Assembly: GCF_032854445.1 (NCBI RefSeq)
Contig: NC_088301.1
Span: 42,093,116 to 42,157,115, forward strand
Origin: Liolophura sinensis
Taxonomy: Eukaryota; Mollusca; Polyplacophora; Chitonida; Chitonidae
Direction of reading: 5' to 3'
Length of the DNA: 64,000 nt
Part shown: piece after piece, positions 1 through 64,000 of the stretch
Position numbering within the stretch: position 1 is the first letter of the stretch
Layout: the number at the start of each line of letters is the position of its first letter
The notes under the pieces: model-generated
What the model was told of the DNA's origin: nothing
Databases searched by the model: none
What the model saw: the letters and a program-made list of their open reading frames with translations, nothing else
Made by a program: the position numbers and the translations under genes

Positions 1-331
1 TTTACTCATATAAGCAATTCCTCACAAAACAACTTTTTACTCAGATGATCATGTTGTGTGTCATTTACAGCCTTAATGTACTGCAAAATTTAAGGAAATA
101 AAAAATCTGAAGATAAATCAAAGCTGATTAGATCAAAGGAATAGTTTTCACTATGTTTTATCACTTTTGCCAAACATTAAGACAGACTACAAGCTACTGG
201 TAGCCTTTTTTACCGCTGTGATAATCTAGTAACGACCATAATTATATGTGTGATCAGAACTTTTGCCCATTCACAGACATGCAATACACATGTGAACTGC
301 TGTTGTCTATTGTCTGCTCCATGAAACTTAC

Positions 332-3300
332 ATCGATGACATCTGAATTTCGCAATTTGAGCGCAATTTTTCTGTCAGAAGAAAAGAAAAAATAAATAAA
401 CATTATCATACATCTATTTTTATAACCTTCAAAGTAATGAAGTATGAATCTTCAAATCATTACGGTATCAAGGCTTCCCAGTTTAACTAACCTCCTAATG
501 TGGAAATCCCCAAACAGCCCTGTTAAGAATGCTTCTATTAATCAAAAAATTCAAAAACACGCTTGTACGAGTACCTTCCTTAATATATTGTTTCAAGGAA
601 TGAAAACAACTTGACGACTATTAAAAGCATCATTTCAATATCTAATTTCAAGTTTACCTGAATAATTACCTTGCATTACAGTAAACTCCACTTAGGTGTC
701 ACATACTAAATGTTTTCGAGCATGATGTTTTTATCTTCACACCTTATCTTTTCATTCTTTCCTCAAGGTTTATATTTTTTTGTGTGTGTCCACAAATTTG
801 TGAATATTCTTTCATTTAAGATAAATCAACTGGGCATATAACAAATAAAATAACAATAACAGCTCACCCATTCTTTCTGTCCTCATCATGGTCTGCAAAC
901 AAAGAGTCATCACCATCATCCACAGAACCCTATGACAAATTAAAACACAACTTTAATTCTATCCCATAATAAAACTGTTGGAAAAAATCTTCCTGTAAGA
1001 CAAAAGTAAATAAGCAATATACTGTAAATATATTGTAATATATAATGTAAAGGGAGTCTTAAAATTGTTTTTCATTACATATATACATTTTGGTGCTGTC
1101 ACAGAAGTGGTGTGTTCCTTCTTTTCACCTGGAGTACAAAGCAGAACTCTGTGTGAACTTAATCAAAATATGTGCATGTGGCTAAAAACTGATGATACAG
1201 CCATTCCCAATGCTTGCTATTTTGGTCACATTACCTGCACACTGAAGAACCCTGTCTCTGAGAGGCCTGGAGGTAATTCACACACCTGTAATTATATTGT
1301 GACATCAAAATTAATTCCTCCTGTGCTAGATGTACACATGTAATGGAGTGTTAAAATATATCCCATCTAACCCAGACTATCACAACTAACATATAAGATT
1401 CATACATAACGCTGTCAAAGAATTTCAAGCCGCTAGAATATAATAATGCTTCACATATACATGTACATGTATTAAGTAAGACATGAGTGAAGTGTAAGTT
1501 CAGGTAATCTTTAACACTCACCTGACTGAAACTTGTATCAGGTACCAAGGCTCCATCTTCAAACAGGCTTCTGAGAAGACAGAAACAGTGTCATCCATGA
1601 TTAAGGCAACCATAGCATTCATGAAATAGAGAATATAGGTTTCTTTATAAACAGGTTTCAAGGCTATCATTCAAAAGTTCGGGATATTTGTGTGAATGTG
1701 TGAATTAACTGACCAATCTCAGACTTTCGACTTTCGAAAAAATACGCACACACAAAAAAAATACCTTTCTGATAATGATTTTAAAACACCTAAGACTTGA
1801 AAAACACCTAGATAACACTTTCATAACAGGAAGAAAGAATGTGGTGTTTTGTATCTATTTCACCATACATTCCTTTACATCAAGGTCTTCAGTCAACATT
1901 ATCAAAACTAAAGCCAGTTTTATAATGCCAGAATTACGGTTTGTGTTTACAGTTTTTCATACCTTTAAAACAATAATGCTTTAGTGTGTGCAATCTGACA
2001 TAGTACAATAATCTGAGTAGTACAATCCTTTGTGGACTCAATCCACAATGCTGTACTTTTGGGTTATGTGTTCCAGGGTCCACTTTCACAAAACTTCAAA
2101 AATCAATTTTTTTCATATTTTTTCTTGTAAATCATGACACCTAACAGCACCATAACCCCAACAATGTCATTTAACTTTACCACAAGAAATTTACAAAGCT
2201 TTGTGAAAGTGGCCATAGATTTGTTCAGAATTTGCACAATTTGAGACTCAGTGACGAGCTACACAGACGGTACAAATGACACTAGAACGCATCGTTTTCT
2301 CCTGCGACATTACAGTGCATGTGTACTTCATATAAGTTTTATAAGCACATGTACAGCAATAATAGTGACGTAATAAAAGAAAGATCATATCAGTTCGCAG
2401 CTTTAAACCGCCTTGATACAGACGGGAAGGAGTTTTATGAGCTCCCCATTTTCTTTTGACGCACACCCTATGTATAAAAAAATTTTAAAAAACACCAAAC
2501 TTACCTGGGAAAATGCATAAAGTGGTGTTTGTTGGTATTCTCAAAGCAGCTATCTCCATATTCTAAGGGGCCACTAGGAAGAACTGGCTGACTACCCTAC
2601 AGAACAAAATAAGAAAACTAACAAGAACAGTAACTACATCTACATATAACATTTTACGCAAATAATCATAAAATTCCAAAACCTTTTCTATAAAGACCCT
2701 TATTTCTTCTATATTTTGGGACACCTGGTCTGCTCATTTCAGCCAATATATATGGAGGTATATTGAGTTTCTTTTTTTCTCACATTGTTATACCCTCTAA
2801 CGAACAACATACTCATATCTTTACTTTTCCAAAAGGCTGGTAAAGAAATGTAATGCTCTACTTTCAACACTACTAATATCTGTCCCAAATTTTACAAGAA
2901 TTAGGGTAATGGGTAAAAAGTATATTAAAAAATATATCTCTGCCTAATATGTTCAACCATAACAAAAGTTACAACACACAACAAGATGAATATGGAAATC
3001 TTTTGAAGGCTGTTGTAGAACATTACATGTACCTTCAGACACTTAAGAGCTCAGGGTGCCACAACACAAACATTGGCCCAAAGAAGTGGTTGTAATTCTT
3101 TTGTGTTTGTACTTGCTTAGAACAAATCATCAAAAAAAAACACAACAAAAAACATGTATACATTCAATAAAAACTTTTTAAACGATGATAACATATAGCT
3201 TTAGCTGACCTTTCTCAAGACAACAGGGAGACTCTGCCCTATATGTCCAATGGTACATGAGGTTCGTTTTGTCACACAAGACGTGTTGATCAACAATGAC

Positions 3301-5409
3301 AGAAGTTGGAGCATAGCAAAGACAGTGTCATCTGCAAAGACATAAAAATGTCATATTAAAAGCATAGAGAAATGTTCAAACACACCTGTGTGTTCATGGT
3401 TTGGCAAACCAATTGAAAAGTGATTCTGACAGCACATTCCACGTAAATGCATAGTCAAGCTGAGAGTAACAGTTGAGTATCAATATGAATTTTTTTCAAT
3501 TATTTCTTATTTCCATCTGATCTCTCTTCCATGCTATTCCATGAATTTTCAAGTCACAAGTCTGAATGACTCAATAAATCCTAGACTTTTGTTTTCGCGT
3601 GCACTTGTATGAGGTTGCTGTGAGGCTAATTTTGTCTACAGATTTAACTCCCTTGTCCGTAAAATGCATCTCCAGGCACACCAACTTTAAGGCAACAGCC
3701 TATAATCAGTGGTATATGGAGCAGAGGGGCCAGCGGGGGGCCACTTCTCACGCAGTTTCAACCCCACCATATTTTAAAAATTTCATATCTGAAATTTTGT
3801 TATTTGTAGTTACTCAGCATTTAAAGTTTTAAATATGCACGTCTGTATGCATGTCTACTTTCAAAACAAACTGTAACGACTTCAAATGATTGCTGCTTAT
3901 GTATAAAAATTGATTCAACAATATTAGATATCAGATGGTCATTGCTAAACTATAAAAGAAAGGATAAACTTTTCACCATAACATACCTTGTGTGTTGATC
4001 AGGTTGGACAACAAATCTTCTAGGCGAGTGGCTTCATCAAACTTTCGTTCCCACCGCAGATGTAAACCATAAGACACAATACGCTCTTTAACTCCAAGTT
4101 CATTGACATCTCTGCAAATCATCAATTCAGTAATTTATGGAAAATTAAGAAAAATTCATCTGTAACTGAGCTGGTGTTAACAAACACCACATACAAACTA
4201 TAAAAAATACAGCATGGACAAAATGACTTTGATTTCTGATCAGGTACAGATAGCACTTGGTAGATATCAGTAAATGCAAACATTTTGCCTTCCATAAACA
4301 TATATTTCTACATGTACATGATTATTTCTGTACAACATGAAATGTAATTTCTGGTGTTCATGAAGACTCTAACCTAAGACTGTGAGAACCCTGCTGAAGT
4401 TCTCAATTTTACTGCTTTAACATAAATCCTCAATCCACACTAATATACACATTAGTATATATTAACTAATTAATCTCATGGGGGCCTCCGTGGCTCAGTC
4501 GGTTAGCGCGCTAGCGCAGCGTAATGACCCAGGAGCCTCTCACCAATGTGGTCGCTGTGAGTTCAAGTCCAGCTCATGCTGGCTTCCTCTCAAGCCGTAA
4601 GTGGGAAGGTCTGCCAGCAACCTGCGGATGGTCGTGGGTTTCCCCCGGGCTGTGCCCGGTTTCCACCCACCATAATGCTGGCCGCCGTCGTATAAGTGAA
4701 ATATTCTTGAGTACGGCGTAAAACACCAATCAAATAAATAAATAAATAAAATTAATCTCATATTTATGCTAACCAAACAGAAGCAATCAAGAGCTTTTCT
4801 CCACCTGGCTCTGGCTCTGCTCCAGTATATCAAGCATTATTCTTCATTAAGAATTCCATCAACCACTTATTAAGACTATGGCAATTAGGCATACTAACCA
4901 TACAAATAATGACTTCAATTAATACATTCAACTCAAATCTGGGCTTAACAAAGAAACCTAACTGGAACTGTCATCATACATTTTCTACTCATAAACAGCA
5001 ACAGACATATGTGGGAAGATCTGCAATTAGCCTTTGGATGCCTGGCTCTGTTCTGTTTGCTCCAACCATAATGCTGTCCCCCGTTGTATAAGTGAAATAT
5101 CCTTCAGTACAGCATAAAACTTCCATCAAAAAAATAAATCTTAATAGTGACATAACTAGCCATAGTTGCACTATATCAAATCTACTTGCTAGTATGACCT
5201 TATGGCCTTTCTTTATACTCATACCTCTCTGGACGCTGATGAAAAGAAAGGAGCACATCATAAAGACTTTTTTTTAATTTTCTCTTCACAAAATCCTTGT
5301 CATGGTCTGGTTGAACAAAATGAGCCCTCTTCCACTCTCCTATATGTACTTCACACAACTTAGAGAACAAGGCAGTTATCCCTATTTCCTCTTCTTCTGT
5401 GTTATCCAT
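332..5409 (-). CDS. TUBGCP6: Gamma-tubulin complex component 6, N-terminal exons (gene runs off the left edge)
   Basis: GCP6 is a subunit of the gamma-tubulin ring complex that nucleates microtubules at centrosomes. Seven minus-strand coding exons join in phase: 5225-5409, 3987-4111, 3210-3331, 2505-2596, 1522-1570, 868-929 and 332-371 (675 nt, 225 residues). The start is the ATG at 5409, followed by an acidic stretch (MDNTEEEE). Similarity to human GCP6 is patchy but collinear: a LFSKLCE...KRKLKKSLYDVLL block near residues 13-55, an RLEDLL block near 85-95, and a RSLFEDGALV block near 175, matching human VSLFGALV. The Grip1/Grip2 domains that define the family would lie beyond the left edge, so the call rests on the N-terminal extension. 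In 1-331 I see only intron and no further exon. A young SINE sits in intron 1. The gene is divergent to NCKIPSD. Other GCP subunits fit the N-terminus less well. Confidence 0.72.
2330..2450 (+). repeat. Unclassified dispersed repeat R4, copy 1
   Basis: AATAATAGTGACGTAATAAA, then AGAAAGATCATATCAG and TATGAGCTCCCCA. These correspond to blocks at 20565-20700. Confidence 0.55.
2695..2920 (+). repeat. Unclassified dispersed repeat R3, copy 1
   Basis: GGGACACCTGGTCTGCTCAT, AGTTTCTTTTTTTCTCA, GAACAACATACTCATATCTT, TACTAATATCTGTCCC. The same blocks occur in the same order at 60165-60395. It lies in TUBGCP6 intron 3. Confidence 0.8.
4480..4749 (+). repeat. Full-length tRNA-derived SINE (family S1) with target-site duplication
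   Basis: This is the best-preserved copy of the main SINE family. It has a tRNA-like head with A box TGGCTCAGTCGG and B-box-like GAGTTCAAGTCC, a conserved central body, and a 3' end GTACGGCGTAAAACACCAAT followed by an (AAAT)n tail. A perfect 12-bp duplication, AATTAATCTCAT, flanks it at 4468-4479 and 4750-4761, which proves retroposition and suggests a recent insertion. It lies in TUBGCP6 intron 1 on the antisense strand. The layout resembles the MetaSINE type described from many animals; that name is from memory. Confidence 0.9.
5005..5143 (+). repeat. SINE S1 fragment, 3' half
   Basis: This is the degraded body and tail of the main SINE, from the GTGGGAAGATCTGC block through CCATAATGCTG and AAGTGAAATAT to a short A-rich end. 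The tRNA-like head is missing. It lies in TUBGCP6 intron 1, about 250 bp from the full copy. Confidence 0.8.
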
Positions 5410-6154
5410 TGTAGTACATGTTTGACTGCACACACAGTGTTTCTGTGAGACAAATATAAAGTCCATAACCAGAGAGTTAAATTCCAATTTCTAAGACACA
5501 CTTACTACTCTGATACATGTCTATGTTCAGGTATGAAAATTGTGGGTCAATGCATGCACAAAGGCAGTTCACCGTTTAACTTTAAAGCTATACTAAATGT
5601 AGTTAACTCCTATTTTTGGTCAAAGGATAGTAGACAAGACAGTTGACTTGCATATTTGGACTGGGGTAAAAAAAATGGAATGTTAATTTTCAGTCAAAAT
5701 AAAAAAAAGCAAGCAGGGTTGGGCGGGTAGGTGGGTGTTGAGGGGTTCGGCAGATTATACAAAGCTGAATTTTATCACCTTCTTTGGACCCATAAAAGCT
5801 ACATTTTAGAGTCATAGTAACTTAAGTTATAGTTAATTCAGCTCTCTTTTAGTTTCAACTGCGCACAGCTAGTACATTCTGGATGCATCTGCCTCCATTA
5901 TCCCTCCAATGCTGATTGGTGATTAATAAAGATTACAGCCAAATGCTTGGAGATTTCATTTAACTGAAATATGATCAGGACATAAATATTGTTCTCAAGA
6001 AACAGTCAAGATGATAACCTGCTTCATCTGCTGGGTAATTTCCTACTTCTGTCTTGAACAATATTTCTGGTATTCAACCTTCGCTGCACAATATCTTTTG
6101 TACATCAAAAATGACGGTACATAAAGAACTGACAGAACATTTTGATGTATATTC

Positions 6155-7430
6155 CTCAATTACACAACTACAGGTACCTATGTATGTACATATATGTCCA
6201 AACTTATGGTAGACATAGATGTATCTTCTATAGACCTTAACATCATAAGGAAAATTGACATTACTCTTCAGGTTTGAGACAGAAACTATGACATACCAAC
6301 CACTGAGAAACTTTTTTGTCGCTCATGAAAGGTTCAAATGATCACCCACTGGTTGCTTTACATCTGTTGGGGTTATCTGACTCAAAACAGTATTATTCAA
6401 CCTTTCCTGCAAACATGAACTTAATTAGTTTAATGGCGACATTCAACTACATACATTACTGGATTAGTCCTACATAATAAGGCTCAGTGTTTTATACATA
6501 TACTTTTGACATAAAAGAGTCATATTGCCATGTCTTTTATTCATGGTCGAAAACTACCTCAACAACAAAACATGCTCCTTGGATATCGTCCAAAACACTA
6601 TAAATATGGTACTGGGGTACCAAATAGCACAGGCATCAATACTAGTCGGCATTTCTTTCCATCATGGGGAAGCGCCGCTTTTTAAAGCTGATGTTTAGAA
6701 ACTGTCAAATATGCAATTTGCCCCTCATCGCAAACTACATCCAGACTAGTGCATTTTCCTGAAGCATCACTTTATGCATGTCAACATTAAGTTTTCTGGT
6801 TTTGTGAGCAAAGTTTTGAAACAGTATGTAATTGTTAAGTTGTTGTGCTATTCCAATTACCCGTTGGCATGTCAGTTTATGTTTTTCATAGTTTTGTAGT
6901 GATGTGATAAGCTGCCTCTGAGCCATCAGATGGCTTAAGTACTTGAGGTGAAAACAAAGTGAATTCAAACAAGATAAGATACACATTGAAGAAGATTTCA
7001 GCATAAATAATGAAAATATAGCTTTTAGATAAGAAATTCTTTCTGGAAAAGTGATCAGTATGTCTCCATAGTTTTCAAACAAGATAGTTTCATTGTTGTG
7101 TAGTACTTTGAACTTTAGAAATCGGCAAAAATATGCATTTCGCTCATTTGGCTCCATGTTATTCATCACCTCCCGCTAGGTGGGGGCTGGAAACTATGAA
7201 TGGATGACAGAAGCAGGGTGCGATCAGGCACAAGTAGCGTATATGACTGATTTTTGACCATGGCAATATGATTATGACTCTGTGCCAAGCCTACAGAACA
7301 TTCCTTAATAACACAGCTACATAAGTATGTATGTTCAAACTAGTGGTAGACATATCTTCTACAGGTAATAACATCATACATGTCATGACACTCAGTTATT
7401 GACAGTACTCTTTCAGTTTGAGAAACCATG
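6155..7430 (+). repeat. Diverged direct duplication, arms 6155-6300 and 7297-7430
   Basis: The left arm has ACACAACTACAGGTACC, GTCCAAACTTATGGTAGACA, ATCTTCTATAG, AACATCATA and TTGACATTACTCTTCAG. The right arm has ACACAGCTACATAAG, GTTCAAACTAGTGGTAGACA, ATCTTCTACAG, AACATCATA and TTGACAGTACTCTTTCAG. The arms lie in the same orientation, about 1.1 kb apart. Confidence 0.75.
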
Positions 7431-7599
7431 CAGCAACTGCTGTTGGATCTAAATTTTCTATTACGTACCACCTTAAAGGATAAAGTTGAAACATCGAATG
7501 AGATGTTGGATACACGTATTTTCCAGGCAACAATCTAAACCTTGCTGTCATTTATGGTTTTGTATAACAATTGTTATGGTCCGGCCGATGAGTTCTTCG

Positions 7600-7900
7600 T
7601 AAACCCGCTATTTATACCGGAAGTAAGGGTAAGCTCCATATAATATGAACGACACCCTTGTATAAGCGCACCGGATATACGATGTCGGACTTTTCAATGG
7701 AATTTTCGCTGTTTACAGCACATAACTTATGTATCATTTCATGTTTATTTCTTACCTTTAAAGTGGTATCTTCATTTTAGATTTACGTTCTTTTCTTTCC
7801 TTTAAAAATAACACTGAATCACACCATATTTATTGTGCAATCTCCCCTCACGTACTTCCGGTCCATTATCAGACAGGTGTAAACCATGAGGACTAGCAGA
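7600..7900. promoter_or_regulatory. Probable promoter of NCKIPSD (possibly shared with TUBGCP6)
   Basis: Two ETS/GABP-type motifs in opposite orientation, CCGGAAGT at 7617-7624 and ACTTCCGG at 7854-7861, lie 370-610 bp upstream of the NCKIPSD ATG, between divergent genes. ETS sites are typical of TATA-less housekeeping promoters. No start site can be fixed from sequence alone. Confidence 0.35.
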
Positions 7901-8226
7901 CGACCCAATACCGGCCATATTCATATTGTGTGGAGGAAGGTGTACATGTTGTGAGCGAAATGCATATAGGCTTTAAGTCTATTTATGCCAAATGATTACC
8001 CATTTTCATTCCAAATGAACTTTTTGGTAGTTTGGGCAATAATGCTTCCAAAGGAATCGATGTAACATGAAAAACTCGACACTGTAGCTGTACCTTGCAA
8101 CGAGCTGTCAAATCTGTCATCCCTGATAAGTTATACCCCGTTATCCTGATCTGACAAGTATCCAAATCTTCCAGTGCTGCCGGTGCCATTTGCTGCCAGT
8201 GCTGCACAAAGCAGTATATATCGACA

Positions 8227-11200
8227 ATGTATCGTGCATTGTATGATTTCAGTGCACAGCAGAAAGGTTGTTTGTCTTTCAAATCTGGCGACTTATTTAC
8301 AGTAGTAGGGGATTCATCTGGCGACTGGATAAAAGTAGAAAATGGAAAGGGACACATTGGGCTAGTTCCATACAACTATGTTGCACGAGTGGTGGCTCAA
8401 GGGAACGTAAGTTTATCGCAGAATGAGTGAAGCATGTCTTCAAGTGACCATTTCACAATGCACATATGACATGAGGGCGACCTGCCCATAAGTAACAGAT
8501 AAAACATTTAGTGCTCAAGGCAACAGTATGCATGCATGCATACATCACTGTACTGTAGTAGTTTTGTTAACATAATAACACTATATCATATATTTGCATT
8601 CTGAAATGTCACAGCCATGCTTCATGCACACCATCTATTCTAACTACATGTATGTAATGGTTAATTGATCATTGATGTTACCGGTATGTAACTAATAACA
8701 TTGAGACTTCAATACAAAAGGTGTCTGAATGGACATACATTGTAGTATAATGTACATGTTGGTGCATGTATATTCTGATGTTCGCAGATGTGCAGAATTA
8801 TGTTCTACTTTTTTTATGTTTCAGGGGGTGGTTGATGATGTCTTGAAGTCAATTGATCGAGCAATAGAAGGTATTCATAATGCAGCTGCACAAACTGGGA
8901 CATATACCAAGGAACAGAGGAAGAATCTAGAGTAAGATGCATGTACATATAGATTGTGGTACTGGTTCATCATAACATTAATTGGTGCTCTGCAGATATT
9001 AGACTTGAAATATTCTGTTTTACAAAATATATCTGTTATGTTTGTAAACTGATGGGTAAATTTTTTATCTGGCTGTTATTTGAACATTTGTCTCTCCATG
9101 CATAGCAAAATATCTAGCCCATGAACCTACCCTTTTGGAGCCAGTTGAACACTTTATTATCTGAGTTATATGATTCAAGTCTCCCATAACCCATAACCAA
9201 GCCTTAATCACTCCATCCCAGAAGTGTCTTGCCTTTTTGATACATATTCATAAATATAGTGGTGAAACAAGCCCAGATGTTTTAAGTCTTATAGTGTCCC
9301 CCTCCCATCCCCAGTTAAAACACTACTGGCTTTAGCATTGATGTCCATCTTTAATCCTCAAATTGAAATAGGTTCAGCTTTTCCTTACATCTTGGCTTCT
9401 ATTTATTAAACAAGTTAAAACTGTGCTTGTTAGGTTGTTAAGAAATTGTTGTGGGTATGGTGTTCTACACAAAGAATCAGTGTACAAATTTTAAATTTTC
9501 TAGAGCTATGAATTGCAGTTATGCTTAGAATTTATGAGTTAAGTCTTAAGACATTTGTTGACTCTTGGTCCAGGACCAATTCTTGATCTCCACAACACTT
9601 TTTTATTCTCTCCATGTTTTTTTCTGCGTCAGGAAGAACATAATAAGTTACATTTTGTTTTGTGTTGAAATTGTGATTGACATTTTTATTTTGTTGTTTA
9701 ATAATACAGGGCACTAGTTGAACATAGGCAGAAAGTCTCTGTAGAACAAACTGCTGTAAGATCAGGGCAAACCACTCCTGTGTCACCTCCTAGTGATGTG
9801 CCACCTCAGCCAAAGAGACATGCCCCAACCCTGAATTCACCTATTAGCTCTGACCAACAGCTCAGCCATAAAGAAGGTACAGTATTTACAAAAAAAATAG
9901 AAACAAAAAAAAAAAAAAACAGAAATATACTTTTCAATACATTCATGTAGTGTAGTTCTTACAGTTCTCATAAGTACTTGAGACAGCATTCATTGCAGAA
10001 ATAGAGCTCTCTTCTCAGAAATGTCTGAGTTGTTTAAATGGCCAAAAGAGTGTGCCTAAATAGTGAAGCGGAGGCTTGCTTAAAACTATTTTTGTACTAT
10101 TTTCCTGGAGTGAACATGCCAAAATTAATGATCAAGCTGATGTCACTGTGATTTTGGACATGTTTCCATTTGTTGGAAATTTATATACTTGTTTATCACA
10201 TTTTGAAAACATGGTGTTTTTTTATTTGTAGTAACTTTACATGTTTATTTATCACATTTTTAAGAGATGGCAGAGAAGAGGCGATCCTTTCCAAGGCGAG
10301 AAGCACCTGCTCCTCCTCCTAGAACAACTTCTCAGCTGCAAACACCTCAGGAACCTGAGGCACCAACGCTGATGATGGACACACCCGAGGATGTAACATC
10401 AGATCCACTCCAGTCCGACATACCAGAGGATATGGTAGTTGTTCAAAGACCTGTCACAGTGAGTGCACAAAAGCTTTCAGCAGTCTCTCAGTCTGAGACT
10501 TCTACCTGTGCCCTCCAGGAAAGACATGTCCCAGAAGCTGAGGTGCATGACTTAGGTAGACCAGTGTTTGATACAGACTTTCCCAGCCCTCCTGAGGACA
10601 TATCCACGGACTTTCCTCATCCCCCAGATTTCTTGTCCGACGCTAGCGTACCAGGAAGTTTGCCAGAAGACACTATGCCAGTACACATCTATACAGGAGA
10701 CAGTTGCACTACAGCAGTACATGCACAGCCTGCTGTGAATGCCATGAGTAGTCAGACAGAATCAGGTGATGCTCATGTCCCTTTAAGCCTGGGGCATGAC
10801 CTGCTTGAGGATGTCCGTCGGAACACAGGTGTTAGTTACGACAAAACCATAGTTGCTGTGGAGACTGTGGTGAAACTGATCAGCTTCCATGTGCCAAGCA
10901 CAAAACACATCATGGAGAAGGTGTCACAAGTTATATACCAGGTGGGTTGTGCTGTAGTCTTGTTTTGGGTGTGATTGGCATTGTGTTGGGCAGAGATGAA
11001 ATACTTGACTGTGAGTTAATGTGATATTTTACAAGTACTGTCCATTGCTTGTCTGTTCTATACTGTTTATGTATTTATTTGATTAATGGCGGCCAGCATT
11101 ATGGTGGGAGAAAACCCAGCAGAGCCCAGATAAACCCACAACCGTCCGCTGGTGTGTTGGTTACCTGATTAAAACCTCTAGCTTTAAAATACAGAAGTTG

Positions 11201-14200
11201 ATAAAATCTGTGAAATTACTGTTGACTGATTTGTGAATTGGATTACTATGCTTCTCTTTTATGACGTGGCACCAGCAAGTGTGGTAATCCTTAGCCTTTC
11301 AAGCACTGAAAAATTTGTTTGTATGAACACAAATTGATTGTTATTAATTGTTGCAGGTTCAGGAGGGTGATGTGGTGCTGGCAGGTTGCCATGACGCTGA
11401 GAGACTGCAGATCCTCTTTTCAGAACTCCGTGACTGCAAGGATGACTCACAGCAGCGCAGCTGGGCTTTGTACGAAGATGAAAGCATCATACTTCACCAT
11501 CTGCAGGAAATGATCTCCATCTTGGTGAGAATTGATTTTTAAGTGAGCTCTGCATGAGTATATTTAGATGTAGTTTTGCTTCATTCAAAGACCTACAGAT
11601 TCCTAAACAAATTCTCAATTAAAAAGCTGAAAAAGAAGAAAAAAAGCATGTAGATCTCCATTTGTTTGGTTGTTTGATATAAGTTTTATGTGGATATCGA
11701 AATACAACTGTACACCTCGAAGTTGTACTATTTTTGAGATGTGTGAAATATGTGTGTGTGTAGACAGACAACATGCAAAATAGAATAAGTGAAGTTTCGT
11801 TAATATACATTTTCTTGTATAATTTTGTATAATTTGTGTATGAGTTTTTTTATGATTTTATATCCATTTTAGGAAAATGCCAACCCAAAATTATGTAGGA
11901 AGTGTATCTCAGCTGATAGTTATGAACCCATCCACACCCTTGTGCAGTATTACCAAATGGTGAGTTCTGAGAGAAAGCACATGAACCTTTGAAACTAAAA
12001 AATTTTTGTACTTTTTTTTTTTTTTTTGCTTCAATATCTTCAAAGCTTCTGACCAATGTGAGTCTTTGCCTTTTATTTGGCAGTCTCTAGCATGCTAGTG
12101 CAGCACAATGACTCACGAGCCTCTCATCAATGCTGCCACTTTAAGTTCTAATCCAGCTCATGCTGGATTCCTCTGTGGTTGCTCGTGGGAAGGGAAGCAA
12201 CCTGTGCATGGTCATGGGTTTCCCCCTAGGGCTCTGCTGGATTTACTCCCACCAAAATGCTGGTTACCATGGTGTGACTGAGATATTCTTGAGTACAACG
12301 TAAAACACCAGCCAGATAAATAAGTAAATAAATATTCCTAGCCAAACTTTCTGAAGGATCACATTTCAATCTTTTCAGTTTTCTGAAGTGTACATATCAA
12401 GCTAAAAGTATTTAATATTTAATTAGTTGACAGCAGTTTTCTTTATCAGTGAACTTTTAATTTATTTGTAACTAATTAATATAATGCTTTTTACCTTCCC
12501 ATTGTACTTACAGGAGACCAGATCTAGTATTAGACTTACAATGCTAAAAGGATTTGCAGTGTTGTGTAATTTGGATTCCCAAGCGGTCACTGCTCTTTTA
12601 TATTCTGTGTTACCACTGGAGTTGTGTAGGGATCTACAGAGCAATATCACTGGTGAGGAGACAACTGAAGGGTCCCAATTAAGACATAGTGGACTACAGT
12701 TTTGTTCAGAAAGAGGCCACAGAACATGAAATCTGTGTTAATGCTATAATATAGATGTGGGGGCACGTATTGATTGAGTTGTTAAGTTTGTCAACTGCTA
12801 GGACACATGAAGTACAGATTCAATCTCTGCCCTGGACAGGGAATTCATGGATTTCATGGTAACAATATGCAGTCAGCAGAGCACTTTGAAGACTACCAAT
12901 ATGGTGTGCATATATATCGGTCGCTAGACAACAGGTTTTGTTCCAGTAGGTATATTCTGAATTACCCCCTTGTTACAAGACAGTGACTATGACATAACGC
13001 GAGATTAGTTTTTGAGGCGTGAAACTAAGAGAAGTGGGACCTTGCTTACTAAAGTATGCACTATGTAGGTTATGTCACGACAATTACAAATATTTTCTAG
13101 ACAACAGAATGTAAAAAAAAAAGCATAATATCAGTCCATGAAAGTCGCAGAAATGTAGAGAGAGCTGTTTCAAAGCTAGGCCTTCAATTAGCTTATGCAG
13201 CTTTAACTTCAATACTAGCCATTAGCCATTTTCTGAGGTCCCACCTAACCACAGCTTACTCCTACAAACACACCTCTAAAATGGGAGAGTGACCTCAAGG
13301 GCAGTAAATTGTGGATCTTAATTTGGTGCTGGCCTATTTTCCTGACTCATAAATCTGACAGATAACATATAAATAAAAAATTCTTGAGAGCTGCAAAAAA
13401 TAACAATCTATTAATCAGTCAGTCGGTCGATCGAAGGGTTGATCTGGCAGACTGGTGATGTACATGATGATGTGATTGGGTGGGTGGTCCTGGGTGGTAT
13501 CATCAGTTTGATGCTTCTGTGAAAACGCCTTTGCAGCAAACCTTACTACTGTTGTATTCAATGAAATAATGTTAAAGTCAATACTAAATCTGTACTTTTG
13601 TGAGGCATCATGTTTCTTATTACCACATCTGAGTTACACCATAATAAAAGTATTGTCTCATACAACACTGCAAACTCACGCCTGTATGAGATGAAACTAA
13701 ATAACATGTAAATAGAATATTTGTTAAGCTATTGTTAAAAAGGCCTTGATTTTTGATGGTAGTGTTTGTTGGAGAAATGTGTCGGGTTCCTACACAGAAT
13801 TGCTGCTATTACTTCTGCCCCTTAATTTTTACAGATGCAGAGAGGACATGTGCCTCAGCAAGAGTGTTGACAATGATCCTTTCTATGGGGGAAGATATAC
13901 CAGTCCACCATTATGGTAGGTGTGTTGTTGACACATGATGTAACACATCTGATAAAAGACCATGTTTCAAAGTACACCAGTTCAGTGTTTAATCCACCCA
14001 CCTAACCACAAACATCACCTCAAAAAGAATTTCATATTTGACTGAAACTACTTTCACAAGGCTAGTTTTTACTGGCCTGAGTCGTGAACTGGAAACTACA
14101 GCAAAATTGTTTTTAGCCAAGACCTTAATTTCAGATTTTGACCATTCATGAACATCACAATGTGCTTGTGGTACACGCACATGAAGTATAAAAGCAAACC

Positions 14201-15853
14201 TGTGCTGGATAGAAATTGAAGAGTCATTGTTGTGTTAAACAGTTATGTCTTGCTTTAGTTTTTTGAACATGTCTCCCTTTTTTTTTTTTATTATCTTTCA
14301 TCTTGCCTCTGTGACAATATATTCTCAAGATCTTTAAGTGATGAGAGAATAGATGCTGTCCAAAGTCATTTGATTGCATGTTATGTCACCAGAATCTTGG
14401 GGCATAGTTAGTGGCTCACTGTTAGTCTTATGTCTTTACTCAGCAGCGATGTGACGTTAAACCATAATCATTTATTTATTCTTACACAACTTTGTTAAAG
14501 TCAGGATAAGAGTATAATCGTGTTTCAGTATGCATTGATGCTGCAACAAGATAAGAAGTCTGGAAGTTTTAGGGTCTACAGTCTGTCTGCCCAGCCAGAG
14601 TCTTACACCACTGTTACAATGCCAGTGTTGAATGACATTTTGGCCGTAATACTGGAATATGGTTGAAAGATAGCTTATGAGAATATATTTGTGATTATTC
14701 AATTTACATATAAGGCATTTATGAGTAATGAAATAGTTCACGATTTGTGTTTCAGTTCATCTGAACAAAGATTTTGTTTCCTTCCTGCTGGATTATATTG
14801 AGGCACCTCCTGCTAAGGACACATTGGAGGAAATCCCTAATTATTTCGTGAACTTGATCTTGGCGTTTAACCTTCACTTTTGTGATTTGCAAAAAAACTC
14901 TGTGATGGTTGTTCTCGGGGAGCGTGGAACAGCTACAGTGTTTACGGAAAAACTCATGTTACTGGTCAATAGAGGAGGTGAGGAATTAGACTGTCATACA
15001 TTTGAATATTTGTTTGTTATTGTTTTTAATTTTGTTTCCAAACTTGGTAAAAGTATTGTACTTGCATGAGGGTAATTTAGTTTATGGATGGTCTAAGTAA
15101 GACTTTTGGCATGCAGGAAGCCATCACACCCTTTGCAGAGCGCCTGACAAACTTTCAACCTAAAGTGTAATTGCGAATTATAATACGTGTAGCTATAAAC
15201 TTCTTCACGAAATGAGTATACATGTTGGACTAATGGCCTGGTTAATATTTCATCATACACCACTTTATTATAATAGTGTATTTATCAGTATTGCTTTTGT
15301 GAAGAAGTCAGACTTACACTTGTATAGTTGTTGTTCTAATCTGTTTCAGATGACCCTGTACGAATGCTACCTCACCATCCTAAGCCGGCAAACGCTCTCC
15401 TCAAATTCCTAATGGATATGTATGGTTCCCCGGTGACCTCTGACCTGTTGTACACAAATGATGCAATGGTTCTGATTGACATCATCATTCGAGAGCTGGC
15501 TGACCTTCCAGCAGGCGATCAGGTGAGTATATTATGGAGGTAAGGTGTCTTACCAACCAATTTCCTATTCTGTTTTTGTTTTATCCCAGAGTAATGCCTG
15601 GGTATGTGTTATCTTGTAACGCTACTCATTCTATCTTTTATTTGTTGTCCTATTACAGGCTCGAACAGAAAACCTGAGGCTGGTACGTTTGATTCTGACA
15701 AACTCACCTTACAGAGAAAGAAAGTATCGACTTGACGATTTACGGCAATGCCTGTTGAACATCGTTAAGGAAGAAGAAGTACCTGACTGTGACGCAAATG
15801 AGGTTCAGAAGATTTTCCGGAGTCTCCCTTACCTCTTTCCGTCATGCTGCTAA
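8227..15853 (+). CDS. NCKIPSD: NCK-interacting protein with SH3 domain (SPIN90/DIP/WISH)
   Basis: SPIN90 binds NCK, diaphanous formins and Arp2/3 and promotes unbranched actin nucleation. Eleven exons join without a phase break: 8227-8406, 8825-8931, 9710-9876, 10265-10941, 11357-11524, 11873-11959, 12514-12652, 13835-13915, 14756-14977, 15350-15522 and 15659-15853. They give 731 residues (human about 722). The SH3 domain fills exon 1 (MYRALYDFSAQQ..., residues 1-58). A helix (VVDDVLKSIDRAIEGIHNAA) follows, as in human. Exon 4 holds a disordered segment with an SH3-ligand-like APAPPPR near residue 165. The leucine-rich C-terminal domain begins near LLEDVRRNTG and includes the near-invariant QQRSWALYEDE (exon 5), LDSQAVTALLYSVLPLELCRD (exon 7) and MILSMGEDIPVHHY (exon 8). 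The ATG has no competing upstream start in the exon and matches the human N-terminus. Nothing looks broken. Confidence 0.95.
11085..11155 (-). repeat. SINE S1 fragment
   Basis: The reverse-strand body of the main SINE (GGCGGCCAGCATTATGGTGGGA, then AAACCCA blocks) lies in NCKIPSD intron 4. Head and tail are largely lost. Confidence 0.75.
12075..12342 (+). repeat. SINE S1, nearly full length, diverged
   Basis: It runs from a decayed tRNA-like head (TCTAGCATGCTAGTGCAGCAC) through the CCAGCTCATGCTGG block and GGTTTCCCCC to GAGTACAACGTAAAACACCAG and an AAAT tail. It lies in NCKIPSD intron 6. Many substitutions suggest an older insertion than the copy at 4480. Confidence 0.88.
14400..14482 (+). 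repeat. 3' end of a second SINE family (S2-like)
   Basis: The segment ends in GACGTTAAACCATAATCATTTATTT, the same terminal pattern (ACGTTAGACCATAACAACC) as the tRNA-like SINE at 49537. It lies in NCKIPSD intron 8. Confidence 0.45.
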
Positions 15854-16393
15854 TGCCCAGGTACAAGGAGCTCTCGGAAAAGTTCTTCCCATTCCACTAG
15901 TCAATATCTAGGCCTTGTTCAGAGAAAAAAAACGCTATCACACTTTGTCCTGTGTATAAACCTGTGAGATGGGCTTCCATGTCAAATGCAGTCTGTATAT
16001 ATAAGGATTTATGTTAACATTACTACTGCCTATAATTAGAAGTGTTTTTCTGTTGTTTTTTCGTTTCATGCCACTTGCTTCTTGCTTTGGTATGGTTTCT
16101 TCATAATATTCTCCGCAATGATAACGTCTTTCACTGGTGTCAGAGATGCAATATTTATTTATCTAAGAATATTGTTTGTATAGTGCTTATGACTGATACA
16201 TTGTTATAAACATTTGTGTTACTTGTAATGTTCCATTCCATTGTTGTCTAATTTGTCAAGTACGTTTTTTTGATCATGAGGGAATTCTTCATACTCATGG
16301 CAGAGCCGAAAGGAAAATATCAATATCTGCCAGGAGTGCTTGACGATCACTTGATGTACGTCTTAAGCTGAAACAGGTAATAAGATAATGATA

Positions 16394-16399
16394 AATAAA
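16394..16399 (+). promoter_or_regulatory. Candidate poly(A) signal of NCKIPSD
   Basis: This AATAAA lies 541 bp after the NCKIPSD stop codon, just before an AT-rich and then GU-rich stretch. No stronger hexamer was noticed nearer the stop. Confidence 0.45.
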
Positions 16400-18069
16400 A
16401 CTCCTTTAATAATCAGTTATTTTTAATTTTTTCAATTTTACATACTATTACATGTATTTAGACAGAAGCTGGTGTTATAAACACGAAAAAGCTGCATAAT
16501 ATGATTGCATGATATTATACTAAACAATCATAACTGGTAGCTAGGTCTTTCCAATTGAATTTAAAGCTAGGTCTTTCTGATTGCAGTTCTATAACTTCGT
16601 GTAGAACTGGGAGTTTCTCCTAGGAAAATTAAAATATGAAAAACGAAGTTGGCCGAAGTCTTTGGCAGGTATGCTAATATAAACAGTTGAGTATGTCTAG
16701 ACATAGATCCTGTTGGATACTGTACCCCTCCTCCCCTACCCCCTTTACTATTACAGAACTGTATGTCAGCTGTATGTCATGGTTTTCTTGATAATTCCGG
16801 TGTTTTCTTAATTTACCAGTAAAAAATGTGACAGTAATAATGAAGTGAGAATACCATATAATATATACATGTATATTTAAGAAAATTGTCTGATAGATGT
16901 TTTCTTCCTTGAAAGTTTGTGATATACAATGTCTATTTCTGTTAGGCATTCTGAATAGATTGTACATTTCACTAGCATATACCATAGTACAACAGTTTGA
17001 TATGCCATTGGTGATATTATTGTCTATTTACCTTTCTTACTGCCATTCCAGTTTATGAGCTCGGTGTACTGTAGTCAGAATTTCTATGCTACACTGTTAT
17101 ATATTTATTCCTCATTTTTATTTCTGGTCAGTTGTGTCTGGCATAATATTTCAGTTTCAAATAGCTAAAAATAGCCAGCAGTACACCATTTTGAGTAGAA
17201 TTCTGCTTGTCAGTGAATTGAATCTGCTGTGCTGTAGATGCTTGATGAAGCTTATTTGTGGAAAGGTGTAGTGCTTACATTTCATTGCTTGTCTGTACTT
17301 AAGGGGAGCCGTTTTGTAAAGCAGTCATAACTTGCATCTGGTGAAGCGTCTATGGCAAAGTATGGCACCTGGCCTTGATAAATGCACTTGGCCTAACATT
17401 GTGACATCTTTGTGAACAGGCACCTGGATTGCATGCTGATTTTTTGATAGCCATCTTAACTCTTTTACGTATAGATAGGCTTCGTACAGCATTGCTTGTG
17501 CTCCTGTAAGTCAAATAAAAAGTAATTCCTAAAACTTGAACTTTCATGTTTTCAGTGTTTCTGTCACACATTATGTACTGTCACAGCTAAAAATAATGTA
17601 CTTGTGTATGTATACCTTCTGCTTATGTTGCACATCATGACAATGACACTTATTTGAGTTTATCATGACACAGGCATTCCTTGCGCGGACACAAAGGTGA
17701 AACTATGCTATGGTGATCATCATCTATGTTTGCAGTGCAGATTTGTTCTGTTGACTAACATATTATAATTCCTGGTTATGATCAGGTATAGTGAATTGCC
17801 TGGATTTAGGAAGTCTCAAGCAAGCCTGTTTCATATACAAGATGGATTTCTAAGCTCACGGCATTTCGAAGCCGATACTAGCATCATTTTTAAGTGGTTG
17901 ACATCAGTAAAATTACAGAGTTTATATTTGTACAGCTTGAGGTACAAGTGTCAACGAGAGATAACAGAGTTCAAAAGATTAACAAAGTATTAAACAGAGG
18001 ATAAACAATGGAAAGCTAATCTAAAATAAATCAGTTAACATAGTAGAATGGTATACATATAATAGGATT

Positions 18070-18250
18070 AGGCTCTGTGGGGTTGCTGGAGGATTAACAG
18101 ATCAGTAGGAGAGGGCAGGTAGATACCGGTGTCTCTATTGAGGGCTGGATTATGGCGTCTGATCTGCAGGGATTCTTGTAGTTTTCTTTGTTTCCAGTGA
18201 TGTAAGTTGGTGTTAATGATGCTAGTATCGGCATTGAAACGTCGTGTGCT
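18070..18250 (-). mobile_element. Penelope-like retroelement fragment (C-terminal endonuclease tail)
   Basis: Read on the minus strand, one frame gives RRFNADTSIINTNLHHW, then LQESLQIRRHNPALNRD and GIYLP. This E-x-x-x-I-R-R-x-x-P-x-L-N-R-D pattern is typical of the end of the GIY-YIG endonuclease region of Penelope-like elements. A short related piece in opposite orientation (HFEADTSII, plus strand near 17866-17892) lies about 350 bp to the left, so the remnant is rearranged. No reverse transcriptase domain was found. The family call is from motif memory. Confidence 0.45.
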
Positions 18251-19084
18251 TAATAAAGAAGTTGTTATCCATAAGAAATCTATCTTGTCTCAGCTCAGCG
18301 TCCAAATGCCATTGAAAGAAGTCACTGTTTCATATTGCTTTGCCTTAGGTTTGTTTGTTGACTTGCCATATTTTATATTTATTCTTAAATTACATATAAT
18401 GATATAACACATGAGCGTAAAATACAAGTTTGAGTACCTTAACCATTATATATTTATGACTACATATATGATTATGATGTATTTGACTGAAAACCATTAT
18501 GTTTTCTGACATTAGTGACTGAGGGCAAGTTGTTACATTATTTGGCATACGCGAGTGTTTACGATTTGACCTCAGAGTCTGTTCCACTTTGGCTGTGTCT
18601 TTAGCTTTTGTGTACATTATTGTGGTCTGGTTTTGTGAATGGAGGAAACTAAGCACAGTCAAGCCTCTACACCTCGTCACACCAGGTATAAGGTACAAAC
18701 CTGGTGGCACAGTGACAGCCGTATTGGCACCTGTGACACGACTGAAGTTCTGACAGAAGCCATTAGTGCTCTCAGCCAGCCAACATCATCCCATTAACAG
18801 ATGCTGCAATTTCACATAATCAACTTTGGGGGAGGCCTGCAGCCATCCACTATTAAATTTTCAGTTTTGTAACATCATGAAAATGGCAGCTCTAGAAAGT
18901 GTGCAGTTACTAACAAACCTAAAAGAATAAGTTGCTGTCACTTGTCTCCAGGTGTAATGTGTATGGGGTTCAGTTTTAAAGTTATATGCCTATTGGTGTC
19001 CGCTCTGTACAACCAGTTGATTACCAGTTGAGTTACATGTTTGTAGAGCTTGCCGAAATAGTCTGAAGTGTAGCAGAATAGAAG

Positions 19085-19180
19085 AATATTTCACTTATAT
19101 GACGGCGGCCAGCATTACACTAATGGAAGGAAACTGGGCAGAGCCAGGAGGAAACCCACAGCCATCCACACATTAAAAAC
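19085..19180 (-). repeat. SINE S1 fragment
   Basis: Reverse-strand tail and body of the main SINE: ATATTTCACTTATATGACGG, CGGCCAGCATTA, then GGAAACCCACAGCCATCC. The tRNA head is absent. Confidence 0.8.
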
Positions 19181-20204
19181 AAATAAATCTATGTAAATTA
19201 CTGGAAAAATAATGAAACACTACATTTCAATAGCTGCATATTTAGCTAGAAACTCAAATTTACCACCTTATTTCTTCAACCTTATCACATGCTTGAGGGA
19301 AAGTTTAAATGCTACTGGTCCACCTTAACTTTTGGATTATAGCAGCAATTTTTGTTTTGACGTATTTGCTAATATTAGGGATTCACAGATAATTCATTTT
19401 TGTCAGTGTAGCCAGAGAAATGCCCTCAACATGTTCTTAAAACAATAGGTTAACATGTGAAAAGGTTTAAGAAATTGTGTACACAATTCAAATTGGATTG
19501 CTTCTATGGTATACAGTAACAAAGTCTTTTAAAAGCATTTCCTTCTAAATATTTGAAACATTTTATTATTACATGTACTTGCAACAGTCACATTCACTAC
19601 ATGAAGTGAAAATCCCAACATGATGCTACTTCTAGAAACATCATATGAAAGATGCAAATAATAATGGTTCAATGTGTGTAGTAAGCATAAATTTTAAGGC
19701 ATCTCTAACAAACATATAAACATTGTTGAGTAAAACAACTGTCTTAGACATACATTAATATCCCACAGGAAACATTTCTTTATCTACATGAACACCTCCC
19801 CACCCCCACAAAAAGAAAATAAATTGTAACAAAGAGGAAACATATTCCAGAGGAGAAACATTTGAAATCAAGAGGAAATATATTCCAGGGGATACTTTCA
19901 TAGAATCATAATAAATGAAAGTTAACAATACAAATGTTTAGCATGTGGGCAAAGGAATGTATAAATTCTACAACAGCAGCCTTCTAAATGACGATAAATA
20001 AGACATAATTAAATCTTTTTTTTATTTTCACCTGAATAATAAACAAAGGTGTTAAAACAATAAAAAATTTTGAGCATGCGTTGCTCAGAACAGAAAATAT
20101 AACCAACACTGATATTATTCTGAATAGTATTTGAATTTCATTTTGCATGAAAGTTGCATCCAATATGATGGATGATCTGCATCATGAAATAATCCCTTCA
20201 TAGT

Positions 20205-20295
20205 TGAGACTATTTCACTTATTGTGCATTAGTGTGGGAGGTTACCGTGCAGAGCCCCAGGGTAAACCCACGACGATCCTTTGCTGCCTGACACG
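20205..20295 (-). repeat. SINE S1 fragment, degraded
   Basis: Weak reverse-strand match to the SINE body (TATTTCACTTATTGTGCATT, then GAGCCCCAGGGTAAACCCACG). Strongly decayed. Confidence 0.55.
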
Positions 20296-20564
20296 CTAAC
20301 CACCTTAAATAGTCCAATTCATTCCGTAGATCATACTAGTTGTGGCATAAGGGTGTATGTATTTCTTCACTTAGCACTTTCATACTTATAAAAAATGAAA
20401 ATATATTATCTCATGTTTAGTGACATTTAGTGAGTTTTATGTAAAGCAAAATGTTGTTTACTGTATCTGCTGAAATGGACAAGCTATATGTACAAAAAAA
20501 AATCAAAATCACAACAGAACACATTGTTTTCTTCCGTGATGCTTGCATGTTGCAATGTTTGTGT

Positions 20565-20700
20565 ACTACACATGTAGGTGTTTTATGAGGAAATACACAC
20601 CAATAATTGTGACATAATAAGGAAAGAACAAAAGAGTTTCACGGCTTCTCCAGCTGCTTTGGTTAAACATGGACGGAGTCTAATGAGCTCCCCACTAGCA
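20565..20700 (+). repeat. Unclassified dispersed repeat R4, copy 2
   Basis: AATAATTGTGACATAATAAG, GAAAGAACAAAAGAG, AATGAGCTCCCCA, parallel to the copy at 2330-2450. Confidence 0.55.
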
Positions 20701-22074
20701 GGCCTACTTCAGAACCTTGGCCTAATCCACAGCCAAATATCTGAAAACATGTCAAGCCAACAGAAGAACTGAAGTATTAACAGACTTACCAAATGGCATG
20801 TGGACATTTGATAAATGATTCATATACTTCACTGAAGAGAAGTGGAGAAGTGAGGGAGAGTAAATTACCCCAGTTCTTCAACTTTTTCAACAGCCTCTGC
20901 AAACCAGTATTTTGAAACATTGTGAGAGAGCTAATGGGTGACGAGATCCCATTTACAGTTTTATAAGTTTGCATCTTTACTGACAAAAACAAATCATTTT
21001 ATCATAATTTTAATAATCATTGTATGCTTAAATTCCACTGCAAAACAGTGCTTTCGTGGTTGAAAACGTTGAAGATTTACAGAACGGAGTATGTATCACT
21101 TGCAGAAAGGCAGAGCCAAAAAAATGAAGTCGCTGAGGAGCAACGAGTAAGCCCTGTTCCAGTAAGTAATAGTAGGTACACTTCATTGTAACTCCCTTAT
21201 GGAGACATGGTAGTCACAATCGGTTTTAAATAAACTACAGTTGATTTCTGGTACGTGGAAATGATTTGTTAGCTGCTGGCAGAGCCAGTGATCCTCTCGA
21301 CAAATTTTCTGATATGTTAACCTTTGTTCTCACGACTGGTACACTGTAAGCACTAGCCTTCTACTGTCACATTAAGTATTAAATTTTAATATATACTTAC
21401 TACACATACTTACTATCAAAAACCAGCCCTCTTTTTACCAAACATTTAGACACATATTTTCTTTGGTAACTAACAAAATGTCAACAATGAAAAATATTTG
21501 CAAAAATAACCAGTCATTCATTCTGTTAAAAAAAAAGTTATCCCACATTAATAAAAAAATGTAAATAAATGCACTAATATAATCACAATATATTTATCAA
21601 CCCCCTTATAAATCTCCTCATTGACAAACACCACATATTTGTCTAGAAAGTACTTTGACAACGGCTGTTGTCCATTATCCTTGGCATAGGAGTATTTTCT
21701 ACTTGACACAGGAACACATGACGTATGCATATTTGCTGCCAGGGTACTGGACAATCAACATAACTTTCACCCAGCAGACAGGTCTGACCCATACTCGTAA
21801 ATATAATATATAGTTTATGTATCAAAAATCTTATCACTGTGTACATGAGCACTCAAAAAAAAATCTGTGCAACAGAACGCAAGGTATGTCTTAGTTCATA
21901 TACGTTCAGAGCAATTCAGCCAAAACAAAATTGCTAATAATGCCCACCACCACATGTATGATTGGGCTATCATAGCATACCTGAACTATGTGACTATAAC
22001 ACACATAACATGTGTGCTACAAATGTAGCAGACAAATTATGAACTATGGAAATAGCTAATAAATAATTTACTCT

Positions 22075-22265
22075 ATTTCACCTGAAGTTTAGCATCTTTC
22101 AATTTATTATTTCACCTTATAGTTCTACTTACGATTTTTGTTAAGTTTTATTAATTTCTTATCAGAAAAACTTAAATGTTGAAAAAGTGAAGTCTTGAGG
22201 CCTTTATACACTTCCAAAAGTGCAGTTTTACACACCAAACTTTAGGTGAAATAAAGTAATACTAC
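22075..22265 (+). repeat. Unclassified dispersed repeat R1, copy 1
   Basis: The block GAGGCCTTTATACACTTCC, then TTTTACACACCAAACTTTAG and GTGAAATAAAG, recurs at 40060-40320 and, reversed, at 52790-52925. It overlaps the SLC35C1 3' UTR. Confidence 0.65.
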
Positions 22266-22619
22266 ATGTATCTGGTTTTCTACACTTTTAAATTCATGTA
22301 GAAGCCCAGAATTATATCATCCAAGTACTTTGTGTACCATTATCATGATTAGCGTAGAAATCAACAGGTGAAGGATTGGTAAAAATGTGCACATGGGTTG
22401 ATTAGCTCACACTAGAACCATGCCAACACAAACTGACACATACTATGGTAGTGTGTGTGGCTTGCTGCACACATATTCTCCCCAAGGTGTTGAGTGAGCC
22501 ATCTATTATGGTCTGCAGTCTGAATAAAAATCAGAATAGATATGCTGACTAGTGGCTAGTGTTATACTTAATGCTGAATGCTCAAATTGGAGACCTGATG
22601 AGAGTATTTCTTATCTGCC

Positions 22620-25600
22620 CTAAGCCATGGAGACTCTGGGTTTGTCCTGATCCGTATCATGTGTAGAAGATGCTAGTTCAGCTACAGCAGCCTCATGAGC
22701 AACTTTCATTTCTTGCCTCTTCACCTCTGTGTACAGGCCTGAGCCCACCAGCACTACAATGTTACTGGTCCACCACAGGGTGGACTTAATGTGAGAATAG
22801 TATATACAGGCAATCACAGTTTGTGCACATGCCTTGGCTGTCCCAGATATGTTGTGGGTCAAAGGGGATGTAACTTTGATCTGGAGGCCAGAAACAAAGC
22901 CAATGGCAAACCCAAAGCAGCCAGTGATAGTCATAACCATCCAGAAGTATCTGCTGCCCAGCAAGGGAAACGACCAAACAGTGGTTACCTCTTGAAACAA
23001 TAGCATTAGGGGAATGAACAATACAGTAGCATTGACATTGTTGTAGAGTGTCAGCTTCCACACGTTGTTGTCAACTTTTGGCAAAACTTTCTTGGTGTAT
23101 ATAGCATTTAAGGCCACACAAGCACTCGCAGATATTCCGTACACAACGCCCAATTTTGAAAGATGACCTTTAGGAAAAAAGCAAATACAGTATCAGCTAA
23201 GTTTCCCTTATTAAGCCATAAAAAAAAGTCATTAATAAACAAAGTCTGTCATATTATTAGTTATTACAGGTAGTAAGCCAGTATGATTAATGAATCCTTT
23301 GTCATACCTACACTGTAATTATTGCAACCATCATTACTAACAGAGCACAGATGCTACATACAGTACCACTCAGGCTAAAAGTCAATTGTTTACCGCTCAA
23401 ATCGCACACCCAGACACTGAATAACGCTCCACTGACGCGTGACAAATCCTCTGCTGAGCTGTGTTGGAGACCTACTGAGGCGCACAGGATTATCGTTGAA
23501 GGTGTCAATATAGACTAATCATGGCTAGTTTGCAAGTCAAGGTGCAGTCCCCGTGTATTCAGCTATGTGGATAAATAATAGCGGTGAAAAGCGAAAAGTA
23601 GGCTACTTCCCGTTGACGGGCATGTATAGGCCTGACTGTAGCTATAGGTGTTTTTAACCAGTAACCTGAAATGGCTCGTGTATTTTTTTTTTTTTTTTTG
23701 ATTGAACTGGTGTGTTAATGAAGTTTTCAAGGTTAGCCTACATTATTGATTGTCTACAGACATAATGGCTGACCAAAATATCACCTGGGAAGTGATACAG
23801 AAGAGGTGATTTACAGAGAAACAGCGAATCCAGCCCTAGGAGTTTGAGAGAATAATTCGTTTCTATTGTTCAAGATTTTCAAAACCATACAGTATGTGTC
23901 AGTTAATAAAGTTCAACACTTTTGAGTATTATTTACTTACTGCAATACAACATGCCTACTGTTCTTCAAGGTTGGCAGAGCCTCACAGCCAGACACTAGG
24001 ACTGCATGAGTTCTTCTCCCAAGTGTCTATGTGAAACTTCTGACTAGGTATTTTAATAAAGCCTACAATAGTCTGCTTTGCTGTTGCTGCTAACACCCAT
24101 GATATTTTTTACACAAATATAGTACACATCAAAACATTAGCATCCAAACCAGAAAAAACAAAAACTTGTAAACATATGTTATCAAGTTGACAAACAAAAT
24201 TTGATATTAGATTTCATCTGGGTGTTGATTCAAATAAGTAGTGTTAACGATAAATTAACAGATTGGAATTATTTCCATGAAGCCATTTTGTAGTTAAATA
24301 GAGTCCGCAAAGAAAGTATTTAAGGAAGGCTACACTGTGCCCGGTAAGACAAAAGTTCAAATAAAATGTATTATTGCAAATGGAAAAATATTTCTGTGAC
24401 AAAAATATTCCTTCATGCCTTTGCTCTGTGGGTGCTTTTCCAGCATGGTTTGGTACAAACTACAAATTCTCAACAACCTTATATTATACAGACAAAATTT
24501 AACTTGTCCTGTATCATGTTTTTCATCTTTGTTCATCTTTGTATTCTGTAAGAAAAGGTCACTTTTTGCCACTTCGCTAGTGACCAGTAAGGCATCGATG
24601 TACAAAATAACATCACGAGAGCTCTACTGAAATACTCAGACTATATGAAAAGCTGAAATTATAGAAATCCAATGGATACAAGACCAGTGATTCAAAAATA
24701 GGCATTTTCCTATGCAGTAATGTTGGGAGGACCGTTTTCGTCACCCACCCCATTTATTACTAATGAGATCACGTGGTCTTAGCTTCTGATCCATCATACA
24801 GAATGTGAAATTCGTATTGAAATACCGGTTTGTTGTTGTTGCACGGCATGTCTGCGTCAAAGTTTCCATTTTGTCTGCTAAATTACCGAGGGGCATATAA
24901 TTTATCACTGGCAAATGACTCCCGCAAGAAAGAAAACCTTCTACGGAAGAAACGAAAGATATTTCTCCACTTTTAAGGGAGATGAAGAATGAGCTAATTT
25001 TAGCAGTTGTGGTGATCTAGTATGAATCACGCATGGATTCAATCACTTCTTTTAAAGAAGACTGCTACGCTGCAATCAAAAAGACACCAATCAGATATTT
25101 TACCTCAGTTTCATGTATGGTGTTAAGTCTTTCAATAATTCTTTTAAATCATTGTAATGAAGACCTAAATATTCAGTCATCAATTTTCCACAGCCAGCGC
25201 GTAGGGATAACAATGCTCAATCACGTGTGAGTGAATAGTCAATGTGGACGGATCACTGACTCTGCAGGTGACTGTCTGTGCGGGACCTCTACAGGCACTC
25301 TACAAACTCTCTAAAAGACCTCTAGGATAGCACTAATCTGCTGCCTAGTTTTGACTTTTAGCCTGAGCTGTACTGTAGTCACCTATTGCTGAAAAAGCAT
25401 TGTAAGCTTCTGCTAATATTAGTATGTCACATACAACTTTCTGTCCAAATATGTGGCCACATGCCTTCCATAAGTATATATATTTACCACCGACAAGGAT
25501 TACAGTCTACAAGCTTGACAAAAAACGTTTCACAGTCACGTACCTGTGCCTCCCTCTTGGTCAACCCCTAAAAGAAATCCTGCTATTATGAGGGCACAGC

Positions 25601-28600
25601 ATGCCATAGCCTTCCCTGATGTCTTCGTGTTCAAAATCACATAGGTAAATAACTGAAAACCCGAAGAAATACCAATATTAGGTCAGGTGGATACATGGTA
25701 ATGTGAATTCATTTACTTGTTGTTAAATTCCATACTCAAGACTTCTTCACATAAGATGGTGGCAGATATGTTGGGGTGGAGGTGGGATGGGGTGGGGTAA
25801 GGGCAGTTTTGCCCTCATAGTGGGAATGCATCATTGAAAACACTGCTTGTGTTGACTAAGTGCCAGTAGTAGTTCAAAAAAAGTTGTTGCTAATGCTGTT
25901 TATTGCGACTGTATGTATGTGCATTTGGGGTTTTACATCACACTTAACAATTTTTCAGAGGACAAGGAGTCATACGACGACAAGAAGTCATCAGGTATGT
26001 GTGCATATTCTGTTTCTTCTTGTGGCAGAGCAACATGATCCCACGTCTCCTGAGGCCGACACTCTAAACATTAGGTCACTGAAGCAATCTGTTCGTTGTG
26101 ATAAATTAGTTATAGAAGCATGTTGCGTGGGTAAACGGCCTGAAACTTCATCCCCCAAGACATATAAATACTCTTGAGGAACCATCACACAGTATATACA
26201 CACAACAGGAACATACACCATACAGATGAATGAGTGCTGAACTTTGTACATGTAAACAGCCTTTTCTTGTGATAAATTCTCCACAAACAGCGAGAGCAAG
26301 AGAATGCACTAATTTGCTGCCTAAGACTGGGATTGAACCCACCTAGTCATCTCCACAACATAGGGGTTGGAACATTTAGCATACATGTACAAACACTTAC
26401 CACATTGAACACTGTGGTTAGTGATCTACCCAGGAAATAGAAAGCCACTCCGAGGAACTTTAAGCTGAGGTTGTTAAATGTTATCATACCAACAAACACC
26501 ATGGATAACGGTAAACACTGAAAAAAGATAAATTAATGATAAATGTATTTACAAGAATGCTGAAACAGGCTGATGACTATGCAGTATCACAATCTATATT
26601 AATATGTACCTTTTGACTGTGTTAATGATTTTAACACATCATTATTTTTTGCAAAATCCTTGTTTATTAAAAAGGAAGTTTCAAGCGTCAACATGGTGTT
26701 GGCCCTTTGTGCCATGATGTTGTTGCTTTACATTTCACGAGTGAATAAATACAATAATGAAAAGTATCCACCAACACCCGTTTTTTTTCCTGAAATATCT
26801 ATTTTACAGCATTCATAAGTAAATCAGGTAATTAAAGTGATCTAGTTCTTTCAATTGCCATTCTTTAAAACAAATATTCTATCATGACTAACTTCTACAT
26901 TTAATTTCTGGACAAAAGCATGGCAAGTCAATCTGATGTCCATCTTTATCAACACTACCTCTTTACACAGTTTGGGGTCTATCTTGAATGCTGGAAAAGT
27001 GATGAAGTCAGGGAGTAATGAAGATGCAGTGCCCAGTATTCCACATAAAACCACTGTAACCACGCACTGGTACCAGGTAACGAAAAATGGTGCATCCAGC
27101 TGAAATCATTACAAAATACAGTGGAAATCATGACGTCTAAAGTATGAATACAAAGAATGTTTCAAGCACAACTCTTCCAAGGGCTATAAAATTCTTAAAA
27201 CATCATATCATTTAGTTTCACCCACCCACCCACCCGGAAAAAAAAAAAAAAAATTACATTAAACTACACGATTTCTACTCCAGTGGGGCTAGATGATGCT
27301 CATGTGAACAGTGGAAGATTAATATTTAAATTGTACTCCTACATCCTTGTCATGGTGAATGTAAAGTCTGACAACTAACAATTTCCCAGTTTCCTGGGAC
27401 TTGTAAAAGAAATCTGTATTGCAATTCTCCATTCCTTCTGTGTATACAGCTAACTCAAGTACACAAGTGAAACACACTTACTTTTAATTCCTCACTGTTC
27501 AGCAAGTACTTGTTAAGAAATACCATGGATGGAAATTATCCTGGAAAACAGCAAAGTTCAACAAATCTGAGTTTAGTTTAATACATATATGTGCTAAATA
27601 TCTCACACTAATATGTAATCCTCAGTCTATTTTCTAACATTACTTAACATTATGGTAATGAATTAAGGGAGATAACTGAAGTGATCTGAAAAAATTCTCT
27701 GTACCCCAACAACTCACGTCTGCAAGGCAGGCAAGCTAATTGTTACAAGATGACAAAGCATTATTTAGTGTCCTGAAATGACTGATAGAGACTGATCTGT
27801 GACCACCAACTGCTGTTCAAGTTACCTTTGTATGTAACACACCAGGTCACAAAATCTCCACATTTCCTGAAATGTTAATATGGGTTTAAACCCAATATTA
27901 TAATATTACATACTACCATTTTACAGATTGACTTAAGTCAAACCCCCCTAGTCTACTAACTTATTATTATTTGTAAAAATTATCACCACTTATCACAGTA
28001 ATTTATTCCCCCAGTCAAGTTCTTGTCAGGGAAGGATTTTTTTTTGGGGGGGGGGGGGGGGGGGGGGTGGAACGCCTCTATCAGCTATCTACATATAAAC
28101 ATACCTTAGAAAAATGACATAATCACAATCTTAGCCAACATTCAAAGAGGGAGGAGGGTCATACAATTGCAAGTTTATTAGTATTCTGGGAACATCTAAG
28201 CATTTGACGCAGTACTTAATTGTGCCTACATGCTTTCCTCTCGCTGATGGAAAGTTACCAGCACAAACAAAAATTTAAAGCAAATGTTGCCTACGTGCAC
28301 TGGAAGAATAAATGAAATGGTTTGTTTTTTATTTCTTAATATGCAGTTAGGGATGTGTCCTAACAAACAAAAGAACAAGAAAGCTTCTCAAATTTTCTTT
28401 CTTCTTGGAGAGTAAAAATGGCATTAAATTAAAGTTTTCCGAAGAAATAAACGGTGTTAGCTGTCAAAACAACTCTGTAAGGTGAAGAGTCTGAATTGTG
28501 GTGTGCTAAGCTGACCTGGGATTCTCAGTGAATTGATTAATTGTTTATTCCAGTTGAAGTCATTTCCAATAATTTACAACTACGGACAGAAAACATACAT

Positions 28601-29460
28601 AAAATAAAGCGTTTATTTAAGTTGTTAAAACATGATTTTTTTCCCCAGGTGTCACAATTTCTTACTTTCCTTTGAACCATAATCTTTGTTGGAGAGTTCC
28701 TTTTCATGTATCCTTTAACATTGTATAATTTCTGGATATTACCAGCTGTAGTTCTCAGACTAACAGCTAATGTGGTTACTGTTGAATATCATCTTTCACA
28801 TTACCGGAATTGTGTTCCAGACTAGCTGAAACATGCTGTGACATGTATTAGATGGTCTTTATGCCAATAGAGTTATAGTTGCAAACCAGTGCTGTAACTC
28901 TGATTCCCTGGCTGCACCATTAAAATAACATATTTGCAACTATAATGAGAGTAATCCATATATGTAAACAAATTTGAATGAAGCATAATACATAAAAAAC
29001 ATATTACAAGTTTGGTGGAACTCGATAAGCCTTCTTATGAGTTGGGTGTGGTCTGACCCCGAACCCACCCCTAGCTTACAGGCCAGTAGCTACGGCATGT
29101 AGCTGTTAGTAATACAAACTACAACTATGACTGACTACAATGTGACTATATCATTATTTTTGTGTAAGATTCATCTTGTTTTTGCACTTTCTAATTATTG
29201 ACAGTTCTTTTTGGATAAACGCTAATGTCCATCATAGTGACTATTAACCATACTGACAGAGACAGGTACATGTACAAATGTCAAGCTGTGAAAATAGTTC
29301 TCAGTATCGGTGTTCACTTTATTTGAACTGGTTTGACTTGCTGGATGATCACTACCACCAGTAAGTGGTGTCAGTCGATGGACTAAATTTAATTAGTTGC
29401 TCACCAATAAGCAGACACCACGGCTATTATCTTGAGCGACTTAGCAAACAGCGACTCCAT
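22620..29460 (-). CDS. SLC35C1: Golgi GDP-fucose transporter, with an apparent 2-nt frame break in exon 2
   Basis: This nucleotide-sugar antiporter moves GDP-fucose into the Golgi for fucosylation. Six minus-strand exons are: 29405-29460, 27482-27540, 26959-27099, 26401-26517, 25544-25652 and 22620-23167. Hallmarks match human SLC35C1 in order: [19 protein letters not shown] (TM1), [43 protein letters not shown] then [53 protein letters not shown]. All exon joins keep phase except inside exon 2. After the split Trp codon the frame reads W-I-I-S-I, whereas the conserved MVFLNKY frame is offset. Two bases appear missing at about 27527-27528, where human has S-I-S-M-V-F. Total coding length is 1030 nt, two short of 344 codons. 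This may be an allele, a real lesion or an assembly error. Candidate AATAAA signals lie on the minus strand at 22147-22152 and 22103-22108. Confidence 0.93.
25912..25985 (+). repeat. Dispersed repeat fragment (TTTAATGTCGTACT type)
   Basis: The stretch GCATTTGGGGTTTTACATCA, then CACTTAACAATTTTTCAG and CATACGACGACAAG, matches the element at 30939-31005. It lies in SLC35C1 intron 4. Confidence 0.5.
28046..28067 (+). repeat. Uninterrupted G22 homopolymer
   Basis: A run of 22 guanines directly follows a run of nine thymines in SLC35C1 intron 1. Such a tract can form G-quadruplex structure and is very prone to length error in sequencing. Confidence 0.95.
28380..28740 (+). repeat. Unclassified dispersed repeat R2, copy 1
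   Basis: GCTGTCAAAACAACT, GTGCTAAGCTG, GTCATTTCCAAT and CCTTTTCATGTATCCTTTAA occur in the same order at 41500-41940. It lies in SLC35C1 intron 1. Confidence 0.65.
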
Positions 29461-29902
29461 CTTATCCTTGCCGTTGCTGTACGAAAGAAAAGATGCTCTC
29501 ATAACTTGTATGACACGTTTCTTAAGATCACCTAATACTATTCGACAATCCCGCAAATGTCACACGTGAGAAAACTGTAATCCACTTCGGTATTGGTCGA
29601 AAAAACACACACGTGTCCAATGAGCTTGATTGTAACATCATTCACATAAATCGTCAGCGTTCAATCGGGACCGTATCCCGATGACAATTGTTACCAGTAG
29701 ATATTGCACTCTATATTTCTTGGATTTAAAGTTTTATTTTTTGTCATTTACGTATGGCCCCTACAACAGATGGCAAACATTGATTGGTCAAGTTCTCAAA
29801 TTGTAAACACCGCCAGTTTGTGGTTGTCGTATTACCCAGTGTGGCAACATCCCGCATGGTATGGGATTTCTGTCGCAAAACGTGTGTTGAGTTGACAGCA
29901 AA
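29461..29902. promoter_or_regulatory. Putative bidirectional promoter between SLC35C1 and DPM3
   Basis: About 440 bp separate the SLC35C1 start codon (minus) from a candidate DPM3 first exon (plus). The interval carries CCAAT-box motifs in both orientations: ATTGG at 29592-29596, CCAAT at 29617-29621 and ATTGG at 29783-29787. An ACACGTGTCC element sits near 29610. I see no clear TATA box. Confidence 0.4.
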
Positions 29903-32900
29903 ATGCCGGTAAGATCGTAATATCCGTGGAAAACTTTCCCGATAACATTCATATAATTTAAGACACTATCTCAATTAATGCACACCGAGAAATAGCCGGT
30001 AAAGAACGGCTGGATACAGCGTTAAACAACAACACCATAATAAATAATAATGATATCGACACATCACCACGTAATGTAAAAGGTTTCACAAGCTTTACAT
30101 CCACATGCCGGTATCCTAACAAACCATGCACGCAACCACCAATCCTTCTACTATTGCTACTGTACCTGTGTGCCATATGCTCTGTCGCGATGGAAATTCT
30201 ATGGAAAATCATTATGGACAAAGAAACCCGCTGCAGTAAGTTGTGCCATATTATGTTAGAAACCTTTAATTATAGGGGTAAAATTCAATATTTTCTTAAA
30301 GTAGATGCAGTCTTTAGCTACATGATACAAGATGGTCACATTTAAAGTGATTCTGCCAGGCCATGATTAAAAGAAACGTAGTCCTAAAAATCAAACAGTG
30401 GCATCGTTTAAAATGGTTTGCAGCCCCCTAGTCACAGATCCATTGAACCTGCATTTTAATATCACTGGTGAGTGTGGCTCAATACTGCTGGTTATGTCAG
30501 TGCATCGTTAGATCAGTTGAACCACATTTGTATGGCTAATACCTTACAATTCTTCAATTGTGTAATGAACAGACACCTTTTAAACCCGTTGGTTCAAGTT
30601 TCCTCTTGACACGTTTTTTTTACGTAATGAGAAAAAAAATAGCCACGATGATTTTGTCCAAAATAAAGTAAACACACAAGACCAAAAGTATAAATTTATT
30701 CCCACGGGAATTCATATCAGCATAACTCTTGTTTTTGTGATATTCCACAAGCACCTCTGAAAATACTGAGACCATTTAGATCTATTTTCACACCTCTTCC
30801 TAAACAACTAATGAATATAATAACAAATATTTGGCTATTTGTTGTCTTTTCTTTTAAACTTGCTTTGTATTCAACTTGTCATGGTGGAGTCATGTTGTAC
30901 TGAGTGTCAGTTCAATATAATGAAGTCTGGAAAATGGTGTTGAGTGAGTGAGTGCTTGGGGTTTAATGTCGTACTCAACAATTTTTCAGTCATATGACAA
31001 CGAGGAAAATGCTGTTGTGAAGGACAGATATTAGCTGTACGAACATTTACCAGTAGCTCAGGAATAATAATAAGTATCTTGTCCATATGAACCCCTCTGC
31101 CCTGATGTACATGTGTATTTGTTTATCTTCAGATGTCCAAGTTGATGGAGTGGTTATTGGGAGGAGGCTTGTTTCTTGGAGTGTGGTCAGCCATTGCATT
31201 TGAATATGTTCAGCTAAATTTGTCATCCTCATCACATTTTGTTGTTCTTGCAGTAAGTCCAATTCCTTTATATCATCAAACCACAACACAACATGTTACT
31301 GCTGTTACCATTGAAATGCAAATGTTATATATGTAAAATTCGTGAAAGAATTTGTGTGTAACATTCTTGAACTTTCATGATACAGTACAAGGCAGAAAAC
31401 CAAGAAAGGAAAGAAAATAACGTGTTGTGCTCAGGATGCTCTTAGACTTCAGGAAAACAGGCCATTGTCTTTTAACCCTGAATCCATTGCATTCCTTTAT
31501 TATGCTACCCACAATTCCAAATCTCTTAAAACTGTGATCTATGTGGCCCATGAAGGATTATTTAACTGTTTTGTACGCATCACTGGTTTGGAAGAAATGT
31601 AACAAACATGTAAATGTGGCTGACCCTGGTCTCATAATAAAAAAGTTAGTATGATTACAAAATTTGTTGACGTAAAAGCAACCTACTGATAGTTTTGTTA
31701 ATGCTACTACAAGTAATGAAATTCATATTTCTAAAATGTTGGGTGAAATCGTGTAATCCATAGGACATCTTGTTCAGTAAATTTGTAAATATGAATATCT
31801 TTTTTCTTTGCAGCTTCCTATATATCTCCTCATTGGTTTTGCTGTAAGTACTTCCCAACATTTGATTCAGAATTGTAGATTCAGCACAAGACTGAGCTTA
31901 ACTCAAGACCATGCACTAACTACTATACACTTATGGAGAGAATTGAGGCTGACAGGAATTGTCTAATTTTACATGATGAACTCCATTTTAAATATGCCTT
32001 ATTCACAAAGGAAACCTCTGCTTCTGAGTGGTGAGCATGCTAGCAGAATACATTGATTAGGGAACCTCACAATTGAGATCACTGTGAGTTTAAGTCCAGC
32101 TCATGTTGCACGTGAGAACATTCCCAGCAACCTGCAGAATGTCTTGGGTTGCTTCAGGGCTCTACCAGATTTCCTCCACCATAATATGGTCAAGGTTGCA
32201 TAAGTGAAATGTTCTTGAATATGGCAAAATTGCCAGTCAAGTGAAAAAAGAAATAAATCTTGTTCATAAATGTTAATATGAATCTTTTTCTCTTAGAAGT
32301 TACCTACAAAATTTTTGATCAAAAGCTCAGTTATCAGAGTAAAAACATGTTTATGTGCATAGTTTGTATATTATATTTGGCTAAGAATAAAATGCACAAA
32401 TCAACACAGTTTATACAAAGTCTTTGCCCAAAATGCAATGGCTTTTCCCCCCATTTGGTTTTGGATAGGCAGGACATTAAAGCGGCCCTTGTTCATTCAT
32501 GTGACAATGATAGCCACTTCACTAAAACTGGCCACCAAGAATGACAACATTTTAAAAGCAAAGAAAGTTAAGAGATGGACAGTTTCTATTCAACAGACAA
32601 TTGTAAACTTGCATATGAAAAGTACTTAATGAATTTTCACTAAGCAAATTTCCAGCCTTAATAAATGGAGAAGCCTGTTGAAAACAATTTTTGCAAACAC
32701 TGAAAACATTGCAGTTCACCTTTAATGTAATACATATACAGTGTATGCTTATACATGTACCATGTGAAAATGATCATTTCCATGTGACTTCTACTTATTC
32801 TGACTCACAGTAGGGTCTTCCCAGTTTTCATCATTCTTGTCACTGGAAAATGATATTATTACACCACTGTAAATGTAGATTTCTTTATGCTGGTTTAAAT

Positions 32901-33425
32901 TCCTTTTTTTCCTGCTCCATTCCAGTGTTATTCACTTGCTGTGATAGGCTACAGGGTTGCCACTTTTAACGATTGTGCTGATGCTGCATCTGAGCTTCAA
33001 AAGGTAAATAAAAGTAAACAACACAAGCAGGGTAATGGGTTCATTGTTGTTCATGTCTGGCCTCGCTGCTCCAGTTGACTTGAGTTTAACGAGTGGGGTG
33101 CCTGCTATTAAAAATTGTAAGTGTTACCTGTGCACATCTATAAAAAATATTTTATTCTTCAGAAATACTTGTCTTTTGATGCAACTGCCAACACTGCAAG
33201 ATTAATTTTGTTTTGTCAATTAATTTAACAATGAACATTCTGAAGCTTTACACTAGCCAGTCATGGTTATCCTTGTAGGGAATGACCAACTGACAAGTGT
33301 TTTCTCTTCTTGTTTCTCCACAGCATTCACTCCTTGTAAATTTGTATTGTTGTTCTTGCTTTCTATTTCAGCAAATAAATGATGCAAAAGAAGATTTGGC
33401 ACGAAAGGGATTCAAGTTCTCCTGA
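29903..33425 (+). CDS. DPM3: Dolichol-phosphate mannosyltransferase subunit 3
   Basis: DPM3 is the small ER membrane subunit that tethers catalytic DPM1 so that dolichol-phosphate-mannose can be made for N-glycans, GPI anchors and O-mannose. Four plus-strand exons join in phase: 31133-31252, 31814-31843, 32926-33003 and 33372-33425, giving 93 residues (human 92). Exon 1 encodes [20 protein letters not shown], a 30-nt micro-exon gives [10 protein letters not shown], and the last two give [20 protein letters not shown] and the end [11 protein letters not shown]. These align across the whole human protein: two membrane helices, then the conserved C-terminal domain. The ATG at 31133 follows directly on a splice acceptor. 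A candidate upstream exon ending at 29908 (ATGCCG before GTAAGA) would add Met-Pro in frame, so the true start could be 29903; that part is inference. A candidate poly(A) signal lies at 33486-33491. Confidence 0.92.
30939..31005 (+). repeat. Dispersed repeat fragment (TTTAATGTCGTACT type)
   Basis: The stretch GAGTGAGTGAGTGCTTGGGG, then TTTAATGTCGTACTCAAC and TTTTTCAGTCATATGACAAC, is a recognisable dispersed-repeat block shared with 25912-25985. It lies in the 5' part of DPM3. Confidence 0.5.
32015..32262 (+). repeat. SINE S1, nearly full length, diverged
   Basis: It has a decayed head (GTGGTGAGCATGCTAGCAGA), the GAGTTTAAGTCCAGCTCATG block, TTCCTCCACCATAATATGG, and a tail AAATAAAT. It lies in DPM3 intron 2 on the sense strand. 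Confidence 0.85.
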
Positions 33426-33485
33426 TGGTGGACCATTATTAAAAACATTGTTGTGCACTGTATATTCTCATTATGTAAATATTTA

Positions 33486-33491
33486 AATAAA
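33486..33491 (+). promoter_or_regulatory. Candidate poly(A) signal of DPM3
   Basis: This AATAAA lies 61 bp after the DPM3 stop codon and is followed by a T- and GT-containing stretch (CTTGTCATGTTTTAAC). Confidence 0.6.
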
Positions 33492-33524
33492 CTATGAAGT
33501 TCATGGAACTTGTCATGTTTTAAC

Positions 33525-33595
33525 TTTATGTATGGAGGAAACCCGAGCGGCCAAAGTAAACCACCGACCATTTCCAGTACATACACCTGTGTTCT
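33525..33595 (-). repeat. SINE S1 fragment, weak
   Basis: Reverse-strand match to the SINE body (TATGGAGGAAACCCGAGCGG, then ACCACCGACCATTTCC). Short and diverged. Confidence 0.5.
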
Positions 33596-34189
33596 AAGAT
33601 GGGATCCTAGCAACAGCGCCAGTGAGCTCCGAAGTCACAATTTTAAATTGATATGAGGATTACATTTATTTTTGGACCCTGAAAGATAAAATTGTGTACA
33701 TATTGTTATTTGTAAGACAAATCTATCACAATTTGTGCTAATTTGTGTTAAGGTCACAAATTAATTTTAATCATGTCCACTACCCAGTGTGGGAATATTC
33801 GGTGTTCAGTATAGGACAATTGTCAGTAATTAAATTAATAAATTAGTCTGAGAGCATTAAAGCTTGTTTTAGAATTTTCATGTTTCATGATGTACCCATC
33901 AAAATAATGACTTTATAAAGTCATTATAAATCAGCATTTTCTGCCTTATGCAGAATTCCTGATGCACAGGTTCCTTCCAATCACAAACCTGAAATACTCT
34001 TGAACAGTTTCAAATACTACGTAATCAAATATATATCGGTTAGTGGTACATGGCTTAGTAGTCAAGATGCTTGCCTTTTTTAATTCGTTGACTCACAAGG
34101 TGCTGTTTGAAATGAAAATAAGTGCCTGATTGAGCTCAAGTGGTTGCTTGTGCTCTCTTCAAATGTCTTCCACCAATATCTATTCTTTA

Positions 34190-34365
34190 TTTGATGTTTT
34201 ATGAGGTACTGGAGAATATTTCATATATACGAGTGTGTCCAGCATTATGGTGGGAGGAAACAGAATAGAAAAGCAGAATTGGACGAACTCACAGTGACCG
34301 CATTGGTGAGATGCTCTTGAGTGACTGTGCGGCGCTAGCACAATCTGCCACGGAAGCCCCTCAAC
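34190..34365 (-). repeat. SINE S1 with central deletion
   Basis: Reverse-strand copy running from a TTTATTTGATGTTTTATGAG tail through GAATATTTCATATATACGAG and CAGCATTATGGTGGGAGGAA to a head (GCGCTAGCACAATCTGCCAC, then GGAAGCCCC). The middle part present in the full copy at 4480 is missing. Confidence 0.8.
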
Positions 34366-34439
34366 AAGTTTCAAGCTTCACCTGTATCCACGCTGTGGCA
34401 TATGACAAAAACCAACAATGCTGCATCCGTTCAGGAGCA

Positions 34440-34545
34440 CTGACCAAGTTACCCAGGGTGCTGGGGCTTACCAGCTGGGGATTTGAACCAGCAATCTCTG
34501 GGTTACAAGTCCACATTTCTACCACTACACTATAAAATGGTAGAT
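34440..34545 (-). repeat. tRNA-like SINE fragment (second family)
   Basis: Read on the minus strand it gives GTAGTGGTAGAAATGTGGAC, then a B-box-like GCTGGTTCAAATCCCC, so it is tRNA-derived and distinct from family S1. Confidence 0.55.
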
Positions 34546-34856
34546 CTAGCAGGGATGTAGATAGCCCCTGTGTATAACAATGTCAAATCATCAACGCACC
34601 AGAATCATGATCTGGATAAAATGAATGTAACTACTGTTAAGGTAAACAGCAAAGACATGAATTCAGATTTAACTTCTTTACTTCTGAGCACAAATACATG
34701 TATAAATATGAAGCACAATCTCTCACACACTCATATAACTAAACTGTAACTCTAAAAACATTACAGCACTCCTCCATGTCCACAAGAAATACAGGAGGAC
34801 ATTGCAAGAACCTACACAAAAATATTTACATTAATACTAAAGAAAGTTGCACACTG

Positions 34857-36062
34857 TCAGGTTTTCTTCTGTTTCCTCTTCATTTCTTCTGCAACTAGAT
34901 CATTCAAGTCCTGAAATAACACATGGTTATCGGTTCATCACACTACCCCACAAAACACATGTAACCTAGAAACTAGCATACATAGTAAACTACAAATGAG
35001 ATGATTCCCCTCCTTGGACAAACATTCTTTTAATATGGATTCACATATCTTGTTGGACTGTCATTTACAGTGCACTTATTGAACTGATGGTTTAAACTGT
35101 ATTGAGGAATTTTTCACTATATCACAAAGAAGGAATACCACCAGGATCCTGACAGGACTCCAGACTTAAACCAGAAGCTGCTGTCGCACCAACCAGAGCC
35201 AAAGTTTATCTCACGACATCATTGGTTAACTGCTAATGAACAGCCATAGGAGCAACCCTTCATCCAAAGAGAAGAAGTTGGACAAGTGACCGATTCATTA
35301 CATGGTTACACTTTACACCTGTTTTATTTTCTACACCAAGATGTTTGAATGAAACTAAATCCCTGTAAACCCTGTCTTGTTGTTCTATGGATTCTATATA
35401 TTGATGAAGTAATTGTTCATCCATTTGATCAGTCTTTTGGGCAGCACTTGAGTTTACTTGAGTTACACAATATGCTTTAAAGCTGCTGTCACCTGGTGTT
35501 TGCCAGATTAATTCAGGACTTTCCGCAGTACCATGGAAAGTTACTGAGGAATATACAGAACACTGACCAGTACTGTCATTCTTCATTTATTTATTTGATT
35601 GACATTCTACTTTGAATATTTTCACTTACACGACGGCAGCGACGGCTGTGCTAACCCCTTGGCCACGGAGGCCCCCTGTCATTTTTCAACCTTGTCGCAT
35701 GTTTGCAAGATGTTTTATTCCAGATTATTGTTTTGACTGATAAAATTATAGTTTTTGCGAAGCCCTGAAACAGGCCAATCCAACCTATGTAGCTTATTAA
35801 CACTTAAAAATGTGCATAAATTCATATGCGAAAATGTTGAGGAATTAAGTACCAGCTCTGGGACAGGTGAGAATTAAATAGCAAAACATCTAACCAGTGG
35901 CTAGCTATTATCAGTCTTCATTTGCAATAACACATGCAAATTACATGCACTTACATCCAAAGGTTTGTAGAAATAATGAACAGTTTGAGCTCCTGCAAAC
36001 ATGGACAAAGAGGCAGCCACTACGAATTTAATGTACTTCGGCCATGATATACCTGCAGGCAT
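34857..36062 (-). CDS. UQCC6: Complex III assembly microprotein Brawnin (UQCC6)
   Basis: UQCC6 (C12orf73, Brawnin) is a single-pass inner mitochondrial membrane microprotein needed for respiratory complex III assembly. Two minus-strand coding parts join in phase: 35955-36062 (36 codons) and 34857-34910 (17 codons plus stop), giving 53 residues against 71 in human. Residues 1-4, MPAG, match human exactly. The helix IKFVVAASLSMFAGAQTVHY and the following YKP align with human LKMFAASLLAMCAGAEVVHR and YRP. The C-terminus is lysine-rich (EEMKRKQKKT). The first coding exon begins at a splice acceptor at 36084 with a good polypyrimidine tract and a CTAAT branch-like motif, leaving 22 nt of 5' leader before the ATG, so an upstream exon must exist. 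The nearest upstream gene is UQCC5, same strand. The ATG has A at -3. Identity is supported by the divergent TDG neighbour. Confidence 0.85.
35584..35677 (-). repeat. Internally deleted SINE S1 (head joined to tail) with target-site duplication
   Basis: This 94-bp reverse-strand element contains only the tail end (ATTTATTTATTTGATTGAC, TTTCACTTACACGACGGC) fused to the tRNA head (CTAACCCCTTGGCCACGGAG, then GCCCCC). Flanks CTGTCATTCTTCA (35573-35585) and CTGTCATTTTTCA (35676-35688) look like a duplicated target with one mismatch. It lies in the UQCC6 intron. Confidence 0.8.
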
Positions 36063-36084
36063 TCTGGCTTCTCCACTTCTTCTG

Positions 36085-36290
36085 CTGAAACATTGAAAAT
36101 AAATGCATTTGATTAGTTTGTAACGTTGCCTAAGTTATATTTTCAGCCATGAAATTAAGCACTTACTTGCACAGGTAAAAACAAGACTTACAGTAATACC
36201 TCATTCACAGTTATATATATTTGCATTATGCTACTCCAGAAGATACTGGATTATTAATGAAATATACCTTCTGTATCTACTGCTACTTTT
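36085..36290 (-). promoter_or_regulatory. UQCC5-UQCC6 intercistronic segment with splice donors and acceptor
   Basis: The segment lies between the UQCC5 stop (36291) and the UQCC6 exon (from 36084). On the minus strand it holds three possible donors: AAG/GTATAT (GT at 36267-36266) and two perfect GTAAGT sites (GT at 36191-36190 and 36166-36165). All precede the acceptor TTTCAG at 36085. I found no AATAAA or ATTAAA on the minus strand here. The layout fits splicing from the UQCC5 3' UTR into UQCC6. Confidence 0.5.
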
Positions 36291-37520
36291 CTACTCTGTC
36301 AGTTGTTTCAATCGATTCTCAATTTGACGTTTCTTGTACACTTTATCTGAAAATATATAACCATCAAGAAATGATACATCATGATACAATCCTCTTGTTT
36401 CAGGAAAAGAGAGTTAAGATTAAGAGAGAGCTAAGGATATATGATATCGTCCACTTGAAGTTATGGTGAATATCAAGAAATACACTATATATACTAGTAA
36501 TTTGCTCAGAACATTGCTGCACCCAAATCTGGAACTTACATAGGTCCAAGTCAAAATAGCAGAATTGAAGACAATACAACAATGACATTCAAAACTTAAT
36601 AAGATATGAATAGTGGTAATAAATTTGAACAGCAGTAATGAATGCATAATGCCCCAATTACTTTCACACAGGAATATATAGTTTTAGTAGGACTACAATT
36701 AGGGAGTTGAGAAATATCACATCAACATGTATAGAACAAAGTTGTAGGCTCTCAATTTTACCATCCATTCATACAACCTGGACTTTTGAGATAACATGTG
36801 TATATGCCACCTTATGGGAGACAACTGGTCTTTTAGATTTCAATGGAGTGAGCCATGGGAAATGAAACTTCTTACTTGTATGCTGCAGAGAAGGAAAATG
36901 TCACCAAATACAATCTTAATACTAGGTCTGACAATACCCTCATTGAATAAGGCACCCTGTTTTCAGTTTCCCATACTTTAAAACATAATGCAAAGATGGA
37001 AATAATAATGAGACCAGATTTTGCTGTACAAAGCATTCACATCCCATGTCCATTGGATTAAAATGTCTATCAGTTTTCAGAGCTTTGTGTTTATTTCAGA
37101 CAGATGACAGCCTGATTGTGGAGATTGTCTCAGAACTCAATTTCCGGTTGGCACACGCCCCACACTTTCAGATACATCTTCTTCTTCAACCAGATCATAT
37201 ACTCATGTAACAAGTGAATTTCAGACAATTTTCATTACGCTACTGAAATCTAACAACATACATGTATCCAACGGACTACATTTTCCTCCCAGGTAACTAA
37301 ATATATGTAAATGTCAACAATCTAAACATACAATACTACATTCTACTTTGTACATGTACTTACAAAAATTCACTTCTCCAACATGCCAATTAATCATTGA
37401 GAACTCCAAAGCCGCACCAATGACAAAGAATAATGGCAGAAACCTGTACACGCCAAATCTCTCCCGACCAGGCCAGCGTGCGACTAATCTCCTTATTTGT
37501 TTACTTCCTCTGAGCGGCAT
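36291..37520 (-). CDS. UQCC5: Complex III assembly microprotein SMIM4 (UQCC5)
   Basis: UQCC5 (SMIM4) is a small inner mitochondrial membrane protein that works with UQCC6 and other UQCC factors at an early step of complex III assembly, around cytochrome b. Two minus-strand exons join in phase: 37364-37520 (52 codons plus one base) and 36291-36346 (stop TAG at 36291-36293). The product is 70 residues, the same as human. RFGVYRFLPLFFVIGAALEF (residues 21-40) aligns with human RFGIYRFLPFFFVLGGTMEW, and VGEVNFYKVYKKRQIENR with VGQETFYDVYRRKASERQ. The split Tyr codon (T, then AT) confirms the splice. The N-terminus is basic (MPLRGSKQIRRLVAR) and a single membrane helix follows. The gene lies immediately upstream of UQCC6 on the same strand and is divergent to TDG. 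Confidence 0.93.
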
Positions 37521-38746
37521 TGTTTGTGCTCACTTCATGTCTGTGTCAGCTCCCCTGGGATATAAAGACTGGGAACTGCAAATAAGTATAAAAATGATCT
37601 GATGGACTGTCATAAGTGTAGATGAAACTGCATAAAGTAAAACCAAAACTGTCCGTGCCAAAGACAACACAACATCTTAATTCTTACAGCTGCTTGTATC
37701 ATGCTAAATATTGCTAACAAGCAACAGATAAAACTCCAAATGAAGGTAAACACAATAGGGAACATAAGAATCTTTCCTGACCAAAACTAAAATGCCCTAG
37801 GGTTTCCTCACCGGAACACTTCTTGTGACAAATTAATCACCTCATCTTTCACCTAAATATGGTATATTCTTTTGAATTTCATTCATCCTCTACCTTATCT
37901 CGTCATGGGCCGATGATAATCAACACGCTGCTACGGAATAAAGCTGTTATAAAGGTGAGGTTGCCAAAATTGTAGCATGCTTATATATACGCCATTGGCA
38001 TTTCAGGAATCTTACGAGTTCACGCAGATTGACTCCTGAAATGCAGACTCAGCTTAGTAGTGGAGGTCTGTAATAGTATGTTCACAGGAGACACACAATA
38101 TTTGTCTAAGGTGCGAGGTGGCAGAACTGGCACTACTCTAAGAAAAGTAAATGTAAGGATGTATGCCCCCACTTTTAGAGTAAAGATGGCGTTAAGCATG
38201 ACCAGGATACACCAATGAATCATGATCACACTTTGCGATTTTCTGCATATAACGAGTTTGAAATGGATTTTAAGTGATTGAAAAGATTCATCCTTCCACT
38301 AGAAATTGGTGTGTGATGGAATTTTAGAGTTGATTTAAAGCCCCCCTTTCCCCCATCCCCGCCTCTCCTCATTCCTCCTTCCAATGATTAAAAGTTGAGG
38401 CAGGTATATATCAGAAATTATTATACCTCATAGGGTTATTCTCCGTTTCCACTGGTCGAGAGACGGTAACATGATATTCCGCTAAACATGACGCACCACG
38501 ATCGTGCGGGCCAAGGAATGCTGCCTCACACACACAAAGTATTATCCCACTTTCACAAGGCAATATCCAACAATCTCGTGCTAATATCCAACGATCACGT
38601 GAGTTTATTCCACAGCAGTTATCTCCCTTTGAAAGTTCACTGGCATCTGCTTGTTCGTAAAGTAAGCAACCGGACAGTGGTTATAGCTACCATATCAACA
38701 TAAAAATTTGGCGATTTAAAGCACAACTCGAATAGTTAAAACATAT

Positions 38747-38864
38747 GGTGCATACTGTGGGGTGGGACATCAGCAACTGTCACCTCTCGACAAGTTATAT
38801 TCAACTCGAAATATCACTTCTCTCCAGCTGACAATTCCTGATGTCCCACCCCACAGTATGCACC
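38747..38864. repeat. Perfect 27-bp inverted repeat with 64-bp spacer
   Basis: The left arm, 38747-38773 (GGTGCATACTGTGGGGTGGG, then ACATCAG), is an exact reverse complement of the right arm, 38838-38864. Pairing stops abruptly at both ends. The repeat lies between divergent UQCC5 and TDG. Confidence 0.95.
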
Positions 38865-40059
38865 CTCTCTATAATGTTGAAAATATACCTCATTCACTTT
38901 TAATTAATTTATTTGTCAAACACCGGTCACACGTGTTTGCATTTGTCGGACTACTGGTACCACTGACCAACACTCGAGATTTCCCCTGGCCTTACGCTAC
39001 ACACCAGTGTCAGTGCTGTCATTTGTACTGTACTTTGTACTGATACCCACCCAGGAGCAGTCGATGCGTGCCTCTGTCAACACTCCACATGGTCTGTTGC
39101 AACAACCACACATGTGCTCGGCAGCGCCACCTACAATCTTCAAGCAAAGCCGCAGGCGGTATCCCAAAGCAATTACAATTGGACAAGGATTTCGGTTCAG
39201 GGCCAATGAAATGGCTTGTTTCAAGCTTCGTGGCTGACATAACTGTTGTTGTAGGGAGCTGTAGGTTGGCCTGATCATGACGGATTGTCGGACTCCAATT
39301 TTTTTCCACGCTTAGCAGAAGCCAGAAAAGAACAAGATCACTCGCATGGTAGAGAGCACTAGTCTTCGAAGCTTCACATAGGTATATAATCGGTTTCAAA
39401 CGTGGCACAGTCCGCCCAGCGTGTTGTCCATAAATATGGGGCAAGTCTAAATCTGCACCCTTCCCCTTTTGCGGTTCGCAGACAAAAGAACGACTACTGC
39501 ATCTGCGCCATGTGTGGGTTGAAGTACTTATCCCGCCGGTAAATTTGATAAATTTTTTGAATGAAAGTTGTTAAAAAGTTTGATAAAGTAAACAGAATTT
39601 CGTGTTGAGGAAACTGATCACCATCTTAAAATTTCTGTAAATTCTTGCGAAAAGGAACATTGTCAGAGGGTTCAAAACCATGAATGAATGAAAGTTGAAA
39701 CTCACTTTGAGATCACTGATCAGTCACAGGTTCCGTTAGAGTGTAAGATATGGTTTCAGAGAAAGCAAATGCTGTTTGACATACAACAAGTTTGTACGAT
39801 TAGATGATGTCATTGGGAAAAAAGTTGTTCATAAAACTTAGGCCTATCCTTTACAGTCCATAGACTACCTGTATGCACAGGCACATCTCCATGCATTTGT
39901 ATCAGCTGTCTTTGTGAGTTCTTAATACCTGCAGAAACCATGATTCCCATATTTTGAGAATGTGCAAAGATTTACGGAGCCATGCCAAACTACTATGTTC
40001 TACCTAAAGTAGAATTTTTCAACTGACACATTTTTCTTTATCCTCATTTTTTTTTTATC

Positions 40060-40320
40060 CACCTTATAGGGTTATATAAGACTTTTATATGAGAAGATTA
40101 ATTTTTTATCAGGAACACTTGAGTCTGGCATCATATGTATCATTTTAAGGCCTTCCTGTGCATCTGAAAGTACATTTTTACATGCCAAACTTGATGGAAT
40201 ACAGTAAGCCAGAAAAGTAATTCAGTTGCAAAGTTATAAGTAGAGATCACTGAAGCCATGATGTGGATGGCTTCAGCATGCAGATGTCAGTGGTGAAATA
40301 AAGTAAACATGATTGTGTAA
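40060..40320 (+). repeat. Unclassified dispersed repeat R1, copy 2
   Basis: It shares blocks with 22075-22265 (plus) and 52790-52925 (minus): an AACACTTGAG stretch, then AAGGCCTT, a TTTTACATGCCAAACTT-like block and GTGAAATAAAGTAA. It lies upstream of the first TDG coding exon. Confidence 0.65.
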
Positions 40321-40534
40321 AATCATATAATTTTGGAAATCAACTGGAATTTCAATAGTTCACTTGTCTATATTCCCTGTAAAATTTCATGTGTTACATA
40401 TTATTTATTGATTTATGCTTTCATTAGTTCTGGGGGGTTTTTCTTACCTTTTTCTGCCCAGTGTAAGTTACATTGGCATGTGATATGATCAGGTGATCAC
40501 AAATTTCTCATTGCTAATGTTTTATATTCAGATG

Positions 40535-40586
40535 TCCAGTATTGTATTTGTAGACATCTCTGAATGTCTACAAACACAATACTGGA
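40535..40586. repeat. 23-bp hairpin with 6-nt loop
   Basis: Arms 40535-40557 and 40564-40586 (TCCAGTATTGTATTTGTAGA, then CAT) pair with a single mismatch around loop CTCTGA. It lies upstream of the first TDG coding exon. Confidence 0.9.
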
Positions 40587-40812
40587 TAGCTAAAACAGGG
40601 CACATGGAATTATTTTCCAGGTAAATAGTATCTTAATTAGGTGTTAAGAATTGATTATGTGAGATTGTCAGATATACAAGGAGTGTATAATAATAGTGTA
40701 AAATTATATAGAAATGATAGAAAAGTTTGTTTCCTTCTCTTTGTAGATTGGTTTCAAGGTTACCAGTCTTCCAGCCATCCTGAACAGCTTTGTTAACAAA
40801 AAAGCACGTCAT

Positions 40813-43800
40813 ATGTTTAATCAGATCCCAAATATGGAAAATTATAGTCCCTACTAGTGAGTATGATAAAGTTTTATTCTGTTCACTCTGGTCTTATTGT
40901 TTTAATTTTTTTTAGCTGCTGTAAAAGTGTACTAATTAATCATGTAGTTATTTTTTTTGGCACATTGCTACTTTGGCAGAACCATTGCAGAACACTTTAA
41001 TATGTTGATATTTGCACTTTATAACGTGTCTTACACCAAAGAGTTTCTATCAAGTTCTTACATATGTATACTATCTTGAACACTATGACTTCAGCAGTTA
41101 GGTGATTGAGACTGGTGTTAAATCTTGCACAGTTTTACAATATTGTTAGAAGTATACCTTCATAAAGTGCTGTGCTTATTTGAGCTCTGTTGTCTTGCAG
41201 TTTTGATCCCCAAATGGAGCAGCTTCCAGCACAAAGTGCAAATGCACCAGCTCCTGCAAAAAAGGGACCAGGCAGAAAAAGGAAAATCAAAACAGAACCA
41301 ACAGATGGGTAAGTAGTCTTTAACATAGCTCATGTGCTTTTGCCATCATAATCAACCAGGGTGCCATGAATACTATAGCCATGTTATATAGACAAGCATT
41401 AATCCTGAAATCAGAAACTGAAACCATGTGATTTTAACATAAAGGTTACATGAAATGCTTGGATTTTTTTTCTTAATATGGAGTATATGATGTGGCCTAA
41501 CATGAAACGTGACGTGAAAATGTCTTGAGAAATGTCAGTCTGGAAATTAAGTATCCTTTTGTGGTGAAGTCAACAGATAGCTGTCAAAGCAACTTTATTG
41601 AGTGAATTACGGCTGCTAAGCTGCTCATATGCATAGATTTAGTCAAAATTTGTTATCAGGCCCTGTCATTTCCAATTTTGTCCTATTTTCCCTATCTCTA
41701 CCATGTTAATTTTTTTAGTCTAAACCGTCTTATGGTCACACGTTCCCAGTATGACTAGTGAAAATGTCATTTTGAATGTTTACAACCATTGGGAATATTT
41801 AAAAAATATAAAATAAGCCTTATAAATGAAAAAATTTTTCTCATTGCTTTTGCATGTCTTCTTGCACTTTCCTCAAAACCATACTTTTGATTTTATAGTA
41901 CCTTTTCATGGATCCTTTAATTTGTTCTGCTCTCTTGGATCAGTGTTCACCAAGCATTGATATCAAGATTCGTATGTCATTGATCAATTTAAAATTTGAT
42001 GACTGAGTTAACTTCAAACCCACCAATTGTCTACAGTTCCCATATAGAGAAAAGATTTGATATGATGTGTGTCTTCAAAAAGAAGACACACATTTATTTA
42101 CATGCAAATGATTTGGTTTTCAGATTGCAGAGTCCTATAATGCTATCCAGGTATAATACAGTATCGTTATGTCCTTTCGGTGCAACTATTCTCATGAGGG
42201 CCAGTGTTGGTGTCTTAGGCCTGACACTACAACAAAGCCTCCATGCCCTAACTAAATTAAAATTAGACAACTATTAAATAGCATGCTAAACATCCTGAAT
42301 CCTTTGTCCATATCTACTAAGTGGTGCTGTAGTGTAAGCTTTTACCATTTAATTTTTAAATGCTTGATGGATTGATAATTTTAGCTCAGGGGAAAGGGTG
42401 TGTGAGTTGTGACCACGTTGCAGTTGTTTGGTCAGAAAATTATGACTGGAACTACTTATCAGGAGATTGCACGATCGGGAATTTAAGAGGTCAGCTTGAA
42501 CAGTGGTTGTTGAAGAGTTAAAGCCTAACCAGGGGTTGATTGTCAGAGGCCAATAGGACCAAGTTTCCTGGTCCATCTCAATACAACTAATATTTTAGTT
42601 AAGAACAGAAAACGTGATCAAACTGTAAAAGGATCCATCTCTGACAATGTATAACTTACAGTGAAGAGATATTTTTAGACGACTGTTTGTATATAAATGT
42701 AGTTATGGCCACTGGGAATGGGGAGTTTCATGTTGATAAATGTCAAACCATTGCTTGTTTAACTCTACTGACTCAACCCATATTTCACTGGCTTTGGACA
42801 AGCAGACCACTACTAAGTTTAATCTCCTGATAGTTAATATGAAAATATCTGCAATTAATACATGATTGTACAATGTATATCAACTGAATAGCTATCATGC
42901 ATGGTTGTGCCCACAGAAATACTGGAGAAGTCAATGGTACAAATGTGAAAGTCAAACAAGAGAAGATCACTGGCAAACTGACAGTACGCAAGAAAAGGGA
43001 CCGGTTCAATGGAATGCCTGAAGAGGAAGTCCTGGCTCGTACCTTGCCTGATCACATGGCTCCTAACTTGGATATCGTTATTGTAAGCCACAGCCTTACA
43101 TATTTTTTGAAAAAAAGAAAGAAAAGAAATATTATTTGATATTAAAGAAATAATATTTGACATATAGTACTACTTTTAGTTTAGTTCTTACTCTTTAATT
43201 AATTGTTGGACACTATGTGGTGAATATTATATCAGGACAGAATTTAAATATAAAGTTTATATTTATATACATGAAATTGGCATGATGTGTTGTTTCATTT
43301 TCCTTTAGACTCCTGTTATGTGCATGGTAATAATATGTATAATCAAATGTGTCTTGTACATTCCATCACAGGTGGGCATAAACCCTGGCTTATATGCAGC
43401 TTATGTGGGTCATCACTACGCAGGACCAGGAAATCATTTTTGTAAGATTTTTTCCCTTTTGTTTCTTTGTAGAAATTTTTGCCCAGCTGATAAAGCCATT
43501 TCTGTTCTGAAGTGTGTCCTAGTTTTCTTAGCAAAACTATTTGAAATGAGTTTCAAGGGATAAATACATAACAACATCTCTGAGTGTAAACAAGATCAAT
43601 AAATTAAAGGTTTTCTTCATAGAATTATTTTAAGGTGTATACTCTTGCATGCAGCAGCATCAACCACAAAAAAAATGTATTTCTTTAATCATTTAGAGTT
43701 ATAAGTATAATGAATTAACAAGGGATGTTTTTGTGTTTGACAGGGAAGTGCCTCTACTTATCTGGACTTATCCCAGAACCAATGACAGCATATGAAGATT

Positions 43801-46027
43801 CAAAACTCCTTGAACACGGTATAGGATTTACCAATATTGTGGCCAGAACAACAAGAGGTAGTAGCGATCTCACTAGGTGAGTCATCCTTCTGGGCAGTCT
43901 CTGCAGACATATTTCTACTGTTTGAATGCTACTAAAGTGTTGTAGTGTCAGAGGTATGCAAATTCAAACTTAAGCTGCTATACGTGGGAAAGTCTGCCAG
44001 CAACTTGTGGATGGTTGTGGGTTTCCCCCAGGCGCTGCCCGGTTTCCTCCCACCATAATGCTGGCTGCCGTTGTATGAGTGAAATATTCTTGAGTATGGC
44101 ATAAAACACCAATCAAATAAATAGATAAATCAAAATTAAGACCATTACCAAAAGCAGGACCTTAAAAATGCTTCCTCCAAGTTCTTCTATTTACAGAATG
44201 GACTGATAGAAGTGTTACACTCAGTTTACCATGATAGGTACAGCAGGCATGGCAGTTTTCCCTCCAATTTAATGATTTTGTCAGAATATGTGAATACTAA
44301 TAAAATTTGGGGATAGGGTAATGTATTTTCAGGCTTTCTTTAGACTATTTTCTGACCAATAGTTCCCGTGCCTGATACATCTATGTGTGGAATTATTTTG
44401 AAAATGACACGTGTAGGCCTACATTGTTTGAACTATGTAAAAAAAAAGTATGTTTACATTTCAGGAAAGAAATCAAAGAAGGGGCTACAATTTTAGCAGA
44501 GAAACTACGTCAATACAAGCCTAAGATAGCAGTGTTTAATGGGAAGGGTATGTAAATTTCATTCAGATGACACATATCTTGAACATGTAAAAGAGAAAGC
44601 TACTCTATTCTCTTTGAAGAATGTATAAATACATAATCAGTCAGTGGTTCACATTGCACTCAAGCTGTTTCCGTCAACAACTTAACATTGATCCATCTCA
44701 TGGGTGGAGGATGTTTTGAGTTTTTAATGAAACATTTACATCCTCATGATAAATGTGATTGTCTACCTGTATTACATAGGTGTTTTTTTTTGTTATTCCA
44801 TGTAGGTATTTATGAAATATTTTTGGGACACAAAAATTTTCACATTGGAAAGCAGCCTGACCTGCTAGAAGGAACAGAGACGGTAAGAAACAAGATTTTT
44901 CAGAAATCATAGCCATTTTAACTGTTAAATTTTTATCCCGATTTCTCAAAAGAGGGTAGGAAGATAATTGTGGATAGCAGAAGTTGACCCTTAGGTGTTG
45001 TATAAAATTCAAAGACTAAACACACCAAACTTCAATCCATATTATGAGTGGATCCAGAAGTTTTCAGAATAAAAACGCAGCAGCTAGCAGGACATGTACC
45101 AGGTACTCGCTACCTGATATTGGAAAAAGCCTGTGCACTTTTGTACATATGCCAGTGTTTACCAAGCATATGTACCTGTGTTTGATTGATATTTGTCAGA
45201 AGATGTGCAGTACAATGTAGTTGTAAAATAGTCATTTACAGTTTACTCTTTTTTCTTTTACTTTACAGACAGTGTATGTGATGCCATCTTCTAGTGCCAG
45301 GTGTTCTCAGCTTCCACGTGCTGTAGACAAAGTGCCATTTTATGTAGCACTTAAAAAGCTCAGGGACTACTTGAGAGGCGACATGAAGACGCTTGATGAG
45401 GCAGAGGTGATTTTCCCAGATCTTGAACTCAAGGTGAAGACAGAGAAGACAGAAGAGCCAACAGAATCAACTCAAACACAACAGATGATGCCAACTCCAC
45501 AACCTGATTGGTCAGCTTGTAATCAGTCGCAGCCTGGGAGTAATAATGGTAATGGGATGTGTTCAGTAGTCAAACAGGAGAAGTCTTACGACCCAAGGGA
45601 TTATGGCATGATGCCAGCTGTGAGTCAGAATTGTTACACAGGCCAACCTCCATCAATGGGCTTCCCTGCAAACTACCCTGGTATGCAGGGCATGTCTGGT
45701 CATAGCCAGGCCTCGCCCAACATGGGCGCTTTCTCTGCATGCCAGAGTATGGGCATGTACCCTGTAAAGATGGAACCAGGAACTACGTGCATGTATGGAG
45801 TGATGCCACAACAACAACAGCAGCAGCAGACCCAGCATGCCCATCAACAGCAACATTCCCAGCACATGCCAAACTTCCAACAAATGTCAGCCACTCAGCC
45901 CTATTATAGTGGTCAATCCATTCCCAATTTCAGTGCGGTTGTAAAGAGAGAGCCCCCTTCTTTTGGCTATGGTGACTGCATGACGATATCTGACCCCAAC
46001 ACAGGGACTACGCATATACAGCTGTAA
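40813..46027 (+). CDS. TDG: G/T mismatch-specific thymine DNA glycosylase
   Basis: TDG removes T or U from G mispairs, and oxidised 5-methylcytosine, in nuclear base excision repair. Eight coding exons join in phase: 40813-40856, 41201-41308, 42917-43082, 43372-43441, 43744-43876, 44465-44547, 44806-44882 and 45269-46027, for 479 residues (human 410). The catalytic loop is [20 protein letters not shown], with Asn110 matching human Asn140. [40 protein letters not shown] and the DNA-intercalating loop [15 protein letters not shown] (from residue 231) all follow the family. Human-like RKKRDRFNG precedes the core. The C-terminal exon is long and Q/M/P-rich with a Q7 run. Six psi-K-x-E sumoylation motifs occur at K45, K64, K284, K329, K394 and K453. 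K329 lies in VKQEKSYDP, aligning with the human K330 site. The start at 40813 is the first ATG in an exon opening at 40747, and any earlier exon is non-coding. Confidence 0.96.
41500..41940 (+). repeat. Unclassified dispersed repeat R2, copy 2
   Basis: GCTGTCAAAGCAACT, CTGCTAAGCTG, GTCATTTCCAAT and CCTTTTCATGGATCCTTTAA, collinear with 28380-28740. It lies in TDG intron 2. Confidence 0.65.
43978..44131 (+). repeat. SINE S1 fragment, 3' half, well preserved
   Basis: It runs from TACGTGGGAAAGTCTGCCAG through GGGTTTCCCCCAGG and CCTCCCACCATAATGCTGGC to GTATGGCATAAAACACCAAT and an AAATAAAT-type tail. It lies in TDG intron 5. Confidence 0.9.
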
Positions 46028-49000
46028 TAAGCTTATGTACCTCACAATGAATCTCAATAGGTTTTTTTTCCATATTGAATACTTATTATAGTATACTCCA
46101 TTGTCAGGGTTAATAGAGAAATGCAAGTGGACATCAGTGTTTGTAGTTAAACTGTCATGCCCAGCATTAAAAACATCCTTACATTTTGCCCATCAATTGA
46201 CGCTAACTTGATTTTGTCCCTAACAGTATGTCAGTTTGGCAGTCTCACTGAAGACTCCGCAGCAACATTGTAGGGTAGACACTGTTGACTCTCCAAAGCC
46301 CTTGGGCTGGTATTTAAGTGCAAACTTTTCTTTTGTTTTGTATTTTGATAACTTTTTCCGGGTGGGAAATGCTGACATCTGAAGCCCTTATTGATTTCAT
46401 TATTTTAAAGAAAGTAAAATAAATTGTTTCTTTGATAGACTTGTACACTCCGTTTTAGATAGCAAAACCTCGATGGTGTGTACTGAAGACTGTTGATGTG
46501 GAAAGAAAGGTCTCCCGTGACATGGTCAGATCATGATTTCTAGTCTCTAGTCTTTGATTTACATGTATATTCCCCTGAAGCTGCTAAGGCATTTGAATCC
46601 AATTGTCCTGTGACACTGTTCAAACACTTGACGTGCAATTATTCACCAAAATTTCCATCCTAAGTCAGTGATTTCGTCCCACTCTATTCCACACCTCCTC
46701 GTTTCAGCCATTCTCTTCCAGTAGCCCATGTAAAGCATTTCCACATTTAATTGTGGACATTTCTTGCTTTGTATTCATAACTGTCATTGTGTATGTTATA
46801 ATGGGCTACATAATTCAACATAAAATCCATTAAGTCATGTACTTGTAAGTCCTCCATGTGTGTATTTTGTTATCATATTAAAAAAAAATTTACACTACTT
46901 TAGCCATTATTTTAAAACATGAAATACTAGCAATAACTTTAATACATGTACAGGTGTATCACATTTATGATTTTTGATATTTATTTCTAGCTACATGTAT
47001 TCATAACATGTTAAATTTGTTATATTGGTGCATCACAATATATGATATCTCCATCATTTATTTAAAATGTAAGTATTTCTGGATTTCCCAGGCCATATTA
47101 TATTTCTGGGCTGTACACAATTTGTATCTGCGTGGTGTTTGTTGTCTTCAACTAAGCTGTACATAACTTTTTGGCAAGTGTTGTGAAAAGTTTATGCCAA
47201 ACCAGATACAAATGATACTCCTTGTGGTTCACATTGTTTTACATCTTTAAAGTTTCAGCCATATTTTGCATCAGATTTTAAAACTATGATCTCAATTAAT
47301 TATACCACCAGATGTGCATCTTTAATACATATGCAGACTTCATATTAAAGGAAACAAAGAGTTTGCTGTCTGAAATGATCAAGTTCAGAGAAGATTTCTG
47401 CAAAGGTGGTGTTTTTATTGTCACTGGTTGAAGAGACATCAAAATATTGTACACTAAAGACTAAAAGTGTTACGCTATGGATTATTCAGCTAAGTCAATA
47501 TTTAAATATTGTTCATGAATTTTCAACATTTTTTTTATATACTATACATTTTACACTTGATTTGAAACTATTGATCTTCCGTTAACTACCAGTGATTGTT
47601 CCCGGCAACACCGGTGTCGAATGGGGAATTCTACTCACTGAACAGTCTATTCAGTCTGTGATTGTATTTTTGGTAGCACCAATTAGTCACCCATCACTAT
47701 CAGCAAGCAGCTTTTACTATGTTCTATTTCCTTATTCTTATAATTGTGCAGGTAATTTCATTTCATATTTTTGTGGTTGTCATTTTTTTGTTTTTTTTTT
47801 TGTCATGAACTTAAATTCTGTAGAGGAGCTGTATATTTTAGTTGAGTTAATAATTTGTCACAAAGGTGTTGATATTCAGATTCACAGTTGTATTAATGTT
47901 CAATATTTGGTCTAAGCAGGTTGTATTTTTTCTGTAATTATTACTGCAGTATGGAAAAAAACACTGCTGTTGATCTGAAAAATGCATTTTATTGTTTTGC
48001 AGCATTTGTTTTTTTTTTTTCCTTTTTGTGGCCAGTAAATGTATTTACTTGTTGCCATGGTAACAAGAATATCAGTGAGAATGGTTAATAAATAAAAATG
48101 TATATATATTTATATATGTATCTTTTTTTTATTTCCTGATGTTTAGGTATGCTGCTGTAATTTTTGTCAGTCAATGTTAATGCATGAGTCTTGTTTCAAG
48201 ATTGGATAAATACTGGCATTGGTTTTTAGACAATTACAAACATATTTTGTGTTAATAGCACAATATGTGCTTGTACATTTTTTGCATCTGTCATTGTTTT
48301 ACTTAATCTATATTTTTAATGTAGCTTACATTGCAGCTTTGTACGGGTATTGTAATCCAGTTTATGTTCATGACCTGTTTAGCTAAATTGACAAAGGAAT
48401 GTCAGAATAGATGGTGAAAGAAAACAAAAAAAAAACATTACACATGGTATCAAATTTTCGCATGTGAAATCAAATCCGCAAAGGTCAAGCTTCAAATAAT
48501 GTGAATTGTAGAATTCATTTAAAATTAAATGGGTGTTTACCAGTATAGTACATTTAGCATGTTTGGTAAGGGAAATGCGTGTTCATACATAAAATCAAAG
48601 ATAAAACAAGTTGTGCTTTATTTTGCCTTTGAGCTCTTGTCAAAGAGAAGTTCTGAATGAAATTGTCCATAAACTAGGTTTTGATAGTCTTTACTGTTCT
48701 TTGTGTTGTTGTATGAAATGACTATGTCTAATCTTCAACATTCAGGACTGAACTTTTCTGTGCTGTATTGCTGTGCATAAGAAGGACTTAAGTGTCATGT
48801 TGTCTTCGGTTATTTATCAACTTGACCAAGAATCAGACTAATGTAATAATCATTCTTTTACTGCTGAGCAATAATCTCTCTTTGATCACTCACAGACTAC
48901 AGAGTACAAACAATATTATGGCGTGTATCATAGGTTTTTGATGGCATGACTTATGGGATGATCTCTCTGGATTATGAGATGATTTGAAGATATTCATTGC

Positions 49001-49445
49001 TGACTTCTTAGTGTCAAGATTTATACTAGGATGTGCCAATTCATGTCTGTTTTTGCATAGACAAAGTTTGATCTCAAACTGGGTTACCCCCCTTTGATTG
49101 CAGAGTGCATCGCTTTGTATGCTCTGCCTAGCAAATTGGTCACTATAAAAACTCATCATTATTCTGCTGTGGGAATAACAACCCAGTGATTGTTTATGAA
49201 TATGTACTAACATTTTAGCAGTCTAGAAAATAGCTTTTTTGTAGTACTTGTATCAATACATTTTTACATTTATGTATATTATGGTCATATTTACATGTGT
49301 AAGTTTAAATTATTTATGAACCTATACATGTACAGTAAGAAATGTTCACATTATAAGATACATGATGAAAGATATGGCTTGAATATGCATGGAATGTAAT
49401 GACAGTTCCATGATTAATGTATGAACTTCTGTGTTTTAATGTATA

Positions 49446-49451
49446 AATAAA
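49446..49451 (+). promoter_or_regulatory. Candidate distal poly(A) signal of TDG
   Basis: AATAAA is followed within 25 bp by GTCATTGTTTGCTGCC, a GU-rich downstream element. It would give a 3' UTR of about 3.4 kb. Confidence 0.5.
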
Positions 49452-49536
49452 GCGAGTATAATGTCATTGTTTGCTGCCATTTTTCTCTCTAATCAAAGGT
49501 TATTACTAACTGTTGCCTTACCAGCTTACATGTCCT

Positions 49537-49860
49537 TCTGTTGCCATATGGTTAGAGCATTTGCCTAGAAGTCAGGACCTGGGATCAAACCCAGGTCGGT
49601 CAAACCAAAGACTTTTTACTGCCCTGCTTGACACTCAGCACTGACAGGTTAGAGCAAGGAAACAGGACTGGTTGGCCCAGTGTCCGTGTAATATGACTGG
49701 GTGGGGTGTCATGTCTGGTGTCTTGGGCGGCTGCACTCTGGTGGCATAAACTCACCCTGCCAAAAGAAGACACAGTACATGTAGCCTACACACACCTTAT
49801 GACTTGTCGTATGGCTGAAATATTGTTAGGAAAAACGTTAGACCATAACAACCATATGTG
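49537..49860 (+). repeat. tRNA-derived SINE, second family (S2)
   Basis: A tRNA-like head, CATATGGTTAGAGCATTTGC then GGGATCAAACCCAGGTCGGT, carries A-box-like and B-box-like motifs. A body and a 3' end ACGTTAGACCATAACAACC follow. It is unrelated to S1 in body sequence. Confidence 0.7.
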
Positions 49861-50174
49861 CTCTAGATCTACCGCACAACTGTTCTGTAGTTGCATTTAT
49901 GTATACACCCAATAAGAACAAAGTACGCAGTATTTTTTTTATTTGATTGGTACACGTTTTTATCATGCTAAAGAACTGTTCACGTAAGCTACATAGGTGC
50001 AGGAAACTCGGGTAAACTATGGCTTTTTGTAAAGTACACTTACAGTACTTGACAATCAAACTGCCCGACTTCAGGCCCTAAGGTGTTTGGTGGATTCGAG
50101 CCCGACGTACTCTATATAGCCTTCAATCTTTTTTTCTCAAAAAAAAAAAAAATGAAATAAGATAGTCATCACTG

Positions 50175-50280
50175 GATTATGTGACGGTTCCCTCTCACCA
50201 TATATAATACTGACCGCTGTCGTGTAAGTCAAATATTCTTGAGCACCGCGTAAAACATCAATCAAATTAACAAATACAAT
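50175..50280 (+). repeat. SINE S1 fragment, 3' end
   Basis: CCCTCTCACCATATATAATA, then GCTGTCGTGTAAGTCAAATA, TTCTTGAGCACCGCGTAAAA and CATCAATCAAATTAAC match the S1 tail. Confidence 0.85.
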
Positions 50281-51175
50281 GTAGTTACGCACTGGCTGCT
50301 TTGGTTTGATACCTCGCGCTGGTAAGAACACCCCCGCTAGACTTCATCGTCTGTCATGTCTGCTTTTTGTTACGAGAGGAGACTTACATAAATACAGAAA
50401 AAGCCACGTGGTCGAAAAACGCGGGAAGGGTTGTCAGTAGTTGTCGAGCTTGCAGATTTCTCAGGGATCGTCCCAAAGCAATGTGAATTGATCAGGATAG
50501 GTGAGAAATCGTATGAATTATGTAATGTTTCACCCCAGGTTAGCTACGTTAGTTTGATGACGTTTTCAAAGATATATTTGTTGTTTGTATGGCATCGTTT
50601 AATCTGATTAACTATATGAAGATTATCGCAAGGTGTGCGTCGTATCAAACAACAACAACAACACCATGTAAACGCAGTTGATCTCGGCAGGGCCGAACTT
50701 GCCCTTTCATTAAGCACGTTCCCATGGAACAAAGGGGGGATTTACATGCGTTAGATAAGTAAAAGTACGAAATCGGATTTGTAAACTAATTGTGGTGTTG
50801 TCTGTCTTTTGCATGTGAAAAATAGCTCTGTTGTTTGGCCCAGGATACACGTGCTGTTTTCGTTCAGGACTGTGCTTACATAACATTACCCTGAGTATGA
50901 ATAGTCCATCTAGATGGACTCAGTGTGATATTCTAAAATTCTGACTTAGCATCCACCATTGTTTTTGCCTAGTTACACGTAGACTAGTTGAGCTCTATTT
51001 TCAACAATTTGTATTCGTTTATACATTCTGGATTTTTTAATGCACCTCATGCATACAACGATTGTGAACAGAGGGAAGTCAACATTGGTGTAGATTTTCC
51101 GCAAATAATGAAACAGAAATAGGGTTAAACTTGAATGAGTGATTGAAAATATCCCTCTCTTCTCAATCCTCACAG

Positions 51176-51297
51176 GAATTTGGCCTGTGGCAGTGCTGCC
51201 ATTTTAGAGTGGATTTAAAATCCAACTTCTTTCCCCAAAGTGCCTTGCAGAATGGACTACCAGGATTGTTAGGTTCAGTCATTCCATGTTCAGACAG
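51176..51297 (+). other. Candidate 5' non-coding exon of XPC
   Basis: The segment has an acceptor-like TCCTCACAG at its left edge and a donor CAG/GTAAAT at its right. The XPC coding exon itself appears to begin at 51962, after TTCTGTTCCAG. Splicing together of these exons is inference only. Confidence 0.3.
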
Positions 51298-51420
51298 GTA
51301 AATATTAGAAATTGTTGAAATTCAACAACTTTAACGTTTAATTTAATTGAACTACACACCAATTTCACGAAAATAACAACTTGCTGTCTATTTGGTATGC
51401 GCTGATTTGCTTAATCCCGA

Positions 51421-51809
51421 AAGACTGCAACTCCTTTTTTGAACTGGCCTAGCATCGTTGGAGTCTCGACACTAATGATGTTAATTTCGTACTCAAAGAA
51501 AGTCCAGGCCAATGTTCTTTGTTATTGCATAAGTCAGGCCTTTTGCGTAGCTGCTCAAGATGGTGACAGTGGTCAAGGAGTGAGAGCGCCTGGAAGCCTT
51601 CATGGATAAAATAAATCTATTCTGAAGCGAGTAGGGACATGTGATGGTGCATTGGGAAGCAGGTTTTTAGGTTGGTGACTTTTATTTGCACAAGACTTAT
51701 TTGATAACAAAGAAAATCAACCTGGACCTTCATTGAGTATGAAATTAACACTGTTACCATAAATGCTTCAATGATGCTAGGCCAGAATAAAAAATGGAGT
51801 TAGAGACTT
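51421..51809. mobile_element. Foldback (long terminal inverted repeat) element, MITE-like
   Basis: The segment 51421-51531 (AAGACTGCAACTCCTTTTTT, GGCCTAGCATCGTTGGAGT, GTTAATTTCGTACTCAAAG) recurs as an imperfect reverse complement at 51699-51809 (CATTGAGTATGAAATTAAC, AATGATGCTAGGCCAG, GGAGTTAGAGACTTTT). The spacer is about 165 bp with no open reading frame of note. The layout is that of a non-autonomous DNA transposon or foldback element. It lies in a probable XPC 5' intron. Confidence 0.75.
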
Positions 51810-52035
51810 TTGAGGCTCTCCTGGCCCACCTAGCAGCCTCATTTACATATTAACCTTTTGAATATTGTGTATTTCATTATGTAAGAATTGATTTCAAAAT
51901 ATTCATTGGACGTCAAACCACTTTAAAGCTGACATGAGAGAGGATAACATTTCTGTTCCAGGATTAAACAAACAAGAATTTATACTGGACTACCGGTATA
52001 AACTTACTTACACCTGAGGTACAAGAGAATTAAAC

Positions 52036-55000
52036 ATGCCTTGCAAAAGACGCAAGCGTAAGCTCCCAGTGCCAGAGGATTTGGGTCACGGTTCTCCTGG
52101 CAAAGTTTGTGTCAAATCTCAGAACCTTGATGCACAGAGATCAGAGGCCAAAGAGGGGAGCAGCAACAGTACATCTGAGGATGATATGTTTGCTGTTTTG
52201 ATGCGCATGGAGGGGCCAGGTGTTGCGAGAGAGGGGAGCAGTGCCATGGATTGGAATGGTGACTCTAGTGAAGAGGAGTGTGAATGGGAAGAGGTGCCAG
52301 GTTGGTTAAGTTATAATAACTAATGTTAAAAAAAGGTGTGAAATTTTTGTTGTTAACATATTGTGGTAATGCAAGAATTATGAACAAGGGGAGATGACTT
52401 ACTAAACTGAAATACAGTAGAGGTATACAGAGGCCTAGTATATATACTTAATGACCAGTCAAATTTTGTTACATGTTTTCTCTTTTTTTTGGAGAAATTC
52501 AGATTACCAGTGTTTGTACGAATGTTAACAGTACAATCTGTCAGGTCCTAAGTTCCATATGTTCTTGTAGACCATCCTTTACTAAGCACTGAGAAGTCCC
52601 AGTTGCCATCAGGCTCAGTTAAGATACGACTTGAGGTTCCTGACATTATGAAGAAGAAACGGTAAACAAAAACTTTTCTTTATTATAAATTGAACAAAAA
52701 TGTAATATACTGTATGTTACCTAAGTTGAAGCCTGTAAAAATGTGCGTTCAGTAGCACATAAGGGCATCTAACATAGAGTTTGGACGCCAACAATAGTTT
52801 TTCTGACAGAAACCATTGTATTTCACCTAAAGTTTGCTATGTAAAATGCACTTTAAAGAGCACATAAAGGCCTTCAAATGATACTTTTGATGGCAACACT
52901 TGAATTTTTCTGTTAAGAAAAGTCGAAGGATGCTAGTGCATTAATCAGTTTTCTGTCATTTTGTTGAGATGGGTGAGGTCAGGGAATTGGGTGTAATGAA
53001 ACCTCAGTAAATACTATTCATTTTTGGCTGCCATTGCCATTTTTTGTTGTCTACATGTTTTGCAAGGGATATAAAACTTAACGTTGACGCAACATTTCTT
53101 TTGAGCCCATTTGACCTGTGTGACAAAGCACTGATTCATATATTTTTCTTTTCCTTTTTGTGTTAAGCATATCCCATGCCTCTGTATTTTAGTGATGGAG
53201 TGTGGCACACTTCTAGTTAATGACTATTTATGATGTAGGACATAAGAAAAAAAAACATGAAAATAAATGTTGTACTTACAAGAGAGTTTTTCAGAACATT
53301 TTAACCATAACTAAGTGTTGTTGTTTCCTTTCCAATAACATTTCATATTTCCAGAAAACGAGATGCTTCATGGAGGGAAAAATATTATTCTCAACTTCTC
53401 AATCGCTACCTGAAAAATCGCCAGATCTCCCTGCATAAGGTACAAGATTACATAGAAGTGGAGCTTTCCTGTTTTGTTTTTACATGTGTTTATTCCATGT
53501 GTATGTAAAGAAATCACAATTAATCTTGGGATTAATTCTGTAGTGGAATGTTACATTCTGGTCTTTTAAGTGCAAGGTGAGAATCCAATGGAAAGGTATA
53601 TTCACATATATAGTACTAGTATGTGAAAAATGGCATTGAACACCCATGAATTAATCAATAAAATCTGTTATTCAGGTGCACCTGCTCTGCCTCTTGGCTC
53701 ACGGATTACATTGCGTCCATCTGTGCAATAGCCCCGTAATAAGAGCCCTGGCTCTGTCTTTGGAACCATGTGACATTCCCAGGAAGCGTGTCCGCTTGGT
53801 GGAACTCCCAACTCTGACAAAACTGACCAAGTACTTTTTTGGATTGATAGTGATTGACCCTGAGCAGCATAAATCACCTGTAAATGAGGTAAATACGACC
53901 TTGAGAAAGAACATGCAAGCTTTGGAAGAGTAACTCATTGCCACCAAGGTAAAAAGAGACACTTTGCCATCAGTTTCAACTGCATATGTGGACAATCAAA
54001 GTGCTGTGATAAGTATGGAAGTGCATCTGAAATTAGCAGGTTGAAACCTGGACGTGAGAAGAGAATCCATGATAAAACCATAAAAAAATATCCATCCACA
54101 AGAACGGAAGAGTGGATTTCCACTAAATAAAACATACCTACTTGCTGTGGGTAGTAGTTGTCGTCTTCTGCCGGTGCAGTAGTTTGTGGTTGGGGTTTAA
54201 ATTGTCACACTTTGTAAAGTGTCAGGCCTTCATCACAATATGGACTTTACTCTTTCAGGATACACTTGTGAGGAAGTTCTGTACAAAAGTGGCCACAGAA
54301 AAAGAATTTGTTTTGGTGAGTTTGATTAATTGGTGTGATTTTTGTTTGACAAGATTATTGTAAAATTGTACAGATCAAATTAGCTTTACCTTATAATGTA
54401 ATTCATTGATGTAAAATGTGTAATGAAATTTACTTTGAAAGTGTGGAAAATCCTGAGAAGACTTCAGCTTCAAAAGTCTTTTCATACAGTTAAATAACCT
54501 GATAGCAGATCCTTTTTTTGTTTTTGTTTTTTTCTGATTTAAATCTCACTCCATGGAAATATCACAGGGTAATTTGTCTGTTATTTTGTATAATGTTAAT
54601 CTCTGCTTCTCTGTTTCAGCTTTTCTTTGCCTTTCTATCCATGCTAGGATTTGACACTCGACTTATAATGTCACTTGTCCCATTATCTCCGAAAGTACCT
54701 TTGCAGGTAACTAATGTCACAGAATAACTCCTGAGCAGTTACCTGGATTTGTATAACTATTACAAGTATTAGTATATCAAACTGAAATTTCCATTGAATG
54801 ATCTTGATACATTAGTGTATTAGCCAGTATATTCTGAGCTGTACTATAAGTGAAATATTCTTGAGCATTGTGTAGAATACCAGTCAATAAATAAATAAAT
54901 GTATAGGCTGGAATCAGGTTCATGCTAAATTCTTTGGCCTTAGGTGGGAAAAACTCCTGCCAATATACATGTTGCTTGCCCAAGGAGGGTGGGTTTCATT

Positions 55001-58000
55001 GCCCAGTCTCTGTCCACCAACCCATAACATATTGGCAGTATATTGAGCTGGGGGTGTAGGGCGACATTAAAAAAGAGGCATCGGATAGGTAACAATAGTG
55101 TGAAGGAGGGTAATACATGTGTATATTTAGGAATAAAGGAAGACAAATTTTGGTGTAAGTGAAGGATTGGATTGTAAAAAAATCCTGGCACTTTTATAAA
55201 ATACACTTGAACCTAGGGTTTGCTGATAAGAGAAAGGATTGTCCTTTGGTTTCATGTACCAGTAATCCACATAACATCCAGTTCAGTTGCAAAGAATCGA
55301 AAGCTTGGACATGATAATGTATTAGAAAAATCCCAGATGACATTATTTATGTTATCTGGGATTGGTCTGTTTTGATAGGATAGTTTTGACTAGCACTGTA
55401 TGTGGAAAGTATAACACATGTATGTACATTCCAAAAGGTTCTTGTAATTCTGCATTTTATTTTCTTGGCCTCAGAAAGTGGCCAGTGGTGAAGGACAGAA
55501 TTCTGGCAAAGAGAAGAAGAAAGCTGAGAAGACTCGGGTAAAAGACCATGCAGACTCAGCCATAGCTTGTAGCAGCAAAGATACCTCTGGTGGCAAGTCA
55601 TTGCATTCATCAAAGTCTGCTAAAGGGAAACTTTCTAAAGCAGCGAGAAGTGAGGATAATCATGATTCAAGCAGAAAACAGTCTAAATATTTTAAGGAAA
55701 GACATAATCTCAAGAAAAAAGGGAGTGAAAAGAAAGCTAAAGGACAGACTGCTGAGAAGATGGAAAAAATCCCAAAAGTATTGAAAAGTGGAGGAGAAAA
55801 GGAATCTCATTCTGGTTCTCGCTCATCAGAACCTCGGCGGTCTTCTCGTAATTTTCGAAGTAAAACGAGAGAATGTGGTGACAGCAATTATTCCCATGAA
55901 AAGACAAAAACTGAAAGATCTGCAAGGAAAGGAAAGGCAAACAAAGAACAGACAATGGAGCCAGAAGAGATTTTGTTGAGGTAAGTCTTCTAAATTCTGC
56001 CATGAAATTCTTCTCTTATTTTTGTTTTCCTGCTAGTGTATGTGTCTATAATAAAGAAATCTGGGTATGTTTTTGCAATTTTTTTTTTTTTTTTTTTCTT
56101 TTTTGTACCTCAAAATATACATCATCATCAGTGTGTCTGTATACATAAATGTGTAATGGTTTGCATAATGGATTATACATGTATGTTTGTTTTATTTTTT
56201 TTCACATGGATTTGTCTGTAGAAACGCATGACAATTTACTTCATTGGCGGTCACTGTAAATGTGATGCATCATATATTGGGTCTGTATAAATTTGTGATG
56301 CCATGTATCCTCAGTTCTTCTGACGATTTTGAGGAAGAACCTGCCAAGTCAAGGACTCCTACTTACAGTTTGAAGAAGAAGTACAAGGGAAAAAATGTGC
56401 CCAGGAAGATACTGTCTTCTGAGTCCTCAGAAGAAAGCCTTATGCAGACAGAGGATGAGCAAATAACTCAAGGTCAGTCACATTTAACAACTGTATGTGG
56501 AAATGATCAACAAATTTTGAAGTTTTTTAGTTTTTACCCCTCAGCCAATATTGGCTCAATGATTTCCAGCGACCTTGACCTTTTTTCAAGGTCATTGGGG
56601 TCATATAGGTTAAATTTTATGAAAGGCTTGCAAATATGATGTCTGCAGAGAGGTTTATGCCAAATTCACAAAACTTACACCAAATTTACACTTTGTCTTG
56701 AGGAAGAACCGTATTGATCTTCAATGACATTGACCTTTTTCTTCAAGGTCATTGAAGTCATTTAGGTTAAATTTTCTAAAAGGCTTGCAAACATGATATT
56801 TCTAGAGAGGTTTATGCCAAATTCAAGAAACTTAAAGCACACATACACTTTGACTCTTTTTTTCAGTGACCTTGATTTTTTCTTCTAGGTAATTGGGGTC
56901 ATTAAAGTTAAATTTTATAAAGGCTTGTAAACATGCTAGAAATGAGACACCTAAATTTAAGGGTGATGTAAAGGGATATGTTTTGTGTAGGGGCCGACAC
57001 TGTTTTGTGACCTATAGTGGGTGGAAATCGTCTTCAACAATGTTATTCAGTCACATTTATAGCAATAACGTCAGACACAAATATACAGAATATCGAATGT
57101 AATTTAATGATTAATATTCTAATTAGCACTATATTCCCATGTTAAAATCAACGAAACAATATTATTTAGAACAGTCCATATATATGAAAATTATCTGAAT
57201 GACTTTTCATTCAAATGTGATCAGTCCTGATACTTTTAGAATGAAGAAAACATAATAATATGTAAAATGTGTGAGCCCTTTGTCTTTACATGACAATGTG
57301 GTTATATGTAACTGAAAGTAGTTCTATCGGCAGTCAGATGGTTAAGATAATTGTATGGGTTTGGGATTCCCATACACTTTGGTGGAAGGTGACGTCCCTC
57401 AGAGGACAAAGAAGTTGCATAGGTTGCATAAGATAAAGGGGAATAGAATCATGGGTGAGCGAATGAGAGGATCAGTCCATCACTCTGGCTTTTGTAGAGG
57501 TGATCAAAATTTTCATCTCCTGACTGAAAATCCAGGGGAACGATTTGGCGATCTTCTAGTTCGTCCTTATGTCGAGGCCTGCTTTGCCAATTATAATTGT
57601 ATATTTTGAATCTTGGTTGAAGTGCAAGAACAATGTCTCCTGGGGGAAGAACATATTTATTATAAATTTATGGTCAGTGAGATTTTGTTGGATCTGATAC
57701 AAATAGTGATATCACATATTCTTGACTTCCTCTTCTGTCAAATGTGGGAAGGTCTGCCAGCAGCCTGAGGAAGACTGTTGGATTTCCCTAGGCTCTGCCC
57801 AGCTTTTTCCCCACCATAAAGATGGTTTATCTTATTGAAATGTTCTTGAGTATGGTGTAAACATCAGCTGTTGGAGTTTGTAAGCAAAATTTGTTAAATA
57901 ATGTAAGTTTATTTATGAAAAAAGTCATTCAAATGTTGTCTCACAACTTTTTTTTTTCCTTCAGGAACATATTTATGGGTGGAGGTCTACTTGGAAACTG

Positions 58001-61000
58001 AAAGGAAGTGGATTTGTAAGTGAAAGGAGTATGCTTTAAGATCAAATCAGCATACTGATTCTGGGGGTTTCACATATAGCCCTGGGGGCCTCCATGGCTG
58101 AGGGGGTTAGCACTCCAGCACGGTGCAATGACCCAGGAACCTATCACCAATACAGTCACCTTGAGTAATTCCAGCTCATGCTGGCTTCCTCTCTGGCCGT
58201 ATTTGGGAACATGGGTTTGTTTCCACACGGGCAGTGCCTAGTTTCCTCTCACCGCAATGCTGGCAGCTGTCGTATAAGTGAAATGTTCTTGAGTACTGCA
58301 TAAAACATTAAACAAATAAATAAAAGATACCGGTTGTATTACACTATGTAAATTTGTTATCACGCGAGGTCTGGCGGATATGACGTCTTATAAAACATTA
58401 ATGTGTGTTTGTCATTGTTTTCAGGTGTGGATGTCATCCATAACGTGGTAAACAAGCCAGAAATGATGGAGAAGTGGGTTAAGCATGAAATGACTTATGT
58501 TGTTGGCTTTTGCAATGGTGAGTGCATACCTTACCTGTTAAAATTTTGGGGGGCGGGAGGCATTTAAAACACATTACACCTTTAGTGTGCTAGCACAGCA
58601 CAGTACAGTTGCTGTGAGTCCAGCTCATGCTGGCATCCTCTTCCAGCAACCTGAGGATGGCCAAGGGTTTCCCCCCAGACTCTTCCCAGTTTTTTCCCAC
58701 CATAATGATGGTCGCCATCGTAAAAGTGAAATATTCTTGAGTATGGCAGGAAACACCAATGAAAAAAAAAAAGTTAAATAAATAAATAAAATACATCACA
58801 AAAATTTAGACCTGACCAAAATCTGCATGTGATAGCCGGATGTTACACAGCTGTGTGTGTGTTTAGGTGCTGTGTTCATGTTTAGGTGCTGTGTTTATGT
58901 TTAGGAAGAGTCAGCATAGCTTAGGATCTGGTTGTTGTGTTGGTGGGTTTCTTTCATTTCTTTTTTGTAATACTGGCGGCCATCAAAAAAGTGAAATATT
59001 CTTGAGCAAAGCGTAAAACACCAAAACCAAGGATATTCCCAATAATGCACATGTAGAAAACTTCGTCAGTAGTTATATTCTTTAGTTTTAGCGTAAATAA
59101 GAAAAAAATATGTACCTCTTCATAAGATTTCTGAAGTGGCAGTTGTAGTTGGATTGAGGTAATAGTGAACAAAATTTTATATTATGTAATCAATGGAATT
59201 GTAAAAATAACCACAATCTTTTGATCTGGCAAAAATAAAGTTGTGTTCAAATTTTTTTTCTTGTAATTCTAACGTCAGATGGTAGCGTGAAGGATGTCAC
59301 ACCATTCTATGCATCACAGTGGTTGACGCACACACATAAACAGCGTGTGGATCCTGGGTGGTGGGATGAAACATTGGCCCCTTATCGTAGTCATAAAGTC
59401 TCAAGGGAGAAAACAGAAGATGACTTTTTGAGAGGTAAGAAGTATAATATTTAAAAGTACCTGTCAGTGTTAAAACCAGCTTGAGGGACATAGGCCTTGT
59501 TGCTTGTGCTAGTTATCCAACACTTCCATTGTTCATTCCCTGTGTATTAATTGTCAAATTCAGAATTCGTAAATTACAAGATTTATGACATTCTGCTTTG
59601 TTTTGCGTATGATAATCCATGTTAATGGTAGATATTCAAGTCCTTAGTGTATTGAGTTGAAGTCCTGCACTCGTGTCACCTAGAGGTGAGATCTTGCTGC
59701 TGCCAAATATATGCTGAATATTCCACACCAAAATTTAGACCTATATATGTTGTTAATTTTGCTCTTCCAGTCCAACTGATGATGAAAGCCTTACCAAGTA
59801 CTATCGGAGACTACAAAAACCATCCACTGTAAGAAGTCATTTCATACTCGTGGATAGACAAAGAGGCTCTACCTGCTTGTCTTAGCAACAGTGTCTCAAA
59901 AAGGAGTTTTTCAGCCTATCATGAAAAAAGGATGGCTGGTTATTAAAAGTGATGGAGTTACAATGTTATGTTCCGGTATGCCTATTGATGTGTGAGGCAG
60001 AATAAAATGTCATAAATGGTGTGCAAAAATAAGTGTATATTGTTGTAATATAGATTAGAAAGTGTGTTGTAAAAGCGGTACAAAACTGCTTCTTTCATGA
60101 AATACATGTAGGCAAGCCTATAGGTCACGTGATAAAGTTTACTGTATACAAAACGTTGTGTAAGCCACATACCCTAATTCTTCGATCTTCTGGCACACCT
60201 GGTCTGCACTTTTTAGCCAATACACATGTAATTGTAGCAGGACTATTTAGTTTCTTTTTTTTTCACCTGATTAGTTCATCATATGTGAACAACATATTCA
60301 TATCTTTACTTTCCAAAAAATTGGGAGAAAAATGTAATTTTTGCTTTTAGTATTAATAATATCTGCCCTAAAAATTAGAAGAGTAGTGTGACCAGTATTG
60401 TGACCTATTTTGAAGGCTACGAGAGAGGATTCAGTTTGTTTTTACTAGATGTTCTGTAACACATTCAACAGGTATGCACTTTCTCGACACTTGCTGAAGT
60501 TTGAAGCCATCTACCCAGAAACAGCTGTACCTGTGGGATTCATCAAAAAGGAACCAGTGTATGCCCGTGAATGTGTTCATACGGTAAGGCCTGTAACATA
60601 AGCACAGCTGTTTACCATAATCAAGTTACAGTTTTACCAGAGTAAATATTTTCAACATTCGTAAAAGTTAAGGACAGCTTTATTCTTCCTGTCAAACTAG
60701 TGTGCAATGAAAGTGAAGTACTAAGACGTTCAGCCCTCCTCATGGCCTTTTGTAGAGCCATTTTTGTCCTGGAAAACTTTTAGGCTCTTAAATTCCAAAA
60801 CTGATGAAGCTGTATTAAAACGAGTAAATTGAACAAACATATGATTTTTTCAATAAAAAGTTACTTTTGTTTTTTTTTTAGATATGGCCCTCTTCTTAGT
60901 TCCATTTACAGAGAATGTCTTTTTGATGTCTTTGAGTCACTAGACTCACGGTGTTGTTAATCATTTAAAGTGCAGATGTGATTGAAATTTTGCTATTAGT

Positions 61001-61842
61001 TTAGAACAGCCCAAATAGTTACCTTTCACAGAACATTTGCCTTGCCTGTGCATATGTTACGATTTTAATATCAGAAATGAAGTTTCTAAAATTTATAAGC
61101 AGATTGTATTATGACTTTAACCAACTTTATAATTAATTTAACAATATAAATTAGAACTGCTACTAGTCTTGTACTTACTAAAAGTCTGTAATTTCAGCTA
61201 TTCTTGCTAAAATGGAGGAAATTAGATTTAATTAGCAAACATGGATTTTTGTGGGAAAAAAAACTCTGGTATTGCCTCTAAGCTGTTCTTTAATGAATGT
61301 ATACTCTGTATACAGTTGCACTCCAGAGAAAACTGGATGAAGGAAGGTCGTGTGGTGAAGGTAAGATTGATACCAATCTTGCAGTACCTGTGTTAACTAC
61401 TTCATATAATCTAACACAAGATGTTATTAAGCAGATTTGTATTTGGAAAGAGTTGGGCCTAAGTACACGAACCTTTTTACTCAACCATTCTGCCAGTGCC
61501 ATTCTTAGCTGAAGAACAATTACATCTTACATGTTTGTCACCAAAATATCTTGATCAAATTTGTGGACATTTGTACTTTTATGATATTGTTTTTCTCTTT
61601 GGAATATCCCTCTTTATATGAATATACAGCCGTTTTATCCAAATATTTGCAAAAGTGCAGGACCAATAGATTTACTGACCAGACTAGAAATTGGTTCATA
61701 TTTCTGTTTTTTTCTGCTGTGACCTGCATTCAGCAAAAAAGGACTTTGGTAAGTGCACCTTCAAGTCCCTGATGTGTTCTTACATTTTTGTTCACAGCTG
61801 GGAGAAACTGCGTACAAGATGGTGAAGTCAAGACCAAAATGG
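52036..61842 (+). CDS. XPC: Xeroderma pigmentosum group C protein (Rad4 family), 5' two-thirds
   Basis: XPC recognises helix-distorting lesions and starts global-genome nucleotide excision repair. Fifteen exons join in phase: 52036-52300, 52571-52661, 53355-53439, 53676-53888, 54259-54315, 54620-54706, 55475-55980, 56315-56472, 57965-58015, 58425-58517, 59279-59434, 59771-59828, 60472-60583, 61316-61360 and 61798-61842 (2022 nt, 674 residues). The N-terminus is short, with a basic and then acidic stretch ([11 protein letters not shown], compare human ENDWEEVEE). [10 protein letters not shown] (residue 148 on) opens the split transglutaminase-like domain. Residues 267-480 are a K/S/E-rich disordered insert, as in human. 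The domain resumes at [19 protein letters not shown] with MTYVVGF, and BHD1 begins at [48 protein letters not shown]. The rest of BHD1, BHD2, BHD3 and the C-terminus must lie beyond 64000. The start is the first ATG of an exon opening at 51962. Confidence 0.95.
52790..52925 (-). repeat. Unclassified dispersed repeat R1, copy 3
   Basis: On the minus strand it reads AACAGAAAAATTCAAGTGTT, TTTGAAGGCCTTTATGTGCT, then ACATAGCAAACTTTAGGTGA, matching the copies at 22075 and 40060. It lies in XPC intron 2. Confidence 0.65.
54838..54900 (+). repeat. SINE S1 fragment, 3' end
   Basis: ACTATAAGTGAAATATTCTT, then GAGCATTGTGTAGAATACCA and (AAAT)n. It lies in XPC intron 6. Confidence 0.8.
56558..56935 (+). 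repeat. Tandem repeat, about 2.5 units of 140-157 bp, with TCAAGGTCA half-sites
   Basis: The block TCATTGGGGTCATATAGG then TTAAATTTTATGAAAGGCTT recurs at about 56592, 56749 and 56890. The first two units carry TCAAGGTCA (56586-56594, 56743-56751), preceded by inverted ATTGACC- or CCTTGACC-type sequence. The third carries TGACCTTGA (56867-56875). It lies in XPC intron 8. Confidence 0.85.
57743..57870 (+). repeat. SINE S1 fragment, 3' half, degraded
   Basis: AAATGTGGGAAGGTCTGCCA, CCCCACCATAAAGATGG, then GAAATGTTCTTGAGTATGGT. It lies in XPC intron 8. Confidence 0.8.
58082..58328 (+). repeat. SINE S1, full length
   Basis: The head GGGGGCCTCCATGGCTGAGG, the CCAGCTCATGCTGGCTTCCT body, GTCGTATAAGTGAAATGTTC and an AAATAAATAAA tail are all present. 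It lies in XPC intron 9. Confidence 0.92.
58586..58795 (+). repeat. SINE S1, 5'-shortened
   Basis: GTGCTAGCACAGCACAGTAC, CCAGCTCATGCTGGCATCCT, CCCACCATAATGATGGTCGC, and a tail with AAATAAATAAATAAA. It lies in XPC intron 10. Confidence 0.9.
58972..59028 (+). repeat. SINE S1 fragment, 3' end
   Basis: CTGGCGGCCATCAAAAAAGT, then GAAATATTCTTGAGCAAAGC and GTAAAACACC. It lies in XPC intron 10. Confidence 0.8.
60165..60395 (+). repeat. Unclassified dispersed repeat R3, copy 2
   Basis: GGCACACCTGGTCTGCACTT, TAGTTTCTTTTTTTTTCACC, GAACAACATATTCATATCTT, TAATAATATCTGCCC. It lies in XPC intron 12, about 57 kb from its partner. Confidence 0.8.
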
Positions 61843-64000
61843 GTAAGAGCATTATCAGGAAGTTCACCTTTTCATGGCAGGCTAACAGACTTATAAAGGT
61901 TGTTACGGAGTTACTGTTGAAAAACTGATATTAAAGTTTCTTTATTAGCTCGCCTGTATAAAGTACAGGCAAAGCTGATGTCGTACCCTGAGCGTCTGGG
62001 TTGGCGTCCAGTAATAGAGAAAGCAATGTTAAACAAAATGTTAGGGGTTATATCTTAAAAAGTGTTGCAGGTATTGAGCTCAGGGTATGAACACGTGTAG
62101 AGCACAATAGCACAAGAGGGATATTTAGTTCAGGTTGCACACTGTCATTGAAAGTGCTTGAAAAATACAGTTTCATTTTCAAGCACTTGAAAGTCCTTAA
62201 AAAAGACAAATACTCCTTAAAACTGCTCCAAAATCTGTGTTTATCCTGAACTTAAATATTGTCTGCTGACGGCTGAGTCTGTATATCGGGAGCTCGCTGA
62301 TAATTCTCCCATAATCAGGGCTTCCGCTGGCACTCGCCATTGTCGCAAATTTAGAAAAAATTTTTGAAATTGCTATCAAATTTGAAAAAATGCGAATGTT
62401 TTTGGCAACAAATTTATTTACTTGATATGAAAAAATACAAACATATCACAAAATCTACCATGAAAGTTTTCTGGGGTTTTTAGCAGATATTCGCTATTTT
62501 TCTTACGGAAATAATCCACTTACTTTTATTTCGAACGGCCTCATCTCGCCCGAACAACAATAACACAGTTGTATGGCAATTACTTGACAGAAATCTACAA
62601 AGGGGGTTCAACATTGTTGCAAGTTGACTTACATTAAATAACACTTGAAATCATTTTTGTTAAGAAACAAGTGAGAATCATGGCATATTGGGGGATACTT
62701 TTCATCACCAATTGAAAAAAAAAAAAAAATTATCAAGGGAAATAAATCAAGGTAGAGTTACACCTGTATATGAAGTTACCTCCTATATTTAAACTTTTCC
62801 ACCTAATAAACTATTTTTTGGGAGCTAAAGTAAATTAAATGTTTTAGAATATGTGCCGTTACATAAATGTGTACGCCTTCTGGTTTTCTCCTGTCAGACT
62901 TTGTTACTCCAATGTGCTTATCATAATGTTGCATTTAAGTAAACTGAATTTTTAAATTAATTCCGTAACAAATTTTTCTGATAGAGGAAATTACATTTTA
63001 CTAGGATTCTACAGATAGGTTGAAAAAAGGATTGATTTTTTTTTTTTCAAAAAACAAAAACATGCTGCCAAGCATTGGTCCATTATCTTTAGTGCAATTT
63101 TTCTAAGCATAATGTTTGATTAACTCTAGATATATCGGGAAGAGACCCAACTGATTCTAGCAGCTACACCAAGGCAGATAAAAACGGAAGGAGACATATA
63201 AGAGTCATGGCCGCTAAGGAAGTATGGCTAAATAAAAATAGTATTTACTACAAAATCTGATGAGTGGCTAAAGTTACTGGCTAGAAAAAATACTGACCCA
63301 GAGGAAGCCCTGCATAATGATATATGGCGTGCATTTTTTTGACTGAGCCAAGGCTGGGTCAAAGAATGTGTCGCATTACAGAGGTGAAGGGCAGATATTT
63401 CTTGCAAAAGCAAGTGTGCTATTCAATATATATGCGAGAAAATTAAAACTTCTATAATTCAGACTGAAAACATAGATTTGCACCATTTTATGTTCAAACT
63501 AGTTTTGAAAATGACCAAAGAATTCCTGGAAAACTCTCTGAATTCCATTTTCATACACCTGTACGAACCCTGTAGTTGTTGAGTGCATATTTAGTACCGT
63601 AAACCTTGTGTTCCACTGATTAGTTTAACGTAATAAAACGAGTAATGTAACTCTGAAAAAGAAAAGACTCATTTTGACTCAATATTTTGGCACTTTATTT
63701 TGCCGTCATCAGGAGAATTAATTTCATGTTGAACATTACAGACATACAGGTATGGAGACAAGGCCACAAAATACAAACTAGGTGTTAAATCAATAGCAAG
63801 ATGACATAGCAGCATGTCACCTAAACAATATAATGGTTTTAAAGCCATGGGTAAAATGTGAATATAACAGATATATACAGGTATGTGATCGTGACAAAAT
63901 GTAAAGTAAATACTAAACAAACTTACAATGTAAATACAGGAAACTAGAACAATGAAACATTATCTGAATAGTATTAATTCTTTACTGGCTTTAATCAAGA
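61843..64000. other. XPC intron 15 (right edge of the window)
   Basis: No exon encoding the rest of BHD1 was found, so the next XPC exon lies outside. The stretch contains the repeat at 61945-62110, a small inverted repeat near 62151-62190 (AAGTGCTTGAAAA and its complement), and a segment at 63655-63712 with an inverted GGCA/TGCC stem next to CTGATGA on the minus strand. Confidence 0.55.
61945..62110 (+). repeat. Dispersed repeat, AGCTCGCCTGTA type
   Basis: TTAGCTCGCCTGTATAAAGT, ACAGGCAAAGCTGATGTCGT and CGTCTGGGTTGGCGTCCAGT form a compact conserved-looking block, of a kind I recall as a dispersed repeat in mollusc genomes. It lies after the last recognised XPC exon. Confidence 0.45.

Follow-up and report, generated by a model that had tools for sequence, protein, structure and literature searches.

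The sloth1 and sloth2 genes of Drosophila (CG32736 and CG42308), orthologues of SMIM4 and C12orf73, are carried on one bicistronic transcript in which the two open reading frames (ORFs) are spaced by 5 nt (Bosch et al. 2022, eLife 11:e82709, PMC9681215). A similar bicistronic architecture is reported there for a choanoflagellate, a sea squirt and a lamprey, and in jawed vertebrates the orthologues are placed on different chromosomes. The legend of Figure 1C in the same paper leaves room for adjacent, separate transcripts. In fly reporters, translation of the downstream ORF rose when that of sloth1 was impaired and fell when sloth1 was given an optimal start context, which Bosch et al. take as favouring leaky scanning (PMC9681215). 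In humans, the proteins SMIM4 and C12ORF73 join UQCC1 and UQCC2 in acting on newly synthesized cytochrome b, and each of the two declines when the other is lost (PMC8719881). A literature search for the pairing beyond Bosch et al. yielded reviews and papers on other subjects, and the main text of PMC9681215 contains no word beginning with annelid or mollus.

The window, by which the whole analysed stretch of 64,000 nucleotides from the chiton Liolophura sinensis is meant, contains a further instance of the sloth1/sloth2 pair, in a looser and intron-bearing layout. UQCC5 (SMIM4, the sloth1 orthologue) is followed directly by UQCC6 (Brawnin/C12orf73, the sloth2 orthologue), head to tail on the minus strand. 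UQCC5 encodes a product of 70 amino acids in two coding exons (37520-36291, minus strand). Exon 1 (37520-37364) was assigned by its translation and by Pfam family PF15114, and exon 2 (36346-36291), preceded by a phase-1 intron and ending in a TAG stop codon at 36293-36291, by its translation. The match to PF15114 was near full length (residues 6-67 of 70), with E=3.3e-33 and 113.8 bits at a cut-off of 27. A search for relatives of UQCC5 gave 196 matches, and among the best 120 of these the top-scoring named relative was Octopus vulgaris (64% identity), the other named ones being mostly arthropods. The conserved NFY of UQCC5 reads NFCK at the intron site in seven of 20 fetched matches, a hand-picked and not a random set, and NFCK is what the phase-1 intron would give if retained unspliced; judged from these sequences, the intron seems to be old. 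Acceptor-like sites 5' of the UQCC5 ATG would start exons at 37575 and 37554. A two-codon upstream ORF, ATG-AAG-TGA (37538-37530, minus strand), has its stop codon 9 nt from the UQCC5 ATG and would be part of the mRNA provided that neither the 5' end nor the final leader acceptor falls 3' of 37538.

The product of UQCC6 is 53 amino acids long and is likewise encoded in two coding exons (36062-34857, minus strand). The first exon begins at 36084 after the acceptor TTTCAG, which is followed by CAG and so forms a NAGNAG site with an alternative exon start at 36081; its 5' part (36084-36063) places the acceptor 22 nt ahead of the ATG. Coding exon 1 (36062-35955, residues 1-36) was assigned by translation and by Pfam family PF14990, which matched residues 1-41 of 53 with E=2.8e-18 and 65.7 bits (cut-off 27), and coding exon 2 (34910-34857, TGA stop codon at 34859-34857) by translation. 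With a four-sequence alignment as query, 147 matches were obtained, of which the best 120 were listed. Both genes gave a single match at E<=0.001 across the 609,464,459-base assembly, on the same contig and at this place; the matched part was exon 1 in each case, and only the best candidates were scored. Downstream of UQCC6, the first poly(A)-like hexamer among those scanned was AGTAAA at 34682, and the first AATAAA was found at 34191. Within the UQCC6 intron, at about 35630-35680 (minus strand), a stretch starting GGGGGCCTCCGTGGCCAAGGGGTTAGC resembles, judged by eye, the head of a tRNA-derived SINE; ARAGORN called no tRNA within the window. The only repeat found within 34500-38200 was one weak inverted pair of 26 nt (73% complementary). 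A sequence search of solved structures returned no match up to E=10. No relatives with DNA context were confirmed in collections of viral and prokaryotic contigs, a result that says nothing about animals.

The gap between the UQCC5 stop codon and the UQCC6 exon (36290-36085, minus strand) is 206 nt long with a GC content of 30%, and the distance from stop to start is 228 nt in the DNA. Three sequences resembling splice donors had been listed in the initial annotation and were recovered, GTATAT preceded by AAG at 36267 and GTAAGT at 36191 and 36166, as were the end of UQCC5 at 36291, the UQCC6 exon at 36084 with its ATG 22 nt inside, and the 45-nt spacer without ATG that splicing from the first donor would leave. 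AATAAA and ATTAAA are indeed absent from the gap, as had been pointed out, but the absence was rejected as support for one transcript and is uninformative, because 68.8% of 206-nt minus-strand stretches, taken in 10-nt steps through the window, also lack both. Donor scores were calculated with an approximate donor matrix. They were 1.08 for 36267, 2.33 for 36191, 4.85 for 36166 (CAA followed by GTAAGT) and -0.59 for a further site at 36199, and the donors of the coding introns scored 0.26 (UQCC5, 37363) and 3.72 (UQCC6, 35954). By this matrix the first gap donor is not favoured, yet it stays eligible since the coding-intron donor of UQCC5 scores lower still. Donors 36191 and 36166 each leave two ATGs ahead of the UQCC6 start, one of which would extend UQCC6 in frame at its N-terminus, and the unspliced gap has five ATGs. 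An intron between the two cistrons is probable.

In an mRNA spliced from the first donor, the two ORFs share one frame and only the UQCC5 TAG and 15 codons lie between them. Read-through of this TAG would yield a UQCC5-UQCC6 fusion protein. Such read-through was considered and set aside: about one in six random 15-codon spacers would allow it by our estimate, and the two fly ORFs are in different frames (PMC9681215).

The likeness to the fly locus (PMC9681215) is that of an orthologous pair, with a SMIM4-like ORF placed 5' and a C12orf73-like ORF placed 3' on one strand, both of them short. The spacing differs, as 5 nt in the fly compare with 228 nt in chiton DNA, or 45 nt with the first donor. 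The frames differ likewise, since the chiton ORFs would come to share one after first-donor splicing. In the chiton, moreover, both ORFs are interrupted by an intron and a further intron probably separates them, and the fly sloth1 start is non-optimal whereas that of chiton UQCC5 has an A at -3. The choanoflagellate, sea squirt and lamprey loci resemble the chiton locus in their similar bicistronic architecture, a comparison made through the statement in PMC9681215. The human SMIM4 and C12orf73 genes, on chromosomes 3 and 12, encode orthologous proteins with a joint role in early complex III assembly (PMC8719881), but the genes are unlinked (PMC9681215). Both microproteins had been placed in this assembly step by the initial annotation. 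It has been published as a hypothesis that sloth1 and sloth2 are distant paralogues. A profile-profile comparison of UQCC5 (20 sequences) with UQCC6 (21 sequences) gave a probability of 0.2% over 5 columns; this miss is weak evidence, because the UQCC5 set was shallow and two of its rows contained apparent intron read-through.

We consider it likely, with a probability of about 0.6, that UQCC5 and UQCC6 share a dicistronic mRNA, because the pairing is published as bicistronic (PMC9681215) and because 13 of 17 insects have the two genes on contigs of equal length. A single promoter 5' of UQCC5 would produce one pre-mRNA with both genes, the small intercistronic intron would be spliced out, and both microproteins would be translated from the mature mRNA, UQCC6 being reached by ribosomes that bypass the UQCC5 start (leaky scanning) or that scan on once a short ORF has been translated. 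Two factors of early complex III assembly that depend on each other would thus be supplied together. Because SMIM4 and C12ORF73 each fall without the other (PMC8719881), joint supply from one transcript would be a sensible, if unproven, advantage. In favour of the dicistronic mRNA are the Pfam identities, the published pair in the same order and strand, the equal-length contigs, a CpG peak, the acceptor 22 nt 5' of the UQCC6 ATG and the donors in the gap. Against it are the low score of the first donor by the approximate matrix, the two ATGs that the better donors put 5' of UQCC6, the A at -3 of UQCC5, the lack of depletion of out-of-frame ATGs, the four of 17 species with unequal contigs, and the possibility that the CpG peak belongs to another gene. 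The shared transcript put forward in the initial annotation is thus plausible and agrees with PMC9681215; the accompanying statement that no report of the pairing was known does not hold, as it is in print under the names sloth1/sloth2, and the appeal to reinitiation is weakly founded, as discussed below.

The linkage in other species was taken from the best 120 of 196 UQCC5 matches and the best 120 of 147 UQCC6 matches, in which 17 species, all insects, were named in both. The length given for each cluster is that of its longest contig. Equal lengths were found for Anastrepha ludens, Ceratitis capitata, Diprion similis, Zaprionus bogoriensis, Tribolium madens, Condylostylus longicornis, Musca autumnalis, M. 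domestica, Drosophila obscura, D. kikkawai, D. bipectinata, D. eugracilis and D. suzukii. For D. bipectinata a second UQCC5 entry was on a contig of another length (241050), and the matching entry was used. Matches across species names were left uncounted, namely 115228827 (Rhagoletis zephyria and R. pomonella) and 23222241 (D. simulans and a cluster named D. mauritiana). Equal lengths point to a shared contig and not to adjacency, and sharing by chance is not rare in whole-chromosome assemblies. The lengths were unequal in Anabrus simplex, D. busckii, D. serrata and Glossina fuscipes, possibly due to different assemblies in the latter three. In Anabrus simplex, UQCC5 was on a contig of 172002535 and UQCC6 on one of 104395000, and the pair may have been separated within insects. 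Short unnamed contigs were also tried as linkage evidence, with contigs above about 6,000 bases excluded and rows with several sources assigned to one. Four exact length matches, three of them from the same source, were found between 46 UQCC5 and 63 UQCC6 contigs. These were set aside because seven of 120 shifted controls (same-source mean 0.78) also reached three same-source matches.

The observed/expected CpG ratio of the window is 0.365, with a median of 0.33 for 600-nt stretches and a few peaks. One CpG-rich stretch (38300-39700, taken on the minus strand; 0.62-0.85 in 600-nt stretches) begins about 0.8 kb 5' of the UQCC5 ATG, and no peak was found ahead of UQCC6, where 600-nt stretches with centres at 36.0-36.6 kb gave ratios of 0.18-0.36 and 400-nt stretches gave 0.31-0.45. 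This distribution fits one promoter for both genes, as indirect evidence, and makes 38300-39700 a candidate shared promoter that could instead serve another gene. A CpG peak can mark a gene start in this window, since a peak of 0.81-0.93 at about 7.5-7.8 kb directly precedes a gene with an SH3 domain that starts near 8227; to other peaks, for example at 29.4-30.0 kb, no gene was assigned here. Gene-body CpG was rejected as an indication that the two genes form a single transcription unit, as the ratio of 0.297 for 34501-37500 is reached by 35% of 3-kb stretches.

Other coding regions were observed in the window. On the plus strand at 8155-15069, an exon with an SH3 domain (8155-8430), whose start codon lies near 8227, and an exon with the SPIN90 leucine-rich domain (14737-15069) are probably part of one NCKIPSD/SPIN90 gene. 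ORFs at 52018-56639 (plus strand) were taken by eye to resemble XPC, and two pieces of them tested against Pfam gave no match; a CpG-rich peak lies 5' of them at 50.1-50.7 kb. At 22620-23192 (minus strand) a sugar-phosphate transporter-like exon scored 25.6 bits against PF03151, under the curated cut-off of 30.

Other transcript arrangements must be weighed against the dicistronic mRNA. One promoter could yield two monocistronic mRNAs if a non-coding first exon 5' of UQCC5 were joined either to the UQCC5 exon or to the acceptor at 36084. The closeness of that acceptor to the UQCC6 ATG, the acceptor-like sites that would begin exons at 37575 and 37554, and the CpG-rich stretch at least about 0.8 kb 5' of the UQCC5 ATG would all suit this arrangement, which we nevertheless find unlikely, as no such first exon could be placed and the fly mRNA carries both ORFs (PMC9681215). 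Quite unlikely, too, is that the genes are separately transcribed neighbours, with a UQCC6 promoter in the UQCC5 intron or in the gap and with the adjacency as an inherited relic. The different chromosomes in jawed vertebrates and the Figure 1C legend (PMC9681215) agree with separate transcription, as do the unequal Anabrus contigs, but the CpG profile has no peak before UQCC6, and the acceptor at 36084, if used, requires a further exon upstream.

Operons resolved by spliced-leader trans-splicing usually show little distance between the genes and an acceptor immediately 5' of the downstream ATG. The UQCC5-UQCC6 gap and the acceptor at 36084 have this anatomy. Within the window, however, there was no match to any Rfam family at its gathering score, and trans-splicing and operons are reported to be lacking from the annelid Dimorphilus and, by citation, from other annelids (PMC7854359). 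Such an operon is highly improbable here.

If UQCC5 and UQCC6 share a dicistronic mRNA, the way in which UQCC6 is translated has to be considered. Once an ORF of 70 codons has been translated, reinitiation at a start 45 nt further on is usually poor. The proposal in the initial annotation that the 45-nt spacer suits reinitiation is weakly founded because of the length of the UQCC5 ORF, because the donor needed is not the best-scoring one by the approximate matrix, and because the fly reporters favour leaky scanning (PMC9681215). Heavy leaky scanning is not obvious either, since the UQCC5 start has an A at -3. The UQCC5 and UQCC6 starts are alike, with A at -3 and C at +4, and the start consensus of the host itself may differ. 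In the first-donor mRNA, one in-frame and one out-of-frame ATG lie between the two starts. Depletion of out-of-frame ATGs in the UQCC5 ORF, tried as a sign of leaky scanning, was discarded: one was observed against 1.1 expected from base composition (P 0.70) or 1.4 from codon permutation (P 0.55). It is very doubtful that the two-codon upstream ORF sets the ratio of UQCC5 to UQCC6, with its ribosomes resuming too late for UQCC5 and initiating at UQCC6. If true, this would be an ATF4-like switch replacing the non-optimal first start of the fly, and the proportion in which the two assembly factors of complex III are made would respond to eIF2 phosphorylation.

The UQCC5-UQCC6 pairing itself is already known from the fruit fly, sea squirt, lamprey and choanoflagellate (PMC9681215). 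New at the chiton locus are the probable intercistronic intron, the shared frame after first-donor splicing, the CpG peak 5' of UQCC5 alone and the two-codon upstream ORF. The presence of the same order in another animal genome fits an old gene pair that was kept for joint supply and was split in jawed vertebrates. The looser layout with its introns suggests that the pairing does not need the 5-nt spacing and the non-optimal first start of the fly, so lineages may differ in how they translate the second ORF.
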